Notes under the pieces: generated by a model | Seen by the model: only the letters and a program-made list of their open reading frames with translations | What the model was told of the DNA's origin: nothing | Database searches by the model: none | Translations under genes and position numbers: made by a program | Assembly: GCF_000495475.1 (NCBI RefSeq) | Contig: NZ_ASGZ01000068.1 | Span: 56,661 to 120,660, forward strand | Length of the DNA: 64,000 nucleotides | Direction of reading: 5' to 3' | DNA from: Candidatus Halobonum tyrrellensis G22 | GTDB lineage: Archaea > Halobacteriota > Halobacteria > Halobacteriales > Haloferacaceae | In this document: piece after piece, positions 1 to 64,000 of the stretch | How the letters are laid out: each line of letters starts with the position of its first letter | Numbering within the stretch: position 1 is the stretch's first letter

Positions 1-66
1 AACGGTCCGAGGGGCCGTCGCGGTCGATTCCGGCCGAAATAACCTCATACTACCGGGAAAGTGACT

Positions 67-77
67 CATAACAAAGC
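67..77 (+). promoter_or_regulatory. CATAACAAAGC promoter-like element
   Basis: The 11-mer CATAACAAAGC is an AT-rich island in GC-rich DNA. It matches 11 of 12 bases of the GCATAACAAAGC element found at 17218-17229, 23769-23780 and 30596-30607. It lies 125 nt before the first gene of the 203-8649 operon, so it could be the TATA/BRE-like core of that operon's promoter or a regulator site. The role is inferred from recurrence and orientation only. Confidence 0.45.
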
Positions 78-155
78 GTCGAAGATGGGTACTGTTCCAC
101 AACGCGAGGCGGAGCGTACCGCCGCCGCGATATCGATGACAGCACGACAACTCGC

Positions 156-185
156 GACCGTCCGTCACGTTCCCCCCGGACGGTC
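156..185 (+). promoter_or_regulatory. Leader hairpin / inverted repeat before the first operon
   Basis: Perfect 9-bp arms, GACCGTCCG (156-164) and CGGACGGTC (177-185), flank a 12-nt loop and end 17 nt upstream of the ATG at 203. As RNA this would be a very stable stem near the start codon; as DNA it could be an operator. No T-tract follows, so it does not look like a terminator. Confidence 0.4.
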
Positions 186-202
186 ACAGTGGGGTAGCCG
201 GG

Positions 203-790
203 ATGAGTAGTGCCTCCTTCGGCGACGGGGCGGAGGTGAGCGACGCCGCGACGGTGGGGCACGCGTACGCCGCGGAGTCGACACCGCCCGAGTTCGGCAC
301 GGACGCGCGCGTTCGCGCCGAGACGATCATCTACGACGACGTGACCGTCGGCGACGGGTTCCAGACCGGTCACGGCGCACTCGTCCGCGAGGGGACGACC
401 GCGGGCGACGACGTGCTCGTCGGGACGAACGCCGTCCTCGACGGCGACGTCACCGTCGGCTCGCACGTCAGCATCCAGACGGGCGTCTACCTCCCGCCGG
501 GCACGACGGTCGGCGACCGGGTGTTCCTCGGGCCGTGCGCGACGGCGACGAACGACCGCCGGCCCGTCCGGCAGTCGGGCGACCCCGACCTGGACGGCCC
601 GACGCTCGAAGACGACGTCTCCGTCGGCGCGAACGCGACCATCCTCCCGGGCGTCACCGTCGGGGCGGGCGCGTTCGTCGCCGCCGGCGCCGTCGTCACG
701 CGGGACGTCCCCTCGGAGACGCTCGCGGTCGGGGTTCCCGCCCGGCACGAACCCCTCCCGGACGACCTCCAGCCGCCCAACGAACTATGA
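203..790 (+). CDS. WbpD-like hexapeptide-repeat N-acetyltransferase
   Basis: This 195-residue protein is almost entirely left-handed beta-helix, with repeated V-T-V-G hexads over about residues 40-165. The GPCATATND stretch near residues 110-118 and [13 protein letters not shown] near 142-154 are typical of UDP-amino-sugar acetyltransferases of the WbpD/WlbB/PglD kind. It probably acetylates the new amino group made by the overlapping aminotransferase, giving a 2,3-diacetamido sugar. The ATG at 203 is used because the frame is closed upstream by a stop near 137. The stop overlaps the next ATG (ATGA). Context strongly favours a nucleotide-sugar substrate over serine or maltose. Confidence 0.8.
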
Positions 791-1899
791 CGGGGGAGAT
801 ACCCATCGCCGACCCGCAGCTCGGCGACGCGGAGGCCGCGAAGCTGACCGAGGTGCTCGACTCCGGCTGGCTCGCGGGCGGACCCGAGGTGGAGGCGTTC
901 GAACGCGAGTTCGCCGCGGCCCACGGGGCGGACCACGCCGTCGCCACGGCGAACGGCACCGCGGCGTTACACGCCGCCTTCGAGGGGTTAGAGATCGGTC
1001 CCGGCGACCGCGTGGTGACGTCGCCGTTCTCGTTCGTCGCGTCGGCGAACGCGGTCCGGCTCGCGGGCGCCGAACCCGTCTTCGCCGACATCGACCCCGA
1101 GACGTACGCGCTCGACCCCGCGGCGGTCGACGACGCGCTCTCGGCACACGACGCGGACGCGGTGCTCGCGGTCCACCTGTTCGGGCTGCCCGCGGACGTG
1201 CACGCGCTCCGCGACGTCGCGGACGACCACGGCGTCCCGCTGGTCGAGGACGCCGCACAGGCGCACGGCGCGACCGTCGACGGCCGGCCGGTCGGCTCGC
1301 TCGGCGACGTTGCCTGTTTCAGTTTCTACCCGACGAAGAACATGACGACCGGCGAGGGCGGGGCGGTCCTCACGGACGACCCCGACGTCGCGGAGCGGGT
1401 CCGACGGTACGCCAACCACGGCCGCGCGACCGACGGCGGGACGTACGAACACGTCTCGGTCGGCCACAACTACCGGATGCCGGCGCTCGCGGCGGGGCTC
1501 GGCCGGGTCCAACTCGACCGCCTGCCCGAGTTCACCGACGCGCGCCGCGAACACGCCGCGGCGCTGACCGAGCGGCTCTCGGCGGCCGAAACACCCGTGA
1601 CACCCCCGGTCGAACCGGACGGACGTACCCACGTGTACCACCAGTACACCGTCCGCTGTGACGACCGCGACGCGCTCGCCTCCCACCTCGACGACCGGGG
1701 GGTCGGCTCGGCGGTGTACTACCCGCACGTCATCCCCGACCAACCGGCGTACGACGGCGTGGACGCGGACGTGCCGGCCGCCCGCGAGGCCGCGCGGACG
1801 GTGCTGTCGCTGCCGGTCCACCCCGGGCTGTCGGACGAAGACGTCAGACGTATCGGGGATGCGGTCGTTGACTTCGGGACGGTGACCGCCGATGAGTGA
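787..1899 (+). CDS. DegT/DnrJ/EryC1 (WbpE-like) sugar aminotransferase
   Basis: A PLP-dependent aminotransferase of 370 residues, the usual family length. The cofactor lysine is K184 in FYPTKNM, preceded by [10 protein letters not shown] (residues 153-162), which carries the PLP-ring aspartate. The family transfers an amino group from glutamate to a keto-sugar nucleotide. Between a WbpD-like acetyltransferase and a WbpB-like dehydrogenase, the likely substrate is a 3-keto UDP-hexuronic acid, as in Pseudomonas WbpE. The ATG at 787 overlaps the previous stop and gives the normal N-terminus; the frame remains open further upstream, but that part is a shadow of the acetyltransferase gene. Confidence 0.85.
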
Positions 1900-2872
1900 G
1901 ACCGCGCCGTTCAGCGTGGGCGTCATCGGTGTCGGCTCGATGGGCCGTCACCACGCCCGGGTGTACCACGAGCTTCCGATCGCGGAGCTCGTCGGCATCC
2001 ACGACGTCGACACCGACCGCGCGCGCGAGGTGGCGACCGACAACAACAGCCGCGCGCTCCCGCTGCCGGACCTGCTCGCGGAGGCGGACGCCGTCTCCGT
2101 GGCGGTCCCCACCGAGTACCACGAGGACCTGGTTCGGACCTGCATCGACGCCGGGGTGGACGTGCTCGTCGAGAAGCCGATCACGGGCGACCCCGAGACC
2201 GGGCGCGAACTGGTCGACATGGCCGAGGAGGCGGGGGTCCGGCTCCACGTCGGCCACGTCGAGCGGTTCAACCCCGCGGTGACGGCGCTGACCGAGATGA
2301 TCGGCGAACTCTCGCCGGTCGCGCTGTCGGCGCGGCGGCTCGGCCCGCCGCCGGGGCGCGACATCGCCGACGGCCCGGTGACGGACCTCATGATCCACGA
2401 CATCGACGTGCTGTTGTCGCTGTTCGACGAGCCGTCGGAGGTGACGGCGGCGTACGCGAACGGACACCCGCACGTCTCGGCGCAGTTGCGCTACGACGAC
2501 GGCTTCCTCGCGACGCTCACCGCGAGCCGCGCGAGCCAGAAGCGCGTGCGCGAACTCGAACTCACCGCCGAGGAGTGCACCGTCTCGCTCGACTACACCG
2601 ACCAGTCGATCCGGATCCACCGCCGGACGGTCCCGGAGTACGTCCAGCAGAACGGCGACGTGCGCTTCCGGAACCGCTCGGTGGTCGAACTCCCGACGAT
2701 CGACAGCGTCGAGCCGCTCAAAGAGGAGCTGTCGACGTTCATCGAGGCGTGTGCGACCGGCGAGGACCACCCCGTCAGCGGCGAGGACGGCCTGCGCGCG
2801 CTGAAGATGGCGCGACGCATCCAGCGGGCGGCGGCGGCCGACGACGCCTCCCGACCGGAGGTGTCGCGGTGA
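1892..2872 (+). CDS. Gfo/Idh/MocA family (WbpB-like) sugar dehydrogenase
   Basis: A 326-residue NAD(P)-dependent oxidoreductase. The N-terminal Rossmann glycine motif is GVGSMG (about residues 13-18) and the hallmark EKP is at 94-96. The C-terminal half is the family's open beta-sheet domain. In the Wbp pathway this enzyme oxidises C3 of a UDP-N-acetyl-glucuronic acid so that the aminotransferase can act, and the gene sits between those two partners. It overlaps the aminotransferase stop by 8 bp and the next gene by GTGA. The exact substrate is inferred from the neighbourhood. Confidence 0.82.
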   Translation: MSETAPFSVGVIGVGSMGRHHARVYHELPIAELVGIHDVDTDRAREVATDNNSRALPLPDLLAEADAVSVAVPTEYHEDLVRTCIDAGVDVLVEKPITGDPETGRELVDMAEEAGVRLHVGHVERFNPAVTALTEMIGELSPVALSARRLGPPPGRDIADGPVTDLMIHDIDVLLSLFDEPSEVTAAYANGHPHVSAQLRYDDGFLATLTASRASQKRVRELELTAEECTVSLDYTDQSIRIHRRTVPEYVQQNGDVRFRNRSVVELPTIDSVEPLKEELSTFIEACATGEDHPVSGEDGLRALKMARRIQRAAAADDASRPEVSR

Positions 2873-4332
2873 GCCGACACCCGCCGAAGCTCCACGACCC
2901 CGCCCGCTCGGAGGCGGAGCGGGGCCGGCTGCTCAGGGAGGCGCGGGTGCCCATCGCGGTGTACGGGCTAGGGAAGATCGGTCTCCCGCTCGCGTCCGTC
3001 CTCGCCGACGAGACGGGGAACGTCGTCGGCGCGGACATCGACGAGGCCGTCGTCGAGACGGTCAACGAGGGCGAGGTGCCCGACCGGGTGCGCGAACCCG
3101 GACTGCCGGAACTGCTCTCGCGGACGGTCGGCTACGGCGAACTCCGCGCGACGACCGACCTCCGGACGACCGCCCGCGAGGCGGCGGTCCACGTCGTCGT
3201 CGTGCCGACGCGGCTGTCGGCGGACGGCACCGCCGACCTCGACGCGGTCGAGGCGGTGGTGAGCGAGGTTGCGTCGGGGCTCACCCCGGGCGACCTGGTC
3301 TGTATCGAGAGCACGCTCCCGCCGGGGGCGACCGAGGACGCGGTGTTGCCGACGCTGGTCGCCGAGAGCGGCCTCGAACCCGACGAGTTCGGCGTCGCGT
3401 TCTGCCCCGAGCGAACCTCCAGCGGGCGCGCGATCGAGGACATCCGCGGCGCGTACCCGAAGGTGGTCGGCGGCGTCGACGAGGAGAGCACGCGCGCGGC
3501 GACGGTGCTGTACGAGGCGATCAACTCCGCGGGCGTCATCCCCGTCTCGGACGCGACCACCGCCGAGTCGGTGAAGCTGTTCGAGGGGGTGTACCGCGAC
3601 GTCAACATCGCGCTCGCGAACGAACTCGCGCGCTTCACCGACGCGCTCGGCGCGGACGTGCTCGACGCCATCGAGGCGGCGAACACCCAGCCGTACTGCG
3701 ACATCCACCAGCCGGGTGCGGGCGTCGGGGGCCACTGCATCCCCTACTACCCGCGATTCCTGGTCAACGCGATCGACGCGTCGGCGCCGCTGATCCGGAC
3801 CGCCCGCCGGGTGAACGACTCGATGCCGACGTTCATGGTCGACCAGTTGGAGGACCGGCTCCGCGCCGCCGACCGCCCGCTCGCGACGACGACCGTGTTG
3901 GTCTGCGGCGTCACCTACCGGCCGGGCGTCGTCGAGACGGCCGAGACGCCCGCGGCGCCGACCATCGAGGAACTCGAAGCGCGCGGCGCGGACGTGCTCG
4001 TGGTCGACCCGATGCTCGACGACGAGGCGACCGCGCAGTTCGGCGGCACGCCCGTCACGCTCGCGGACCTGCCCGACTGCGAGGTGGACGCCGCGGTGGT
4101 GGTGACCGACCACGCGGAGTTCGAGGCGTGCGACTGGGACGCGGTCGGCGGCGACGACCCGATGACGGTCGTCGACGGCCGCGGGGTCGAGGCGCTCGCC
4201 GACTCCAGACATGCGGTCTACCGGGTCGGCCGGGGCCGGACGGGCCGCGGCAGCGTCGCGGCGCCGGCCGACGACCGGCGGCCGGCGGACGGGTCGGCCG
4301 CGGAGCTGACGAACGAGGGTGATAGCCGATGA
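2869..4332 (+). CDS. UDP-N-acetylhexosamine 6-dehydrogenase (WbpA/WecC-like)
   Basis: A nucleotide-sugar dehydrogenase of 487 residues. It has an N-terminal NAD fold (VYGLGKIGLPLA, about 31-42), the central UDP-glucose/GDP-mannose dehydrogenase helical domain, and catalytic C290 in GVGGHCIP. The reaction is two-step NAD-dependent oxidation of C6 to the uronate. The sequence alone does not separate a UDP-GlcNAc enzyme (WbpA) from a UDP-ManNAc enzyme (WecC). With the rest of the Wbp set present, WbpA activity is the better guess. The GTG at 2869 is chosen because it overlaps the previous TGA and starts about 30 residues before the Rossmann motif. A 4-bp overlap follows. Confidence 0.85.
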   Translation: MSRHPPKLHDPARSEAERGRLLREARVPIAVYGLGKIGLPLASVLADETGNVVGADIDEAVVETVNEGEVPDRVREPGLPELLSRTVGYGELRATTDLRTTAREAAVHVVVVPTRLSADGTADLDAVEAVVSEVASGLTPGDLVCIESTLPPGATEDAVLPTLVAESGLEPDEFGVAFCPERTSSGRAIEDIRGAYPKVVGGVDEESTRAATVLYEAINSAGVIPVSDATTAESVKLFEGVYRDVNIALANELARFTDALGADVLDAIEAANTQPYCDIHQPGAGVGGHCIPYYPRFLVNAIDASAPLIRTARRVNDSMPTFMVDQLEDRLRAADRPLATTTVLVCGVTYRPGVVETAETPAAPTIEELEARGADVLVVDPMLDDEATAQFGGTPVTLADLPDCEVDAAVVVTDHAEFEACDWDAVGGDDPMTVVDGRGVEALADSRHAVYRVGRGRTGRGSVAAPADDRRPADGSAAELTNEGDSR

Positions 4333-5561
4333 CGTACGGGGACCGTACGGTCGCCGTCGTCGTCCCCGCGTACAACGAGTCGGGGTTCATCGGCGACGTC
4401 GTCGAGACGGTCCCGGCGTTCGTCGACCGCGTCTACGTGGTCGACGACAAGTCGAGCGACGCGACGTGGGAGGAGATGACCGAGGCGGCCGACCGGATGA
4501 ACGACCGGCTGTCCGGTCCCGACGGCGGCGACTGGGTCGTCACGATCCGCCACGAGGTCAACCAGGGCGTCGGCGGCGCGATCAAGACGGGGTACGACCG
4601 CGCGCTCGAAGACGGGATGGAGGTGCTCGCGGTGATGAACGGCGACGGCCAGATGGACCCCAACCAACTCCACCGGCTGGTCCACCCGGTCGCGGTCGGC
4701 GACGCCGGCTACGCGAAAGGTGACCGGCTGAGCCACCCCGGCCACCGCGACGGGATGTCGCCGTGGCGGTCGTTCGGCAACCACCTCCTGACGACGCTGA
4801 CCCGCGTCGGGAGCGGCTACTGGCGGATGCACGACCCGCAGAACGGCTACACCGCCGTCTCCAGCGAGGCGTTGGAGGCGATCGACTACGAGTCGACGTA
4901 CGACCGGTACGGGTTCTGTAACGACCTGTTAGTCCGGTTCAACGTCCGGGGGGTCCCGCTGGTGGACGTGCCGATGCCCGCGGTGTACGGCGACGAGACG
5001 AGCCACATCCGCTACTCGCAGTTCGCGCCCGGGCTGTCGCTGCTGCTGTTGAAGTCGTTCCTCCGCCGGCTGGCTCGCTCGCTGGTCTCGCCCGCGGGCG
5101 ACCGCGGCCGCGGCTCGGCGCTGTTGTACCTCGGCGGGCTGCTGCTGTCGGCGGCGAGCGTCGTCGCGCTGTTCGGACGCGGCCGGACGCGCGTGACGCT
5201 CCCCGCGGGGCTCGCGCTCGTCGTCGGCGGGATGGCCGTAGACGCCCGGTCGAACGCGGAGCTGTACCACCGGGCACCGCCGGTCGACGCGGTCGACGCG
5301 CCCAGCATGCCCGCGAGCGCACACGCGGCCGCGGACGCGGAAGCGAACGACGACGCGGTCGACGCGTCGGCGGACGGGACGGACGGATCGACGGAGCTCA
5401 CCGAGATGGACACGGACGACACAGAGACGACGGAGACGACGGGGGGGACCGAGGAGACGAACGGCCGGGAGGGCCGCGAGCGGCCCGACGAGGCGGCGAC
5501 CGACGGCGGCTCGTCCGGGGCGGACGACGGCGCCGCGGCCGGCGAGGAGGACGATGGCTGA
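4329..5561 (+). CDS. GT2 glycosyltransferase (dolichyl-phosphate-sugar synthase type) with acidic tail
   Basis: The N-terminal GT-A domain (about 5-235) shows VVPAYNES, the nucleotide-binding VVDDKSSD (37-44) and the metal site NGDGQMD (104-110). Two hydrophobic segments follow at roughly 258-305, so the protein is likely membrane attached with a cytosolic catalytic domain. This layout is that of polyprenyl-phosphate sugar synthases. The last 90 or so residues are an acidic Asp/Glu/Thr-rich low-complexity tail with no recognisable domain. It probably loads the first sugar on a polyprenyl phosphate carrier; donor and acceptor are unknown. It overlaps both neighbours. Confidence 0.8.
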   Translation: MTYGDRTVAVVVPAYNESGFIGDVVETVPAFVDRVYVVDDKSSDATWEEMTEAADRMNDRLSGPDGGDWVVTIRHEVNQGVGGAIKTGYDRALEDGMEVLAVMNGDGQMDPNQLHRLVHPVAVGDAGYAKGDRLSHPGHRDGMSPWRSFGNHLLTTLTRVGSGYWRMHDPQNGYTAVSSEALEAIDYESTYDRYGFCNDLLVRFNVRGVPLVDVPMPAVYGDETSHIRYSQFAPGLSLLLLKSFLRRLARSLVSPAGDRGRGSALLYLGGLLLSAASVVALFGRGRTRVTLPAGLALVVGGMAVDARSNAELYHRAPPVDAVDAPSMPASAHAAADAEANDDAVDASADGTDGSTELTEMDTDDTETTETTGGTEETNGREGRERPDEAATDGGSSGADDGAAAGEEDDG

Positions 5562-6693
5562 GGCCGCCGACGGTGTCGACGCGGCCGACGGCGCCCGGCC
5601 GACGGTGCTGACGGTGGTCGGCGCCCGGCCGCAGTTCATCAAGGCGGCGCCGGTCTCGCGCGCGCTCGCCGCCGGCGGCTACGACGAGGTGTTGGTCCAC
5701 ACCGGCCAGCACTACGACGACGGCCTGTCGGGCGTCTTCTTCGACGAACTCGACATCCCGCGGCCCGACTACCACCTCGGCGTCGGGTCGGGGAGTCACG
5801 GCGAACAGACCGGGCGGATGTTGAGCGCGCTCGGCGAGCGGATCGCGGCGGTCGACCCGGAGTTCGTCGTCGTCTACGGCGACACCAACTCGACGCTCGC
5901 GGGCGGCATCGCGGCGAGCAAGTTGGACACGACGCTCGTCCACGTCGAGGCGGGCCTGCGGAGCGGCCGCCGGGAGATGCCCGAGGAGGTGAACCGCCTG
6001 ATGACCGACCACGCGGCGGACGTGCTGCTCGCGCCGACCGAGCGCGCGATGGAGTCGCTCGCCCGCGAGGGGCTGTCCGAGCGCGCCCACCGGACGGGCG
6101 ACGTCTCCGCGGACGCGGTCCGGTGGGCGCGCGAGCGCGCGCCCGCCGTCGCGGACGTGTTCGCCGACCTCGGAGTCGACGACCCGCCCGCGGCGGGCGA
6201 GTTCGTGCTCGCGACGGTCCACCGGCCGCGCAACACCGACGACGGCGCGCGCCTGCGCGCCATCGTGAAGACGCTGACCGACTCGCCGCTCCCGGTCGTG
6301 TTCCCCGCACACCCGCGGACGACCGCGGCGCTCGAAGAGCACGGCCTGCTCGAAGCGTTGGAGGAGTCCGAGTCCGTAATCCTGGTCGAACCCGTGGGCT
6401 ACCTCGGGTTCGTGCGGCTGATGAGCGCGGCCGACCGGGTGCTCACCGACTCCGGCGGCGTCCAGAAGGAGACGTTCCTGCTCGGCACGCCGTGTGTCAC
6501 GCTCCGCGAGGAGACCGAGTGGCCCGAGACGGTCGAGGCGGGCTGGAACGTCCTGGTCGGCGCGGACCCCGAGGCGATGGCCGCCGGGCTGACCGGCGAG
6601 GTGCCCGAGGCGCCCGCCGACTCCCCGTCGCCGTACGGCGACGGCGACGCCGCATCGGAGATCGTGGAGGTGCTCGACGGTGTCCGTTCCTGA
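5554..6693 (+). CDS. wecB: UDP-N-acetylglucosamine 2-epimerase (WecB/WbpI-like)
   Basis: This 379-residue protein has the non-hydrolysing epimerase GT-B fold and all major motifs: VVGARPQFIKAAP (21-33), VYGDTNST, HVEAGLRSG, the histidine in TVHRPRNTD, and the uridine-binding TDSGGVQKE. The family interconverts UDP-GlcNAc and UDP-ManNAc or the 2,3-diacetamido uronic acid equivalents (WbpI). Because the same operon carries the WbpA/B/D/E set, the substrate may be the di-N-acetylated uronic acid. The first 15 residues are a variable acidic lead. It overlaps the glycosyltransferase upstream by 8 bp and the deacetylase downstream by 14 bp. Confidence 0.85.
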   Translation: MAEAADGVDAADGARPTVLTVVGARPQFIKAAPVSRALAAGGYDEVLVHTGQHYDDGLSGVFFDELDIPRPDYHLGVGSGSHGEQTGRMLSALGERIAAVDPEFVVVYGDTNSTLAGGIAASKLDTTLVHVEAGLRSGRREMPEEVNRLMTDHAADVLLAPTERAMESLAREGLSERAHRTGDVSADAVRWARERAPAVADVFADLGVDDPPAAGEFVLATVHRPRNTDDGARLRAIVKTLTDSPLPVVFPAHPRTTAALEEHGLLEALEESESVILVEPVGYLGFVRLMSAADRVLTDSGGVQKETFLLGTPCVTLREETEWPETVEAGWNVLVGADPEAMAAGLTGEVPEAPADSPSPYGDGDAASEIVEVLDGVRS

Positions 6694-7642
6694 CGGCCAC
6701 GAGTTCGCGCTCTGTCTCACGCACGACGTCGACCGGCCGTACAAGCGGAGCTACCGCGCGCTCGCGGACGCCGCGGGCGGCCGTCCCGGTGCGCTGGTCG
6801 ACCGGGCGCGCGGTGACAACTCCTACTGGCAGTTCGGCACGGTGCGGCGGGTGGAGGAGAGCCTGGGCGTCCGCTCGTCCTTCTACTTCCTCTCGTCGAA
6901 ACACCTGCTCCGCGACCGGCCCCCTTACGAGTGGGTCCGCCCGCGGTACGTGCTCGAACACCTCGGGCGGTACGACCCGACCGCCTCCGAGGTGGCCGAC
7001 GAGATGCGGCGGCTCGACGACGGCGGCTGGGAGGTCGGTCTCCACGGCTCGTACGACTCGTACGACGACCGCGACCGCCTCCGCTACGAGAAGGAGCGGC
7101 TGGAGACGGCGCTGGGCCACCCGGTCGCGGGCGTCCGCCAGCACTACCTCAACCTGACGCCGTCGACGACGTGGCACCACCACGCCGCGCTCGGGTTGGG
7201 GTACGACACCAGTCTGGGGTCGTCGACCGAGTACGGGTTCGACCACGGCTACGACCCGATCCGGCCGTTCGACGACGCGTTCGTCGTCTTCCCGCTCACG
7301 CTGATGGAGACGGCGCTGCCCGACCCCGGCGACGACGCCGCGGCGGCGCGCGCGGCGGTCGACGACCTGCTGGTCGAGGCCGCCGAGAACGACGCGGTGA
7401 TGACCGCGCTGTGGCACCCACGTTACTTCAGCGACGGCGACTTCCCCGGCTACCGCGACGTCTACCGCTACCTGGTCGAACGCGCACTGGAGATGGGCGC
7501 GTGGGTCGGGTCGCCGGGCGACCTCTACGCGACGCTCGACCACCCGCGCGACCGACTCGGGGCCGGTCCCGACGGGGACGCCGACCGGCAGGCGGTCGCC
7601 GACGACCCCGCGGTCGTCACCTCCCACGGGGGCGAGCACTGA
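6680..7642 (+). CDS. Polysaccharide deacetylase family protein
   Basis: A 320-residue NodB-like protein. The THDVD motif (residues 14-18) supplies the paired catalytic and metal aspartates, and GLHGSYDSY supplies a metal histidine. A third conserved block, ALWHPRYF, lies near the C-terminus. There is no signal peptide or membrane segment, so it should act in the cytosol, perhaps removing an acetyl group from a lipid-linked or nucleotide-linked amino sugar. The start is a GTG inside the epimerase gene; a later start would cut into the THDVD strand. It shares one base with the next gene's ATG (TGATG). Confidence 0.75.
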   Translation: MSVPDGHEFALCLTHDVDRPYKRSYRALADAAGGRPGALVDRARGDNSYWQFGTVRRVEESLGVRSSFYFLSSKHLLRDRPPYEWVRPRYVLEHLGRYDPTASEVADEMRRLDDGGWEVGLHGSYDSYDDRDRLRYEKERLETALGHPVAGVRQHYLNLTPSTTWHHHAALGLGYDTSLGSSTEYGFDHGYDPIRPFDDAFVVFPLTLMETALPDPGDDAAAARAAVDDLLVEAAENDAVMTALWHPRYFSDGDFPGYRDVYRYLVERALEMGAWVGSPGDLYATLDHPRDRLGAGPDGDADRQAVADDPAVVTSHGGEH

Positions 7643-8649
7643 TGGAGGTGAACGAACTCACGCTCGACGAGTACGCCGACGCGCTCCCCTCGACGGTGAG
7701 CGAGGCGTTCCACAGACCCGCCGCGCTGCGGACGGTCGACCGGTACGCCGACGCCGATCTCCGGTGTTTCGCGGCCCAGAAGGGCCAACAGACCGTCGGC
7801 CTGCTCCCGGTGTTCGTCTCCGACGGCCGGCTGGTGCGGACCGTGATGTCGCCGCCGCCGTCGTTCGGCATCCCCCACATGGGACCGCTGGTCTTCCCCA
7901 ACAGCCCCAAGCGGAGCAAGGTGGAGTCGGTCAACGGCCGGTTCACCGAGGGCGTGCTCGACCACCTCGACGTCGACGACGACCGGACGCTCGCGCGGCT
8001 AGTCTGCGGGCCGGGGTACGACGACCCCCGGCCGTACGACTGGAACGGCTTTTCGACGACCGCGTCGTTCACCTACTGCGTCGACGCCGCCGACGGGCTC
8101 GACGAGGTGCGGACGGGGTTCAGCCGGAGCCTCCGGCGCGAACTCGGCGACGCCGAGGAGTCGGCGGCGGTCGTCGAACGCGGCGACCGCGCGGACTGCC
8201 GGTTCGTCTACGAGGACACCGCCGCCCGGTACGCCGACCAGAACGAGCCGTTCGGTCTCTCGTGGGGGTACGTCCGCGATCTGACCGCATCGCTGGGCGA
8301 CCACGCCCGCACGTACGTCGCGCGCGCGCCCGATGGCGAGCGACTGACCGGCGTGATCGTGCTCTACTCCGACGACCGAGCGTACTTCTGGCTCGGCGGC
8401 ACCCGCAGCGAGTACGAGGGTACCAGCCTCAACGCCCTGCTCCACTGGCGGGTGATCGAGGACCTGGTCGACGACCCGCCGGTCGAGGGGCTGACGACGT
8501 ACGACCTGATGGGCGCGAACACCGAGCGGCTCTGTCAGTACAAGGCGAAGTTCGGCGGCGACCTGGTGCCGTACTACAGCCTCGAGAGCGAGGGACCGGC
8601 GATGACCGCCGCCAAACGCGCCTACGGCGTGCTCCAGCGGCTGAAGTGA
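7642..8649 (+). CDS. GNAT/FemAB-like acyl- or aminoacyltransferase
   Basis: This 335-residue protein has two GNAT-like halves as in FemAB-type enzymes. The C-terminal half ends with GGTRSEYEGTSLNALLHW and LMGANTERLCQYKAKFGG, typical of the acetyl-CoA/aminoacyl-tRNA transferase fold in polysaccharide loci. It probably modifies an amino sugar in the glycan made by this operon; donor and acceptor cannot be read from the sequence. The ATG at 7642 directly follows the deacetylase stop. It is the last gene of the operon; a T5 tract lies about 50 nt downstream. Confidence 0.7.
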   Translation: MEVNELTLDEYADALPSTVSEAFHRPAALRTVDRYADADLRCFAAQKGQQTVGLLPVFVSDGRLVRTVMSPPPSFGIPHMGPLVFPNSPKRSKVESVNGRFTEGVLDHLDVDDDRTLARLVCGPGYDDPRPYDWNGFSTTASFTYCVDAADGLDEVRTGFSRSLRRELGDAEESAAVVERGDRADCRFVYEDTAARYADQNEPFGLSWGYVRDLTASLGDHARTYVARAPDGERLTGVIVLYSDDRAYFWLGGTRSEYEGTSLNALLHWRVIEDLVDDPPVEGLTTYDLMGANTERLCQYKAKFGGDLVPYYSLESEGPAMTAAKRAYGVLQRLK

Positions 8650-8701
8650 CCCCGACCGGGTGAGACGGCGGAGACGGCGGCCGGACGAGCGGCTCACACC
8701 C

Positions 8702-8706
8702 TTTTT
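8702..8706 (+). terminator. T5 tract after the first operon
   Basis: CCCTTTTTCGG lies 52 nt beyond the stop of the last operon gene in otherwise very GC-rich DNA. Archaeal termination often uses such short U-tracts. There is no clear hairpin in front of it. The rest of the 285-bp convergent gap to 8935 holds nothing else I can identify. Confidence 0.4.
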
Positions 8707-8934
8707 CGGATTCACGCGGTTACGTCGCCCGTCTCTCACGGTCCCGCGGGGGACTCCTCACGCGACGGTCGCGGCTCCGACCGTCTGAGCCGGCGACCGG
8801 CGCGTCCACGCCCGCCACGAAGTTCACGAGCGGCTCGCGGGCGAGTCAGAGTGGAGAGGTGGGAGTCAGAGTAGAGAGAGTCGGAGCGGAGAGGGAGAAG
8901 GTCGAATCGAGCGGGGAACGGGCGGGCCGAGCGG

Positions 8935-10056
8935 CTACTCGCCGGGGACCGGCTCGGGCGCGGGTCGCGTGAGGTCGGCGGAGGAACGGCGCTGGACCGC
9001 CGACACGACCGAGAGGTCGCCGCGCGCCTCGGCGACGTCGACGATGATGTCGGTGAGGTTCACCATGTCCGCCATGTACGCCTCGCGGCGTTCGGCCCAC
9101 CGCTCGGCGACGCCGTCGTCGGTCAGCAGTTCCATCGTCGTCGCCTCCAACTCCTCGAAGCTCCGACAGTTCCGGATCAGCCCGGCGCTCTCGAGTTCGA
9201 GGAAGTTCCCCATGTCGTTCTCGCCGACGAACGAGTTCGACCGGACCGCGGGCGTCCCCATCAGCGCCGCCTCCGTCACCATCGTCTGGGTGTCCGCGAC
9301 CAGCAGGTCCGCCGTCGCGAGCGCGTCGTGCATGTGTGCGGGGTGGACGTCGAACGGCCGGGCGCCCTCGGGGAGGTCCGACGCGTCGAGCGTCCCGCCC
9401 TCGTCGCTCACGAGCACGGTGGCGTGGTCGGTGATGCGGTCGAGCAGCCGCTCGCGGTCCTCGGGTCCGATCCCCGAGTGTTTGAGGTCGTGGTGGGAGC
9501 CGAACGCGTTCAGCCGGAGGATGACCAGCCGCTCGTCCGGGTCGACGCCCAACTCCTCGCGAACCCCCGGGTCGGGGTCGAACACGTCGGGGTGGAGGTA
9601 CGCACACTCCTTGAGCCCCTGGAACACGTAGTGGTCGTCGCCGAGGTCCTTCCGGAACGTGTACGGCGTCAACACCGCGGCCGCGAACGGCGTCGAGACG
9701 GAGTAGTCGAGCCGCGTCGGCTCCGAGTCGAGCAGGAGGACGGTGCGCGAGCGGGTGAACAGCCCCGTGTGGGCGGCGTACGCTCCCATCCCGAAGATGA
9801 GGTCGGGGTCGTACCCCCGCACCAGCCGGGCGATCCCGAGGTAGTGGCCCGGCAGCGACAGCAGCAGCGACCCCTTCCGCGTCTCACAGCTCCCGTACAC
9901 CTCGTACGGCAGGTCGTAGTAGTCGGCCAACTCGACCGTACAGCTGTAGTCGCGAACCAGTGCCCGGACCTCGTGTCCCCGTTCCTCGAGCTCCGCCAGC
10001 GCGTTCCGGTAGAGGTGGACGTGCGCCGGTGTGTTGAGGAAGAATAGGTACCGCAT
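8935..10056 (-). CDS. DUF354 family glycosyltransferase-like protein
   Basis: A 373-residue protein of the DUF354 type, a GT-B-like fold related to UDP-GlcNAc 2-epimerases. It starts with [17 protein letters not shown], shows a middle [10 protein letters not shown] segment and ends with the family's [20 protein letters not shown] block, the usual donor-binding region. It is probably a cytosolic nucleotide-sugar-using enzyme of the surrounding glycan locus. It converges on the 203-8649 operon and is divergent from the NikR-like gene. The last 30 residues are poorly conserved in character. Confidence 0.75.
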
Positions 10057-10120
10057 CTCTTGTCAACGCAACTGGTCCCCATCGACGTAAATACGATGTT
10101 ACTACTCGGGGGCCAAGCCG

Positions 10121-10138
10121 GATTAGGAAACGATTAGG
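10121..10138. promoter_or_regulatory. Direct repeat GATTAGG in a divergent promoter region
   Basis: Two GATTAGG copies start at 10121 and 10132, exactly 11 bp apart (one helical turn). They lie between the divergent DUF354 gene (start 10056) and the NikR-like gene (start 10251). This could be an operator for either gene, perhaps for the ribbon-helix-helix regulator itself. It does not resemble the bacterial NikR palindrome. Confidence 0.3.
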
Positions 10139-10250
10139 TAACCGCTATCGCCGCGGTCGGCGCGGCGCCCCGACGCGGTTAACAACTCGAACCGTCAGAC
10201 CGGGCGTGATCTGTGGGGTTCTTAGTAGTCGGCGCCGCTCGACTAGTAGT

Positions 10251-10664
10251 ATGGGCGTCGTCAGCGTCTCGATGCCGGACGAACTCATCGACCGGATCGA
10301 CGGGTTCACCGAGGAGCACGGGTACACCGGCCGCAGCGAACTCCTCCGGGAGGCCGCGCGGAACCTCCTCGGGGAGTTCGAGGACAAGCGGCTGGAGGAC
10401 CGCGAACTGATGGGGATCGTCACCGTCGTCTTCGACTACGAGACGACCAACGTCGAAGAGCGGATGATGCAGCTCAGACACGAACACGAGGGGATCGTCG
10501 CCTCCAACTTCCACAGCCACGTCGGCGACCACAACTGCATGGAGCTGTTCATCCTCGAAGGCCGGCTGGCGGACATCTCCACGTTCGTCGGAAAGATCCG
10601 CGCGACGAAGGACACCAAGACCGTCGACTACTCGGTGACGCCGATCGACGCCGACCCGCTCTGA
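10251..10664 (+). CDS. nikR: NikR-like ribbon-helix-helix metal regulator
   Basis: This 137-residue protein has an N-terminal ribbon-helix-helix domain ([15 protein letters not shown], then [14 protein letters not shown]) and a C-terminal ACT-like metal domain. The high-affinity nickel ligands of E. coli NikR (H76, H87, H89, C95) correspond to H77, H88, H90 and C96 here ([10 protein letters not shown]), so metal sensing is likely intact. NikR represses nickel transport; no transporter is nearby, so the targets are elsewhere or local. The ATG at 10251 gives the expected short N-terminal strand. Its 3' end overlaps the convergent glycosyltransferase by 37 bp. Confidence 0.85.
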
Positions 10665-11806
10665 GCGGGGTCGTCCGCCGACGCGGCGTCGGCCGCCGCG
10701 GCCGCGACGCCCAACTCCGCGTACAGGTCGCGTAGCCGGCGGGCGATGTCGGCCCAGTCGTACCGCTCCTCGGCGAGCCGGCGGTTCTCGCGGCCCATCG
10801 CCTCGACCGTCTCGGGCTCGTCGAGCAGGTCGCGGAGCGCCGCCTCCAGCGCGTCGGCGTCGCCGGGGTCGACCAGCCGGCCGTTCGCCTCGCCTATCAC
10901 CTCGGGGATGCTCCCGACGGCCGTCGAGACGACGGCGTCGCCGCCGGCCATCCCCTCTAGCATCGCGATCGGCAGCCCCTCCGCGTACGTCGGCATCACG
11001 AACAGCGACGCCTCCGAGAGCAGCCGACGCTTCTCCGCCTCCGAGACGTAGCCGAGGTACTCCACCTCCTCGTTGCGGTCGGCCGCGTCGGCCAGGTGGT
11101 GGTCGGCCGGGCCGGTGCCGGCGACCGCCAGTTCGAACGGGACGCCGTCGGCCGCGAGCGCGTCGGCCGCCGCGGCGAGTTCCGCGACGCCCTTGCGTTC
11201 GACGTGGTCGGCGACGAACACCAGCCGCGGGGGGTCGGCGCCGTACCGGGGGTCGTACTCGCGGGGGTCGACCGCGTTCGGGAGGACGACCAGTTTCCCC
11301 TCGGCGACGGGCACCTCGCGTTCGAGCGTCTCCCGCCAGTACTCCGAGAGCACCACCACCCGGTCGCTCGCGTCGAACACCGCGCGCTGGAGGCGGCCGA
11401 CGACCGGCCCGGGGTCGGTGACGAACTCGTCGAACGACGAGCCGTGGATGTGGAACACGACCGGCACGCCCCAGACGTGCTTCGCGTAGAGGACGTACGC
11501 CGCCGACAGGAGGAAGCTCAGGTCGTGCGAGGAGTGGACGTGGACCGCCTCCGGCCGTCTCCGGAGCGGGAACGTCGCCAGCCGCAGCAGCGACCGCAGG
11601 AACGCGGCGATGAACCAGACCGCGCCCTCGCCGGCGGCGTTGCTGGTGTCGTGGACGCGGACGTGGAGGTCCCCGGCCAGCCAGTCGCGCTGTTCGTCCA
11701 TGTAGCGTGCGATACCACCGGTCGCGGCGCCGATCGGTCCGACGAGCAGAACGTCGGCTCCTCGGTCGGCGGCGCGGTGGTCGGGGTCGGCGGGTGTGTC
11801 TGTCAT
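10628..11806 (-). CDS. GT4 family glycosyltransferase
   Basis: A 392-residue GT-B glycosyltransferase. The N-terminal loop [14 protein letters not shown] contacts donor and acceptor. The C-terminal Rossmann half contains [16 protein letters not shown] and the EX7E-type region [19 protein letters not shown], diagnostic of GT4. The protein is soluble with a short acidic Ala-rich tail whose last dozen codons overlap the 3' end of the NikR-like gene. It starts 46 bp after the sulfatase-fold gene on the same strand, so the two are probably cotranscribed. Sugar specificity is unknown. Confidence 0.82.
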
Positions 11807-11852
11807 CGTGGTCTCGTGAGTGTGGTGTGGTTCTCGCGGGCGGGTCGCGGGG

Positions 11853-13274
11853 TCACAGGTAGCCCAGGCTCCGTAAGTGTGTGCGCATCTCCGGCGTGTA
11901 CGACCCCTCGCGCCGCTCGCCGTCGAACGGGACGCCGTCGGTCGCGAGCAGGTCGTCGAGTGCGGCGTCGAGCGCCGCCGCCCGCTCGGGGTCGGCGGCC
12001 GAGACGTCGCGCTCCTCGTCGGGGAGTCGGAGCAGTTCCGACCGGTCGTCGCCGCGTCGGTAGGCGAACTCGTCGGTGAACAGCGCGTGTTCGGTCCCGG
12101 CGAGGTAGCGGTCGTTCCGGTAGGCGGGGCGGCGCTCGCGGAGTTTCGCGAGGTTCGCCGCGAACCGGCGCTCGCCCCGTTGGACGAGCGCGTGCTCGCG
12201 TTCGGTCTCGCGTACGTCGACGCCGTGGAGTCCGCTCGTGTCCGCGCCCGCCCGCGCGAGGAGCGCGCGCACCACGTCGACGTGCTGGATCAGGTCGCCG
12301 CCGTACGACAGCGCCGCGTCGAGTCCCGTCGTCACCAGCGGGACGTTCGAGAGGCCGCCGTGGACGGTCATGCGGTGGCCGACCGTCCCCCGTTCGCCGA
12401 ACAGGTCGCCGTGGTCGGCGGTGACGACGCTCGCCGTCGGACCCAGCGTCCGCTCGGCGTGGTCGAGCAGGGCGGTCACCCGGTCGTCGGCGTACGCGAT
12501 GCACGCGTCGTACAGCGCCGACAGCGTCTCCCGTTCGGCGGCCGACAGCGGGACGTCGCCCGCGATCAGGTCGAGGATATGTCTGCCGTGGTACTCCGCG
12601 AGGTCGTACGCGGCCGCCGGCGACAGCGGGAACTCGTCGGCGTACGCGCGCAGGTACGGCAACGGCGGCACGTACGGGAAGTGCGGGTCGCCGTAGTGGA
12701 CGTAGAGGAACAGCGGCGGGTCGTCGCTCGCGGCGTCGTCGACCCACCGCTTGGCCACCTCCGACACCAGGTAGCCCGTCCGGTGTCGATTCAGGCTCGC
12801 GGTGAACCCCGCGCTGTGCCGGCGGAGGTTGGCGCCGTACGTGAGTGCGGTCGCCGGACCGGCCACGTCGAGCGCCGTCGACGCGGTGAGCCACGCGAAC
12901 CGGTCGAACCCGCGGTCGAGTCCGGTGGCCGAACTCACGTGACCGACCGTCGACAGCGCCGCCGTCCGGTACCCCGCCTCCGCGAACCGCTCGGCTACTG
13001 TCGGGATATCCGCCGGGAGCCGCTCGCTTCCCATCCCGACGCCGTGGTGTGACGCCACCGTCCCGGTGAGGATCGACGCGCTCGACGGCAGGGTGTAGAT
13101 CCCGTGTGCGTGACACGCGCCGAACGACCGGCCGTCGTCGCGCCGCGCGCGCGCTCTGAGTCCCGGCGTGGTGTCGCGGCCGGCGCGGTTCGTCGCCGAC
13201 CCGACGGACGTGTGGTCCGCCCTGGTGCTCTCGACGGTGACCCACACCACGTTCGGGACCGGTGACTCACCCAT
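11853..13274 (-). CDS. Sulfatase-fold (alkaline phosphatase superfamily) hydrolase/transferase
   Basis: A 473-residue cytosolic-looking protein of the sulfatase family. It has a first metal motif WVTVESTRAD where the usual aspartate is replaced by E15. The nucleophile region GIYTLPSSASILTG carries T61 rather than the Cys/Ser of true sulfatases. The second metal motif is VVTADHGDLFGERG, followed by GHRMTVHGG. A threonine nucleophile is typical of phosphoryl-transferring members. It may handle sulfate or phosphate groups on the glycan. No signal peptide is visible. It is the first gene of a unit that continues into the GT4 gene. Confidence 0.7.
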   Translation of the reverse strand: MGESPVPNVVWVTVESTRADHTSVGSATNRAGRDTTPGLRARARRDDGRSFGACHAHGIYTLPSSASILTGTVASHHGVGMGSERLPADIPTVAERFAEAGYRTAALSTVGHVSSATGLDRGFDRFAWLTASTALDVAGPATALTYGANLRRHSAGFTASLNRHRTGYLVSEVAKRWVDDAASDDPPLFLYVHYGDPHFPYVPPLPYLRAYADEFPLSPAAAYDLAEYHGRHILDLIAGDVPLSAAERETLSALYDACIAYADDRVTALLDHAERTLGPTASVVTADHGDLFGERGTVGHRMTVHGGLSNVPLVTTGLDAALSYGGDLIQHVDVVRALLARAGADTSGLHGVDVRETEREHALVQRGERRFAANLAKLRERRPAYRNDRYLAGTEHALFTDEFAYRRGDDRSELLRLPDEERDVSAADPERAAALDAALDDLLATDGVPFDGERREGSYTPEMRTHLRSLGYL

Positions 13275-14022
13275 CGGTGCTCGGCGGAGCGACGGCGGCT
13301 CCGCGTATTGTTATCGGTCTCATACCAGTTGGGACCGCGGCCGCTCGGGACCGGGGTTCGACTGTCCGGTGAGAACTCCGCGAAGAGTCAGCACGGCGGG
13401 ATGTGCGACGTGGGTGGCACAGGGGGGGAGGTCACCCGCGTCGCCACACCCGCTTGCGAGCCCGACGGCGATATAGGGGTAGGGGGGAGTCGCCGTCGAA
13501 TGTCGCTTGACTCGGGTTCGCCACCGTGGCGTCGGGCACCGTGGGTTCCGGGCAAACGGCGGTGCCCCGACGTAGTGCCTCCGGCGGCGTCTGTACTCTA
13601 CACAGTTACCCATATTGTTATACGGCTTCTGAGCGCCGGTATTGCTGGCTTAGACAGCGTACGCATCCCCTTTCACCCCCTATCTTGCCGCTTTCCTCCG
13701 GGATCGACCGGTTGGGGGCGTCCGACGAGCGGCGGACGGACGCCACACGCGGGAGCGCGCCGTCGCGCGCGCTCCAGGCGTCCTTCGAGTGGACCGGGCG
13801 TCGCGTGTCGCCGACCGGTCCCGACGGGTCCGGCGACCCGTCGGTCGGCGGGACCGACCGACCCGTACGCGCGTCGGGTCGCGTTCCGCGGCGAATCGGT
13901 CGACTGCGGCGGGACTACAACGGTCGAAACGGTCGAAACGGTCGTCGTCGCCGACGGTAGGCGGAGCCCGAGACGGTCGAAGGCGCGAAGAGAAGGTGGG
14001 CGGACCGGGGCGGTACGCTGAA
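13275..14022. other. 748-bp intergenic region
   Basis: This stretch lies between the start of the leftward sulfatase-fold gene and the stop of leftward glmS. Two ATAACAAT boxes on the minus strand are visible, one at about 13308-13315 (about 34 nt before the start at 13274) and one at about 13613-13620. A pyrimidine-rich stretch lies at about 13668-13700. Open frames here lack family motifs and look like chance GC-rich frames. An unrecognised small RNA is possible but not supported. Confidence 0.5.
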
Positions 14023-15902
<1,880 letters not shown>

Positions 15903-15903
<1 letters not shown>

Positions 15904-17111
15904 CAGCGCACCACCTCCGCGCCCTCGGCGACGGTCCGTGAGACGGTCGCGCCCTCCGCGACCGCCGACTGCGGACCCAACAGCGCGCCGGCCGACAGCG
16001 TGGCGTTGGCGCCGACCTCCGCGCGGTCGGCGACCACGGCGCCGAGGCGCCGGTCGGGGTCGACGTCGCCGTCGACGGTCTCGGGCGCGCCGCCGGGGGC
16101 GACGACGCCCGCGCCGATGCTCGCGCCCGCGCCGATCACGCACTCGCGGAGGATGGCGCCCGCGCTCACCCGGGTGTCGGAGTCGATCAGACTCCGGTCG
16201 AGCACCGCGTTCGCGCCCACGTGGACGTTCTCGCCGAGGCAGGCGCCCCCGCCGACGACCGCGCCGGGACCGATCCGGCAGTCGGGACCGACGACCGCCG
16301 GGGAGTTGATCACGCTCGACTCGTGACACGCCGCCGACTCGGCGACGAGCACACCGTCGGGGTAGCCGTCGGATTTCGTCATGCCGTTGAGGAGGTCCCG
16401 GTGCATCGTCAGCATCTGGTCGGTGACCGACAGGAGGTCGGGGAGCGTCGAGGGGTCGAGCCAGACCCCCTTGGCGTCGGCGGCGACGACCGGGCCGGGG
16501 AGGTTGACGAGCGCGTCCGTCAGGTACAGCTCACCCCCGCGGCGGTCGGTGCTCGCGAGCGCGGCGAACACGCTCTCGTTGAACACGTAGACGCCCGCGT
16601 TGACCAGGTAGCTCACCGCCTCGTTCGGGTGTTCGACCACCTCGGTCACGCAGCCGTCGTCGACGGTAACCGCGCCGTACTGCTCGGGGCGGGGCGAGCG
16701 CGCGATGGCCGCCGCACCCGCCGCGCCGGGCGCGTCGAAGAAGTGCGCGCCGGTTCGGCGGATCACCTGCTCGTCGATCACGGTGTCGCCGTTGACGACG
16801 AGGAACGGTTCGTCGACGCTACCTGCGGCCTGAAGCAGCGCGTGGCCGCTCCCGAGCTGCGAGCGCTGGCGGATGAAGTCGAGTTCGAGACCGCCCCACC
16901 CGTCCGAGAGGTAGTCTTGGATCCGCGTTCCGCGGTAGCCGACGACGACGACGACCCGTTCGACGCCCGCGGCTTCGAGCGCTTCGAGCACGTACTCGAT
17001 GACGGGCCGGTTGGCCACCGGCAACAGCGGCTTCGGTCGGTACTTCGTCAGCGGGCGGAGCCGGGAGCCTTCCCCCCCGGCGAGTACGACCGCGTCGCTG
17101 GGGACGCTCAC
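15903..17111 (-). CDS. GlmU-like sugar-1-phosphate nucleotidylyltransferase/acetyltransferase
   Basis: This 402-residue protein has an N-terminal nucleotidyltransferase domain (VVLAGGEGSRLRPLTKYRPKPLLPV, with donor-binding G/R and the KPLLP lysine) and a C-terminal left-handed beta-helix (from about 250). That is the architecture of archaeal bifunctional glucosamine-1-phosphate acetyltransferase/UDP-GlcNAc pyrophosphorylases. The tight overlap with glmS supports a UDP-GlcNAc role. The GTG start at 17111 is tightly coupled to a 25-codon upstream frame ending there. The GCATAACAAAGC element lies 106 nt upstream. Confidence 0.82.
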
Positions 17112-17217
17112 GTCCGGTCCCCCTCGGTCCCCCGCGCTTCCTCCCTCGTCCGCGTCCGGTGTGGGTTGGTTCTCGTCGGCGACATTCTTCTGATAGTCGT
17201 GACCAAGACGTACCGAT

Positions 17218-17229
17218 GCTTTGTTATGC
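17218..17229 (-). promoter_or_regulatory. GCATAACAAAGC element upstream of the glmU-like/glmS operon
   Basis: Perfect 12-mer on the minus strand, reading toward the GlmU-like gene. It sits in the 283-bp divergent region between this operon and the aminotransferase at 17395. It is probably a promoter core or a regulator site shared with 23769 and 30596. Confidence 0.5.
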
Positions 17230-17394
17230 AGAGACTTTTGGGGTTCGCGTCGGACGCGCGCCGGACGGAACGGAAGTAACGTCGGACTACCGGCCGCCGG
17301 ACGGGCCCCGCCGTTTCCTCACACCCGTCGACCGACCGACCGCCGACGTAGCCCCCCTGTAACTTAGTCGGCGGATCCCGGTACGTTCGGTCAC

Positions 17395-18552
17395 ATGACG
17401 ACCGACGGGTCGGGGGACCGCGGAGCGGTCGGCGGGACCGAGTCGGGGACCCAATCGGCGGAACGGGTGTCGTTCACCGACGTTCGCGTCGACGAGGAGG
17501 CAGTCGAGGCGGCGGTCGAGACGCTCCGGAGCGGCCGGTACGTGAAGGGACCGCGGGTCGAGACGTTCGAGTCGGCGTTCGCCGACGCCACCGGTGTCGA
17601 CCACGCGCGGGCGGTCAGCAGCGGGAGCGCGGCGCTCGCGCTCGCGCTCCGCGCGGTCGGCGTCGGCGAGGGCGACGAGGTGTTCCTCCCGGGACACACG
17701 TTCTTCGCCTCCGCCGCGAGCGTGCTCGACGCGGGCGCGACGCCCGTGTTCGTCGACATCGACCCCGAGACGTACACGATAGACCCGGACGACCTCCGGG
17801 CGGCGGTCGAGGCGAGCGACGCGCCCGCGGCGGTGATGCCGGTCCATCTCTACGGGCAGATGGCCGACATGCACGCGGTCGGGGCGGTCGCCGACGAGTA
17901 CGACCTCCGGGTCGTGGAGGACGCCGCCCAGGCGCACGGCGCCGACCGCGACGGGCTGTCCGTGGGCGACCGCGGCGACGCCGCCTGCTTCAGCTTCTAC
18001 CCGACGAAGAACCTCACCGTCGCGGGCGAGGGCGGGATGGTGGTCGCCGACGACGGGGCGGTCGCCGACCGGGTCGCCCGCCTCCGCGACCACGGCCGCG
18101 ACGAGTCGGGCGCGCACGTCGTGGCCGCGCTCAACCACCGCATGAGCGAGGTGAGCGCGGCGGTCGGCCACGCCGAACTCGACCGGCTGGAGTCGATCAC
18201 GGCCGGCCGGCGCGCGGCCGCGCTGGCGTACGACGACGGGCTGGCGGACGTCGACGCGGTCCGGACGCCCGTGGCCGCCGCGGGCGCCCGCCACGTCTAC
18301 CACCTGTACGTCGTGCGCGTCCCCGACCGCGCGGCGTTCCGCGCGACCCTCGACGACTGCGGCGTCGACACGGCGGTCCACTACGAGACGCCCGCCCACC
18401 GTCAGCCCGCCCTCCCGGACGGCGTCGGGGGGCGGGACCTGCCCGAGACGGCGGCGGCGGTCGACGAGATCGTCTCGCTGCCGATGCACGCTGACCTCTC
18501 GGAGGCCGAAGTCGACCGCGTCTGTGACGCGGTCCGGGAGCACTACGCGTGA
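17395..18552 (+). CDS. DegT/DnrJ/EryC1 family sugar aminotransferase
   Basis: A second PLP-dependent sugar aminotransferase of 385 residues, with cofactor lysine K205 in FYPTKNL and [10 protein letters not shown] just before it. The first 20 or so residues are a variable acidic lead. It is paralogous to the gene at 787 but belongs to a different operon with an oxidoreductase and a formyltransferase, so it probably makes another amino-sugar nucleotide. A TATA-like GTAACTTA lies about 30 nt upstream of the ATG, fitting a short or absent leader. Its stop overlaps the next GTG. Confidence 0.85.
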   Translation: MTTDGSGDRGAVGGTESGTQSAERVSFTDVRVDEEAVEAAVETLRSGRYVKGPRVETFESAFADATGVDHARAVSSGSAALALALRAVGVGEGDEVFLPGHTFFASAASVLDAGATPVFVDIDPETYTIDPDDLRAAVEASDAPAAVMPVHLYGQMADMHAVGAVADEYDLRVVEDAAQAHGADRDGLSVGDRGDAACFSFYPTKNLTVAGEGGMVVADDGAVADRVARLRDHGRDESGAHVVAALNHRMSEVSAAVGHAELDRLESITAGRRAAALAYDDGLADVDAVRTPVAAAGARHVYHLYVVRVPDRAAFRATLDDCGVDTAVHYETPAHRQPALPDGVGGRDLPETAAAVDEIVSLPMHADLSEAEVDRVCDAVREHYA

Positions 18553-19577
18553 GCCGAGCCGACCGCACCGCGGAGCCGACGTACGCGGTCGTCGGGACGG
18601 GCCACTGGGGGTCGAACCACGCGCGCGTCGCGGCCGAACTCCGCGCGGAGGGGCTGGTCGAGGAGGCGGTCGTCTGCGACCTCGACGCCGACCGCGCCCG
18701 CGAGACGGGCGAGAGACACGACCTGCCGTGGTACACCGACGCCGCCGCCCTCGCCGACGCCGGGGTGGACGCCGCGACGGTGGCGACGCCGTCGCCGACC
18801 CACCGCGCGGTGGCGACGGAGTTGCTGGAGGCGGGCGTGGACGTTCTCGTCGAGAAGCCGCTCGCGCCGACCGCCGACGAGGCGTGGGCGCTCGTCGACG
18901 CCGCCGACCGCGCGGGTCGGACGCTGGCGGTCGGCCACATCTTCCGTCACCACCCCGCGGTGTGCGCGCTCGCCGACCGGGTCGCCGCGGGCGAACTCGG
19001 GACGATACGCCACTTCCGGACCACCCGGTTCGCCTCGCGGGTCCCCCGGGCGGAGGCGGGCGCGCTCCGGTCGCTGTCGGTCCACGACGTCGACCTGTTC
19101 CGGCTGCTGGTCGACGACCCCGACGGGCTGTACTGCCGGCTCGACGGCGGCGTCCGCGAGGGGGTCGACGACACCGTCACGCTCGTACTCGACGCGGGCG
19201 ACGCGACGGGCGTGCTCTCGGCGTCGTGGCAGGTGCCCGTCTACCGCGGCAAACACCGCGACCTCACCCTCGTCGGCACCGAGGGGGCGGCGTACCTCGA
19301 CTTCCTCGACCACACCACGTTCGAACTGTACGACCAGCAGGTGACCGACGGTCCCGACGGGCCGACCGCCGCGGCGCCGGAGCCGGAGACGGTCACCGTC
19401 GACGCCGACCCGGCGGAGCCGCTCCGCGCGGAGGTGGAGGACTTCCTCGCCGCGGCCGCGCGGGGGCGGGAGCCGGGCGCGCCCGGCCGCGTCGGCGCGG
19501 CGGCGGTCGAACTGCTCGACGCCGCCGCCCGGTCGCACGAGGCGGGCGAGCGGCTGTCGCTCGACGGCGAGCGGTGA
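18549..19577 (+). CDS. Gfo/Idh/MocA family oxidoreductase
   Basis: A 342-residue NAD(P)-dependent sugar oxidoreductase. It has a GTGHWG glycine motif at about 16-21, an EKPLAP signature near residue 105 and a typical C-terminal substrate domain with HDVDLFRLL. The GTG start overlaps the aminotransferase stop, so the two are translationally coupled. By analogy with WbpB/WbpE-type pairs it may create the keto group that the aminotransferase uses. The substrate is unknown. Confidence 0.8.
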   Translation: MSRADRTAEPTYAVVGTGHWGSNHARVAAELRAEGLVEEAVVCDLDADRARETGERHDLPWYTDAAALADAGVDAATVATPSPTHRAVATELLEAGVDVLVEKPLAPTADEAWALVDAADRAGRTLAVGHIFRHHPAVCALADRVAAGELGTIRHFRTTRFASRVPRAEAGALRSLSVHDVDLFRLLVDDPDGLYCRLDGGVREGVDDTVTLVLDAGDATGVLSASWQVPVYRGKHRDLTLVGTEGAAYLDFLDHTTFELYDQQVTDGPDGPTAAAPEPETVTVDADPAEPLRAEVEDFLAAAARGREPGAPGRVGAAAVELLDAAARSHEAGERLSLDGER

Positions 19578-19601
19578 GCCGGCGCGTCCGCGGGGAGCAT
19601 G

Positions 19602-19609
19602 ATATAACA
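19602..19609 (+). promoter_or_regulatory. TATA box for the formyltransferase gene
   Basis: GATATAACACC is centred about 28 nt before the ATG at 19633, the haloarchaeal TATA position for a leaderless transcript. It suggests an internal promoter in the 55-bp gap after the oxidoreductase. Confidence 0.55.
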
Positions 19610-19632
19610 CCCCGGCGGGAGTCGTCCGCGAC

Positions 19633-20478
19633 ATGACCCGCGTCGCGTTCTACGGGAGCCACCCGCTCGGGACCGCCTGTCTGGAGGCGCTCTCGGAACA
19701 CGAGGGGGTCGACGTCGTCGCGGTGAACACCTACCCGCCCGGTGCGGACACCTGGTGGGAGGGGTCGCTGTGCGAGCGAGCCGAGGGGCTGGGCTACCCG
19801 GTCCACCACCTCGACGACGACTGCGCCCTGGAGTACGACGTCGACTACCTGCTCAGCGTCTACTACCCAAACGTCGTCGACGCGGACGTGCTCGACCACC
19901 CCGACGACTGCGCGCTCAACCTCCACCAGGCGGAACTCCCCCGCTACCGCGGGAGCAACGTGTTCACCCACAGCATCATGAACGCCCGCGCGGACGGCTA
20001 CTGGCGACACGGCACCACGCTCCACGTGATGGCGCCGAAGGTCGACGCGGGCGACGTGATCGCCCGCCGGCTGGTGCCGATCACCGAGACGGACACCGCG
20101 CGCGACCTCTACGAGCGGACGTGTCTGGCCTCGCGCGCGCTGTTCCGCGCACGGCTCCCGTCGATTGCGGACGGGACGGTCGCCGACGACGCGACCCCGC
20201 AGTCGGCGTTCTCGGGCGAGCGCTACTACTACGCGAAGGACAGCCTCGACGGTCTCAAGGAGATCCCAGCCGGACGGCTCGCCAACCCCGACCCCGCGAC
20301 GGCCGTCGAGACGTACGACCGGATCCGCGCGCTCGACTTCCCGCCGTTCCAGCCGGCGTACACCACGGTCGGCGGGCGGCGGGTCGACCTGACGAGCGGC
20401 GAGGCGACGCCCGACGCCACGCCGGCGGTCCCGACGGTCGACGAGCCGCGGGTCGGCGCGGGCACCGGCGACGAGTGA
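19633..20478 (+). CDS. Formyltransferase family protein (sugar N-formyltransferase candidate)
   Basis: A 281-residue protein with the formyltransferase fold of methionyl-tRNA formyltransferase. The catalytic triad is visible as N96 and H98 in LNLHQAELPRYRG and D138 in KVDAGDVI. Chain length and context (after a sugar aminotransferase and oxidoreductase, before a flippase) favour an N10-formyl-tetrahydrofolate-dependent N-formylation of an amino-sugar nucleotide, as in VioF/QdtF-type enzymes, over a tRNA role. The C-terminal 80 residues are not recognised. Confidence 0.75.
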   Translation: MTRVAFYGSHPLGTACLEALSEHEGVDVVAVNTYPPGADTWWEGSLCERAEGLGYPVHHLDDDCALEYDVDYLLSVYYPNVVDADVLDHPDDCALNLHQAELPRYRGSNVFTHSIMNARADGYWRHGTTLHVMAPKVDAGDVIARRLVPITETDTARDLYERTCLASRALFRARLPSIADGTVADDATPQSAFSGERYYYAKDSLDGLKEIPAGRLANPDPATAVETYDRIRALDFPPFQPAYTTVGGRRVDLTSGEATPDATPAVPTVDEPRVGAGTGDE

Positions 20479-20562
20479 CAGCCGCGCGCCCCCCCGGTCC
20501 CGCCGGCGGACCGCGGCGTATTTACCGGTCTCGCCGGCAGGTGACCGCGGGGACGACCACGG

Positions 20563-22113
20563 ATGGCTGACGACCGCGAGCGGGGGGACGCGCTCGACGC
20601 CGACGCCACCGACGGGTCGAGCGGTACCGCCCTCGCGGACGAGGCTGACGACGGGGGCGACGGGGAGGAGCCGGACGATACAGACGACGGGGACGACGCC
20701 GCCTCCGCCGGGCGGTCCGGGGTCGCACTGTTCGTCGCGCGCGCGGGCGTTCAGGCGCTGGGATTCCTCGGCGTCATCTACTTCGCGCGCGAACTCGGCG
20801 CGGCGGGGTTGGGCGTGTTCTTCACGTTCCAGACGGTCATCTCCGTGCTCGGTATCGCCGTCGAGGTGGGCGTCCCGGGTGCGGTGGTCAAGCGGGTCAG
20901 CCAGGCCGACGACACCGCGGAGCGGGGGACGTACCTCACCGGCGGTCTCCTCCTGACGGGGGCGTCGTTCGCGCTGGTGTCGGCCGCGCTGTTCGTGGTC
21001 CGCGGGCAGGTCGGCTCGTACGTCGGCTACCCCGCCGCCGCGGCGCTCGCGGCGCTCGTGCTCGGGATGAAAGCCGGGACGAGCGTCGTGATGGGGACGC
21101 TCCGGGGCGAACGCCGCGTGACCGCCTCCGCGGGCGCGGAACTCGTCGGGCAGGTCGTCCGCCTCGGCGTCAGCGTCGGCCTGCTGGTCGAGGGGTTCGG
21201 CGTCGTCGGGCTGATGTACGGGGTGGCGGTGGGGACGGGTGCGCGTGCGGTCGCCGCGTACGTGGCGTCCGACACCCGGCCCGGCCGGCCCACCCGCGAG
21301 TCGCTCCGCCGGCTGTGGAACTGGTCGGGGTACACCGTCGGGATGGAGGTGAGCACGCTCGCGTACAACTGGGCGGACACGCTGGTGCTCGCGGCGGTCG
21401 CGTCGAAGGCGGTCGTCGGGGTGTACGAGGCGGCGTGGCAGTTGAGCGCGGTGTCGCTGCTGGCCGCACAGGCGATCGGGGTGACGCTCGCGCCCAACGT
21501 CACGAAGTGGCACGAAAACGGCGAGGACGACCGGGTGGCGAACGCGCTCACGACCGGCGTGACGTTCGCGCTCACGCCCGTCGTCCCGGGGCTAGTCGGC
21601 GCGGCGCTGTTGGGCGACGCGGTGCTGTCGGTGCTGTACGGGTTCGAGTCGGGCCACCGGGTCCTCGTGTTGCTGTTCGCGGGCCAGATCGCGGGCGCGG
21701 TGAAGAACGTCACCCAGAACGTCCTGTTCGGGGTGAACCGGCCGGAGACGGTGTTCTGGACCAACATGCTCTCGCTCGCGGGCAACGTGGTCCTCAACCT
21801 GGTGTTGATCCCGCGGTACGGACCGATCGGCGCGGCGGTGGCGACGGCGTCGACGGCGACGCTGGCGGCGGCGTCACAGATCGCCTTGCTCCGCCGGAGC
21901 GTCGCGGTCCGCGCCGACTGGCGCGGGCTGGCGTGGCAGACGGGGGCGGCGCTCGCGATGGGTGGGGTGGTGTTCGCGGGCGCGAGCCGCCTCCCGACGG
22001 AGACGGTTCCGGGGCTGGTCGGACTGGTCGCCGTCGGCGCCGCGGTGTTCGGGGTCGGGATGCTGGCGAACGGTCGCCTCCGCGACCGACTCCGGGTCGT
22101 CTCGCCGTGGTGA
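20563..22113 (+). CDS. Wzx-like oligosaccharide flippase (MOP superfamily)
   Basis: This 516-residue integral membrane protein has about 12-14 hydrophobic segments starting near residue 48, after an acidic cytosolic head of about 45 residues. It belongs to the polysaccharide biosynthesis/flippase branch of the MOP superfamily, which moves lipid-linked oligosaccharides across the membrane. The first helix region (ALFVARAGVQALGFLGVIYFAR) followed by GLGVFFTFQ is typical. It is the likely export step for the glycan built by this locus. A TATTTAC box lies about 40 nt upstream. Confidence 0.85.
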   Translation: MADDRERGDALDADATDGSSGTALADEADDGGDGEEPDDTDDGDDAASAGRSGVALFVARAGVQALGFLGVIYFARELGAAGLGVFFTFQTVISVLGIAVEVGVPGAVVKRVSQADDTAERGTYLTGGLLLTGASFALVSAALFVVRGQVGSYVGYPAAAALAALVLGMKAGTSVVMGTLRGERRVTASAGAELVGQVVRLGVSVGLLVEGFGVVGLMYGVAVGTGARAVAAYVASDTRPGRPTRESLRRLWNWSGYTVGMEVSTLAYNWADTLVLAAVASKAVVGVYEAAWQLSAVSLLAAQAIGVTLAPNVTKWHENGEDDRVANALTTGVTFALTPVVPGLVGAALLGDAVLSVLYGFESGHRVLVLLFAGQIAGAVKNVTQNVLFGVNRPETVFWTNMLSLAGNVVLNLVLIPRYGPIGAAVATASTATLAAASQIALLRRSVAVRADWRGLAWQTGAALAMGGVVFAGASRLPTETVPGLVGLVAVGAAVFGVGMLANGRLRDRLRVVSPW

Positions 22114-22218
22114 GATCGGTCGTCCCGGTCCGGCGGTCCGGCTCGCCTCGATGGAGTACCCGACGCTGTCGGGGGGTGAGTGAGAACCGGTAAGTGATGC
22201 GGGATCCAAAGAGTACTC

Positions 22219-23724
22219 GTGAGCCGAACGACCCTCCCCGGACGAATGCGGCGCAACGTCGTCGTCCTCTGTCTCGACGCCGTCCGTGCGGACACGTTCG
22301 CCGCACGGGCGTCCCGGCTGTCCGACCTGGCCGACGTGCGGGTGACCGGCTGTCGGACCGCGGGCGGCTGGACGGCACCGGCACACGCGAGCATGCTCAC
22401 CGGCCTGCTCGCCCACGACCACGGCGTCCACGCCCGCTCGCCGCGGTACGACTCGCTCGACCCCGCTGACACGCTGGTCGGCGACCTCGACGGCCACGCG
22501 GTCGGCGTGAGCGCCACCCCCCACGCCGGCTCCGCGTCCGGCTTCGACCGCCTGTTCGACGAGTTCCACGACGTCACCCGCAGCCGGCCCGACCCGCGGG
22601 GGTTCGACGCCCGCGCGGTCGCCGACGAGGCCGACGGTCGGATCGGCCGTCGGATCCACCTCGTCAGGGAGGCGCTCGCACACGACGCGCCGGGGGCGAG
22701 CCTCGCGAACGCGGCCCGCGCGGCGGCCGACCGACTCGCCCGCGGGGGGACGCTCGGCCACGAACCCGCGGTGCTCGACGACGGGGCGCGGGCGGTCGCG
22801 CGGCTGCTCCGCGACCGGGTGACGGAGACGGAGCGTGACGCGCCCGTGTTCGCCTTTGCCGACTTCGCCGAGGCGTGCGCGCCGCTGGTCGACCGGCGCG
22901 GGCTGGTCCGCGGCACCGTCCCGCGGGGGTGGTCGAGCGCGGACGCCGGTCTCACGCCCGAGGCGGTCGTCGCCGACCCCGACGAGTACGTCGAGGAACT
23001 CGCGTTCTACCGCCACCTGTACGCCGAGAACGTCGCCTACCTCGACCGGGTCTGTGCCGACCTGGTCGCGGACCTACGCGAGGCGACCGAGCGGGAGACG
23101 ACCGTCGTCGTCACCGCCGACCACGGCGAGAACCTGTTCGACGACCCCGACGACCCCGCGTTCGGCCACGTCGGGAGCCTCTCGGAGGCGGTGTTGCACG
23201 TGCCGTTCGTGCTCGTCGACCCCCCCGCGGGCTACCCGCCGGTCGTCGACGGGCTGGCGTCCCACCTCGACTTCCGGGCGCTGGTTCGCGGGCTGGCGGC
23301 CGACGAGACGCCCGGGCTGACCGCCGAGGGCGACCCCGAGAGCGGCGACGTCGCGGGGGACGAGCGGGCGGTCGCGGCGGAACTCGTCGGCGTCGCGCCC
23401 GGCGGCGAGGCGTTGGCGGCGCGCGACCCCGAACGCTGGGACCGCGTCCGCCGCGCCGTCTACCCCCACGACGCGGCGAAGCTCTGCTGGGACGACCGCG
23501 GCGAGCGGACCGAGTACGAACTCGACCCCGACGACCCCTGCCGCCAGCGGCGCGTCGCGACCGGCACCGGCGGCGCGCCCGGGTGGGCGGAGGCGGTGTT
23601 CGGCGAACCGGTCGCGGAGACGGACGAGCGCACTCGCCGCGGCGGCGACGCCGGCGCGGACGGCCGGGACCGCACGGACGACGCGGACCGCCGGGCGGAC
23701 CCCCGGGAGGTCGGCTCCCGGTGA
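22219..23724 (+). CDS. Sulfatase-fold (alkaline phosphatase superfamily) enzyme
   Basis: A 501-residue protein with first metal motif VVVLCLDAVRADTF (D20) and nucleophile region GWTAPAHASMLTG with T52 in place of Cys/Ser. A second metal motif VVVTADHGENLFDD and GHVGSLSEAVLHVPFVL follow. The threonine points to phosphate chemistry, as in phosphoglycerol-transferase relatives, more than to formylglycine-type sulfatases. No membrane segment is present. The GTG at 22219 is used; ATG at 22246 (residue 10) is an alternative. The Arg/Asp-rich C-terminal 50 residues look disordered. It follows the flippase on the same strand. Confidence 0.65.
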   Translation: MSRTTLPGRMRRNVVVLCLDAVRADTFAARASRLSDLADVRVTGCRTAGGWTAPAHASMLTGLLAHDHGVHARSPRYDSLDPADTLVGDLDGHAVGVSATPHAGSASGFDRLFDEFHDVTRSRPDPRGFDARAVADEADGRIGRRIHLVREALAHDAPGASLANAARAAADRLARGGTLGHEPAVLDDGARAVARLLRDRVTETERDAPVFAFADFAEACAPLVDRRGLVRGTVPRGWSSADAGLTPEAVVADPDEYVEELAFYRHLYAENVAYLDRVCADLVADLREATERETTVVVTADHGENLFDDPDDPAFGHVGSLSEAVLHVPFVLVDPPAGYPPVVDGLASHLDFRALVRGLAADETPGLTAEGDPESGDVAGDERAVAAELVGVAPGGEALAARDPERWDRVRRAVYPHDAAKLCWDDRGERTEYELDPDDPCRQRRVATGTGGAPGWAEAVFGEPVAETDERTRRGGDAGADGRDRTDDADRRADPREVGSR

Positions 23725-23768
23725 GCCACGCCCGGGACCGACGGCGACCCGCACCGACGGAAGCCGAC

Positions 23769-23780
23769 GCATAACAAAGC
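23769..23780 (+). promoter_or_regulatory. GCATAACAAAGC element before the methyltransferase fusion gene
   Basis: Perfect copy of the recurrent 12-mer, 23 nt before the GTG at 23804. That is the same spacing as the copy at 30596-30607 has to its gene. The position fits an archaeal TATA/BRE core for a nearly leaderless transcript. Confidence 0.55.
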
Positions 23781-23803
23781 CCGGGTCGGGCGACCCCGCC
23801 GCC

Positions 23804-25714
23804 GTGCGCGACGACGTGCTCGACCGCTGGGTGGAACAGCCGCCGGTCGGCCCGAACATCCAGTACCTCCGGGACGCCGAGCGGGCGGCGGCGCTGGACC
23901 GACTGGAGGGAGGCGGGCGCGTCCTCGACGTGGCCTCGGAGGCGAACGTCACCCGGGGGGTCGACGCCCGCGAGGTCGTCCGCGTCGACTTCTCGCCCGC
24001 CGCCGCCGACCGCGCGGCCGGGACGCTCGGCGACGCCGTCGACCGCTACGAGGCTATCGACCCCGACGACCCCGCGCTCCCGTTCGACGACGGCGCGTTC
24101 GACGCCGCGGTGTCGGTCGGCCCGTACGACTGGCGCTTTCTCGACGTGGCCGGTCTCACCGCCGAGGTGGGGCGCGTGCTCGACTCCGGGGGGCGGTTCG
24201 TCCTCACGCTGCCGACGACCCGCTCGCCGTACGCGGTCACCGGGCGGGACCGCTGTCGCTACTTCGACCCCGCCGCCGCGGCGGACCTGCTCTCCCCGGG
24301 GTGGGAGTTGGCGGGCGCGGACCAACTGTTCCAGTACCCCTACCCGCTCCACCACCTGATCAACACGCTCCCCGACCGACTTCAGGAGCCGTTCGTCGCG
24401 TGGGCGGAGCGCGCGAGCGACTACTGCTCGCGGGCGGACGCGTGGTCGCTGGCGTCGTATCTCGTCGTCGACGCGCGGCCGCTGCCGTACGCCGACTCGC
24501 TCGATGCGGCGCTCGACGCGCTGTTCCGGCCGGCCGAGCGGGACGGCTTCTGGGACGAACGCGAGGGCACGTTCGCCCGCGGGCTGGAGTACGACGTTCG
24601 GGGCGACGGGACGGACCCGACCGCGCTCGACCTCGCGTGGTCGCGCGACGGGGGGGTCGAGTGGCGGTACGGCCCGTTCGCGCTCATGGGCGCGGTGCAG
24701 TGGCGGACCTCGACGCTCGGTTCCGACGCATACGACGCCCGGCTCCGCGAGTGTCTCGACTTCTTCGCCGCGCGACTGGCCGACGGAACCGTCGACTCCG
24801 AGATGCCCAGCTACGGGGTCGGCCCGCTAGTCGACGCGTTCGCGCGTGCCGGCGGCCACGACGCGTTCGCGGACGGACGGCTCGACACCGCCCGCGAGTT
24901 GGCGGGGCTGGCGGCCGAGACGGTCGAGTTCGACCACGCGGAGGACGCGCTCGTGCTCTACGGCTGGGCGACGCTGTACGACTGCGACCCCCGGGCGACG
25001 CCCGACGGTGACCTCCGAACCCGGGTCGACGACGCGCTGTTCGCGGTGGCCGACCGGCTCACCCCGGAGGGGTTTCTCGCGTTCGACAACCACACGACGC
25101 GGCGACACCAGAACCAGATGTACGCGCTGTGGGGGCTCTGTCGCGCCGTCGAGGCGACGGGCGCGGACGGCTACCTCGACGTCGCGGAGACGGTGCTCGA
25201 TACGACGCTCGACCGCCGGATGCGCCCGGACGGCGCGTTCCTGTGGGAGGACGTCCCCCGGCGCGCCCGGCTGAAAGGCGAGGCGGCGACGGCGCTGGGT
25301 TACTGGCCGGAGTACTGGGAGTACCTGTTCGAGTGCCACCAGACGTTCTTCGTCAACGCGGTGGCGGCGTACTACGCCGCCGGCGGCGAGGGCCGGTACG
25401 ACCAGGCGGTCGGGCGCGCGATGGCGTGGGTGTACGGCGACAACCCCCTGGAGACCGACCTCGTGGCCGCAAGCGGCATCGGCGTCCCCCTCCGGCAGAC
25501 GACGCTCGACGGCCGGGTGGGCGCGCCCGACCAGTCGTTCAAGGGGGCCTACGAGGTGGGGTCGTGGGTGATGGCGCTCACGGCCCTCCTCGACCCCGCG
25601 GGACCGTTCGACCCGACGCCGGCGGTCCACGCGAGCAGGGACGAGGGGTCGCGCGCGCGCGACGCGTGGCTCCCCCGCGGGCCGGTCGACCGACTGGTCG
25701 ACCTGCTGGGCTGA
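23804..25714 (+). CDS. SAM-methyltransferase-like domain fused to an alpha/alpha-toroid domain
   Basis: This 636-residue protein has two parts. Residues 1-200 resemble a class I methyltransferase (GGRVLDVASEAN..., acidic strand VRVDFS, then LPFDDGAFDAAVSVGPYDW and VGRVLDSGGRFVLTLP). The first glycine motif is degenerate (DVASEA rather than DxGxG), so catalysis is uncertain. Residues from about 230 to 620 look like a helical six-hairpin toroid (repeated W/Y-rich helices, AFDNHTTRRHQNQMYALWGLCRAV, ENLF-like turns), a fold used by glycoside hydrolases and sugar epimerases. It probably acts on a glycan intermediate. GTG start, no signal peptide. Confidence 0.6.
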   Translation: MRDDVLDRWVEQPPVGPNIQYLRDAERAAALDRLEGGGRVLDVASEANVTRGVDAREVVRVDFSPAAADRAAGTLGDAVDRYEAIDPDDPALPFDDGAFDAAVSVGPYDWRFLDVAGLTAEVGRVLDSGGRFVLTLPTTRSPYAVTGRDRCRYFDPAAAADLLSPGWELAGADQLFQYPYPLHHLINTLPDRLQEPFVAWAERASDYCSRADAWSLASYLVVDARPLPYADSLDAALDALFRPAERDGFWDEREGTFARGLEYDVRGDGTDPTALDLAWSRDGGVEWRYGPFALMGAVQWRTSTLGSDAYDARLRECLDFFAARLADGTVDSEMPSYGVGPLVDAFARAGGHDAFADGRLDTARELAGLAAETVEFDHAEDALVLYGWATLYDCDPRATPDGDLRTRVDDALFAVADRLTPEGFLAFDNHTTRRHQNQMYALWGLCRAVEATGADGYLDVAETVLDTTLDRRMRPDGAFLWEDVPRRARLKGEAATALGYWPEYWEYLFECHQTFFVNAVAAYYAAGGEGRYDQAVGRAMAWVYGDNPLETDLVAASGIGVPLRQTTLDGRVGAPDQSFKGAYEVGSWVMALTALLDPAGPFDPTPAVHASRDEGSRARDAWLPRGPVDRLVDLLG

Positions 25715-25898
25715 GCGGCCGCGCTCGGCCCACGCGCGGGGTTGTGTGTCTCCCCGTCGACCAGTCGGGCGTGTTCCCGCCCCCGTCACCTGCCCCGCCG
25801 AGGACCTGCCGTTCGTGGCGACCGTTCCGCTCCGTCTCGTAACTATAGCGTAATTAGTACGTACGTAACTTTCCCCGAACGGGACGTCCGATCCGGCG

Positions 25899-26588
25899 AT
25901 GGCGCTGGTCGCGGAACTCACCGTCGGCGGGGCGCTGTTCGGCCCGACCTGTTCGGGTCTCCCGGACCGCCGGGTCGCCCTGGAGGAGGCGTACCTGCTC
26001 GGCGACGGGCGGGTGGCGCTGTTCCTCTGGTTCGCCGCGAGCGACCCCGAGACGGTGGCGTCGACGCTCGACGCCGCCGCCGGCGTCGACGACTGGCGAC
26101 GGCTCGACGCCGGTCGGGGGCGCTCGCTGTTCCGCGTGACGCTCACGCCGGAGGCGCGGGCGGAGACGGTGTACGACGCGCTGGTCGACCACGACATCAC
26201 GGTCGTCGAGGCGACCGAGACCGCCGACGGGTCGCGCCTGAAGATCCGCGTCCCCACGCGCGAGGCGCTGGGGGTGCTCGTCGGGGAGTTCGGCCGGCGG
26301 TCGATCCCGAGCACGCTCCACCGCCTCTACTCCGAGACGGAGGCGCGCGAGCGGCGCTACGGGCTCTCGCCCAAACAGCGGGAGGCGCTCGTCGCCGCGT
26401 GGGAGTCGGGCTACTACCGCGTCCCGCGGGGGGCGACGCTCGGCGACATCGCCGACGCGCTGGAGATCTCCGAGCAGTCGGTCTCCCAGCGGCTCCGGCG
26501 GGGGGTCCACTCGCTCGTCGGCGCGACGGTCGCGGGCGGGAGCGAGACGACCCGCGGCGAGGACGGCCGCCCCCACATAAAGGACTGA
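25899..26588 (+). CDS. Bat-type helix-turn-helix transcriptional regulator
   Basis: A 229-residue haloarchaeal regulator of the bacterio-opsin-activator HTH family. The N-terminal 150 residues are a sensor-like domain. The C-terminal part carries LSPKQREALVAAWESGYYRVPRGATLGDIADALEISEQSVSQRLRRG, the HTH_10 DNA-binding motif. Upstream DNA (25838-25870) is unusually AT-rich and contains two CGTAACT copies and one CGTAATT. It may control the flanking glycan genes; no effector can be deduced. A small wHTH gene follows after 46 bp. Confidence 0.82.
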   Translation: MALVAELTVGGALFGPTCSGLPDRRVALEEAYLLGDGRVALFLWFAASDPETVASTLDAAAGVDDWRRLDAGRGRSLFRVTLTPEARAETVYDALVDHDITVVEATETADGSRLKIRVPTREALGVLVGEFGRRSIPSTLHRLYSETEARERRYGLSPKQREALVAAWESGYYRVPRGATLGDIADALEISEQSVSQRLRRGVHSLVGATVAGGSETTRGEDGRPHIKD

Positions 26589-26634
26589 GATATCAGCGGG
26601 GTGCTTTGTGGCCGTTGGTGAGAACGTAACTCGT

Positions 26635-26955
26635 ATGACCCTCCACCGGAGTTCCGACCCCGACTGGGACGACGTGTTCGACGCGCTCGCCGACGACAAG
26701 CGCCGGCGGCTGTTCCTCGCGCTCTGGCAGCGCGGTCCCGACGCCGGCATGGTCCCCCTCCGCGACATCCCCGCCCTCTCGACGGAACACGACCGGCTGG
26801 AACTCCGGCACGTCCACCTGCCGATGCTCGAGGAGATGGGGTACGTCCGCTGGGACCGCGACCGGGGCGCGGTCGGGCGCGGTCCCCGCTACGAGGAGGT
26901 GCTGCCGGCGGTCGAGTGGTTCCACGAGCGCCGCTCGCTCGACCGCACCGTCTGA
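26635..26955 (+). CDS. Small winged-helix protein (DUF7344-like)
   Basis: A 106-residue haloarchaeal protein. It has the DVFDALADDKRRRLFLALWQ start typical of winged-helix domains, a middle recognition region HDRLELRHVHLPMLEEMGYVRWD and an acidic C-terminus. It is probably a DNA-binding regulator or partner of the preceding bat-type regulator, with which it may be cotranscribed. An upstream in-frame GTG at 26608 is possible, but the ATG at 26635 matches the family's usual short N-terminus. Confidence 0.68.
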   Translation: MTLHRSSDPDWDDVFDALADDKRRRLFLALWQRGPDAGMVPLRDIPALSTEHDRLELRHVHLPMLEEMGYVRWDRDRGAVGRGPRYEEVLPAVEWFHERRSLDRTV

Positions 26956-27000
26956 CCCCGGCGAACCCGACGAGTCCGGCCCGCTCCCGCCGGCGTACGA

Positions 27001-28294
27001 CTACTCCGCGAGCCGTTCGTAACAGTCGACCAGTCGCTCGGCGTCGCGCGCCCAGTTGTAACGGTCGACGGCCGCCCGACGGCCGTTCGCGCCGTAGCGC
27101 TCGCGCGCCGCCGGGTCCGCCCGGAGCGTCTCGAACGCGTCGGCCCACGCCCCGGCGTCGCCGGCGGGCGCGAGCAGGCCCGCGTCGGCGTCGGCGACCA
27201 CCGCCCGCAGCGGCGGGAGGTCGGAGGCGACGACCGGCCGCCCCATCGCCATGTACTGGAACAGTTTGTGCGGGACCGTCGTCGCGGTGTGGGGGGGTGT
27301 CCGCGTGCGGGACGAGACAGACGTCCGCGGCGGCGAGCACCGCCGGCACCGCCGCGAACGGGACGCGCCCCGGGAGGTCGACCCGGTCTGCGACCCCCCG
27401 CCGCGCAGCCAGCGCCCGGAGGTCGGCGGCGGTGTCGCCGCCGCCGCCGCCGACCAGCCTGAGCCGCACGCCCGGGGACTGCGCGACGGCCTCGACGGCC
27501 GTCTCCAGCCCGCGGTGGGGACCGAACCCGCCGACGTAGACCGCGGTGAGCGCGTCGTCCGGGCCGGGGGCGGCGGCCGCGCGCACGTTCCCGTCGGCGT
27601 CGACGCCGGTCCCGTCGGTCCCGCGGCCGGCGTCCGGCGGCGGAGCCGCCGCCGTCTCCGGGTCGAAGACGTCGAGTTCGACCGTGTTGCCCACCACGGT
27701 GACGGCCGCGGGGTCGACGCCGCAGTCGTCGACGTAGTGGTCGCGGGCCGTCTCACACACCGCGAGCACGCGGTCGGCGGCCGGGAGGACGCGCCGCTCG
27801 ACCCGCTTCCACCGCGAGACGGGGAACGCGGTCCGGCGGACGGTCTGGGCGGCGTACCGCAGCGGGTGGTCGGCGTGGGTCCGGTGCCACTGCCGGACGG
27901 CCTCGGGGTAGTTCTCGTGGCAGTCGGCGACGACGGGGACGCCGTGGCGGCGCCGGGCGACCAGCGCGGTCCGCACCAGCGGCAGGTCGTGGACGTGGAC
28001 CGCCGCGACGTCGCGCGCTCGGAGGAACCGGTCGAGCGCGGCGAGCCACCGCGGCCTGACGCCCGTCAAAAGGTCGCCAGCGGCGTCGACGGCGGCCGCC
28101 GCGTGCGCCCGCGCGTCGTCGGCCGGGAACCGGCGGACGCGGACGCCGTCGACCGTCTCCCGGCGGGGACCGTCGCCGAGACAGAACACCGTCACCGCGT
28201 ACCCCGCCGCGTCGAGCGCGACCGCCTCCTTGCGGACGCGGATGTCCGGGTACGGGCCGGGGAGGAGCATGGCGACGGCCGCGTCTGGTGACAC
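27001..28294 (-). pseudogene. GT4 glycosyltransferase interrupted by a frameshift in a C7 tract
   Basis: The N-terminal part reads from GTG 28294 (or ATG 28270, MLLPGPYPDIRVRKE) through HVHDLPLVR, a DCHENYPEA block, VGGFGPHRGLE and CLVPHADTPP. The C-terminal part, TTVPHKLFQYMAMGRPVVASD through the final helix ending at 27001, lies in another frame. The switch is at seven consecutive G on the plus strand (C7 in the coding sense), 27291-27297. Removing one base gives an uninterrupted 430-residue GT4 protein with PHTATTVPHKLFQYM, the family motif. It could be a sequencing error, a phase-variable tract or a true pseudogene. Unshifted translation would run about 290 residues past the break in nonsense sequence. 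Confidence 0.85.
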
Positions 28295-28346
28295 AGTCGT
28301 CGTGGGTGGGATACGTTCTTGAATGTGAGGGGAGTACCCCGCGGCG

Positions 28347-29345
28347 ATGCCGCTGGTCAGCGTTCTCACGCCGACGTACGACCGGGTGGACCGACTCCCG
28401 GGCGCGATACGGACGGTCCGCGCACAGACCCACGACGACGTCGAACACGTGGTCGTCAACGACGGGTCGACCGACGGCACGCGCGCGTACCTCGACGGCG
28501 TGGACGACGACCGGGTGCGCGTCCGCCACAACGACGGCAACCGCGGCATCGCGTACAGCTTCAACCGCGCCGCCGACGCCGCCGACGGGGAGTTCTACTG
28601 CATCCTCGGCGACGACGACCGGTGGCACCCCGAGAAGGTCGACCGACAGCTGGCGGCGTTCCGCGAGGCGGACGACCGGTTCGGCGTCGCGTACACCGGG
28701 GGCGTGCTCACGGCGGGCGGCCGGGTCAGCCGGCGCTACCGCCCGACGCGGGAGGGGAACATCTACCCCGAGATCCTCGCCGCGTTCGGACTCCACCCCC
28801 ACTCGGGACACATGCTGACCCGCGAGGCGTTCGAGGCGGCCGGCGGCTTCGACGAGGCGATGGAGCGGGGCGTCGACTGGGAGATGTGCGTCCGGCTCGC
28901 GCGGGTGACCGAGTTCCTCCCCGTCCCGGGCGTGCTGGTCCAGCGGCCGCGCCACGGCGGCGCCATCTCCGACCAGCCCGAACAGACCCGCGTCCACGAC
29001 TACATCTACGAGAAGTACCGCGAGGAGTTCGCCGCCCACCCGGCGGTCGACCGCGCGTTCCGCGCCAACCGCGCGCGGATCCGGGCGTACAACGCCGCGC
29101 GGGCGGGCGAGCGCCGCCCCGCCGTCCGCGAGGCGGCGACCGCGCTCCGGCTCCGGCCGTCGGTCGCACACCTCGGTCTGTTGCTCACGGGGCTGGTCGG
29201 CAGACGCTCGTTCGACCTCGCGGCGCGGCTCAGGCGTGCGGTCGCCGACGCGCGCGCGGACGACGCCGAGACCGACGCCGGGGCGGAGTGGTGGGCGGAA
29301 CCCGACCCGGGTCCGGACCCGAACGGCGCGGCGACCCGAGTCTGA
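28347..29345 (+). CDS. GT2 family glycosyltransferase
   Basis: A 332-residue GT-A glycosyltransferase with VSVLTPTYDR, VVNDGSTDGT (about 37-46), the DXD-type ILGDDDRW near 90 and the acceptor-loop region GVDWEMCVRLA. It is soluble with a basic then acidic C-terminal tail and lacks membrane segments, so it should act on the cytosolic face on lipid-linked glycan. It is divergent from the frameshifted GT4 gene across about 50 bp and converges on the nucleotidyltransferase at 29385. Sugar donor unknown. Confidence 0.82.
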   Translation: MPLVSVLTPTYDRVDRLPGAIRTVRAQTHDDVEHVVVNDGSTDGTRAYLDGVDDDRVRVRHNDGNRGIAYSFNRAADAADGEFYCILGDDDRWHPEKVDRQLAAFREADDRFGVAYTGGVLTAGGRVSRRYRPTREGNIYPEILAAFGLHPHSGHMLTREAFEAAGGFDEAMERGVDWEMCVRLARVTEFLPVPGVLVQRPRHGGAISDQPEQTRVHDYIYEKYREEFAAHPAVDRAFRANRARIRAYNAARAGERRPAVREAATALRLRPSVAHLGLLLTGLVGRRSFDLAARLRRAVADARADDAETDAGAEWWAEPDPGPDPNGAATRV

Positions 29346-29384
29346 CCGACCGGCCGACCCGCGCCCGACCGGTCGGAGAGACCC

Positions 29385-30572
29385 TCAGCGGTCGCGGTCG
29401 ACGAACTCGCCGGGGTCGGTCGTGGCGCCGACCGACAGCCGAACCCCGGGCGCGAGACTGGTGTTGACGCCCGTCTTGGCGCGGTCGCCCGCGACGACGC
29501 CGAACTTCCGGCGGCCGGTCGACGACCGCTCGCCCTTGACGGTGAACTCGACGGGCTCCTCGTCGTGGCGGAGGTTCGCCACCTGCGTGCCCGCGCCGAG
29601 GTTGACGTCGCGGCCGAGCACGCTGTCGCCGACGTACGTGAGGTGCGGCACCGTCGCGCCCGCCATCAGCACGCTGTTTTTCACCTCGACGCCGTGGCCC
29701 ACCTTCGCGTCGGGCCCGACGAGCGTCGCGCCGCGGACGTACGCGCCGGGACCGACCGTCGCGCCCTCGCGGATGCGGACGGGACCCTCGATGACGCAGC
29801 CCGAGCGGACGGTCGCGCCCTCCTCGACCACCACGTCGTCGTGGAGTTCCGCGGTCTCGTGGACCTGGCCCGCGATCCGCGACTCCTGGTCGGCGAGGCG
29901 GCGCTCGTTCGCCGCCAGCAGCTCCCAGGGGTGGCCGACGTCCATCCAGTCGTCGACGGTGACGGGGGTGACGTCGGTCCGCTCGGCGACCGCCGCGAGC
30001 ACGTCCGTGAGTTCGCGCTCGCCGCGTTCGCTCTCGCCCACGTCGAGCAGGTCGATGGCCGCCTCGGGGAAGACGTACGCGCCGACGTTGGCGAGGTTCG
30101 AGGGCGGGTCGTCCGGCTTCTCGACGATGCCGGTGACGCGCCCGCCGTCGTCGTCGGTGGAGACGACCCCGTAACTGCTCGGGTCGTCCACCTCCGTGAC
30201 GCCGACGCTGGGCGCGGCGTCGAACAGTTCCGCCACCTCGTCGGCGCCGTAGAGGTTGTCGCCGTTGAGCACCGCGAACGGACCGTCGAGCAGGTCACTC
30301 GCGGCCGCCACCGCGTCGGCGGTCCCCTCGGGTTCGCCCTGGTCGACGTACGAGACGGGGACGTCCCGGTAGCGGTCGCCGAACGTCTCGCGGACCTGTT
30401 CGCCCTCGTAGCCCACGACGAAGACGAGTTCGTCCGCGCCGGCGGCGACGGCGGCGTCGGCCGCCTCGGCGGCGAGCGGTCGGTCACACACCGGCAACAG
30501 CGGCTTGGGTCGCGTGTCCGAGAGCGGTCGGATCCGGGTCCCCCGACCCGCCGCGAGAACGACTGCGTGCAT
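29385..30572 (-). CDS. Bifunctional sugar-1-phosphate nucleotidylyltransferase (GlmU/RmlA-like)
   Basis: A 395-residue paralogue of the 15903 gene. The N-terminus is VVLAAGRGTRIRPLSDTRPKPLLPV, NGDN supplies the metal aspartate, and the GIVEKP loop and a C-terminal left-handed beta-helix (about 250-380) follow. The family makes UDP- or dTDP-activated sugars. Two copies in one locus suggest either two different activated sugars or a split between glucose-1-phosphate and glucosamine-1-phosphate. The gene starts 23 nt after a GCATAACAAAGC element on its own strand. Confidence 0.8.
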   Translation of the reverse strand: MHAVVLAAGRGTRIRPLSDTRPKPLLPVCDRPLAAEAADAAVAAGADELVFVVGYEGEQVRETFGDRYRDVPVSYVDQGEPEGTADAVAAASDLLDGPFAVLNGDNLYGADEVAELFDAAPSVGVTEVDDPSSYGVVSTDDDGGRVTGIVEKPDDPPSNLANVGAYVFPEAAIDLLDVGESERGERELTDVLAAVAERTDVTPVTVDDWMDVGHPWELLAANERRLADQESRIAGQVHETAELHDDVVVEEGATVRSGCVIEGPVRIREGATVGPGAYVRGATLVGPDAKVGHGVEVKNSVLMAGATVPHLTYVGDSVLGRDVNLGAGTQVANLRHDEEPVEFTVKGERSSTGRRKFGVVAGDRAKTGVNTSLAPGVRLSVGATTDPGEFVDRDR

Positions 30573-30595
30573 GTCCCGTCGGCCGGTGCCACACC

Positions 30596-30607
30596 GCTTT
30601 GTTATGC
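30596..30607 (-). promoter_or_regulatory. GCATAACAAAGC element before the nucleotidyltransferase
   Basis: Perfect 12-mer on the minus strand, 23 nt upstream of the ATG at 30572. The spacing is identical to that of the 23769 copy. Confidence 0.55.
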
Positions 30608-30846
30608 GGCTACTTCGACCGGGGTCGACGGGTCGCAGCCCGCGCCGAACCCGCCCGTCCCGCCGTCGGACGGCCGCTCCGGGCGCCGGACCGGGGTGCC
30701 CGGGGGCGCGCCCCCGCCCCTCAGAACTGTGACGAGACGGACCGACGATGCGGTGAGTAGAGGCTGTCTAACTCCGCTCAACGCGACTATCGACGATTAT
30801 AACACATCATACCTATAATCCCCGGCGGCGAGTACCCGACAACTAG

Positions 30847-32019
30847 ATGTTGGAGTCAGCACCGCGATCCACTGCTACGTCTGTCTCTGTCACGATGCTC
30901 GGCTCACTCGACCCGTGGAAGGGAATAACGCCGTACTGCGAGGAGGTGTTCTCCGGCCTCGAGGAGTACGGCACGCCGATCCAGTTCATGAACTGGGAGC
31001 AACTCTACCCTCGGTGGCTCTACCCGGGCGGCGACCCCAAGAAGGCGGACGCCGAACCGCCCCAGCAGTCGAACGTGCTCAACGTCCTCAGCTGGTGGAA
31101 CCCGGCGTCGTGGTACCGGGCGGCGCGGCGCACCCGTGGCGAGATCGTCCACGCGCAGTGGTGGTCGTTCCCGCTCATCGGTGCGTACCTCGGCTACCTG
31201 TGGCTGGTCAAGCGGCGCGGTCACACCGTCGTCCTGACCGTCCACGACGTGAAACCGCACGAGCGCTCGCTGGTGAACAACGCGCTCAACCGTCTCATCT
31301 ACCTCATAGCCGACCACTTCGTCGTCCACAGCGAGGAGAACAAACACACCCTCTGTTCGGAGTACGACATCGACACCGACCGCGTGACGGTCATCCCCCA
31401 CCCCACCATCCAGAACGTCCCCTCGAGCGGGGTCACCACCGAGGAGGCGAAGTCCTTCCTCGGCGTCCCCCAGGAGGACGACGTGCTCCTGCTGTTCGGG
31501 GGGATCCGCGACTACAAGGGGATCGACATCCTCCTGCGACTGCTCCCGGATATCCTCGAACGGCGCGAGGACCTGACGCTGCTGATCGCGGGGGCCTGCT
31601 GGGACGACTGGGAGAAGTACGAGCGGATCATCGACGAGGAGGGGGTGCGCGACCACGTCAAGACGCGCGTGGAGTTCATCCCGGACGATGAGATCGAGTA
31701 CTACTTCGCCGCCTCCGACCTCGTCGTCTTCCCGTACCGCCACTTCGACGCCCAGAGCGGCGTGGCGTCGGTCGCGAACTTCTTCGGCGTCTACTCGATC
31801 GGCTTCGACCGGGGTGGCCTGGCCGACCAGATAACCGAGACGGTCGACAACGAGGCGGAACTGGTCGACCGCATCGCCGAACTCCTCGAGGAGGGGCCGG
31901 ACCCCCCCAGCTCCGGGGGAGAGGTGGACAACCGCGAGTGCATGAAGAAACACGCCGACCTCTACTCGCGGCTCCACGCCGAGACGGAAGCGGAAGCCGG
32001 GACGGGGAGCGACCGGTGA
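30847..32019 (+). CDS. GT4-like glycosyltransferase
   Basis: A 390-residue GT-B protein with SVTMLGSLDPWKGITPYC at the N-terminus and HAQWWSFP in the acceptor half. FGGIRDYKGIDILL opens the nucleotide-sugar half, and a FPYRHFDAQSGVASVANFFG segment replaces the common PS..EG.. motif. The first 15 residues are variable; the ATG at 30912 is not in frame with the conserved start, so 30847 is kept. Upstream at about 30798-30818 are ATTATAACAC and CCTATAATCC, good TATA candidates. It is followed by a WecB-like gene and may act with it. Confidence 0.75.
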   Translation: MLESAPRSTATSVSVTMLGSLDPWKGITPYCEEVFSGLEEYGTPIQFMNWEQLYPRWLYPGGDPKKADAEPPQQSNVLNVLSWWNPASWYRAARRTRGEIVHAQWWSFPLIGAYLGYLWLVKRRGHTVVLTVHDVKPHERSLVNNALNRLIYLIADHFVVHSEENKHTLCSEYDIDTDRVTVIPHPTIQNVPSSGVTTEEAKSFLGVPQEDDVLLLFGGIRDYKGIDILLRLLPDILERREDLTLLIAGACWDDWEKYERIIDEEGVRDHVKTRVEFIPDDEIEYYFAASDLVVFPYRHFDAQSGVASVANFFGVYSIGFDRGGLADQITETVDNEAELVDRIAELLEEGPDPPSSGGEVDNRECMKKHADLYSRLHAETEAEAGTGSDR

Positions 32020-32104
32020 CCCGGGCGGCGGCCGCCGGGCCGGACCGGACGGGCGAGGGCGAACCGGACGACGACCGACGCGGCAGCCGACGGGAACGGA
32101 CCAG

Positions 32105-33499
32105 ATGACGACGACACCGACCACGACGACCGAGATAGACGTACACGAGGACCGACTGGACCGAACGATGGCGGGCGAGGAGTTCGTGCTCGCGGTGGTC
32201 ACCGCGACCAAGCCCGACTTCTACAAGCAGGCGCCCGTCGTGGCCGCCGCGCGGCGGAAGGGGTTCCCCTGTTTCGTCCTGCACACCGGCCAGCACCACG
32301 ACGACCTGCTGGGACACGGGCTTGTCGAGTACGGCATCGACGACAGCGTCGCCGCCGACCTCGGCATCCGGGGCGGGCTCACCCAGAAGACGGGCGAACT
32401 CATGCGCCGGATCGAGACGTTCACGTCGTACCTCGACGAGCACTACCCCGACACGACGGTCCTCCCGCTGGTTCACGGCGACACGCTCGCGGCGGGTATC
32501 GTCCCGCAGGCGTGGATGTTCGCGACGAACCGACTCGTCGCGCACAACGAGGCCGGCCTGCGGAGCATGTCGCCGTCGTTCGACGCGCAGGGCGACCCCG
32601 AGGCGTTCGTCGAGGCCCAGTGGGGCGAGGAGTGGTCGCTCAACCGAACGGAGCCGTTCCCCGAACAGTACGACACGTTCGTGGGGTCGGCCGCCGCGGC
32701 GTACCACTTCGCGCCGACGGACCTGAACCGCGAACACCTCGTCCGCGAGGGCTACCCCGCGGAGGTGGAGGGCGACGAACGGATCCCGGTCGTGGGCAAC
32801 TCCGTCGTCGACGCCATCGAGGCGAAGGCGAACGCCGACCTCGACGAGTCGGTGTTCGACGTCTACCCCGAACTGGAGCGGAGCGACGAGTGGATCCGGG
32901 TCGACATCCACAGGCGGGCGAACCTCCTCCCCGAGCGGTTCCGCGCCATCGTCGACTGCGTCACCTCGCTCGTCGAGGCGGGCCACCACGTCAACTTCGT
33001 CGAACTCACGGCGACGGAGCGGGCGCTCGAACAGTACGGCCTGCGCGACCGGCTGACCGAACTCGCCGACGAGCACGACAACTTCCTGCTGACGGGGCTG
33101 TGGAAGCGGCACGCGCACGTCTACGAGTTCCTCCGGTCGGGGCACTGTTTCGCGGAACTCACCGACTCGGGGAGCATGCAGGAGGAACTCAACTACATCG
33201 ACGAGACGCTCTGTCTCACCGCCCGGTTCAACACCGACCGACCGGAGACCGTCTCGGAGGCGGGGACGAACCTGCTCGTCCCGCCGACGACCGGCGAGGA
33301 GATGGAGGAACTCGTCGAGTACGTCTACGGGAACGACACCGTGCGCACGCGGATGCGCGAGGGGCCGTCGCTGTACGGCGAGAACGTCGGCGAGAGCATC
33401 GTCGACTTCCTCGCCGCGAAGGACGACCCCGTCTCGTTCGAGTGGGCGCACGAGCGGCTGGGGTTCGCACGGAGCGAGCGCGACTTCGAGTATCTCTGA
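32105..33499 (+). CDS. Divergent UDP-GlcNAc 2-epimerase-like protein
   Basis: This 464-residue protein is clearly related to WecB but about 85 residues longer and divergent. It has ATKPDFYKQAPV in place of GTRPExIKxxP, VHGDTLAAG, HNEAGLRSMSP, an added segment before PVVGNSVVDA, VDIHRRANL and TDSGSMQEELNYI. Active-site D, E and H positions are kept, so it may be an epimerase, a hydrolysing epimerase or a glycosyltransferase-like relative. The real start could be ATG 32105 or ATG 32168 (MAGEEFVLAVV); the segment between is Thr/Asp-rich. It follows the GT4 gene by 85 bp and precedes glmM. Confidence 0.65.
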   Translation: MTTTPTTTTEIDVHEDRLDRTMAGEEFVLAVVTATKPDFYKQAPVVAAARRKGFPCFVLHTGQHHDDLLGHGLVEYGIDDSVAADLGIRGGLTQKTGELMRRIETFTSYLDEHYPDTTVLPLVHGDTLAAGIVPQAWMFATNRLVAHNEAGLRSMSPSFDAQGDPEAFVEAQWGEEWSLNRTEPFPEQYDTFVGSAAAAYHFAPTDLNREHLVREGYPAEVEGDERIPVVGNSVVDAIEAKANADLDESVFDVYPELERSDEWIRVDIHRRANLLPERFRAIVDCVTSLVEAGHHVNFVELTATERALEQYGLRDRLTELADEHDNFLLTGLWKRHAHVYEFLRSGHCFAELTDSGSMQEELNYIDETLCLTARFNTDRPETVSEAGTNLLVPPTTGEEMEELVEYVYGNDTVRTRMREGPSLYGENVGESIVDFLAAKDDPVSFEWAHERLGFARSERDFEYL

Positions 33500-33565
33500 G
33501 CGGGCGGCCACGTCGGCCGGTATTCGCTCCATTACTAACCGGGCTCCACTCGCGTCACCGCTACG

Positions 33566-34918
33566 ATGACGGATCTGTTCGGCACTAGCGGGATCAGGGG
33601 TGCGGTGGGGACGGACGTGACGGCCGACCTCGCGGTGTCGGTCGGCCGCGCGGTCGCCGCCGAGGGGGCCGACCGAGTCGTCCTCGGGCGGGACGCGCGG
33701 GTCCACGGCGACGTGCTCGCGGACGCGCTCGCGGCGGGGCTGCGCGAGTCCGGCGCCGAGGTGCTCAGGCTCGGCGTCGCCGCCACCCCGACGGTGGCGC
33801 GGAGCGTCGACTGGTACGACGCCGACGCGGGCGTCGTCGTCACCGCCTCGCACAACCCGCCGTCGGACAACGGGATCAAGCTGTGGACGCCCAGCGGGCG
33901 GGCGTTCCCGGCCGAGCGGCGCGAGGCGGTCGCGGACCTGATCGCGGCCGACGACGCCCCCCGCGCCGCGTGGGACGCGTTCGGCGACCAGCGCCGGGTG
34001 GAGGACGCGGCCGAGCGACACGTCGAGACGCTGGTCGCGGGCGCGGAGCTGTCGGACCCGCCGTCGGTCGTCGTCGACGTGGGCAACGGGACCGGCGGGG
34101 TGACCGTCGAGGCGCTCCTCCGGCTGGGCTGTGACGTGGAGACGCTGAACGCGACGCCCGACGGCCGGTTCCCCGCGCGGCCGAGCGAGCCGACCGCGGA
34201 GAACTGCGGGACGCTCGCGCGGACCGTCGCGGCGACCGACGCCGACTTCGGCGTCGCCCACGACGGCGACGCCGACCGGATGATGGCGGTGACGGGCGAC
34301 GGCGAGTTCGTCGGCGGCGACGAACTGCTCGCGGTGTTCGGGCTGGCGGCGGTCGACGACGACGACCGCGACCGGGTCGCCGCGCCGGTCAACACGAGTT
34401 CGGCCGTCGACGACGCGCTGGCGGCCCGCGACGCCGGCGTCGAGCGGACGGCGGTCGGCGACGGGTTCGTCGCCGACGCGACGCTCGGCGACCGGGTCGT
34501 CTTCGGCGGCGAACCCAGCGGCGCGTGGATCTGGCCCGACCGGGCGCTCTGCCCCGACGGCCCGCTCGCGGCCGTGACGCTCGCGGAGCTAGTCGCCGAG
34601 CGGGGGTCGCTCGCGGTGCTGCTCGACGACGTGCCCGACTACCCCATCCGCCGGGACGCCGTCGAGACGGACGCCGGCGAGGCGGTGATGGAACGGGTCG
34701 AGGGACGACTCGCGGAGCGGTTCCCGCAGGTGACCGCCATCGACGGCGTGCGCGGCGACACCGACGAGGGGTGGGTGCTGGTCCGCCCCAGCGGGACCCA
34801 GCCGCTCGTCCGCGTCACCGCCGAGGCGCGCGACGCCGAGACGGCGGGCGACCTGCTCGCGGAGGCGCGCGCGCTCGTCGAGGCGGCCGTCGAGGAGACC
34901 GGGACCGACGCCGAGTGA
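33566..34918 (+). CDS. glmM: Phosphoglucosamine mutase-type phosphohexomutase
   Basis: A 450-residue alpha-D-phosphohexomutase with all four family signatures. These are GTSGIRGAVG at the N-terminus, the phosphoserine loop VTASHNPPSDNGIKLW (about 95-110), the metal loop HDGDADRMMAV, and the sugar-phosphate loop RPSGTQPLVRV near the C-terminus. With glmS and a GlmU-like gene in the same locus, interconversion of glucosamine-6- and -1-phosphate is the likely role, although phosphoglucomutase/phosphomannomutase activity is possible. ATTACTAACC, about 33 nt upstream, is a TATA-like promoter. Confidence 0.82.
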   Translation: MTDLFGTSGIRGAVGTDVTADLAVSVGRAVAAEGADRVVLGRDARVHGDVLADALAAGLRESGAEVLRLGVAATPTVARSVDWYDADAGVVVTASHNPPSDNGIKLWTPSGRAFPAERREAVADLIAADDAPRAAWDAFGDQRRVEDAAERHVETLVAGAELSDPPSVVVDVGNGTGGVTVEALLRLGCDVETLNATPDGRFPARPSEPTAENCGTLARTVAATDADFGVAHDGDADRMMAVTGDGEFVGGDELLAVFGLAAVDDDDRDRVAAPVNTSSAVDDALAARDAGVERTAVGDGFVADATLGDRVVFGGEPSGAWIWPDRALCPDGPLAAVTLAELVAERGSLAVLLDDVPDYPIRRDAVETDAGEAVMERVEGRLAERFPQVTAIDGVRGDTDEGWVLVRPSGTQPLVRVTAEARDAETAGDLLAEARALVEAAVEETGTDAE

Positions 34919-34993
34919 GGCGGCTGGACGGTCGGGGACGGCTCCGGATCGGAGGCGAATGGAGGGCGACGCGTCAGCGGGGACCGCGCTCCG

Positions 34994-35803
34994 TCACAGG
35001 GCGTCGTGTCCGACCGGGTCGCCCCGCTCGCGTCGGAGGCGGCAGAACGCCTCGGCGAACACGCCGAGCGAGACGAGCGAGACGGCGTAGCCGACGACGC
35101 CGTTGGCGAACTGGAGGGCGACCGACTGCCGACCGAGCAGCGCCGACCCGGCGAACGAGACGAGCAGGCTGACGACGCCGGCCGCGACGCCGACGACCAA
35201 CACGACGAGGAACAGGCGGATCCAGTTCCCCCGGGTCAGCGACCAACTGTCGACGAGGGCGGCGAGCGCGTTCTCGTCGTCGACGACGACGTAGAACTGG
35301 CCGAACATGAGCGCGACGTACGCGACCAGCCCGGGGACGAACAGGAGGAGCATCCCCACGAGGACGCCGACGAGCGGCGACCCGGCGAGTAACCCGCCGG
35401 CGATGGCGGCGACCGCGGGACCGCTCACCGCGAGGCCGAACAGCACGCCGAAGACGACCAGGTTGACGAGCACGTAGCCGATGCGACGGGTGAGGAACTC
35501 GCCGGGGATCGACGAGCCGCGGCCGTCGACGAACGCCCGGACCGTGACGACGTTCAGCCACACGAACGCTGCCAGGAGGAGGAGGACGACGACGACGCTC
35601 GCCGCGAGCGGCAGCGGCAGCGTCGGGAACGGGAGCGCGGCGGGGTCGACGCCGTACCGCGCGGCCGTCGTCGCGACGAGCGACGAGACGACGGCCATCC
35701 ACACCGTCCCGAGGGCGAGGTTGGCCGCGAGGAGGACGAGGCCGTTTCGCGAGACGACGCGGTCGATACCGCCGGAGAGGGTGGAACCAACTCTGAGCGA
35801 CAC
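34994..35803 (-). CDS. Multi-pass membrane protein (DUF7847-like)
   Basis: A 269-residue protein with about six hydrophobic helices spread over residues 22-250, including long pure Leu/Val stretches. The loop DENALAALVDSWSLTRGNWIRLF is a hallmark of the haloarchaeal DUF7847 family, distantly like the membrane domain of glycerophosphodiester phosphodiesterases. No catalytic residues are evident and the function is unknown. It converges on glmM. Confidence 0.65.
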   Translation of the reverse strand: MSLRVGSTLSGGIDRVVSRNGLVLLAANLALGTVWMAVVSSLVATTAARYGVDPAALPFPTLPLPLAASVVVVLLLLAAFVWLNVVTVRAFVDGRGSSIPGEFLTRRIGYVLVNLVVFGVLFGLAVSGPAVAAIAGGLLAGSPLVGVLVGMLLLFVPGLVAYVALMFGQFYVVVDDENALAALVDSWSLTRGNWIRLFLVVLVVGVAAGVVSLLVSFAGSALLGRQSVALQFANGVVGYAVSLVSLGVFAEAFCRLRRERGDPVGHDAL

Positions 35804-36023
35804 GGGTGGTCGTTGCCCCCCCGACCATGAAGTCGCCGCGGTCGGTTTCCGAGTCGGAAAATCGTCCCCGGCGAACGCGCGGACGGCGACGGTGTCGCGT
35901 TCGACCAGCGGGTGTACCGCCCGCGCTCCCGGTGTCGACGCGGGTGGTCGAACTCCGCGGGCTGGCGAGTAGCCCCCGCTCGACCCGGCTCGACGGCCGA
36001 CGTCGGCTCCGACCCCGGCCCCC

Positions 36024-38141
36024 TCAGAGCGGGCGGAGGTCGTCGCTCCAGACGAGGTCGCCCTCGTACTCGACGGGGATCGGCGCGATGTCGAGCAGGT
36101 CCGCGAGTTCGTCCGCCCCGACGACGAACTCCGGGCTCTCGCCCGCGTTCAGGAACTGCTCGGACACCGAGTCGAGCGCCGGCGAGAACAGCGACCCGAG
36201 CCCGAACAGCGGCGTCGGACTCAGGCGGAACCGGAGCCCGTAGCGGCCGTCGTCGCGTCCGCGGACGACGGCCACCAGCGGGGCGAACCCCTCTGGCTGT
36301 GAGAGGGTGAGGTCGCCGTCGCCCACCACGACGTACTGCCCGCCGACGACCGACAGCCGGCGGGCGACCCGGGTCGCGACCCGGAACGGGAACCCGTTGT
36401 TGAGCAGGCGCGCGAGCAGCAGCCCCACGTCGACCGCGTCGTCGTTCGCCACGTCGCTGAGCGCGACCGCACCGGCGACCGCGCCGCCCTCGACGAGGCT
36501 GACCCCCTGCCGGTAGGACTGACACGCGTTGAGGACGAACGCGTCGACGCCGTGGTCGACGCCCCCCAAGTCGAGCGTGCCGTCGGGACACTCCAGTCCG
36601 GCGGAGGTGGCGTGGCCGACGAAGTGGAACACGTCGGTCCCCTCCGCGAGGAGGGCGGCGAGTCGGTCGCGCCCCACCCCGCACGCGGTCGACACCCGGA
36701 GGTCGGCGGCCGTCCCCGCGTCGTAGGCGGCGGCGGCGCGGTCGACTTCGACAGCCATTCCCGGGTCGTTCGCCACCAGCAGCACCGACAGCGGCTCGTC
36801 GCTCGGCTCGCGCTCGTGGCGGTGGCGCGCCCCCGCCGGGAGGAACGCGTCGGCGGTGACCGGGATGCCGTCGCCGACGTACACCTCGTCGGCGGCGTCG
36901 GTCGGCGGGGTGGACACGAACGCGGCGTCGCCCGCGAACACCTCCGCGGTCGACCGGGTCGCGGTACCGTCGTCGTCGAGGAACGCCGACAGCGCGACCG
37001 GTCGGGCCGCCGAGCCACGCACCCGCTCGGGCGGGACGGCCCGGACCGCCGCGAGGTCGTCGACCAGCGACGGGAGCGCGACGACGTTCGCGGGGTCGGG
37101 GTCGACCGTCGCCGCGAGCGGCCACCGCGGCGCCACGTCGTCGAGCGTCGTCTCGGGAACCCGGAGGTACGCGCGGACCCGCTCGGCGAGCGACCGGTCG
37201 TACAGCGCCGCGGGGTCGAACGGCGCCGACAGACGGCGCTCCAGCCGGTCGCGCAACGAGAGGTCGACCGGGTAGTAGCCCTCCGTCCGGACGACACAGT
37301 CGAGGAGGAACGTCCGCCGGGTCAGCCGGTGGGCGGCGTCGGCGAACCCCTCGGGGTCGGCCGGGAGCGCGGTCAGCGGCGCCGACTCGTCGACGACGCC
37401 GAGGTGCGGGCCGCTCGGGCGGCCCGCGCCGGAACCGGTCCCCGCGGCGTCGCCGGCCGGTTCGACGCGCGCGCCGAGGTACGCCGCCAACGGCGCCGCC
37501 GGGAACGCGAACGCCGGGTCGGGCGGGACGCGGAGCCGGAGGCCCGTCTCGGGGAGCGACAGCCCGTCGGGCGGCGAGAACGTCTCGGCGAGTTCGACCC
37601 GCGGCGGGTGCCCGCGGAGGGTGGAGAACGACCGTTCGGGCGACTCGGTGCGGGTGGGCGCGCCGAGCCACGACACCGTCCGGAGCAGGTCGGCCCCGTC
37701 GGTCGTCGTCTCGACCGTCTCGTACGGCCGGCTCCGGCGAGGGCGGCCGCCGACGAGGACGTCCGTCGGCGCGTCGAACCCGAGCCGGATCGAGCCGTCG
37801 GTGTCGGTGACCCGGAGGGGGGCGTCGGCCCGGAGGTACGTCTTGAGTTCGGCGTCGACTTCGAGGAGGTGTTCGGCGGCGGGGTAGGCGGCGTCGGCGG
37901 CGTGGTCGAAGTAGTCGCGGGGCGAGCCGTCGGCGTCGCGGACCCACACCCCGGTTCCGAGGGGTACGTCGACGCGGTCGGTGTGGACGACAACGGCCGC
38001 CTCGACCGGGAGGTCGGCGGCGTCCGCGGCCCGGTCGCGGAGCGTCGCCCCGGCAGGGAGACCGAACCGGGCCGACTCCCGCCTGACGGTGTCGGTGAGG
38101 CGGAGTCGGCCGTCGTCGAGTTCTATTCGCATCGCGTCCAT
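36024..38141 (-). CDS. CHAT-domain protease-like protein
   Basis: A 705-residue haloarchaeal protein with a C-terminal caspase-like CHAT domain. The catalytic dyad appears intact: H510 in FHFVGHATSAG and C540 in VLNACQSYRQG. The N-terminal 450 residues have no known motif but contain a regular beta-rich sensor-like half. CHAT proteases elsewhere are triggered by partner proteins to cut specific targets. The gene is divergent from a TbsP-like regulator across 95 bp. Start ATG 38141 or 38132 (MRIELDDGRL); the frame is open far upstream without family character. It is cytosolic, with no signal peptide. Confidence 0.72.
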   Translation of the reverse strand: MDAMRIELDDGRLRLTDTVRRESARFGLPAGATLRDRAADAADLPVEAAVVVHTDRVDVPLGTGVWVRDADGSPRDYFDHAADAAYPAAEHLLEVDAELKTYLRADAPLRVTDTDGSIRLGFDAPTDVLVGGRPRRSRPYETVETTTDGADLLRTVSWLGAPTRTESPERSFSTLRGHPPRVELAETFSPPDGLSLPETGLRLRVPPDPAFAFPAAPLAAYLGARVEPAGDAAGTGSGAGRPSGPHLGVVDESAPLTALPADPEGFADAAHRLTRRTFLLDCVVRTEGYYPVDLSLRDRLERRLSAPFDPAALYDRSLAERVRAYLRVPETTLDDVAPRWPLAATVDPDPANVVALPSLVDDLAAVRAVPPERVRGSAARPVALSAFLDDDGTATRSTAEVFAGDAAFVSTPPTDAADEVYVGDGIPVTADAFLPAGARHRHEREPSDEPLSVLLVANDPGMAVEVDRAAAAYDAGTAADLRVSTACGVGRDRLAALLAEGTDVFHFVGHATSAGLECPDGTLDLGGVDHGVDAFVLNACQSYRQGVSLVEGGAVAGAVALSDVANDDAVDVGLLLARLLNNGFPFRVATRVARRLSVVGGQYVVVGDGDLTLSQPEGFAPLVAVVRGRDDGRYGLRFRLSPTPLFGLGSLFSPALDSVSEQFLNAGESPEFVVGADELADLLDIAPIPVEYEGDLVWSDDLRPL

Positions 38142-38200
38142 CGGGGTGACGCACGCGAGACCCCGTCTTGAAACCGCCGGCCGCCGCGACCCCGGGATCC

Positions 38201-38218
38201 GGGACTGTTTTGTGTCCC
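38201..38218. promoter_or_regulatory. Dyad GGGAC-N8-GTCCC between CHAT and TbsP-like genes
   Basis: GGGACTGTTTTGTGTCCC has 5-bp inverted arms around a T-rich centre, 18 bp upstream of the ATG at 38237 and 60 bp upstream of the CHAT gene. It overlaps the expected promoter of the regulator, so it could be an autoregulatory operator. Confidence 0.4.
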
Positions 38219-38236
38219 CTCGCGAAACCCCGACCG

Positions 38237-39109
38237 ATGAGTGTCGAACCGGTCGCCGAGAGCCTGCGTCGTCTCGTCGACCACCCCATCGCGGCCGCGG
38301 CTGACGGGGGGGACGACCCCCTCGTCGTCTCGGCCGACGCGGCGGTGCTCCGCGAGACCCTCCGGTCGGTCGCCTCCCTCGCCGACGCCGCGGCCGACGA
38401 CGGCGACGACGACGCGCCCGGGTGCGTCCGCCTCTGCGGGCCCCCCGCGGCGCTCGACGCGGCGACCGACGAGTTCCGCACCGCGGCGCGGGCCGCCGAC
38501 CTGGTCGAGTCGGACCGTCTCGACCTCCGTACGGTCGACGACCGCACGCTCCCGTCGGTGCTGGTCGCGGCCGGTCGGGCGCTCGCGCCCGTCCCACTCC
38601 CCGACGGGCGGGCGGTCGCGCTCTCGACCGACGAGTCGGCGGTGGTCTCGGCCGTCCGAACCGCCTTCGCGGAGACGGTTGCGGCGGGCGACCGCTACCG
38701 ACTCGGGGTGCCGGCGTACAGCCGCCTGCTCGAGGAACTCGGATCCGAGGTCGGCTCGACGACCCGCGAGGAGTTCGCGGCCGCACTCGACGCCCCGGTC
38801 ACCGTCCGCGGTCCCGACGACACGCTCGACGAGATAGACGCCGCCCTCCTGTTGGGCGCGCGAAACCGCGCGCAGTTGTACGAACTCTCCGAGTGGGCGG
38901 AGTCGGTCGGGCTGGCCAGCCGCGCGACCGTCTCCTCGCGCAAGCGCCGGCTGGAGGCGGTCGGCCTGCTCGCCACGGAGAAGGTGGCGACCGACGTGGG
39001 CCGGCCGAGACAGCGGCTGGTGCTCGCGGACGAGTCGCTCGCGTCCGTGGGGGTGTCCGACCTGGTCCGCGCCGCGCGGAGCGTGCTGGTCGACCCGGGC
39101 GCCCGGTAG
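38237..39109 (+). CDS. TbsP-like (DUF5821) transcriptional regulator
   Basis: A 290-residue haloarchaeal protein. Its N-terminal 170 residues resemble DUF5821, the family of TbsP, a regulator described as controlling glycolytic gapII expression with TrmB in Haloferax volcanii. The C-terminus carries a winged helix (DEIDAALLLGARNRAQLYELSEWAESVGLASRATVSSRKRRLEAVGLL). Assignment rests on overall resemblance by eye. The ATG at 38237 was chosen over an upstream in-frame ATG because the MSVEPVAESLRR start is family-like and leaves room for a promoter. Confidence 0.6.
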   Translation: MSVEPVAESLRRLVDHPIAAAADGGDDPLVVSADAAVLRETLRSVASLADAAADDGDDDAPGCVRLCGPPAALDAATDEFRTAARAADLVESDRLDLRTVDDRTLPSVLVAAGRALAPVPLPDGRAVALSTDESAVVSAVRTAFAETVAAGDRYRLGVPAYSRLLEELGSEVGSTTREEFAAALDAPVTVRGPDDTLDEIDAALLLGARNRAQLYELSEWAESVGLASRATVSSRKRRLEAVGLLATEKVATDVGRPRQRLVLADESLASVGVSDLVRAARSVLVDPGAR

Positions 39110-39164
39110 CGGAACCGGTCGCCGCGGCCGCAACCGCGAGGCGGGTCGCCCTCCTCGTCCGCGC

Positions 39165-39746
39165 ATGGAACTCGACCCCGAGTCGGTCGACTCGCTCTAC
39201 CGGACGCTCGCGGGCGCGGTCGTCCCCCGACCCATCGCGTGGGTGTCGACCGCCAGCGCCGCGGGCGAGCCGAACCTCGCGCCGTACAGCTTCTTCTCGG
39301 TCGCCGCCGTCGACCCGCCGACGCTGTCGTTCTCGCCGAGCAAGGTCGGCGGCCGAAAGGACACCGCCCGGAACGTCGCCGCGACCGACGAGTTCGTCGT
39401 CAACGTCGTGACCGCCGACCTCGCGGAGGCGATGAACGCGACGAGCGCGACCCTTCCCGCCGGCGAGAGCGAGTTCGACCGCGCGGGCGTCACGCCCCGG
39501 GCGTCGACTGCGGTCGACGCGCCGCGGGTCGCGGAGTCGCCGGTGAGCTTCGAGTGTCGCCGCGAGGAGACGGTCGACCTCGGGGGGTCGGACCTCGTGC
39601 TCGGGCGGGTGGTCCACGTCGGCGTCGACGACGCGGTGACGACCGACGGCGAGATGGACGTGGGGAAACTCGACGCGGTGGGCCGGCTCTCGGGGAGTCA
39701 GTACTGCTACACCCGCGACCGGTTCGGGATGGAGCGGCCGGACTGA
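39165..39746 (+). CDS. Flavin reductase-like / FMN-binding split-barrel protein
   Basis: A 193-residue flavin reductase family protein with YRTLAGAVVPRPIAWVSTASAAGEPNLAPYSFFS, the FMN-binding start of the split barrel, then KDTARNVAATDEFVVNVV and VHVGVDD. The family reduces or binds FMN, sometimes feeding a monooxygenase. No partner oxygenase is nearby. It starts 55 bp after the TbsP-like gene on the same strand. Confidence 0.82.
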   Translation: MELDPESVDSLYRTLAGAVVPRPIAWVSTASAAGEPNLAPYSFFSVAAVDPPTLSFSPSKVGGRKDTARNVAATDEFVVNVVTADLAEAMNATSATLPAGESEFDRAGVTPRASTAVDAPRVAESPVSFECRREETVDLGGSDLVLGRVVHVGVDDAVTTDGEMDVGKLDAVGRLSGSQYCYTRDRFGMERPD

Positions 39747-39888
39747 GACCGAACCGGGGGCGGGCGTCCGTCCGGGTCGCGGACCCGCGGGCGACGAACC
39801 GGGCGGACCCGCCGGACCCCGAACCCTCATGCGACTGGCTATCGACCCACAGGGTAACGCGGGCGCGGGTCGGCGCGCCGGAGCACCC

Positions 39889-40452
39889 ATGGGAACACAC
39901 GACATCACACTCACCGTCAACGGCGAGGAGGAGGCGCTGACCGTCGAGTCGCGGACGCTGTTGGTCCACGCGCTCAGGGAGGGCGTGGGCGACACCGCCC
40001 CGAAGGTCGGCTGCGAGAGCGGCAAGTGCGGCGCGTGTACGGTCCACCTCGACGGCGAGGCGGTCAAGTCGTGCATGGTGCTGGCGGCGGCCGCCGACGG
40101 GGGCGAGGTGACCACCGTCTCGGGGCTGGGCGGCGCGAGCGGGGAGGGCGAGGGGACAGCCGAACTCGACGCGGTCCAGACCGCGTTCCACGAGGAGCAC
40201 GGCCTCCAGTGCGGCTACTGCACGCCGGGGATGGTGATGACCGTCGAGGACCTGCTCGCGGAGCGTCCCGACCCCTCGGAGGCGGAGATCCGCCACCAGT
40301 TGAAGGGGAACATCTGCCGGTGTACGGGCTACCAGAACGTCGTGCGCGCCGTCGAGACGGCCGCCGACCGGCTGAGCGAGGACCCGGAGGCGGAACTGGG
40401 CGCCGACGCGGCCGACGCCGACGGCGGGACCGCGAGCGAGGTGAGCGACTGA
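39889..40452 (+). CDS. Xanthine dehydrogenase-family iron-sulfur subunit
   Basis: The small subunit (187 residues) of a molybdenum hydroxylase. The plant-ferredoxin cluster lies in CESGKCGACTVHLDG and its fourth ligand in KSC. The second [2Fe-2S] cluster is bound by CGYCTPGM and CRCTGYQNVV. It carries electrons from the molybdenum site to FAD. ATG 39889 gives the normal N-terminus (TLTVNGEE); the upstream in-frame ATG adds 20 unconserved residues. The C-terminal 30 residues are an acidic tail. Its stop overlaps the ATG of the FAD subunit. Confidence 0.9.
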   Translation: MGTHDITLTVNGEEEALTVESRTLLVHALREGVGDTAPKVGCESGKCGACTVHLDGEAVKSCMVLAAAADGGEVTTVSGLGGASGEGEGTAELDAVQTAFHEEHGLQCGYCTPGMVMTVEDLLAERPDPSEAEIRHQLKGNICRCTGYQNVVRAVETAADRLSEDPEAELGADAADADGGTASEVSD

Positions 40453-41390
40453 TGTTCCCGCCGGCGTTCGACTACCGCCGGGCGGGGAGCGTCGCGGAGG
40501 CGCTCGACCTGCTGGCGGCTCTCGACGACGCGCGGCCGCTCGCGGGCGGCCACAGCCTCCTCCCCGCGCTCAAGACCGGAGGGGCCGACGAGCGCGTGGG
40601 CGCGGTGGTCGACCTGAGCGGCATCGAGCGGCTGGACGGCGTGTCGGTCGACGGCGGGGAGACGGTCGTGGGCGCGCTGACGACGTACGCCGACCTCGCG
40701 TCGTCGGCGACGCTGCGCGAGCGGGCGCGCGTGCTCGCGGACGCCGCCGGCGAGGTGGGCGACCGCCAGATCCGGAATCGAGGGACGGTCGGCGGCAACC
40801 TCGCCGCGGCGGACCCCGGCGCGGACCTGCCCGCGGCGGCGCTCGCGGCGGACGCGACCCTGCGGCTCGAAGGGCCGGACGGCGGCCGGTCGGTGGCGGC
40901 GACCGAGTTCTTCGAGCCCGACGGCGGGACGGCGGTCGCCGACGGCGAACTCCTCACCGAGGTGCGGCTCCCCGGCGCGAGCGGGGCGGGCGGCGCGTAC
41001 GCGAAGAAGACCCACCCCGCGTCGGGGTACGCGATGGTGGGGGTCGCCGCGGCCGTCAAGGCGAGCGAGGGGGTGGTGACCGCCGCCCGGGTCGCCGTCA
41101 ACGGCGTGACCGACCCGCCGACGCGGCTCCCGGGCGTCGAGGAGGCGCTCGTGGGCGACCCCACGGGGGCGGACGCGGCCGAACGGGCCGCCGCGGAGGC
41201 GACGGCCGACCGCGACGGCGCGACGCTCGTCGGTGACGTCCACGCCTCGGGCGCGTTCCGCGCGGAGGTGCTCCCCGCCGTCGCCGAGCGGGCGCTGACC
41301 ACGGCGGTCGGGCGAGCGCGAGCGGACGGGGACGGCGATGCGGGCGATGAGGACGATGCGGACGACGCGGGCGCGGGAGGCGGGCGATGA
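40452..41390 (+). CDS. Xanthine dehydrogenase-family FAD-binding subunit
   Basis: The medium subunit (312 residues) with the PCMH-type FAD domain. FAD motifs are AGGHSLLPALK near residue 32 and RNRGTVGGNLAAADP near 108. The C-terminal CO-dehydrogenase-flavoprotein domain follows and ends in an acidic tail. It accepts electrons from the iron-sulfur subunit and passes them to an external acceptor. The start is fixed by the overlap with the preceding stop; the next ATG overlaps its own stop. Confidence 0.9.
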   Translation: MFPPAFDYRRAGSVAEALDLLAALDDARPLAGGHSLLPALKTGGADERVGAVVDLSGIERLDGVSVDGGETVVGALTTYADLASSATLRERARVLADAAGEVGDRQIRNRGTVGGNLAAADPGADLPAAALAADATLRLEGPDGGRSVAATEFFEPDGGTAVADGELLTEVRLPGASGAGGAYAKKTHPASGYAMVGVAAAVKASEGVVTAARVAVNGVTDPPTRLPGVEEALVGDPTGADAAERAAAEATADRDGATLVGDVHASGAFRAEVLPAVAERALTTAVGRARADGDGDAGDEDDADDAGAGGGR

Positions 41391-43750
41391 GCCTGACCGA
41401 CGCACCCGACGAACAGCGGGAGGCGGACGAGGCGGCCGGAGAGACCGACGACGAGGGCGGGAAGCTGGTGGGGCAGGGTATCGACCGCCGGGAGGACGCG
41501 GCGCTGTTGACCGGCCGCGCGACGTTCACCGACGACGCCGACGCCCCGCGGGTCGCCCACCTCGCGTTCGTGCGGAGCGAGGAGGCGCACGCGGACGTCG
41601 AGGCGGTCGACACGGCGGCCGCCGAGGCGCTCGACGGCGTGCTCGCGGCGTACACGTGGGCCGACGTCGAGGCCTCGGACGCGCCGGGCGTGCTCCCCAT
41701 CTCGGCGGAGGCGCTCGACTGCGACCCGCCGGGCCACCCGGTGCTCGCGCGCGAGCGCGTCCGGTACCACGGCCAGCCGGTCGCCGCCGTGGTCGCGGAG
41801 GACCGCTACACGGCCCGCGACGGCGTCGAGGCCGTCGAGGTGTCGTACGACCCCCGGCCGGCGGTCGTCGACCCCGTCGAGGCCCGCGGCGCGGACGCGC
41901 CGACGCTGTTCGAGGGCGCGCCCGACAACGTGGCGGTCACGACCGACCTCGGCGACGAGGCGGCGACCGACGCGGCGTTCGCGGCCGCCGACCGGACCGT
42001 GGAGGTAAAACTGGAGAACAACCGGCTGATCGCGTCGGCGCTCGAACCGCGCGCGGCGCTCGCGGAGTACGACGCCGGGAGCGACGAACTCACGGTGACG
42101 ATGACCAGCCAGTCGCCCCACGGCCACCGCCGGAAGCTCTCGGAGACGCTCGGCCTGCCCGAGCGCTCCATCCGGGTCGTCGCGCCGAGCGTCGGCGGCG
42201 GGTTCGGCCACAAGGGACACCACCACCCGGGCGAGGCCGCGGCGGCCTGGGCGGCGCGACGGCTCGGCCGGCCCGTGAAGTGGACCGCGACGCGGTCGGG
42301 CAACTACCTCGCGGGGGCGCACGGCCGCGACCACCGGACCACCGCGAAGATTGCGGTCGACGACGACGGCACGATCAGGGGGCTGCGCGCCGACACGGAC
42401 GCGGGCGTCGGCGGCTACGGTCTCGGCGGCGGCGCGTCGCTCCCCGGCTGGTACGGGAGCCTGCTGTCGAGCGAGTACGCGGTCGACGCGGTCCACTGTC
42501 GGACCCGCTCGGTGTTTACGACCACCGCGCCGGTCCACTCCTACCGCGGGGCCGGCCGGCCCGAGGCCATCTACGTCACCGAGCGCCTGGTCGACGCCGC
42601 CGCCCGCGAGGTGGGGATGGACCCCGCGGAACTCCGCCGGCGGAACCTGATCGACCCCGACGCGTTCCCCTACGAGACCCCCACGGGCGCGACGTACGAC
42701 AGCGGCGACTACGAACCCGCACTCGACGTCGCGCTGGAGGCGGTCGACTACGAGGCGGTCAAGGCGGCTCCGGACCGCGACGACGACGGCCGCTACCGCG
42801 GGGTGGGGCTGGCGTGTATGGTGGAGTCGACGGGGAGCGGCTTCGAGACCGGCCTGGTGCGCGCCCACCCCGACGGCACCGTCACGGTGTACGCGGGCAC
42901 CCACTCGCACGGACAGGGGCACGGCACGACGTACGCCCAGATCGTCGCGGACGAACTCGGCGTCCCGTACGACGACATCGAGGTGGCGGAGGGCGACACC
43001 GAGCGGGTCCCCACCGGAACGGGGACGTTCGGGAGTCGGAGCACCGTCGTCGGCGGCAACGCGGTCGCCGAGAGCGCCGCCGACGTCCGCGAGAAGGCGA
43101 CCCGGATCGCGGCCCACCGTCTCGACGCCGACCCCGCGGACGTGACGCTCGCCGACGGGACGTTCTCGGCGCCCGACGGCTCCGCGGTCGGGTTCGCGGA
43201 CGTGGCGGCGGCGGCCCACGGCGGCGACCGGCCCGCGGGGATGCCCCCGGGGCTGGAGGCGACGACCGCCTACGAGTCGGAGGCGACGGCGTACTCGTTC
43301 GGCACCCACGCCGTCGAGGTCCGCGTCGACGCCGACACCGGCGAAGTCGACGTCGAGACGTACGTGGCGGTCGACGACTGCGGCGAGCGGGTCAACCCGA
43401 CGATCCTCGACGGGCAGGTCCACGGCGGCGTGGCGCAAGGGGTCGGACAGGCCCGCTCGGAACACGCGGTGTACGGCGACGACGGCGAACTCCTCACCGG
43501 GTCGATGGACCGCTACGCGCTCCCGCGGGCGGCGTCGGTGCCGCACGTCGAGACGCGCGCGACGGTGACGCCCAGCCCGCACAACGACCTCGGCGTGAAA
43601 GGGATCGGCGAGGCCGGCACCATCGCCGCCCCGCCCGCGGTGGTGAACGCGGTGCTCGACGCGCTCGAACCGCTGGGCGTCGACAGCGTCGACATGCCGC
43701 TGACCGACGAGCGCGTCTGGCGTGCGATCCACGGCGAACCGGGGCGCTGA
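41387..43750 (+). CDS. Xanthine dehydrogenase-family molybdopterin-binding subunit
   Basis: The large catalytic subunit (787 residues). Molybdopterin-contacting motifs are VGGGFGHKGHH (about 265-275), HSYRGAGRPEA in the active-site loop, and the catalytic glutamate in KGIGEAGTIAAP near residue 735. The loop lacks the AYxCSFR of form I CO dehydrogenase, so an aldehyde, xanthine or similar substrate is likely, not CO. No CoxD/CoxE/MobA-like accessory genes are within this window, so maturation factors are elsewhere. It ends the three-gene operon; a TTTT tract lies about 105 nt beyond the stop. Confidence 0.88.
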   Translation: MSLTDAPDEQREADEAAGETDDEGGKLVGQGIDRREDAALLTGRATFTDDADAPRVAHLAFVRSEEAHADVEAVDTAAAEALDGVLAAYTWADVEASDAPGVLPISAEALDCDPPGHPVLARERVRYHGQPVAAVVAEDRYTARDGVEAVEVSYDPRPAVVDPVEARGADAPTLFEGAPDNVAVTTDLGDEAATDAAFAAADRTVEVKLENNRLIASALEPRAALAEYDAGSDELTVTMTSQSPHGHRRKLSETLGLPERSIRVVAPSVGGGFGHKGHHHPGEAAAAWAARRLGRPVKWTATRSGNYLAGAHGRDHRTTAKIAVDDDGTIRGLRADTDAGVGGYGLGGGASLPGWYGSLLSSEYAVDAVHCRTRSVFTTTAPVHSYRGAGRPEAIYVTERLVDAAAREVGMDPAELRRRNLIDPDAFPYETPTGATYDSGDYEPALDVALEAVDYEAVKAAPDRDDDGRYRGVGLACMVESTGSGFETGLVRAHPDGTVTVYAGTHSHGQGHGTTYAQIVADELGVPYDDIEVAEGDTERVPTGTGTFGSRSTVVGGNAVAESAADVREKATRIAAHRLDADPADVTLADGTFSAPDGSAVGFADVAAAAHGGDRPAGMPPGLEATTAYESEATAYSFGTHAVEVRVDADTGEVDVETYVAVDDCGERVNPTILDGQVHGGVAQGVGQARSEHAVYGDDGELLTGSMDRYALPRAASVPHVETRATVTPSPHNDLGVKGIGEAGTIAAPPAVVNAVLDALEPLGVDSVDMPLTDERVWRAIHGEPGR

Positions 43751-44022
43751 ACCGGTAGACCGCTCGCGGGCGTCCGGCGGACCGAGCGTGACCGACGGTC
43801 GCGAACTACCGACGCTCGCGACGCCGGGACCGCGAGGCGTCGCCGCCCGAAACAGTTTTGTTCGCCACGTCGAACGGGCAGTCGACCGGTGTGAACCCGG
43901 TCCGGACGGACCGCGGCCGCGGTTCGGGGCTCCCGCCCGGTGACCACGGACCACCGGCTGGTATAACGGTCCCGTCGCACGCAAGCACAATCACGTAGTT
44001 ACTTCGAGGCCGTGGAGTGAGT

Positions 44023-44229
44023 ATGAAAACAGCGGACCGGGCCGACCTCCGCGAGGAAGTCGAGCGGCAGGAGGAGCGGATCGACGAACTCGAGGAGACG
44101 ATCAAACAGCTCGCGTCGGAGGCGGGCGTCGGGCCGATGACCCAGTGTTTCCGGTGTGACCACGGGCGGCTCGTGATGCAGGACGGCTTCCTCGAGTGTA
44201 CGAAGTGCGGCTACCGGACCGGGCTGTAG
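44023..44229 (+). CDS. Small coiled-coil zinc-ribbon protein
   Basis: A 68-residue protein with a highly charged N-terminal helix (LREEVERQEERIDELEETIKQL, a coiled coil) and a C-terminal zinc ribbon with CFRCDHG and CTKCGYRT. Such small haloarchaeal proteins may mediate protein-protein or protein-nucleic-acid contacts; the function is not known. ATG 44023 is preferred over the in-frame GTG six bases upstream. A TATA-like stretch GGTATAACGG lies at about 43961. Confidence 0.7.
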   Translation: MKTADRADLREEVERQEERIDELEETIKQLASEAGVGPMTQCFRCDHGRLVMQDGFLECTKCGYRTGL

Positions 44230-44458
44230 GGGTCGAGCGGGCGGCCGTCGACCGTCGAGGGAGCGACGACGGCCGGCACGCGGGGTCTCGTTTTGGCGGG
44301 GTCGTCGGTCGGGAGACGCTTCACCGAACTGCAACCGGCCGGTCGGTCGACGGCGTCCGACGAGCGGGGCGCTCCGGCGTCGCCGCCGCCGAACACGGAA
44401 AGAGCGGAACGGAACCGCCCGGAAGTCGCCCGGGCGCGCCGGCCCGGCGACCGCCGGC

Positions 44459-46024
44459 TCAGCTCTCCGACTCGCCCGCGTCGGAGGTGGAGGCGCCGAC
44501 CGGGGCGTCGGTCCGCCGCTCGACCGCCTGGATGGCGCCGAACGCCGTCCGCATCCAGGTGTCGATGTCGTTGGCCTCGACCCGGCGCTGGAGCGCGCGG
44601 GTCCGCCACCGGCGTTCGGGCGGCGCCATCCGGAGCGCGTCGGCCAGCCCCTCGGCGGTGTCGGTGGCGTCCTGCGGCGTCACGCCCACCGCGTACTCGC
44701 CGAGGTAGTCGAACGCCCCCGCCTGGTCGCTCAACACGAGCACCCCGTCGCCGTCGCCCTGCGCGGCGACGTACTCCTGGGCGACGAGGTTCATCCCGTC
44801 GCGCAGCGGCGTCACGAACCCGACGTCCGCCCGGCGGTACAGCCCGTACAGCGTCTCGTTCGTCACGTACTCGGTGGTGTACACCACCGGCGTCCAGTCG
44901 TCGGTGGCGAACCGCTCGTTCACCTCGTCGACCCGCTGTTGGACCCGCTCTTGGAGGTCCTGGTACGCCGGGATGTTCGACCGGCTCTCGGTGCCGAGTT
45001 GGACGTACGTCACCTCGCCGCGGAGGTCGGGCTGGTCGTCGAACAGGCGTTCGAGCGCGTCGAGACGCTCCGGGATGCCCTTCGTGTAGTCGAGGCGGTC
45101 GACCCCCAACACGACCTTGTTGTTCTCGTCGACGCCCTTCTCGTCGAGGAACGCCGCGGCGGCGTCGCGCGCCTCGTCGGCGGACGCCCGCTCGCGGATG
45201 TCGTCGACGGGGACGCCCATCGGGAACGCGCCGAGGGTGGTCACCTCGCCGTCGTAGACGATCCGGCCGCGCTCGCGGTCGACGCGCGCCTCGTCGAGCG
45301 ACTCCTCGACGCACTCGACGAAGTTCTCGCAGTAGCGCGGGACGTGAAAGCCCAGCAGGTCGTTGCCCAGCAGGCCGGCGAGCACCTCCTCGCCGTTCGG
45401 GCAGGTGCGGAACACGTCCCACGACGGCCACGGGATGTGCCAGAACTGCGCGAGCGCGGTCGAGTCGGGGATGCGGTCGCGGAGCAGCCCCGGCGCGACG
45501 CCGAAGTGGTAGTCCTGTAGCCAGACGACGCCGCCCGGCCGGGCGTGGTCGGCGACGGCGTCGGCGAACAGTTCGTTCACCTCGGCGTACCGCTCCCAGT
45601 AGGCGGGGTCGTCCCGGACCAGCGACATCGTGGAGTGACACAGCGGCCACAGCACCTGGTTGGCGAACCCCTCGTAGTACTGTTCGACCTGTTCGTCCGA
45701 GAGCCAGACCCGCCGGAGCGTGTAGCCGTCGCCCTCGTCCGCCTCCGGCGGGACCGACACGCAGTCGTTCTCGTCGACGACGTCGCGGTCGGCCGTGCCG
45801 TCGCCCCACGCGACCCACGTCCCGCCGCTGTCGCGGACCGCGGCGCTCAGCCCCGCGGTCAGCCCGCCGGTCGGTCGGTCGACGACCACCTCGCCGTCCT
45901 CGTCGTAGTCGTGGCGGAACGGCTGGCGGTTCGACACCACGACCATGTCCTCGGCGGACCAGTCGACGGCACCCGGCGTGCCCTCCGCCGTCCACTCCGA
46001 CCCGCCCCCGTGCGTTTGATTCAT
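44459..46024 (-). CDS. otsA: Trehalose-6-phosphate synthase (OtsA-like)
   Basis: A 521-residue GT20 enzyme that joins UDP-glucose (or GDP/ADP-glucose) and glucose-6-phosphate to give trehalose-6-phosphate, a compatible-solute precursor. Motifs include RPTGGLTAGL, WLQDYHFGVAPGLLR, FWHIPWPSWDVFR, GVDRLDYTKGIPERL and FVTPLRDGMNLVAQEY, all in GT20 order. No trehalose phosphatase gene adjoins it in this window. ATG 46024 (MNQTHGGG) and 46030 are both possible starts; a GTTACCTAG box upstream (46035-46043) suits either. The Glu/Asp-rich C-terminus is short. Confidence 0.9.
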   Translation of the reverse strand: MNQTHGGGSEWTAEGTPGAVDWSAEDMVVVSNRQPFRHDYDEDGEVVVDRPTGGLTAGLSAAVRDSGGTWVAWGDGTADRDVVDENDCVSVPPEADEGDGYTLRRVWLSDEQVEQYYEGFANQVLWPLCHSTMSLVRDDPAYWERYAEVNELFADAVADHARPGGVVWLQDYHFGVAPGLLRDRIPDSTALAQFWHIPWPSWDVFRTCPNGEEVLAGLLGNDLLGFHVPRYCENFVECVEESLDEARVDRERGRIVYDGEVTTLGAFPMGVPVDDIRERASADEARDAAAAFLDEKGVDENNKVVLGVDRLDYTKGIPERLDALERLFDDQPDLRGEVTYVQLGTESRSNIPAYQDLQERVQQRVDEVNERFATDDWTPVVYTTEYVTNETLYGLYRRADVGFVTPLRDGMNLVAQEYVAAQGDGDGVLVLSDQAGAFDYLGEYAVGVTPQDATDTAEGLADALRMAPPERRWRTRALQRRVEANDIDTWMRTAFGAIQAVERRTDAPVGASTSDAGESES

Positions 46025-46115
46025 ACGCATCTGCGAGTTACCTAGTGGACGCCCGTGGCCGGGGTAACACCCCTGCTTGCGTGTGCACGCCTCCCACACC
46101 AGTCTCCCGGCATCC

Positions 46116-46469
46116 TCAGACCGACTCCTGGTCCTCTTCGTCGGGCGCCGTCCCCGACCCGCGGTCGCTGTACCCCTCGCGGCCGACGGCCCCCGAGCCG
46201 ACCGAGTTCATCACGGCCTGCTGGACGTCGCGCGGCTCCTCGTAGTCGTCGCCGCCCTGCTGGATCGACATCACCTCCTCGAAGGTTCGGGTCTCGCCGT
46301 CGGGGAACGTCAGTTCGTAGTCGCCGTACTCGGAGACGAGTTCCTCCGTGGTCGTCGGGTAGTCGTGGCCCTCGAGTGCGTTCGACAGATCCTCGCCGAA
46401 CTCGACGCCCTGTTCGCGCTCCGGTACCTGCCCTTCCTCGCTCGCGCCGTCGCCGGATTCGTCTGCCAT
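46116..46469 (-). CDS. DUF5789 family protein
   Basis: A 117-residue acidic haloarchaeal protein. Its core (LSNALEGHDYPTTTEELVSEYGDYELTFPDGETRTFEEVMS) matches the DUF5789 pattern. No enzymatic motif or membrane segment is present and the function is unknown. It lies between otsA and a bat-type regulator, all on the minus strand, but with gaps that suggest separate transcription. Confidence 0.72.
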   Translation of the reverse strand: MADESGDGASEEGQVPEREQGVEFGEDLSNALEGHDYPTTTEELVSEYGDYELTFPDGETRTFEEVMSIQQGGDDYEEPRDVQQAVMNSVGSGAVGREGYSDRGSGTAPDEEDQESV

Positions 46470-46586
46470 ACGTTCGGATTCGAGCCCCCCACGTGAAGGC
46501 GTTGTGGCAGCCGCCCGCTTGCCCCTCGCCGCGGGCGGCGAGCTGAGAGGCGAGGGATGAACCGGGGTGTTCGCGCCGCCGGGCGC

Positions 46587-47246
46587 TCAGTCGTCGTCGG
46601 CGAACCCGATGAACAGCGTGTCGTCGACGAGCGCCTCGGTGCCGCGGCGGATGCGCTCGGAGAGCGCCTGGTGGGAGACGCCCATCTCCTCGGCGAGTTC
46701 CTCCAGCGTGATCTCGCGGGGGACCGAGAAGTAGCCCCGGCGGGTCGCCTTCACCAGCGCCTCGTACTGCTCGGTGGTGAGACCGTAGCGGCCGGCGGGT
46801 TCGCCGTCCATCTGGCGGACCGAGTCCACCTCGAACGTCAGCCCGTGTTGGTCACAGAAGTCGTGCGTCTTCGAGAACAGCTTCCGCTCGGGGTAGAACA
46901 CGCGAAACTGCCACCGCCGCTCTCGACCGATGGCGTCGAGGATGGTCGCCTCGGAGTTGGTGAGCATCTGTAAGAGGAGCTTGATGTTGTCGACCCACTC
47001 CATCCGGAGGAGCGACTCGTCGTCGAACTCGGCGAGCACCATCACGTTCTGGACGCTCGAATCGTCCTCGAACACCTCCTCGATCCGGTCGGCCGACGCG
47101 CCGCGCACCCACAGCATCGGCATGACCGCGTCCTCGCCGCTGTCGACGATCCGTTCGATATCGAACTCCAGGTCGGGGATCGTCTCGAGCGAATGCGCCA
47201 GCGCGAACTCGTTGGCGGGAACCGTTCCCCGTACGATGGTCGCCAT
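46587..47246 (-). CDS. Bat-type helix-turn-helix transcriptional regulator
   Basis: A 219-residue regulator with an N-terminal sensor-like domain and a C-terminal HTH_10 (LTTEQYEALVKATRRGYFSVPREITLEELAEEMGVSHQALSERIRRG). This is the same architecture as the 25899 gene, with only moderate similarity. The promoter region contains ACGTAACT (minus strand, 47279-47286) about 33 nt before the start. Target genes are unknown. Confidence 0.85.
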   Translation of the reverse strand: MATIVRGTVPANEFALAHSLETIPDLEFDIERIVDSGEDAVMPMLWVRGASADRIEEVFEDDSSVQNVMVLAEFDDESLLRMEWVDNIKLLLQMLTNSEATILDAIGRERRWQFRVFYPERKLFSKTHDFCDQHGLTFEVDSVRQMDGEPAGRYGLTTEQYEALVKATRRGYFSVPREITLEELAEEMGVSHQALSERIRRGTEALVDDTLFIGFADDD

Positions 47247-47608
47247 GTGTTCGACGGCTGTAGGAATGTGGAGGGGTTAGTTACGTCGCTTCTAGTCGCA
47301 GACACAGGTAGCGTCCGCGACCGGGAATTCACCGATCGAATCACAAACGACGCAGGGGACGACAGTATCTCGCCGGTAATACCGCCATATCGCCCGCTTG
47401 GGCGATAAATACTGCGTTAACGCCCGACTTGCGACTGAACCTGTCACTATCTGTATCACAGACCGCCCGGGAGGGGTTCGACCGTCGAGCGCCAGCGACG
47501 CCCAGTCGAGATAGCTCGTCCGAACTCGTCCGTCCGCACGTGTACTCACGGGGTCCTAAACGGCGTCTCGGAGCGAAAATACGCTGGCGGCTTGCGGCCG
47601 GGCTCCTC
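47247..47608. other. 362-bp intergenic region with a perfect inverted repeat
   Basis: Between the regulator start and the recombinase stop. It holds an 8-bp perfect inverted repeat with a 4-nt loop, TATCGCCC-GCTT-GGGCGATA, at 47388-47407, about 142 nt upstream of the regulator. An AT-rich promoter-like segment lies near 47278-47290. No gene seen. Confidence 0.5.
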
Positions 47609-48928
47609 TCAGTCGGGCCGCTCGCCGCTCCAAGCGTCGCCCGCGACGGCGTCCGCGCCCGCCCGTCGGTCGGTCGGCCCCTCGAACGCCGCCGCGAGTC
47701 GGTCGCGCATGAACTCCCGGCGGAGGTCGCGGGCGCGCTCGTCACGCAGGTAGTTCTCCACGACGACCGTCGGGTCGGCGCTCCCCTGTTCGTCGGCCAC
47801 CTCGCCGACCAAGTCGAGAACCGGCCCGAGCACCGACGTGTACGCGTCGTACCAGAACCGGCGGGCGAGTTGAGGGGAGGGGCGCGCGCCGTCGACCGTG
47901 TCGGGTAGGTCGGCCGCCCGCGCCAAGTCGCGGAACCACGACCAGACCGTCCCGCGGGTGACGTGGCCGCTGGCGGCCTGCGCGGAGGGGAAGAGGTAGC
48001 CCGGCGGCTCGTCGTCGGTCGCGAGCGCGTCGAGACGGGCGGAGAGGGTCTCCTCGCCGTACAGCACGGACACCTCGCCGGGACCGTTCTTCCGCTCGTC
48101 GAACCGGACCGCGGTCACGTCGCCGCCCTCGCGGACGAACTGGTCGGCGTGGAGCGCCGCCGCCTCGCCCGCGCGCAGCCCCCACGCCGCGAGCGCGACC
48201 ACGAGCAGGCGGTCGCGGGTCGACTCCGCGGCCGCCGTCAGCGCCCGGACGTGGGCGGGGGCGAGCGCCGGGGGGTCGGCGTCGGTCACCTCCCACTTGA
48301 ACTCGGTGTACAGCCCGGTCGCCGGGTTCACCCCGGCGCGTTTCCGGCCGACGAGGTGGGTGTACCACTCGTCGACGACCGACCGAACCCGCCGCTTGGT
48401 GCGCGCGGCGTACCCCTCGGCGTCCAGCCGGTCGAACGCGGCGTAACACGCGTCGGTCGCGCGGTACGCCGGCACGTCGGCGTCGCGCGCGACCGGCGAG
48501 AGCAGGTCGTCGTCGCCGTTCGCCGCGGCGTACGCGCGGACGTAGAGGTTGAGCCGCCGGCGGAGCGTGTCGACCGACGCGTCCGCCAGGTCGGCGTGTC
48601 GCTTCCGCCGGCGCTCGACGAACCGGTCGAGCGCGTCGACCGTCCCTTCGTGGTCGCTGTTCCACTCGTAGCCGGCTTCCTCGTGGCCCAAGACCTCGGT
48701 CCAGAACTCGCCCAACGAGAGGTCGTGGTGGCGGCGGAGCGCCGCGAGGAACGACCGGAGGCCGCGCTCGCGGAACCACTCGTGTGTCGGGCGGTGGTCG
48801 GGCGGCTTCCCCTCGCCGTCGAGGCGGGGGAGAACCACCCGGCGGTACTCGTCGGCGAACCCCGCGCGGTCGAGCGTCGTCCAGCGGACGCCCGAGAAGT
48901 CGGGGCGGTCGCCGGCCGCGTCGCTCAT
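47609..48928 (-). CDS. Solitary tyrosine recombinase/integrase-like protein
   Basis: A 439-residue protein with the layout of haloarchaeal tyrosine recombinases. The N-terminal SAM-like helical part spans to about 190. The catalytic part has the Arg-I box WGLRAGEAAAL, a beta-hairpin lysine in ERKNGPGEVSV, a modified second box PSPQLARRFWYDAYT (Q/L where HxLR is usual) and a C-terminal tyrosine in VVVENYLRDERARD. The replaced histidine makes activity uncertain. No excisionase, tRNA or flanking repeat was found, so it may be a domesticated or orphan recombinase. Confidence 0.68.
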   Translation of the reverse strand: MSDAAGDRPDFSGVRWTTLDRAGFADEYRRVVLPRLDGEGKPPDHRPTHEWFRERGLRSFLAALRRHHDLSLGEFWTEVLGHEEAGYEWNSDHEGTVDALDRFVERRRKRHADLADASVDTLRRRLNLYVRAYAAANGDDDLLSPVARDADVPAYRATDACYAAFDRLDAEGYAARTKRRVRSVVDEWYTHLVGRKRAGVNPATGLYTEFKWEVTDADPPALAPAHVRALTAAAESTRDRLLVVALAAWGLRAGEAAALHADQFVREGGDVTAVRFDERKNGPGEVSVLYGEETLSARLDALATDDEPPGYLFPSAQAASGHVTRGTVWSWFRDLARAADLPDTVDGARPSPQLARRFWYDAYTSVLGPVLDLVGEVADEQGSADPTVVVENYLRDERARDLRREFMRDRLAAAFEGPTDRRAGADAVAGDAWSGERPD

Positions 48929-49317
48929 CGCATCCCCCGGACGGCGCGGGTCGGCGCTCTCGAACGAGTCATGTTCGGGTGGTTCGGCGGAACTCTCTAC
49001 TCACTAATAATTTTGTGGGGAAGACGGACCCGTGCAGTCCGTTCGACCCACGGCCGATCCGGGGCGAATCCGCCAAAACTAGGTAAATCGTATATCGCGA
49101 TACGCAATGCGGAGAGGAGCGACGCTACCGGGCGCTCGTCCGGGTCCGCAGGACGGCCACGCCGCTGGCGGGTGGATAACTGGCGGGCAGAACGCCGAGT
49201 ACCCCTACCCGGTGCCCGCCGCTGTACCCGGATCGTGGGGGTCGTCGGGAATAGGTCTTGTGTCGGTTCGGCCTTCCCGAACGGCCGCCGGGGCGCCGGA
49301 GCGCGGAGCGGGGGCCG
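48929..49317. other. 389-bp intergenic region with an imperfect palindrome
   Basis: Upstream of the recombinase gene. It contains AT-rich ACTCACTAATAATTTTG at about 49000-49016, a probable promoter for the leftward recombinase or part of one, and the 10-bp palindrome TATCGCGATA (49093-49102) within CGTATATCGCGATACG. No gene is supported. A short tRNA-like TTCGA near 49048 does not fold. Confidence 0.45.
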
Positions 49318-49755
49318 TCAGGCCAGCCCGCGTTCCTCGACGCCGTCGCGGATCAGCGTCCCGCGCTTCCGGACGCGGTTGACGTACCGCTCGACCTTCT
49401 CGGGTTTCTCGCCGTAGTAGGAGGCGATCCACTCGACGTCCGTGTACGGTTGGGTGAGGAAGTACGCGACGAGGGTGTCGCGGCCGGCCTGGATGATCTC
49501 CGGCGGGACGCCGCGTTCGCCCGTGCCGGCCTCCTCGAAGCCGTTCACGTCGAAGTAGACGTCGGCGTACAGTTCGGCCAGGTCGGGGTCGTCGAACTCG
49601 ATCCCCCGGTGGTGGGGCGCCTCGAACCGGTAGACGGTGGCTCCCTCTCGGGTCGTACACTCGACGATGCGGACGTCGAGGACGTACTCGCGGTGGGTCG
49701 ATTCGGCTCGGTCGCCGGACGGGTCGTCCGGGGTCGGGTCGTCGGGTCGTGACAT
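49318..49755 (-). CDS. Conserved-looking haloarchaeal hypothetical protein
   Basis: A 145-residue protein I cannot name. After a Pro/Asp-rich disordered lead (about 25 residues) comes a compact domain with VLDVRIVECTTREGATVYRFEAPHHRGIEFDDPDLAELYADVYFDV. A helix-rich C-terminus (DTLVAYFLTQPYTDVEWIASYYGEKPEKVERYVNRVRKRG) could be a small DNA-binding fold. The ATG at 49755 is preferred over the open frame further upstream, which has no protein-like composition. Confidence 0.55.
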   Translation of the reverse strand: MSRPDDPTPDDPSGDRAESTHREYVLDVRIVECTTREGATVYRFEAPHHRGIEFDDPDLAELYADVYFDVNGFEEAGTGERGVPPEIIQAGRDTLVAYFLTQPYTDVEWIASYYGEKPEKVERYVNRVRKRGTLIRDGVEERGLA

Positions 49756-49801
49756 GGGTGATCTGGTGGGTGGAGTCTGACGGAACGCGGTTGCGGTCGA
49801 G

Positions 49802-50539
49802 TTACGGTCGGCGCACGAGCGCGAGTGCGGCCAGCAGGCCGACGGCGACGAACGCGAGGACGGCCGGGAGCGGGGCGGCGGTCGCGGTGGTGTCCCCGCC
49901 CGGGTTCCCCGCACTCTCGGCGGCGTCCGCGGTGGCGGTCGACGCCGCGGCGGCGGCGGCGGTGTCGGTGGTCCCGGCACCGGCGCTCCCGGCGGTGTCC
50001 CCGCCGGTCACCGTCACGACGCCCGCGCGCGTCGCCGGGTCGAGTGCGCTCCCGTCGTCGGCGTCGAACTGCCGCGGTTCGACGACGAGTTCGGTCTCGC
50101 CGGGCGCGACGCCCGCGAGTTCGACCGTCGCGAGCGTCACGTTCGACGCGCGGGGCTCGACCGCTCCCTCCACGTCGGCGGCTTCGAGCGTGACGCTCGC
50201 GCCGTCGTCGGCTATCGCCGGGTCGGTCGTCAGCCCGAACGCGTCGGGGTAGCCGGCCGAGTCGATGTGCGCCGTCTCGGGGTCCGACACCGAGAGGTCG
50301 AGGTAGTAGCCCGACAGTCCGTCGGGCGCGTCGGTGAGGACGACGCCGACGGTGACGGTGCCGTCGGGGGCGACGGTCGCGCCGCCGACGCGGACGGTCG
50401 GGGCGTCGCTTTGAGCCGCGACCGTCCCGGCGGCTGTGACCCCGCCGAGGAGGGCGAGCGCCGTCAGTCCGAGCGCCACCCCGCGCGGGCGGTCGGCGGC
50501 GAGCGTCGCGAGTACGGAAATCGGGTCGTATCGTGTCAT
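49802..50539 (-). CDS. Membrane-anchored cohesin-like protein
   Basis: This 245-residue protein has an N-terminal signal segment (VALGLTALALLGGVTAAGTVAAQ, about 20-43) and a cohesin-like beta-sandwich (about 47-178). A Ser/Thr/Ala/Gly linker (180-220) and a C-terminal hydrophobic anchor ending in two arginines follow. It is probably displayed at the cell surface. It lies next to a secreted enzyme with a dockerin (50640), so it may act as its scaffold. The family similarity to cellulosomal cohesins is by domain pattern only and binding is not shown. The 100-bp gap and same strand fit cotranscription. Confidence 0.65.
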   Translation of the reverse strand: MTRYDPISVLATLAADRPRGVALGLTALALLGGVTAAGTVAAQSDAPTVRVGGATVAPDGTVTVGVVLTDAPDGLSGYYLDLSVSDPETAHIDSAGYPDAFGLTTDPAIADDGASVTLEAADVEGAVEPRASNVTLATVELAGVAPGETELVVEPRQFDADDGSALDPATRAGVVTVTGGDTAGSAGAGTTDTAAAAAASTATADAAESAGNPGGDTTATAAPLPAVLAFVAVGLLAALALVRRP

Positions 50540-50639
50540 GTGTGGTGTCTGTGGTGGATTCCGAGCGGGACCGGGCGGCCGTCGGCCGCGGGACCGACCG
50601 ACGGTCGGACGCGACGGGCCGGCTTCAGCGCGGGTCGGG

Positions 50640-53354
50640 TCAGTTGACCTCTTCGTAGAGGGAGACCACGTCGTCGTAGTCGAGTTGGCCGTTCTCGTTG
50701 AAGTCGTACGCCGACTCGTTCATCCGGACGCTCTCGGAGTCGAAGTTCTCGAAGAGGATCTCGACGTCCTGGTAGTCCAGCCGGCCGTTGCCGTTGAGGT
50801 CCTCGTAGAGACCGTCGTTGTCGAGGTCCTCGGGGGCGGTGCCGTCGTCGCCGCCGACGTTCGACGGGCCGGCGACGAACACGCCCGAGAGCCCCTCGGC
50901 GTCGAGCGACTCGCCCGACTCGTCGTCCATCCGCTCGACGTCGACCGTCAGGTCGGTCGTCCCGGTGGCGTCGGCGCGGACGGTCAGCGACGCGAGTTCG
51001 ACGTTGCGGCCGCCCGGCTGGACGCCCTTCTCGGTGTCGGCGAACCGCAGCGTAGCCGTCGACCCGTCGCTCGACACCGAACGCTCGGTCAGCCCGAGTT
51101 CGTCGGCGAACTCGACGCCCTCGATGGTCGCGACGTCGGGGTCGGAGACGCCGACCGTGAGCGTCGCGCCCGACACCCCGCTCGGGAGCGAGGTGGCCTC
51201 GACCGGCACGCTTGCGGTCTTCCCCTGCGCGACGGCCATCGACGCGACGTCGACCGTCACGTTGGGCTGGTAGACGTACAGGCAGTCGTTGGGGTACGAC
51301 CGCGCGGGACCGCCGAAGCCGTCCTCACAGCAGAGGACGCGCCCGTCGCGCATCGCGTAGACGTTGTCGATGTTGCGGAGCGCGCCGTCGGCGGCTCCGG
51401 GGCTGTCGGTGAAGTCGGGACCGACGATGACCGGGTCGAGCCGCGAGACGTCGTAGTCCGGTTCGAGTTCCGCCCGGTAGACGACGCCGCCGTCGACGCG
51501 GTCCATCTGGACGTCGCCGGTGTCGTTCGCGAGGTCGTCGTTGAACTCGGAGATGCCGAAGTAGACGAAGTCGCCCGGCTCGGAGTCGTCGACGCTGTCG
51601 ACGCCCTCCGCCTTGTTGAACTCGATCGAGGCGCCGATCTCCTTGGCCGCGGCGCGGGTCTCGAGGAACGGCACCCGGCGGAGGTCCTCGTCGACGCCGC
51701 CGGGACCGTGCTGTTCGTACTGTTCGGCCCACGCGAGGATGTCCTCGTTGCTGATGTAGTTCCGGTTGCCGTTTTCGATGACCTCCAGGTCGGCCTCCTT
51801 GAGCGCCGCCTCGGGGTCCGCCTCCCAGTCGGTGTCCGCGTGTGCGTCGAGGTAGTCGGCCTGCGTGATGTCGTCGTACTCGGCGATCCACGACTCCACC
51901 TCGCCGTTGGTGGCGTGGCCGAGCTCCATCCACTCGATTTCGAGCGGGGTCTGCGCCGGCGAGTTGCGGCTCCCCGACTCGGCGGCGTTGGCGGCGTCGT
52001 TGGTGATCTTCGGCGCGTACAGCGTGCCCGCGATGTCGTCGGTGTCGTCGTAGCTGTCGATCGGTGCGTCGGCGACGAACTTGTAGACCCCCTTGCTGTC
52101 GCCGTCCGAGCAGCCGTAGACGGTCTTGCGGTCGCCCTGGATGTCCGGCGCCTCCCAGGAGGCGCGGCCCATCACCCAGTACTTCATCGGCGTCGGCGGG
52201 TCGGCCGCGGGGTCGCGGATGTCCACGAAGTAGCCGTAGCGGTACGGGTTGGGGTAGACGTCGTCGATGGGCGTCGTCGCGAGGTTCTCCTCGCCGTCTT
52301 GGTCGGCCGGGTCGGCGCCGAGGTAGTACGCGAGGAACTCGACGCCGTCGAGCGCCCAGTACCCCTGCGGGCCGAACGCCTCGGCGACGTCGCCGCTCTC
52401 GGCGTACGTCTCGATGGCCGGCCCGATCTCCGTCGGGTTCGGCCGGTTCCAGAACTGACAGCCGCCGACGAGGCCGACGCCCGACTCCGCCTCGACGATC
52501 TCGCCGACCGTGTGGGTCAGGTTAACGCGGGGGTGCGCGTAGTTCTCCTCGGCGGAGATCATCGTGTCCCACGGGCTGAGGTCGCCGTAACAGTTGATCC
52601 GCGTCCCGCCGATATCGCGGAACGCGTCGGTGTTGACCAGGTTGCTCGCGTTCTCCAGGTCGGCGCTCCACTCGCCGTCGTCGTCCCGGCTGATCGGAAC
52701 CCGCGAGACGTTACCCGGGCTGTTCTCCCAGTTGGTGAACAGGTACCCCTCGGTCCCGTCGTCGTTCGTCGGGACGAACTGGTTGCAGTCGGGGTTGCTC
52801 GCCGCCAGACCGTACTGGGTGCCCGCGAAGTAGGTGTCCGCTCCCGCGGAGTCGGCGCCGACCGCCCCGCTGTCGTCCCGGTTGATGATGTTCCGGCCGT
52901 CGGGGGTCCGGGTCACGCCCAGCAGCGCCGACCCGTCGCGGATCGGCTGGCGGCCGTAGAAGAGGACCTCGTACTCGCTGTCGACCGCCCGAACGTCGCC
53001 CTGTTCCTCGCGGGTCTCGGGGATGTCCACCTCGGTGAAGTCCTCGTTGCTCCCGTCGAACTGGAACTGGAAGCCGCTGAAGTAGCCGACCGCCGCCCGT
53101 CCGAACGGTTCGCCGTTCTCCGCGGAGGGGTGCTGGAGGCTGTACAGCAGCGACCCGTCCTCGAAGACGAACGGACCGGTCACCTCCGCGCCGAACGCGG
53201 TCGTCGAGAAGCGCTTGAGACTCCCCTTCACGCTCGGGGCGCCAGCCGTGTCCGACTCCGGTACTTCCTCCGCACTCGCGACGCCGGCCACGCTCGCACC
53301 GAGCGCGGCAGCGACCGACGACGCCATCAGGTTCCGCCGATTCAGGTCCACCAT
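50640..53354 (-). CDS. PhoX-like secreted esterase/phosphatase with cohesin-like and dockerin modules
   Basis: A 904-residue exported protein. A Tat signal opens it: twin-arginine NRRNLMASSVAAALG with VASA cleavage site around residue 28. Residues from about 40 to 690 match the PhoX/DUF839 beta-propeller phosphatase family (GDLSPWDTMISAEENYAHP). A cohesin-like domain spans about 695-825. Two EF-hand-like dockerin repeats, DLNGNGRLDYQDVEILF (about 850) and DFNENGQLDYDDVVSLY (about 884), end the chain; their Asp/Asn residues should bind Ca2+. PhoX enzymes hydrolyse phosphate esters with Ca/Fe cofactors. ATG 53354 is used because the upstream in-frame ATG would precede the Tat motif by 21 residues. 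Cotranscription with the downstream cohesin-like gene is likely. Confidence 0.8.
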   Translation of the reverse strand: MVDLNRRNLMASSVAAALGASVAGVASAEEVPESDTAGAPSVKGSLKRFSTTAFGAEVTGPFVFEDGSLLYSLQHPSAENGEPFGRAAVGYFSGFQFQFDGSNEDFTEVDIPETREEQGDVRAVDSEYEVLFYGRQPIRDGSALLGVTRTPDGRNIINRDDSGAVGADSAGADTYFAGTQYGLAASNPDCNQFVPTNDDGTEGYLFTNWENSPGNVSRVPISRDDDGEWSADLENASNLVNTDAFRDIGGTRINCYGDLSPWDTMISAEENYAHPRVNLTHTVGEIVEAESGVGLVGGCQFWNRPNPTEIGPAIETYAESGDVAEAFGPQGYWALDGVEFLAYYLGADPADQDGEENLATTPIDDVYPNPYRYGYFVDIRDPAADPPTPMKYWVMGRASWEAPDIQGDRKTVYGCSDGDSKGVYKFVADAPIDSYDDTDDIAGTLYAPKITNDAANAAESGSRNSPAQTPLEIEWMELGHATNGEVESWIAEYDDITQADYLDAHADTDWEADPEAALKEADLEVIENGNRNYISNEDILAWAEQYEQHGPGGVDEDLRRVPFLETRAAAKEIGASIEFNKAEGVDSVDDSEPGDFVYFGISEFNDDLANDTGDVQMDRVDGGVVYRAELEPDYDVSRLDPVIVGPDFTDSPGAADGALRNIDNVYAMRDGRVLCCEDGFGGPARSYPNDCLYVYQPNVTVDVASMAVAQGKTASVPVEATSLPSGVSGATLTVGVSDPDVATIEGVEFADELGLTERSVSSDGSTATLRFADTEKGVQPGGRNVELASLTVRADATGTTDLTVDVERMDDESGESLDAEGLSGVFVAGPSNVGGDDGTAPEDLDNDGLYEDLNGNGRLDYQDVEILFENFDSESVRMNESAYDFNENGQLDYDDVVSLYEEVN

Positions 53355-53390
53355 GCGAGTCAAGCGGTGGGTGTGCCGGTCAAATGCGTT

Positions 53391-53405
53391 TATATTGCGA
53401 ATATA
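53391..53405. promoter_or_regulatory. AT-rich dyad in the PhoX-like promoter
   Basis: TATATT-GCG-AATATA is a perfect 6-bp inverted repeat, 36 bp upstream of the PhoX-like start codon. It overlaps the probable TATA box and may be an operator. Confidence 0.45.
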
Positions 53406-53527
53406 GTATCGAAACAAGATTGCCGAGACGGGGGTGTGTGAACGTTCCTCACCGTACCGGAGAGGCGTCGCTGACGCGGCCGCCGCCCGACAGCGCTACC
53501 CCGGGTCGGCCGTCGGCCCGCTCCGAT

Positions 53528-53541
53528 TTAGGTGTGCCTAA
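53528..53541. promoter_or_regulatory. DtxR/Idr/SirR-like metal-regulator box
   Basis: TTAGGTGTGCCTAA, with perfect TTAGG/CCTAA arms around 4 nt, resembles the TTAGG-type operators of DtxR-family iron/manganese regulators, which in haloarchaea include Idr and SirR. It is about 175 nt from the PhoX-like start and about 260 nt from RdfA, with no metal-uptake gene beside it. Confidence 0.5.
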
Positions 53542-53769
53542 TAGTGCGTGCGCCACGGGTGGTAAAAGAAACCGAGGTGCGCCGCCGCCAGCGGTGGACG
53601 AGGAGAAGTATCATTTATCGTTCTATCAATTATATTCGATTGTTCTTCGATTCAGCACCAATCACTATTCTGGGTGTTTCGATCGTCGAAGGCGTCGTCC
53701 CCCGAATGCGTTGGGTATTCTTTACGGCCGTACGTGCGTAATCGAGCGGGGAGGAGCGCGGACCGGGGA

Positions 53770-53778
53770 TTTATAAAC
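53770..53778 (+). promoter_or_regulatory. TATA box of the RdfA-like gene
   Basis: TTTATAAAC lies 22-30 nt before the GTG at 53800, at the haloarchaeal TATA position for a leaderless transcript. This decides the start over the longer upstream frame. Confidence 0.75.
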
Positions 53779-53799
53779 GAACGGCGCGTCCGTACGGGT

Positions 53800-54423
53800 G
53801 TGGCAGAGTCAAACTCGTCCGGGGACTCACAGTCGTCCCGCCGCCGCAGTAAGGTCGAACGCGTCATCGACGAGTACGACCTGGGGGAGGCGGGGGACAC
53901 GCTGGTGAGACGCTGGACCAGTGAGGGAGACGACCGGATGAGCCTCCGGGCACTGGCCGACTGGTTCAACACGCGGGTGTTGGAGGCGGCGCTCGAACGG
54001 AACGGGGAGACGCCGCTGGAGGGAGAGGTGGACAACCTCTATCGACTCCTGACCGACGACGACGCGAGCGCCGGCAGCCGCACCCAGGCGGAACGGACGC
54101 TCGAACGCGACGGAGTCGACCCGGAGGAACTCCGCTCGGACTTCCTCACCCATCAGACCATATACACGTACCTCACCAAGCGACGGAACGTCTCGCGGGA
54201 GGACACCGAGACGGACCCGATCGAGGCGGCCGAACGGCGCGTACAGGGCCTGCTCGGCCGGACGCAGGCGGTCGCCGAGGAGTCGCTCGGGCGACTAGCG
54301 GGCGACCAGATCCGGGTGGGCGACGCGGAAGTGTACGCCGACGTGTCGGTGTACTGTTCCGACTGCGAGCAGACGTTCGAGTTCGTCGACCTGCTCGAAC
54401 GCGGCGGCTGCGACTGCGCGTGA
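53800..54423 (+). CDS. rdfA: RdfA-like rod-determining factor
   Basis: A 207-residue haloarchaeal protein. It has SKVERVIDEYDLGEAGDTLVRRWTSEGDDRMSLRALADWFNTRVLEAAL at the N-terminus and a middle QTIYTYLTKRRNVSRED. A C-terminal Cys cluster (CSDCEQTF, CDC) suggests zinc binding. This is the RdfA pattern; RdfA promotes the rod cell form in Haloferax volcanii and is encoded next to an SMC-like gene, as here. It probably works with the protein encoded at 54489. Confidence 0.75.
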   Translation: MAESNSSGDSQSSRRRSKVERVIDEYDLGEAGDTLVRRWTSEGDDRMSLRALADWFNTRVLEAALERNGETPLEGEVDNLYRLLTDDDASAGSRTQAERTLERDGVDPEELRSDFLTHQTIYTYLTKRRNVSREDTETDPIEAAERRVQGLLGRTQAVAEESLGRLAGDQIRVGDAEVYADVSVYCSDCEQTFEFVDLLERGGCDCA

Positions 54424-54459
54424 GGCCGTAAGCGGGCGGACGGTCCCGCTACCGCCGCG

Positions 54460-54467
54460 CTTAATAC
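54460..54467 (+). promoter_or_regulatory. TATA-like box of the SMC-related gene
   Basis: CTTAATAC lies 22-29 nt upstream of the ATG at 54489, a promoter separate from that of RdfA. Confidence 0.5.
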
Positions 54468-54488
54468 CTCCTGTCCGAACTAAGGGAC

Positions 54489-56438
54489 ATGCCAACTGGT
54501 CAGGAAGCGGCACCGCACTGCACAGTGCGCGCGGAGAACATCGGGGGGATCGACTCGACGGAACTGACCCTCTCGTCGGGGGTAACGGTGCTCTCGGGGC
54601 GGAACGCCACGAACCGGACGTCGTTCCTCCAGGCGCTGATGGCGGGGCTCGGAGGGGACCAGGCGACGCTCAAGCGCGACGCGGACGAGGGGCGCGTCGA
54701 GTTGGAGTTCGACGGAGAGACGTACACGCGGACGCTGACGCGCGGCGGCGACGGCGTCGTGATGGGGGGCGACCCGTACCTCGACGACGCCACCACGGCC
54801 GAACTGTTCGCGTTCCTGTTGGAGTCGAACGAGGCGCGGCAGGTCGTCGAGCGCGCGGGCGACCTCCGCGAGGTGATCATGCGGCCCGTCGACACCGACG
54901 CGATCCAAGCGGAGGTGTCGCGGCTGACCGACGAACGACAGGACGTCGACTCGCGGCTCGACTCGCTGGAGTCGCTCGCCGACCGCCTGCCCGACCTCGA
55001 ACGGCGCCGGACGTCGCTCCGCGAGCAGATCGAGGAGAAGGAGACCGAACTCGCCGACAAGGAGACCGAAATCGAGGAGGCCGACGCCGAGGTCGAGGAG
55101 TCGCGGTCCGAGCAGGTCGAACTCGAGGAGACGTTGGAGGAACTCCGCGACGTGCGGTCGTCGCTCGAGGACGTCCGGTTCGACATCGAGACCGAACGCC
55201 AGAGCATCGAGGGGTTGGAGGACGACCTCGCGGAGTACGAGTCGGAGCTCGCCGACCTGCCGGAGACGCCCGCGGGCAACGTCGCGGACTTGGAGGACGA
55301 CATCGAGCGGCTGCGGAGCCGCGAGCGCGACATCGAGTCGACGCTCAACCGGCTCCAGCGCGTCGTCCAGTTCAACGAGGAGATGCTCGACGGCTCCGAG
55401 ACGGAGCTCCAGTCGGTGGTCGAGGGGAGCCGCGAGGGCGACGGCTCGGTCACCGACTCGCTGGTCGAGGGGGAGACGGTCACCTGCTGGACGTGCGGCT
55501 CGGAGGTCGACCCCGGGCGGATCGAGGAGACGCTCGACGTGCTCCGCGAGACCGCCGCCGAGAAGCGCGCCGAGCGCAACGAGGTCCGCGAGGAGCTCGA
55601 CGAGATCGAGTCCGACCGCTCCCAGTACGAACGACAGCAGCGCGAGCGCGACCGGCTCGAACGCCGGATCAGCGAGACCGAGAGCGAACTCGACCGGCGG
55701 CGCGACCGGATCCCCGACCTGGAGGACGAGCGCGACGACCTCCACGCGGAGATCGAGGAGCTCGAGTCGACCGTCGACGAACTCGAGGGCGCCGACCAGA
55801 GCCCGCTGCTCGACCTCCACCGCGAGGCGAACCAACTGGAGTTCGAGATCGAGCGGCTGGAGGGGGAGGTCGAGGACGTCGACGCCGAGATCGACGACAT
55901 CGAGTCGCAGCTCGACGAGCGCGACGACCTGGAGGCCCGCCGCGAGGAGATCGGCGAGGAACTCACCGACCTCCGGACGCGGATCGACCGGATCGAGCGG
56001 TCGGCGGTCGACGAGTTCAACGAGCAGATGGCGACCGTGCTCGACATCCTCGACTACGAGAACCTCGACCGCGTCTGGATCGAGCGCCGCGAGACGACCC
56101 GGCAGGAGGGCCGCCGGAAGGTCGAGACGACCGTGTTCGACCTCCACGTCATCCGGAGCACCGGCGACGGGACGACGTACGAGGACACGATCGACCACCT
56201 CAGCGAGTCCGAGCGCGAGGTGATCGGGTTGGTGTTCGCGCTCGCGGGCTACCTCGTCCACGAGGCGTACGAGGAGGTTCCGTTCGTCCTGCTCGACTCG
56301 CTCGAAGCCATCGACTCCGAGCGGATCGCCGACCTGGTCGACTACTTCGGCGAGTACGCCGACTACCTCGTGGTCGCGCTCCTCCCCGAGGACGCCGCCG
56401 CGGTCGACGACCGTCACGAGCGCGTCGCCCCCGCCTGA
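54489..56438 (+). CDS. Archaea-specific SMC-related protein (Sph3-like)
   Basis: A 649-residue SMC/Rad50-like ATPase half. It has an N-terminal P-loop SGRNATNRTSF (36-46) and a long charged coiled coil (about 140-330 and 350-520). A CxxC hinge (C333/C336 in CWTCGSEV) resembles the Rad50 zinc hook. The C-terminal part carries LSESEREVIGLVFALAG and a Walker-B-like FVLLDSLEAID. The Walker A lysine is replaced by R43, a notable deviation. Together with RdfA it is expected to influence cell shape rather than chromosome condensation. The start ATG follows its own TATA box. Confidence 0.78.
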   Translation: MPTGQEAAPHCTVRAENIGGIDSTELTLSSGVTVLSGRNATNRTSFLQALMAGLGGDQATLKRDADEGRVELEFDGETYTRTLTRGGDGVVMGGDPYLDDATTAELFAFLLESNEARQVVERAGDLREVIMRPVDTDAIQAEVSRLTDERQDVDSRLDSLESLADRLPDLERRRTSLREQIEEKETELADKETEIEEADAEVEESRSEQVELEETLEELRDVRSSLEDVRFDIETERQSIEGLEDDLAEYESELADLPETPAGNVADLEDDIERLRSRERDIESTLNRLQRVVQFNEEMLDGSETELQSVVEGSREGDGSVTDSLVEGETVTCWTCGSEVDPGRIEETLDVLRETAAEKRAERNEVREELDEIESDRSQYERQQRERDRLERRISETESELDRRRDRIPDLEDERDDLHAEIEELESTVDELEGADQSPLLDLHREANQLEFEIERLEGEVEDVDAEIDDIESQLDERDDLEARREEIGEELTDLRTRIDRIERSAVDEFNEQMATVLDILDYENLDRVWIERRETTRQEGRRKVETTVFDLHVIRSTGDGTTYEDTIDHLSESEREVIGLVFALAGYLVHEAYEEVPFVLLDSLEAIDSERIADLVDYFGEYADYLVVALLPEDAAAVDDRHERVAPA

Positions 56439-56681
56439 GACGCGCCCGACGCGCCCTCGGCGCGACCCCGCCGGCCCGCCGACGGCTCCCTTCCGGCACC
56501 ACCGCCGACGCCCGTCCCCCGTCGCCGGAACTATTCGTGTCCGTGTTCCGATTCGACGAGCGTCGACTACGTGTAAGCAGACCGTACTCGATCCGAACGT
56601 GAGTAGTATCGTATCATTCTTCGGCGGCGGAGGCGAGCCTCCCAAGCGTCGACGGGAGCCCGGGGCGCCGCGCGGGTCGGC

Positions 56682-57698
56682 TCAGGCGCCGTCACGGACC
56701 GTCTCGACGAACGCCGCCTCCGCGTCGCGCCACGCCGCGACGACCCGGTCGTGTTCCTCGTCGGCGTCGCCGCCGGTCCGGCCGTGGTCGTCGAGCCACG
56801 CGGCGGTCCGACGGACGCCCTCCTCCCAGGAGACGGTCTGTTCGAACCCCAGGTCGCGGCGCGCCTTCGCGTTGTCGAACACCGCGCTGAACCGGTAGTG
56901 GTCCCGTAACCCTCGCGTCCGGTCGGGGAGCGCCTCCCGCAGCGTGTCGGTCGGGACGTAGACCAGGTCGGGGTCGGGCGCGTCGAGGGCGTCCGCGGCC
57001 CGGCGGTGGTACTGGTTCCACGTCATCGGGTGTTCGCCCGTCGCGTGGTACGCCTCGCCGACGGCCTCCTGGTTGCCGACCGCGCCGACGAACGCGCCCG
57101 CGACGTCGTCGCGGTGGCAGGTGGCCCAGACGGTCGAGCCGTCGCCGTGGACCACGATGGGGTCGCCCGCGCGGAGGCGGTCGATGTACGCCGCACCCGT
57201 CGAGAGCGTGTCGTTGAGCGTCCCGCCCTCGCCGTACGTGTCCCACGGGCGGATGATCGTGACCGGGAAGCCGTCGGTTCGATACGCCTCGAAGAGGACG
57301 TCCTCGCAGTCGGCCTTCTTGCGGCCGTAGTCGCTGACCGGCGGCGCCCGCGCGGCCGACTCGGTCACCGGCATGTCCGCGACCGGGCGGTGGTAGACGT
57401 CGATGGTCGAACAGAACACGTACTGGTCGACCTCGCCCGCGAACGCGTCGACCGCCCGCTCGACCTCCGCGGGGTCGAACGCCACCATGTCGACGACGCA
57501 GTCGACGTCGAGGCCGTCGGTCGCCTCGGCGAGGGCGCCGTCGTCGGTCCGGTCGCCGGTCACCCGGTCGACCGACTCGGGGATGGCGGCGTCCGTCTCG
57601 CCGCGCGTGAACACGGTGACCTCGTGGCCGGCGTCGACCAGTTGTCGGGTGATACCGGTGCTGATCAGCCCGGTTCCGCCGATGATGAAGACGTGCAC
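56682..57698 (-). CDS. NAD-dependent epimerase/dehydratase family protein
   Basis: A 338-residue extended SDR. GGTGLISTG near the N-terminus is the NAD-binding glycine motif, and YGRKKADCE carries the catalytic Tyr and Lys. The IIRPWDTYGEGG segment and the C-terminal domain are like sugar epimerases/reductases. Substrate unknown. It is divergent from a Gfo/Idh gene and close to a TIM-barrel isomerase and an AGE epimerase, which suggests a small sugar utilisation or modification pathway. A GTTATCC box on its own strand lies 20-25 nt before the start. Confidence 0.75.
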   Translation of the reverse strand: MHVFIIGGTGLISTGITRQLVDAGHEVTVFTRGETDAAIPESVDRVTGDRTDDGALAEATDGLDVDCVVDMVAFDPAEVERAVDAFAGEVDQYVFCSTIDVYHRPVADMPVTESAARAPPVSDYGRKKADCEDVLFEAYRTDGFPVTIIRPWDTYGEGGTLNDTLSTGAAYIDRLRAGDPIVVHGDGSTVWATCHRDDVAGAFVGAVGNQEAVGEAYHATGEHPMTWNQYHRRAADALDAPDPDLVYVPTDTLREALPDRTRGLRDHYRFSAVFDNAKARRDLGFEQTVSWEEGVRRTAAWLDDHGRTGGDADEEHDRVVAAWRDAEAAFVETVRDGA

Positions 57699-57804
57699 GC
57701 CCGTTCGGACACCGTCCGAGCGGATAACTCCCGTCGGTCGGACAGCCGACGCGACACGCCGTGAGCGGAACCACTACGTCGGCGACGCCCCGTCGGGAGA
57801 GTGG

Positions 57805-58908
57805 ATGAGTCAGTACACGGTCGCCGTCGTCGGGACCGGTCCCGACCCGGCGAACCCGACGGTCGAGGGGTTCGCCATGGGGTATCGCCACGCGGAAGCG
57901 TTCCGGAACGACGACCGCTGCCGGCTGGTGGCGTGCGCCGACCTGGTACCGGAGCACGCCGCCGCGTTCGCCGACGAGTTCGGCCTCGACGAGACGGCCG
58001 TCTTCGCCGACTACGAGCGGATGGTGGCGTCGGTCGAACCGGACGTCGTCAGCGTCGCGGTGCCGCCGGCGGCCCACGAGGAGGTGGTCGTCGGCTGTGC
58101 GCGGGCGGGCGCGGTCGAGGCGGTCCACTGCGAGAAGCCGATGGCGCTGACGCTCCGGAGCGCCGAGCGGATGGTCCAGGCGTGCTGGCGGCGGGGCGTC
58201 CAGTTGACGTTCAACCGCCAGCGCCGGTTCGGCAAGCCGTTCACCGAGGCGGCGCGGCTCGTCGAGGAGGGCGCGGTCGGCGACCTCGAACGGGTCGAGA
58301 TCGGGTGGGGCGACTTCTTCGACACCGGCGCGCACGCGGTCGACCTCGCGGGGATGTTCGCCGGCGACCGGCCCGCCGAGTGGGTGATCGCCCAACTCGA
58401 CTACCGCGACGAGGACGTCCGGTTCGGCGCCCACCAGGAGAACCAGATGTTCGCACAGTGGCGCTACGAGAACGGCGTCCACGGCGTGCTCTCGACGGGT
58501 GAGGGGAGCGGCCTGGTCGACGCACCGTTCCACCTCCGCGGCTCCGACGGCGAGATACGGATCGGCGGCGACCCGATGCTCGAACTCCGACGGGGGGACG
58601 GCTGGGAGGCGGTCGACGTCGGCGGCGAGACGATGCACGGCGCGCCCGGCGACGCCGACCGGTTCGGGTCGAGCTTCCACGACCGCTCGGTCGCCGCGGT
58701 CGTCGACGCCCTCGACTCCGGCGAGGAGTCGGCGCTGTCGGGGCGGACGGGGCTGAACACGGCCGAGATACTGTTCGGCGGCTACGAGTCGGTCCGGCGG
58801 CGCGGACGGGTCGACCTCCCGCTCGACATCGACGACAGCCCGCTGGAGGCGATGGTCGAGTCGGGCGCGCTCTCGCCCGAACCCGCGAGCGACCCCGGGG
58901 CGGAGTGA
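57805..58908 (+). CDS. Gfo/Idh/MocA family oxidoreductase
   Basis: A 367-residue NAD(P)-dependent oxidoreductase with VAVVGTGPDPANP (an elongated glycine motif) near the N-terminus, CEKPMALT as the hallmark at about residue 112 and a C-terminal FDTGAHAVDLAGMF stretch with the conserved histidine. Substrate unknown. The ATG at 57805 is preferred because the upstream open frame has no family-like sequence. It is divergent from the epimerase/dehydratase and converges on the isomerase gene. Confidence 0.8.
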   Translation: MSQYTVAVVGTGPDPANPTVEGFAMGYRHAEAFRNDDRCRLVACADLVPEHAAAFADEFGLDETAVFADYERMVASVEPDVVSVAVPPAAHEEVVVGCARAGAVEAVHCEKPMALTLRSAERMVQACWRRGVQLTFNRQRRFGKPFTEAARLVEEGAVGDLERVEIGWGDFFDTGAHAVDLAGMFAGDRPAEWVIAQLDYRDEDVRFGAHQENQMFAQWRYENGVHGVLSTGEGSGLVDAPFHLRGSDGEIRIGGDPMLELRRGDGWEAVDVGGETMHGAPGDADRFGSSFHDRSVAAVVDALDSGEESALSGRTGLNTAEILFGGYESVRRRGRVDLPLDIDDSPLEAMVESGALSPEPASDPGAE

Positions 58909-58957
58909 GGGGCGCGAGCGGCGGTCCGGCGGGTCCGCGACGGGTCCCGCGTCCCGC

Positions 58958-59689
58958 CTACCAGTACGCCGCGACCACGTCGTCCGCGTGATCCAGCGTC
59001 GCGTACGAGTCGGGGCGGTCCTCCGCCTCGTAGGTCAGCCAGTCGGCGTCCATCCCGCGGACCGCCTCGACCGTCCGGGCCACGTCGAGGTCCCCCTCGC
59101 CCACCTCGACCACGTCGCCCGCGTCGGCGTCGTAGTCCTTGAGGTGGACCAACTCGACCCGGTCGGCGTGGGCGTCGAGGAAGTCGAGCGGGTCGGAGCC
59201 GGCGGCGCCGACCCAGCCGAGGTCGACCTGGAAGCCCACCCGGTCGGTCCGCTCGATCAGCCGCTCGATGGCGGGTGCGCCGTCGAGGTCGGCGAACTCC
59301 TGGTCGTGGTTGTGGTAGTGGAGGTCGAGGCCCCGGTCGGCGAGTGCGGCGGCGGCGGCGTCGAGGCGGTCGGCCGCGTCGTCGACCGCCCCGGCCGATT
59401 CGAAGTTGTCGGGGTCGAGCCACGGCACCGCGACGGTCTCACAGCCGAGTTCGCTGTACGTCTCGGCGACGCCGTCGGGGTCGGACTCGATCTCGTCGAG
59501 ACCGACGTGCGCGCCGGCGGCGTCGAGACCCGCGCGGTCGAGCGCCGCGGACAGGTCGTCGACGCTCGCGCCGTCGAGTCCGGCGAACTCGACGCCGTCG
59601 AACCCCGTCTCGCCCACCCGCTCGATCACCGTCGAAAGCGGGTCGTCGACGGCGTGGAGGCTGTACAGTTGGAAGCCGATGGCGGTCAT
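58958..59689 (-). CDS. TIM-barrel sugar phosphate isomerase/epimerase-like protein
   Basis: A 243-residue protein of the xylose-isomerase-like TIM-barrel family. The fold starts IGFQLYSLHAVDDPLSTVIERVGETGFDGVEFAG. Likely metal ligands appear in YHNHDQEF, FQVDLGW, HLKDYDA and TYEAED near the C-terminus. It is the size of DUF-type sugar isomerases that act on 2-keto or uronic sugars. The box GCTTATGTC, 20-30 nt upstream on its strand, fits a leaderless promoter. The neighbour at 59799 is an AGE epimerase. Confidence 0.76.
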   Translation of the reverse strand: MTAIGFQLYSLHAVDDPLSTVIERVGETGFDGVEFAGLDGASVDDLSAALDRAGLDAAGAHVGLDEIESDPDGVAETYSELGCETVAVPWLDPDNFESAGAVDDAADRLDAAAAALADRGLDLHYHNHDQEFADLDGAPAIERLIERTDRVGFQVDLGWVGAAGSDPLDFLDAHADRVELVHLKDYDADAGDVVEVGEGDLDVARTVEAVRGMDADWLTYEAEDRPDSYATLDHADDVVAAYW

Positions 59690-59798
59690 ACCTCGGCCGT
59701 CGCCGGTCGGAGACATAAGCGTCGGTGGTCGTCCGGGTCGGCCGCTCCCGCGTCGAGCGTTCGACCCGGACGGCCGCTCCCGCGCGAGCGCCGCGTCG

Positions 59799-61028
59799 CT
59801 ACGCGCCGTCGGGCGGCCACTCGCCGTCGGCGGGCACCGCATCGCGCGCCCGCAACGCCTCGTAGCAGGCGTTGACGTGGTGGTAGCCGCTCTTCACTTT
59901 GGGCACCTCGTCGATACCCTCCGCCACCGCGCCCTCGGGGGTGAGCCGCTCGTAGCGGACCCCGTACGCGTGGTTGGTGGCGTGGTCGTGGAGGTAGGCG
60001 TGGACCCGGTCGAACCACTCGTCGTAGCGGTCGTCGCCGGTCGCGGCGGCGAGGCGGGCGGCCGCCCCCAGCCCCTCTTCGAGCGCCCAGGTGTACTTCC
60101 CCTCGACCACCGGGTCGCCGTCGCGGTCGACCGTGTAGTGGAAGCCGCCCCGGTCGTCGTCCCAGCCGTCGGTCACGGCGGCGTCGAAGAACCGCTCCGC
60201 GCGGTCGAGATACCAGTCGGCGCCGTCGTGTGCGTCGAGGGCGACGAGGAGCTTCGCCCACTCCAGCAGGTGGCCCGGCTGGTAGCCCCACGGCCGGAAC
60301 AGGTCCCGCGGCCGGTCGCGGTTGTAGCTCCAGTCGACGTCCCAGTCGGCGGTGAAGTGCTCCCAGATCAGGCCGTCGGCGGCGTCCGCGCCGTCGCGGG
60401 CGACCCGTTCGGCGACCGAGACGGCGCGGTCGAGACACCGGTCGTCGCCGACCGCCTCGTACGCTGCCAGCAGCGCCTCGCAGGCGTGCATGTTGGCGTT
60501 CTGGCCGCGGTACGTCGGCTCGACCGGCTCCCAGTCGGCGGTGCGGTCGCTCGCGTACGCGCCGTGTTCCGGCTCGAAGAACCGCTCGTCGAGAAGATCC
60601 GCGGTCTCGGTCACCAGCCGCTCCGCGCGGCCGATGCCCGCCTTCGCGGCCGTCGCGTACGCCAGCAGGACGAACGCGTGGCCGTACGTCGACCGGGTCG
60701 CGTCGGTCACCTCGCGGCCGGCGAACTCCAGAGCGTACCCCCCGCGGTCGGCGTCGTACGCGACGTTACGGAGGTACGAGAGGCCGTGTTCGGCCGCCGG
60801 CACGCACCAGACCGGGCCGCCGAGGAGCGCGCCGACCGCGAAGCCGAAGACGAACCGCGCGGTCGGGACGAGGTGTTTCGTCCGCCCGTCGTACACCGCG
60901 CCGTCGCGGTCGCTCACCTGCGCGACGTAGCCGCCGAAGTGGGTGTCGAGCGAGCGGTCGCGGTGGAACCGGAGGACGCCGAGCGCGTCCCGGCGGAGCC
61001 ACTCGGGCGATCGGAAGGGGGGCGACAT
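59799..61028 (-). CDS. AGE family epimerase/isomerase
   Basis: A 409-residue alpha/alpha-barrel protein of the N-acylglucosamine 2-epimerase/YihS family. Conserved features are THFGGYVA, RTKHLVPTARFVFGFA, NANMHACEALLAAY, DLFRPWGYQPGHLLEWAKLL and GYHHVNACYEAL, with catalytic histidines in the last two. Members interconvert GlcNAc/ManNAc, mannose/fructose or sulfoquinovose-type sugars; the substrate cannot be read here. The open frame upstream of the start ATG at 61028 lacks family sequence. Confidence 0.8.
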   Translation of the reverse strand: MSPPFRSPEWLRRDALGVLRFHRDRSLDTHFGGYVAQVSDRDGAVYDGRTKHLVPTARFVFGFAVGALLGGPVWCVPAAEHGLSYLRNVAYDADRGGYALEFAGREVTDATRSTYGHAFVLLAYATAAKAGIGRAERLVTETADLLDERFFEPEHGAYASDRTADWEPVEPTYRGQNANMHACEALLAAYEAVGDDRCLDRAVSVAERVARDGADAADGLIWEHFTADWDVDWSYNRDRPRDLFRPWGYQPGHLLEWAKLLVALDAHDGADWYLDRAERFFDAAVTDGWDDDRGGFHYTVDRDGDPVVEGKYTWALEEGLGAAARLAAATGDDRYDEWFDRVHAYLHDHATNHAYGVRYERLTPEGAVAEGIDEVPKVKSGYHHVNACYEALRARDAVPADGEWPPDGA

Positions 61029-61158
61029 CCTGTCGGTAGCTCGCCGCCGGGGGACGAAAAAGGACCCGCACAGAGGGACCCGTACGGTCGTCCGGACGTT
61101 CAGGATGGTCGGGGCGGCCGCGACCGACCGGGCCGCCGCGGCACGGTCGGCTACCCGG

Positions 61159-61800
61159 CTACGGCGGGTGCGACTCGTGCCACTCGCGGCAGACCGTCTC
61201 GAGCGACCGCTCGTCGTGGTCGGGTCCGACCGGGAACGACTCGGTCCGGCTGTCGAGGACGTCCGCCTCGCCGTCGCCCGCGTCGACCAACCGTCGCTCC
61301 TCGACGGTGACCGTCGGGCGGGCGACGTCGGCGTCGTCGACGACGAACTCGCGTTCGACGGTGTGCTCGCGGCCGTCGTCGCCGGGGAACGTGTACGACC
61401 CGAAGAAGGCGTAGTCCTGGTCGGGCGTGGTGTTCTTCTCCTGGAACGTCGACTCCACCGGCCGGTCGTCGAGTTCGCCGCGGCCGTACGCCGAGAGCGA
61501 CGACCACTCGTCGTCGCCGCCGACGCGGCGCATCCACTCGCCGAGCGACTCGTCGCCCTCGGGTTGGGTCTCGCTCCGCCGGAGGAGGGTGACGCGCTCG
61601 GCGTCCTCGTCGAGTTCCCCCTCGTACACCACCTCGTCGTCGGGGTCGAACACGTAGCCGGTCCCACCCGCGCCGCCGCCGGCCATCCCGATCCAGCGCG
61701 ACTCGACCGAGACGTTCCGGTCGTCGTCGGGCGCGTCGACCGGCCACTGGTCGAACCGGGCGTCCGTCTCCTCGTTCGGGTCGTCGCCTGAGCGACTCAT
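61159..61800 (-). CDS. Hypothetical acidic haloarchaeal protein
   Basis: This 213-residue acidic protein is not recognised. It has a beta-rich core with SVESRWIGMAGGGAGGTGYVFDPDDEVVYEGEL and a second block DYAFFGSYTFPGDDGREHTVEREFVVDDADVA, with no signal peptide, membrane segment or catalytic motif. Its codon use matches neighbours. CTTTAGTTC, 20-30 nt upstream, could serve as promoter. Confidence 0.5.
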   Translation of the reverse strand: MSRSGDDPNEETDARFDQWPVDAPDDDRNVSVESRWIGMAGGGAGGTGYVFDPDDEVVYEGELDEDAERVTLLRRSETQPEGDESLGEWMRRVGGDDEWSSLSAYGRGELDDRPVESTFQEKNTTPDQDYAFFGSYTFPGDDGREHTVEREFVVDDADVARPTVTVEERRLVDAGDGEADVLDSRTESFPVGPDHDERSLETVCREWHESHPP

Positions 61801-61842
61801 ACCGCCCGATCGACCCCGATCGAACTAAAGCGCTGTTGCCCC

Positions 61843-62322
61843 TCAGACCGGGTCGAGGTCGTACCCCCACTCGCGGAGCACGGCCGCGACGAGGTCGGGG
61901 TTGCGCTGGGCGAGAACCATCGCCGCCTCCCGGTAGTCGGACTTGTACACCTCCTCGCCGAGCGAGGCTTCGAGCGCCGCCTGGAGGTCGGACTCCCCGT
62001 CGATCACCTCCTCGCGGAGGAAGAACGGCACCTGGCTCCGCCCCTCGTTCACCGTCTCCCGGCGGAGGGTGTACGGGAGCGACTCCACCGTCGGGCGGGC
62101 GTCGGTGGCGTCCGTGTCCGCCGCCGGCTCCCCCTCGCCCGCGTCGGCCGCCCCCTCCCCGGGTTCGCCGTCGGGCGCGTCGGCCGAGTCGGCCGCCCCC
62201 CCGCGGTCGGAACGGTCCTCGTCGGCCCGCCCACCCTCCGCGGCCGCTTCGCCGCCGTCGCCGTCGTTTCCGTCGTCGCCGTCGTCCAACCCCGCGTCGC
62301 GCGACCCGGACTTGAGCCCCAT
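61843..62322 (-). CDS. ParA-associated small acidic partner protein
   Basis: A 159-residue protein. The first 80 residues are Asp/Glu/Gly/Ala low complexity and disordered. The C-terminus (LPYTLRRETVNEGRSQVPFFLREEVIDGESDLQAALEASLGEEVYKSDYREAAMVLAQRN...) is compact and may bind DNA or ParA. It is translationally coupled to parA (ATGA overlap), as partition partners often are. It is proposed as the ParB/adaptor of the pair; no ParB homology is seen. Confidence 0.55.
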   Translation of the reverse strand: MGLKSGSRDAGLDDGDDGNDGDGGEAAAEGGRADEDRSDRGGAADSADAPDGEPGEGAADAGEGEPAADTDATDARPTVESLPYTLRRETVNEGRSQVPFFLREEVIDGESDLQAALEASLGEEVYKSDYREAAMVLAQRNPDLVAAVLREWGYDLDPV

Positions 62323-63200
62323 CAGACGCTCACCTCCGGTTCGTCGGTGCCCGTCTCGGGCGTCGGCAGCCCGGCCTCGCGTTCGAGGTGGCGCGCGAGT
62401 CGGTCGAACCGGTCGAGCGTGTCGAGTTCGTACTCCCGCTTCCGCGAGCGGTGTTCCTCGACGTAGCGGTAGGGGCTACACTGCTGTTTCCAACACCCCT
62501 CCATCAGCGACCCGCGCTCGCCGACGACGACCGGGATGGGGAAGCCGCTCCCCCGGATCTCGTCGAGGATCTCGCGCTGGTCGCGGGTGTCCTTGTAGCC
62601 GACGGGGACCACCGCGAGCACGCCCACGTCGACGTCGATGCTCGCCTCCAGCCCGTCGACCAGGTCGTCGAGCCCCTCGATCGACTCTTGACCCTTCGCG
62701 GTCGCCTCGAACGGGATGACCACGTTCCGCACGGCCACGAGCGCGTTGTAGAGGATCGGACCCGCCTTCCCGGCGGTGTCGACGACGACCACGTCGTAGT
62801 CGTCGCGGACGCCCGCCCCGCTGAGCACGCGGTGGAGTTGGCCGTACATGCTGTACGCCTCGCCGAAGTTCTCCGCCTGCTCCTTCTCGTTGAGGAGGAA
62901 CTCGTGGAGGTCCTCGAGCATGTTGTGCGAGGGGACCAGGTCGACCCCGGCTTCCACCTCGATGGGCAGGTCGGCGAACGCACCCTTCGGCCGGCCGACC
63001 AGGTGTCGGACGAGGTTGTCCGCCTCGGGGTCGCCGCGGTCGTACTCCGGGCCGAACAGGTAGGTGAGACTCCCGTTTTGGGTGTCCATGTCGATCGCGA
63101 GCACGTCGTGGCCGGCGCGAGCGTGGCTCACCGCGAGCGTCGCCGCCGTCGACGTCTTGCCGACGCCGCCCGCCTCCGACACCGGCGCGTAGGTCAACAT
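62322..63200 (-). CDS. ParA family ATPase
   Basis: A 292-residue deviant-Walker partition ATPase. EAGGVGKTS (about 9-17) is the ParA/MinD P-loop, DMDTQNGSLTYLFG is the switch, and DVVVVDTAGKAGPILYNA the Walker-B region. The C-terminal segment, ending in an acidic tail, fits ParA. ATG 63200 precedes the P-loop by eight residues; the longer frame begins with a Cys-rich non-family segment. It partitions a replicon or cargo by ATP-driven positioning. The next gene downstream is its overlapping partner, and an iteron array lies 62 bp upstream. Confidence 0.8.
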   Translation of the reverse strand: MLTYAPVSEAGGVGKTSTAATLAVSHARAGHDVLAIDMDTQNGSLTYLFGPEYDRGDPEADNLVRHLVGRPKGAFADLPIEVEAGVDLVPSHNMLEDLHEFLLNEKEQAENFGEAYSMYGQLHRVLSGAGVRDDYDVVVVDTAGKAGPILYNALVAVRNVVIPFEATAKGQESIEGLDDLVDGLEASIDVDVGVLAVVPVGYKDTRDQREILDEIRGSGFPIPVVVGERGSLMEGCWKQQCSPYRYVEEHRSRKREYELDTLDRFDRLARHLEREAGLPTPETGTDEPEVSV

Positions 63201-63221
63201 ACCGGAGTAGCTATCGCCGCC

Positions 63222-63231
63222 ACACATAAGC
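63222..63231 (-). promoter_or_regulatory. TATA-like box of parA
   Basis: On the minus strand AAGCTTATGTG lies about 27 nt upstream of the parA ATG. The same GCTTATG core precedes the 58958-59689 gene. It sits between the gene and the iteron array. Confidence 0.5.
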
Positions 63232-63261
63232 TTCAGTCAGACAGTGTAGCGACGAGAGATA

Positions 63262-63365
63262 ACTATAGTCTATAGCTATACCTTTCAGCTATACCGCCCG
63301 ACTATACCGATCGATTATAGACTCAGACTATACTATCCAACCATACTGCTCAACTATAGTTTAGA
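63262..63365. repeat. Eight 13-bp iterons (RCTATAC array) upstream of parA
   Basis: Units start at 63262, 63275, 63288, 63301, 63314, 63327, 63340 and 63353, exactly 13 bp apart. Their first seven bases are ACTATAG, GCTATAC, GCTATAC, ACTATAC, ATTATAG, ACTATAC, ACCATAC and ACTATAG. The remaining six bases vary. The array is AT-rich in GC-rich DNA. It is probably a ParA/partner binding site (centromere-like) or an operator; a replication origin is less likely as no Rep gene is in view. Confidence 0.85.
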
Positions 63366-63450
63366 GATGCACCGGTGAGCTACACTCCGGGGCGATACCC
63401 GTCGGCGACAGTCGGCAGAGCCACCGCCGGTCGTGGAAGGGGCGAGCGAC

Positions 63451-64000
63451 CTACGGGATGTTTGGCGGCTCGGGCGGCCCGCGACCGGGACCGTCCCGCC
63501 GCCGGCTCTCGGCCGCGAGCGCCGCGGTGACGACGCCGCCGACCGCCATCGGCGCCCAGTAGGTCGCGACGCGGTACAGCACCACGCCGGCGGTCGCCCC
63601 GCCGACCGGGAGACCGCCGGCGCCGACGAGCAGGCCGACCAGCGCCGCCTCGACGCCGCCGACGCCGCCGGGGAGCGGCACCGCGACGGCGAGCAGGCCG
63701 ACCGGGAGGACGAACGCCGCGAGACCGACCGACACCGGGTGACCGACCGCGCGCATCGACAGCCAGAACGCGGCGACGAGGGCGGTCCACCCCGCGGCCG
63801 ACAGCCCCAGACAGGTCGCGAGACAGCGGCGGTTCCCCACCACGCGTTCGACCCCGCCGAGGAACGACGCCACCCGGGCGGCGAGCCGCGACGGGTCGAC
63901 CGGGAGGACGCGACCGGTGACGCGGTTGGCGGCCGCGACGGCGGCGACGGCGACGCGGACCGCCGCCCGCCCGGCGTCGTCGCGGGCGCGCCAGCCGACG
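63451..64000 (-). CDS. Flippase-like integral membrane protein (UPF0104/LPG-synthase TM type), partial
   Basis: The C-terminal part of a leftward gene that continues beyond the right edge. About 180 residues are visible. These include at least five hydrophobic helices with ACLGLSAAGWTALVAAFWLS and VPLPGGVGGVEAALVGLLVGAGG, the conserved P-G-G-x-G-x-x-E segment of the UPF0104/YbhN family. Members transport lipids or lipid-linked sugars. The chain ends in a Pro/Arg-rich tail. The N-terminus is missing. It lies 250 bp upstream of parA with the iterons between. Confidence 0.7.
   Translation of the reverse strand, partial: VGWRARDDAGRAAVRVAVAAVAAANRVTGRVLPVDPSRLAARVASFLGGVERVVGNRRCLATCLGLSAAGWTALVAAFWLSMRAVGHPVSVGLAAFVLPVGLLAVAVPLPGGVGGVEAALVGLLVGAGGLPVGGATAGVVLYRVATYWAPMAVGGVVTAALAAESRRRDGPGRGPPEPPNIP

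Follow-up and report, generated by a model that had tools for sequence, protein, structure and literature searches.

The window analysed here, a stretch of 64,000 bases from Candidatus Halobonum tyrrellensis G22, covers positions 56661-120660 of a 120,660-base contig (C68) and ends at the contig end. It belongs to a draft genome of 3.68 Mb in 72 contigs, and the homologs of its genes are haloarchaeal. Close to its end lies a small operon for a ParA-like ATPase and a partner protein, preceded by a strictly phased repeat array:

61843..62322, minus strand: partner protein, 159 aa, whose ATG shares one base with the stop codon of ParA
62322..63200, minus strand: ParA-like ATPase, 292 aa, with the start MLTYAPVSEAGGVGKT; Pfam AAA_31 (4e-19)
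63224..63229, minus strand: putative TATA-like hexamer TTATGT, predicted from the sequence, at 24-29 bases before the start codon of ParA
63236..63242, plus strand: promoter-proximal element GTCAGAC, which is also the first in-phase array position here
63236..63404, plus strand: extended array of 13 in-phase positions, some of them weak, delimited by unit matches and the class-A profile
63262..63365, plus strand: core array of eight 13-bp units, each a variant of RCTATAC plus six bases
63451..63999, minus strand: flippase-like membrane protein (lysylphosphatidylglycerol synthase TM family), truncated by the window edge

The placement of the array between a flippase-like gene and a ParA gene with an overlapping partner, as given in the preliminary description, agrees with the gene coordinates and the Pfam matches. 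The flippase-like gene (LPG_synthase_TM, 3.3e-18; TIGR00374) is a neighbour that stands outside the partition system discussed below.

Read in exact 13-bp steps from 63262, the eight core units match RCTATAC at 6, 7, 7, 7, 5, 7, 6 and 6 of its 7 positions, so a variant of the word indeed recurs at every 13th base in 8 of 8 units. The preliminary count of single changes in two units was an understatement: four units are exact, three carry one change and one carries two. The summed score of this 8-unit, 13-spaced array is 51 out of 56, compared with 31 for the best competitor in the 64-kb window (periods 7-30, multiples of 13 excluded) and with 34 as the highest score among 5,000 shuffled versions of the surrounding 181 bp, scanned at periods 9-15, which places the phasing beyond chance, as had been asserted. 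Identity at lag 13 reaches 0.62 at 63257 against a window mean of 0.28 (sd 0.054), with 0.50 in the runner-up block. In a search for paired units of the RCTATAC word (isolated single sites lay outside its scope), the 3.68-Mb assembly outside the locus contained no comparable array, and only scattered single pairs with two mismatches were found, at about the control level; paired units of this word are confined to the array in its own genome.

The array is real and is longer than first reported, and it seems to extend past both originally reported ends. Its thirteen positions comprise an inverted unit at 63236 (minus-strand reading, 63238-63250, in phase with the rest), a weak position at 63249, the eight core units, a weak position at 63366, and 63379 and 63392, where in-phase units with one change each (GCTACAC and GCGATAC) are found. 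A profile of the word class to which this array belongs (class A, see below) was built from 18 other loci, aligned first with the present array as seed and then from their own units only; between 63151 and 63480, its eleven top plus-strand matches all fall at phase 0 of 13. Seven of the eleven, as well as the inverted unit (11.0), exceed the background maximum of 7.9 obtained from 40 kb of the window, and 63379 (4.5), 63392 (1.9) and the core unit at 63314 (0.5) score below it. The six bases between the words had been described as unconstrained, but they are not entirely free: within class A they hold the second half-site of a palindrome (TATA.CTATA). In the present copy most units retain one half only, and the palindrome is plainly visible around the first unit alone.

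The hexamer TTATGT lies at the distance from the ATG that is expected for a leaderless haloarchaeal promoter. The element GTCAGAC is present in 96 of 162 distinct upstream regions of homologous loci, always 34-38 bases from the ParA ATG (chance occurrence at that place, 0.006 per locus); it is common to most word classes, is missing in classes F and H, and stays constant among relatives while the array word varies.

The first gene of the operon encodes a member of the ParA superfamily, with an AAA_31 match above the cut-off and similarity to Thermus Soj (1wcv, E 2.6e-10). Its start had been put at 63227, which would add nine residues; 63200 is the most likely start because homologs share MLxYxxxSEAGGVGKT from that methionine. 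Of the deviant Walker A motif KGGxGK[ST] that marks ParA/MinD ATPases, this protein lacks the signature lysine, having alanine instead, and this family as a whole departs from that pattern: the position holds alanine in 164 and serine in one of 165 placed homologs, all of which have the P-loop SE[A/S]GG[V/I]GK[T/S]. Only ten residues stand ahead of GGVGKT.

The partner begins with a short conserved motif, MGLKSGSRDAGLDD, in which Lys4 and Gly6 are invariant in 55 aligned rows (alignment A1). An acidic linker (about residues 16-69), modelled with low confidence and left unordered, leads to a C-terminal domain of about 75 residues, with an extended segment at 97-103 and helices at 104-121, 127-140 and 142-151; about 50-60 residues of the partner are confidently modelled. 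The best structural match of this model is the CopG ribbon-helix-helix (RHH) repressor (PDB 1ea4); the match is weak and monomer-based, and segment 97-103, which aligns to the CopG strand, is not assigned as a strand by DSSP in the monomer model. CopG is a plasmid copy-number repressor and, to our knowledge, has no ATPase partner. No sequence link between the partner and known RHH proteins was detected, and a search of the PDB with its profile gave no chain at E <= 1. The description of this small acidic protein as unlike ParB is upheld by Pfam and NCBIfam scans, which assigned it to no family and found no ParB (the Pfam copy used was without PF25925.1); the N-terminal CTPase and HTH domains of the ParB of canonical ParABS systems are likewise lacking. 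The listed homologs of the partner carry a precomputed PF25925.1 assignment, and several are named in one source after the flagellar M-ring protein, a name that is probably spurious.

Of 292 haloarchaeal genomes searched, 168 contain a homolog of the ParA at E <= 1e-60; with the threshold at 1e-40, homologs turn up in 142 plasmid records of PLSDB. A first set of 110 loci, from which 10 that P-loop patterns could not place were dropped, was enlarged by 60 loci from multi-copy genomes, leaving 5 of 170 unplaced (for one of these, L272, a period of 13 bp was subsequently read). The partner directly follows ParA in 163 of the 165 placed homologs, giving a two-gene operon of a ParA without N-terminal HTH and a small adaptor. 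Of the 100 first-set loci with a placed start, 97 have 13 or 26 as their strongest period in the 450 bp upstream, compared with 13 of 100 shuffled copies of the same upstreams; mean identity in those loci is 0.378, 0.358, 0.337 and 0.319 at lags 13, 26, 39 and 52 over a background of about 0.25. Within the enlarged set, 13 (or 26) is the strongest period in 152 of 162 distinct upstreams, and four of the ten exceptions belong to class E3. Recurrence of the array near homologous ParA pairs, on which the preliminary description had staked its proposal, is thus what the relatives display. A remoter ParA group (37-39% identity) with the P-loop variant ESGGT[YF]KTT likewise has a 13-bp array, in 10 of 10 upstreams scored without a shuffle control. 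The control, a different haloarchaeal ParA family, yielded 8 bp or multiples of it in 26 of 26 upstreams and never 13.

That second family (L160-L185) is 22-25% identical to the present one and has the P-loop QKGGTGKT in the eight members read, seven of which are accompanied by an acidic partner beginning MPRGMDERF or MPRGMNERF. The 8-bp, TCAnTGA-like array in the 450 bp upstream of all 26 members is a second phased candidate centromere.

Grouping of the loci by the strand segment of the partner, its predicted DNA-binding part, gave ten word classes and 11 unclassed loci, and each partner class has its own 13-bp word; the spacing is fixed and the word is not. The words are RCTATAC/TATAGCTATA in class A, TGAACA in B, TTTGnAACA in C, TATCTAAGA in D, rACTArT in E1, GGTTAGrCT in E2, ATAGmTA in E3, TGrTTGAACCAG in F, ACTGnCCAG in G and AGTAGTAAT in H, a class of two loci. 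Measured against column-shuffled controls, six of the ten classes (A, E1, E2, E3, F and G) have significantly palindromic words (P<0.05); class B is clearly not palindromic, and C, D and H do not reach significance. In a leave-one-out test with near-identical upstreams excluded, array profiles placed 111 of 111 testable loci in the right class among six, class A being defined by the ParA head and the others by the partner strand; omitted from this test were seven E3 loci (too few independent training loci), three E1 loci and six unclassed ones.

For the 96 loci with a clear 7-unit block, array similarity could be compared with the divergence of either protein. At 70-80% ParA identity, arrays are 0.73 similar within a partner class (250 pairs) and 0.45 similar between classes (182 pairs), so the word tracks the partner more than ParA. 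In one example, of class F against class B, the arrays are 0.43 similar, the ParAs 74% identical and the partner domains 40% identical. The reverse is seen for L239 of class E2 and L121 of class E1, whose arrays are 0.70 similar at 71% ParA and 40% partner identity. The partial rank correlation with the array is 0.38 for the partner given ParA and 0.25 for ParA given the partner, and the nearest neighbour is of the same class for 92 of 96 loci by partner domain and 85 of 96 by ParA. These sequence comparisons favour the partner as the reader of the array, with a possible contribution from ParA. A ParA that itself reads the array would find precedent in type Ia ParAs, which autoregulate their own operons (PMC8465637), and would fit the correlation of ParA divergence with array divergence; we regard it as improbable, given that ten residues before GGVGKT leave no room for an N-terminal DNA-binding domain and that the word shifts with the partner class at equal ParA identity, as between F and B.

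The gene pair is present on the plasmids and megaplasmids pNRC200, pHME132, pHH400, pHLAC01 and pHG3. Six named plasmid records re-read from among the 142 all had a best period of 13 or 26 (6/6), with class-B units evident in pNRC200, PHS2 and pHME132, a moderate 13-bp signal in pHG3 and a Haloprofundus plasmid, and a faint one (0.42) in pHH400. The preliminary suggestion of a chromosome or an integrated element needs correction: ParA occurs in the 142 plasmid records, although some copies lie in chromosome-sized contigs. The present copy may belong to a plasmid, to a second chromosome or to an integrated element.

Where one genome has several copies, they are almost never of the same class: 1 of 59 pairs was, against 6.4 expected from label shuffling (P 0.007), in a count that leaves out pairs involving an unclassed locus (11 X, 1 none), includes further ParA matches only in part and labels two loci with damaged or misread partners apart. 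The sole same-class pair sits in a fragmented draft (G204). Such a deficit would be expected if replicons with like centromeres are incompatible.

Plasmid origins typically contain phased iterons, and replicon records often begin at the origin. The array might accordingly consist of replication-initiator iterons with ParA placed beside the origin, in keeping with an Orc1/Cdc6 gene on the same contig here and in a number of relatives and with several ParA genes lying <=1 kb from the start of a replicon record. However, Orc1/Cdc6, the initiator family compared, is encoded about 100 kb from the array here and, among 22 hand-chosen genomes, between about 2 kb (G236, contig C5) and >60 kb (G113, contig C18) from ParA, a variability which indicates that the array is not tied to the Orc1/Cdc6 gene. 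The adjacency of ParA and partner in 163/165 loci and the covariation of the word with the partner also count against an origin, which we consider highly improbable.

Elsewhere in the same genome (contig C70, 23424-24783), a second, distant ParA (L002, L291) is encoded directly downstream of Orc1/Cdc6; it has its own small downstream gene, and its best upstream period is 9, not 13.

The most likely role of the array (probability about 0.78) is that of centromere and operator in a partition system of haloarchaeal plasmids. Each unit is predicted to bind one partner dimer, and the row of dimers would engage the ParA-like ATPase. Observed directly were the operon, the constant 13-bp spacing, words that differ from one partner class to another, an array location at the promoter of parA, and genomes in which two copies hardly ever share a class. 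The suggestion in the preliminary description of a partition centromere with the partner as predicted reader gains support from the conserved pair and phase and from the tracking of the partner class by the word.

An array serving solely as a transcriptional operator, bound by the partner or by ParA and without a role as centromere, would suit its position next to the promoter, with the first in-phase position 36 bases before the ATG here and class medians of the array start at 5-81 bases. It appears unlikely, because the strongest 13-bp block lies >300 bp upstream in some loci (L016, L017), the gene pair consists of a ParA and a small adaptor with ParA in 142 plasmid records, and two copies in one genome rarely carry the same word, which simple autoregulation does not require. 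Moreover, the sites of RHH-type partition systems overlap the promoters of their own genes (PMC9499535), so the two roles are compatible.

For the centromere and operator, we envisage recognition of the word by a strand of the partner, in the manner of ribbon-helix-helix proteins, with one dimer on each 13-bp unit. At 10.5 bp per turn of the DNA, a step of 13 bp would rotate each dimer by about 86 degrees relative to its neighbour, and the row would form a protein helix around the DNA. The N-terminal motif of the partner, with its invariant Lys4, may activate ParA, and bound dimers together with ParA would move or space the replicon copies. Occupancy of the array would also repress the parA operon, and differing words would define incompatibility groups. 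Dimer loading, ParA contact and operon repression are proposed here by analogy with plasmid pSM19035.

In that delta/omega system, an RHH adaptor binds contiguous 7-bp repeats at the par promoters, which are an established centromere, and efficient ATPase activation needs at least four contiguous repeats (PMC9499535). The present locus resembles this bacterial type Ib system in combining a ParA-family ATPase with a small adaptor and several contiguous units at the par promoter, and its tandem array would correspond to the tandem, non-spreading binding repeats of pSM19035 if the adaptor binds as predicted; the action of the adaptor N-terminus on ParA, known for pSM19035, may by analogy apply here. 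Unlike pSM19035, the repeat is of 13 bp rather than 7 bp, with many words at one fixed spacing; the adaptor differs in its long acidic linker and an additional C-terminal helix and has no detectable RHH sequence relation, and the ParA is without the signature lysine. SegAB of Sulfolobales also pairs an archaeal ParA-like ATPase with a 13-bp palindromic site next to a start codon, and SegB is a small RHH adaptor with an unstructured N-terminus (PMC12284271); the N-terminal stretch of the present partner is similarly unordered in the model. In contrast to the single tandem array in strict 13-bp phase that the search for paired units gave here, SegB occupies 46 sites (in 39 peaks) dispersed along the chromosome, and the partner had no match to any chain in the PDB profile search noted above. 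The AspA-ParB-ParA cassette of pNOB8 is likewise an archaeal plasmid partition cassette with overlapping genes; it encodes three proteins, including a distinct AspA and a chimaeric ParB (PMC5120986), whereas the present locus has two genes and no ParB domain by Pfam.

A more general proposal, which we put forward tentatively and hold to be doubtful, is that haloarchaeal megaplasmids in general use this centromere. Adaptors of a so far uncharacterised archaeal family would polymerise on the DNA in exact 13-bp steps (about 86 degrees) into one superhelix, the word being repeatedly rewritten together with the adaptor strand to give at least ten mutually compatible plasmid groups; Lys4 would supply in trans the lysine lost by the ATPase, and the second ParA family would do the same with an 8-bp step.

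The segregation of archaeal plasmids and secondary chromosomes is little understood, and among open-licence papers we found no description of, or experiment on, this family of ParA, partner and array. The arrays provide sequence-defined candidate centromeres on pNRC200 of Halobacterium salinarum and pHME132 of Haloferax mediterranei, and the natural panel of word swaps makes the reader, the spacing and incompatibility directly testable. The centromere word is a possible rule for grouping haloarchaeal plasmids, and the ParA family, if functional, works without the signature lysine.

Two other regions of the window may be mentioned. A gene for RdfA (rod-determining factor A, Pfam 3.2e-71) is followed by one for an SMC-like coiled-coil ATPase (53674-56438), and 50640-53417 encodes a homolog of PhoX-family alkaline phosphatases (Pfam 1.1e-19), the C-terminal tail of which we take, from reading by eye, to be dockerin-like.
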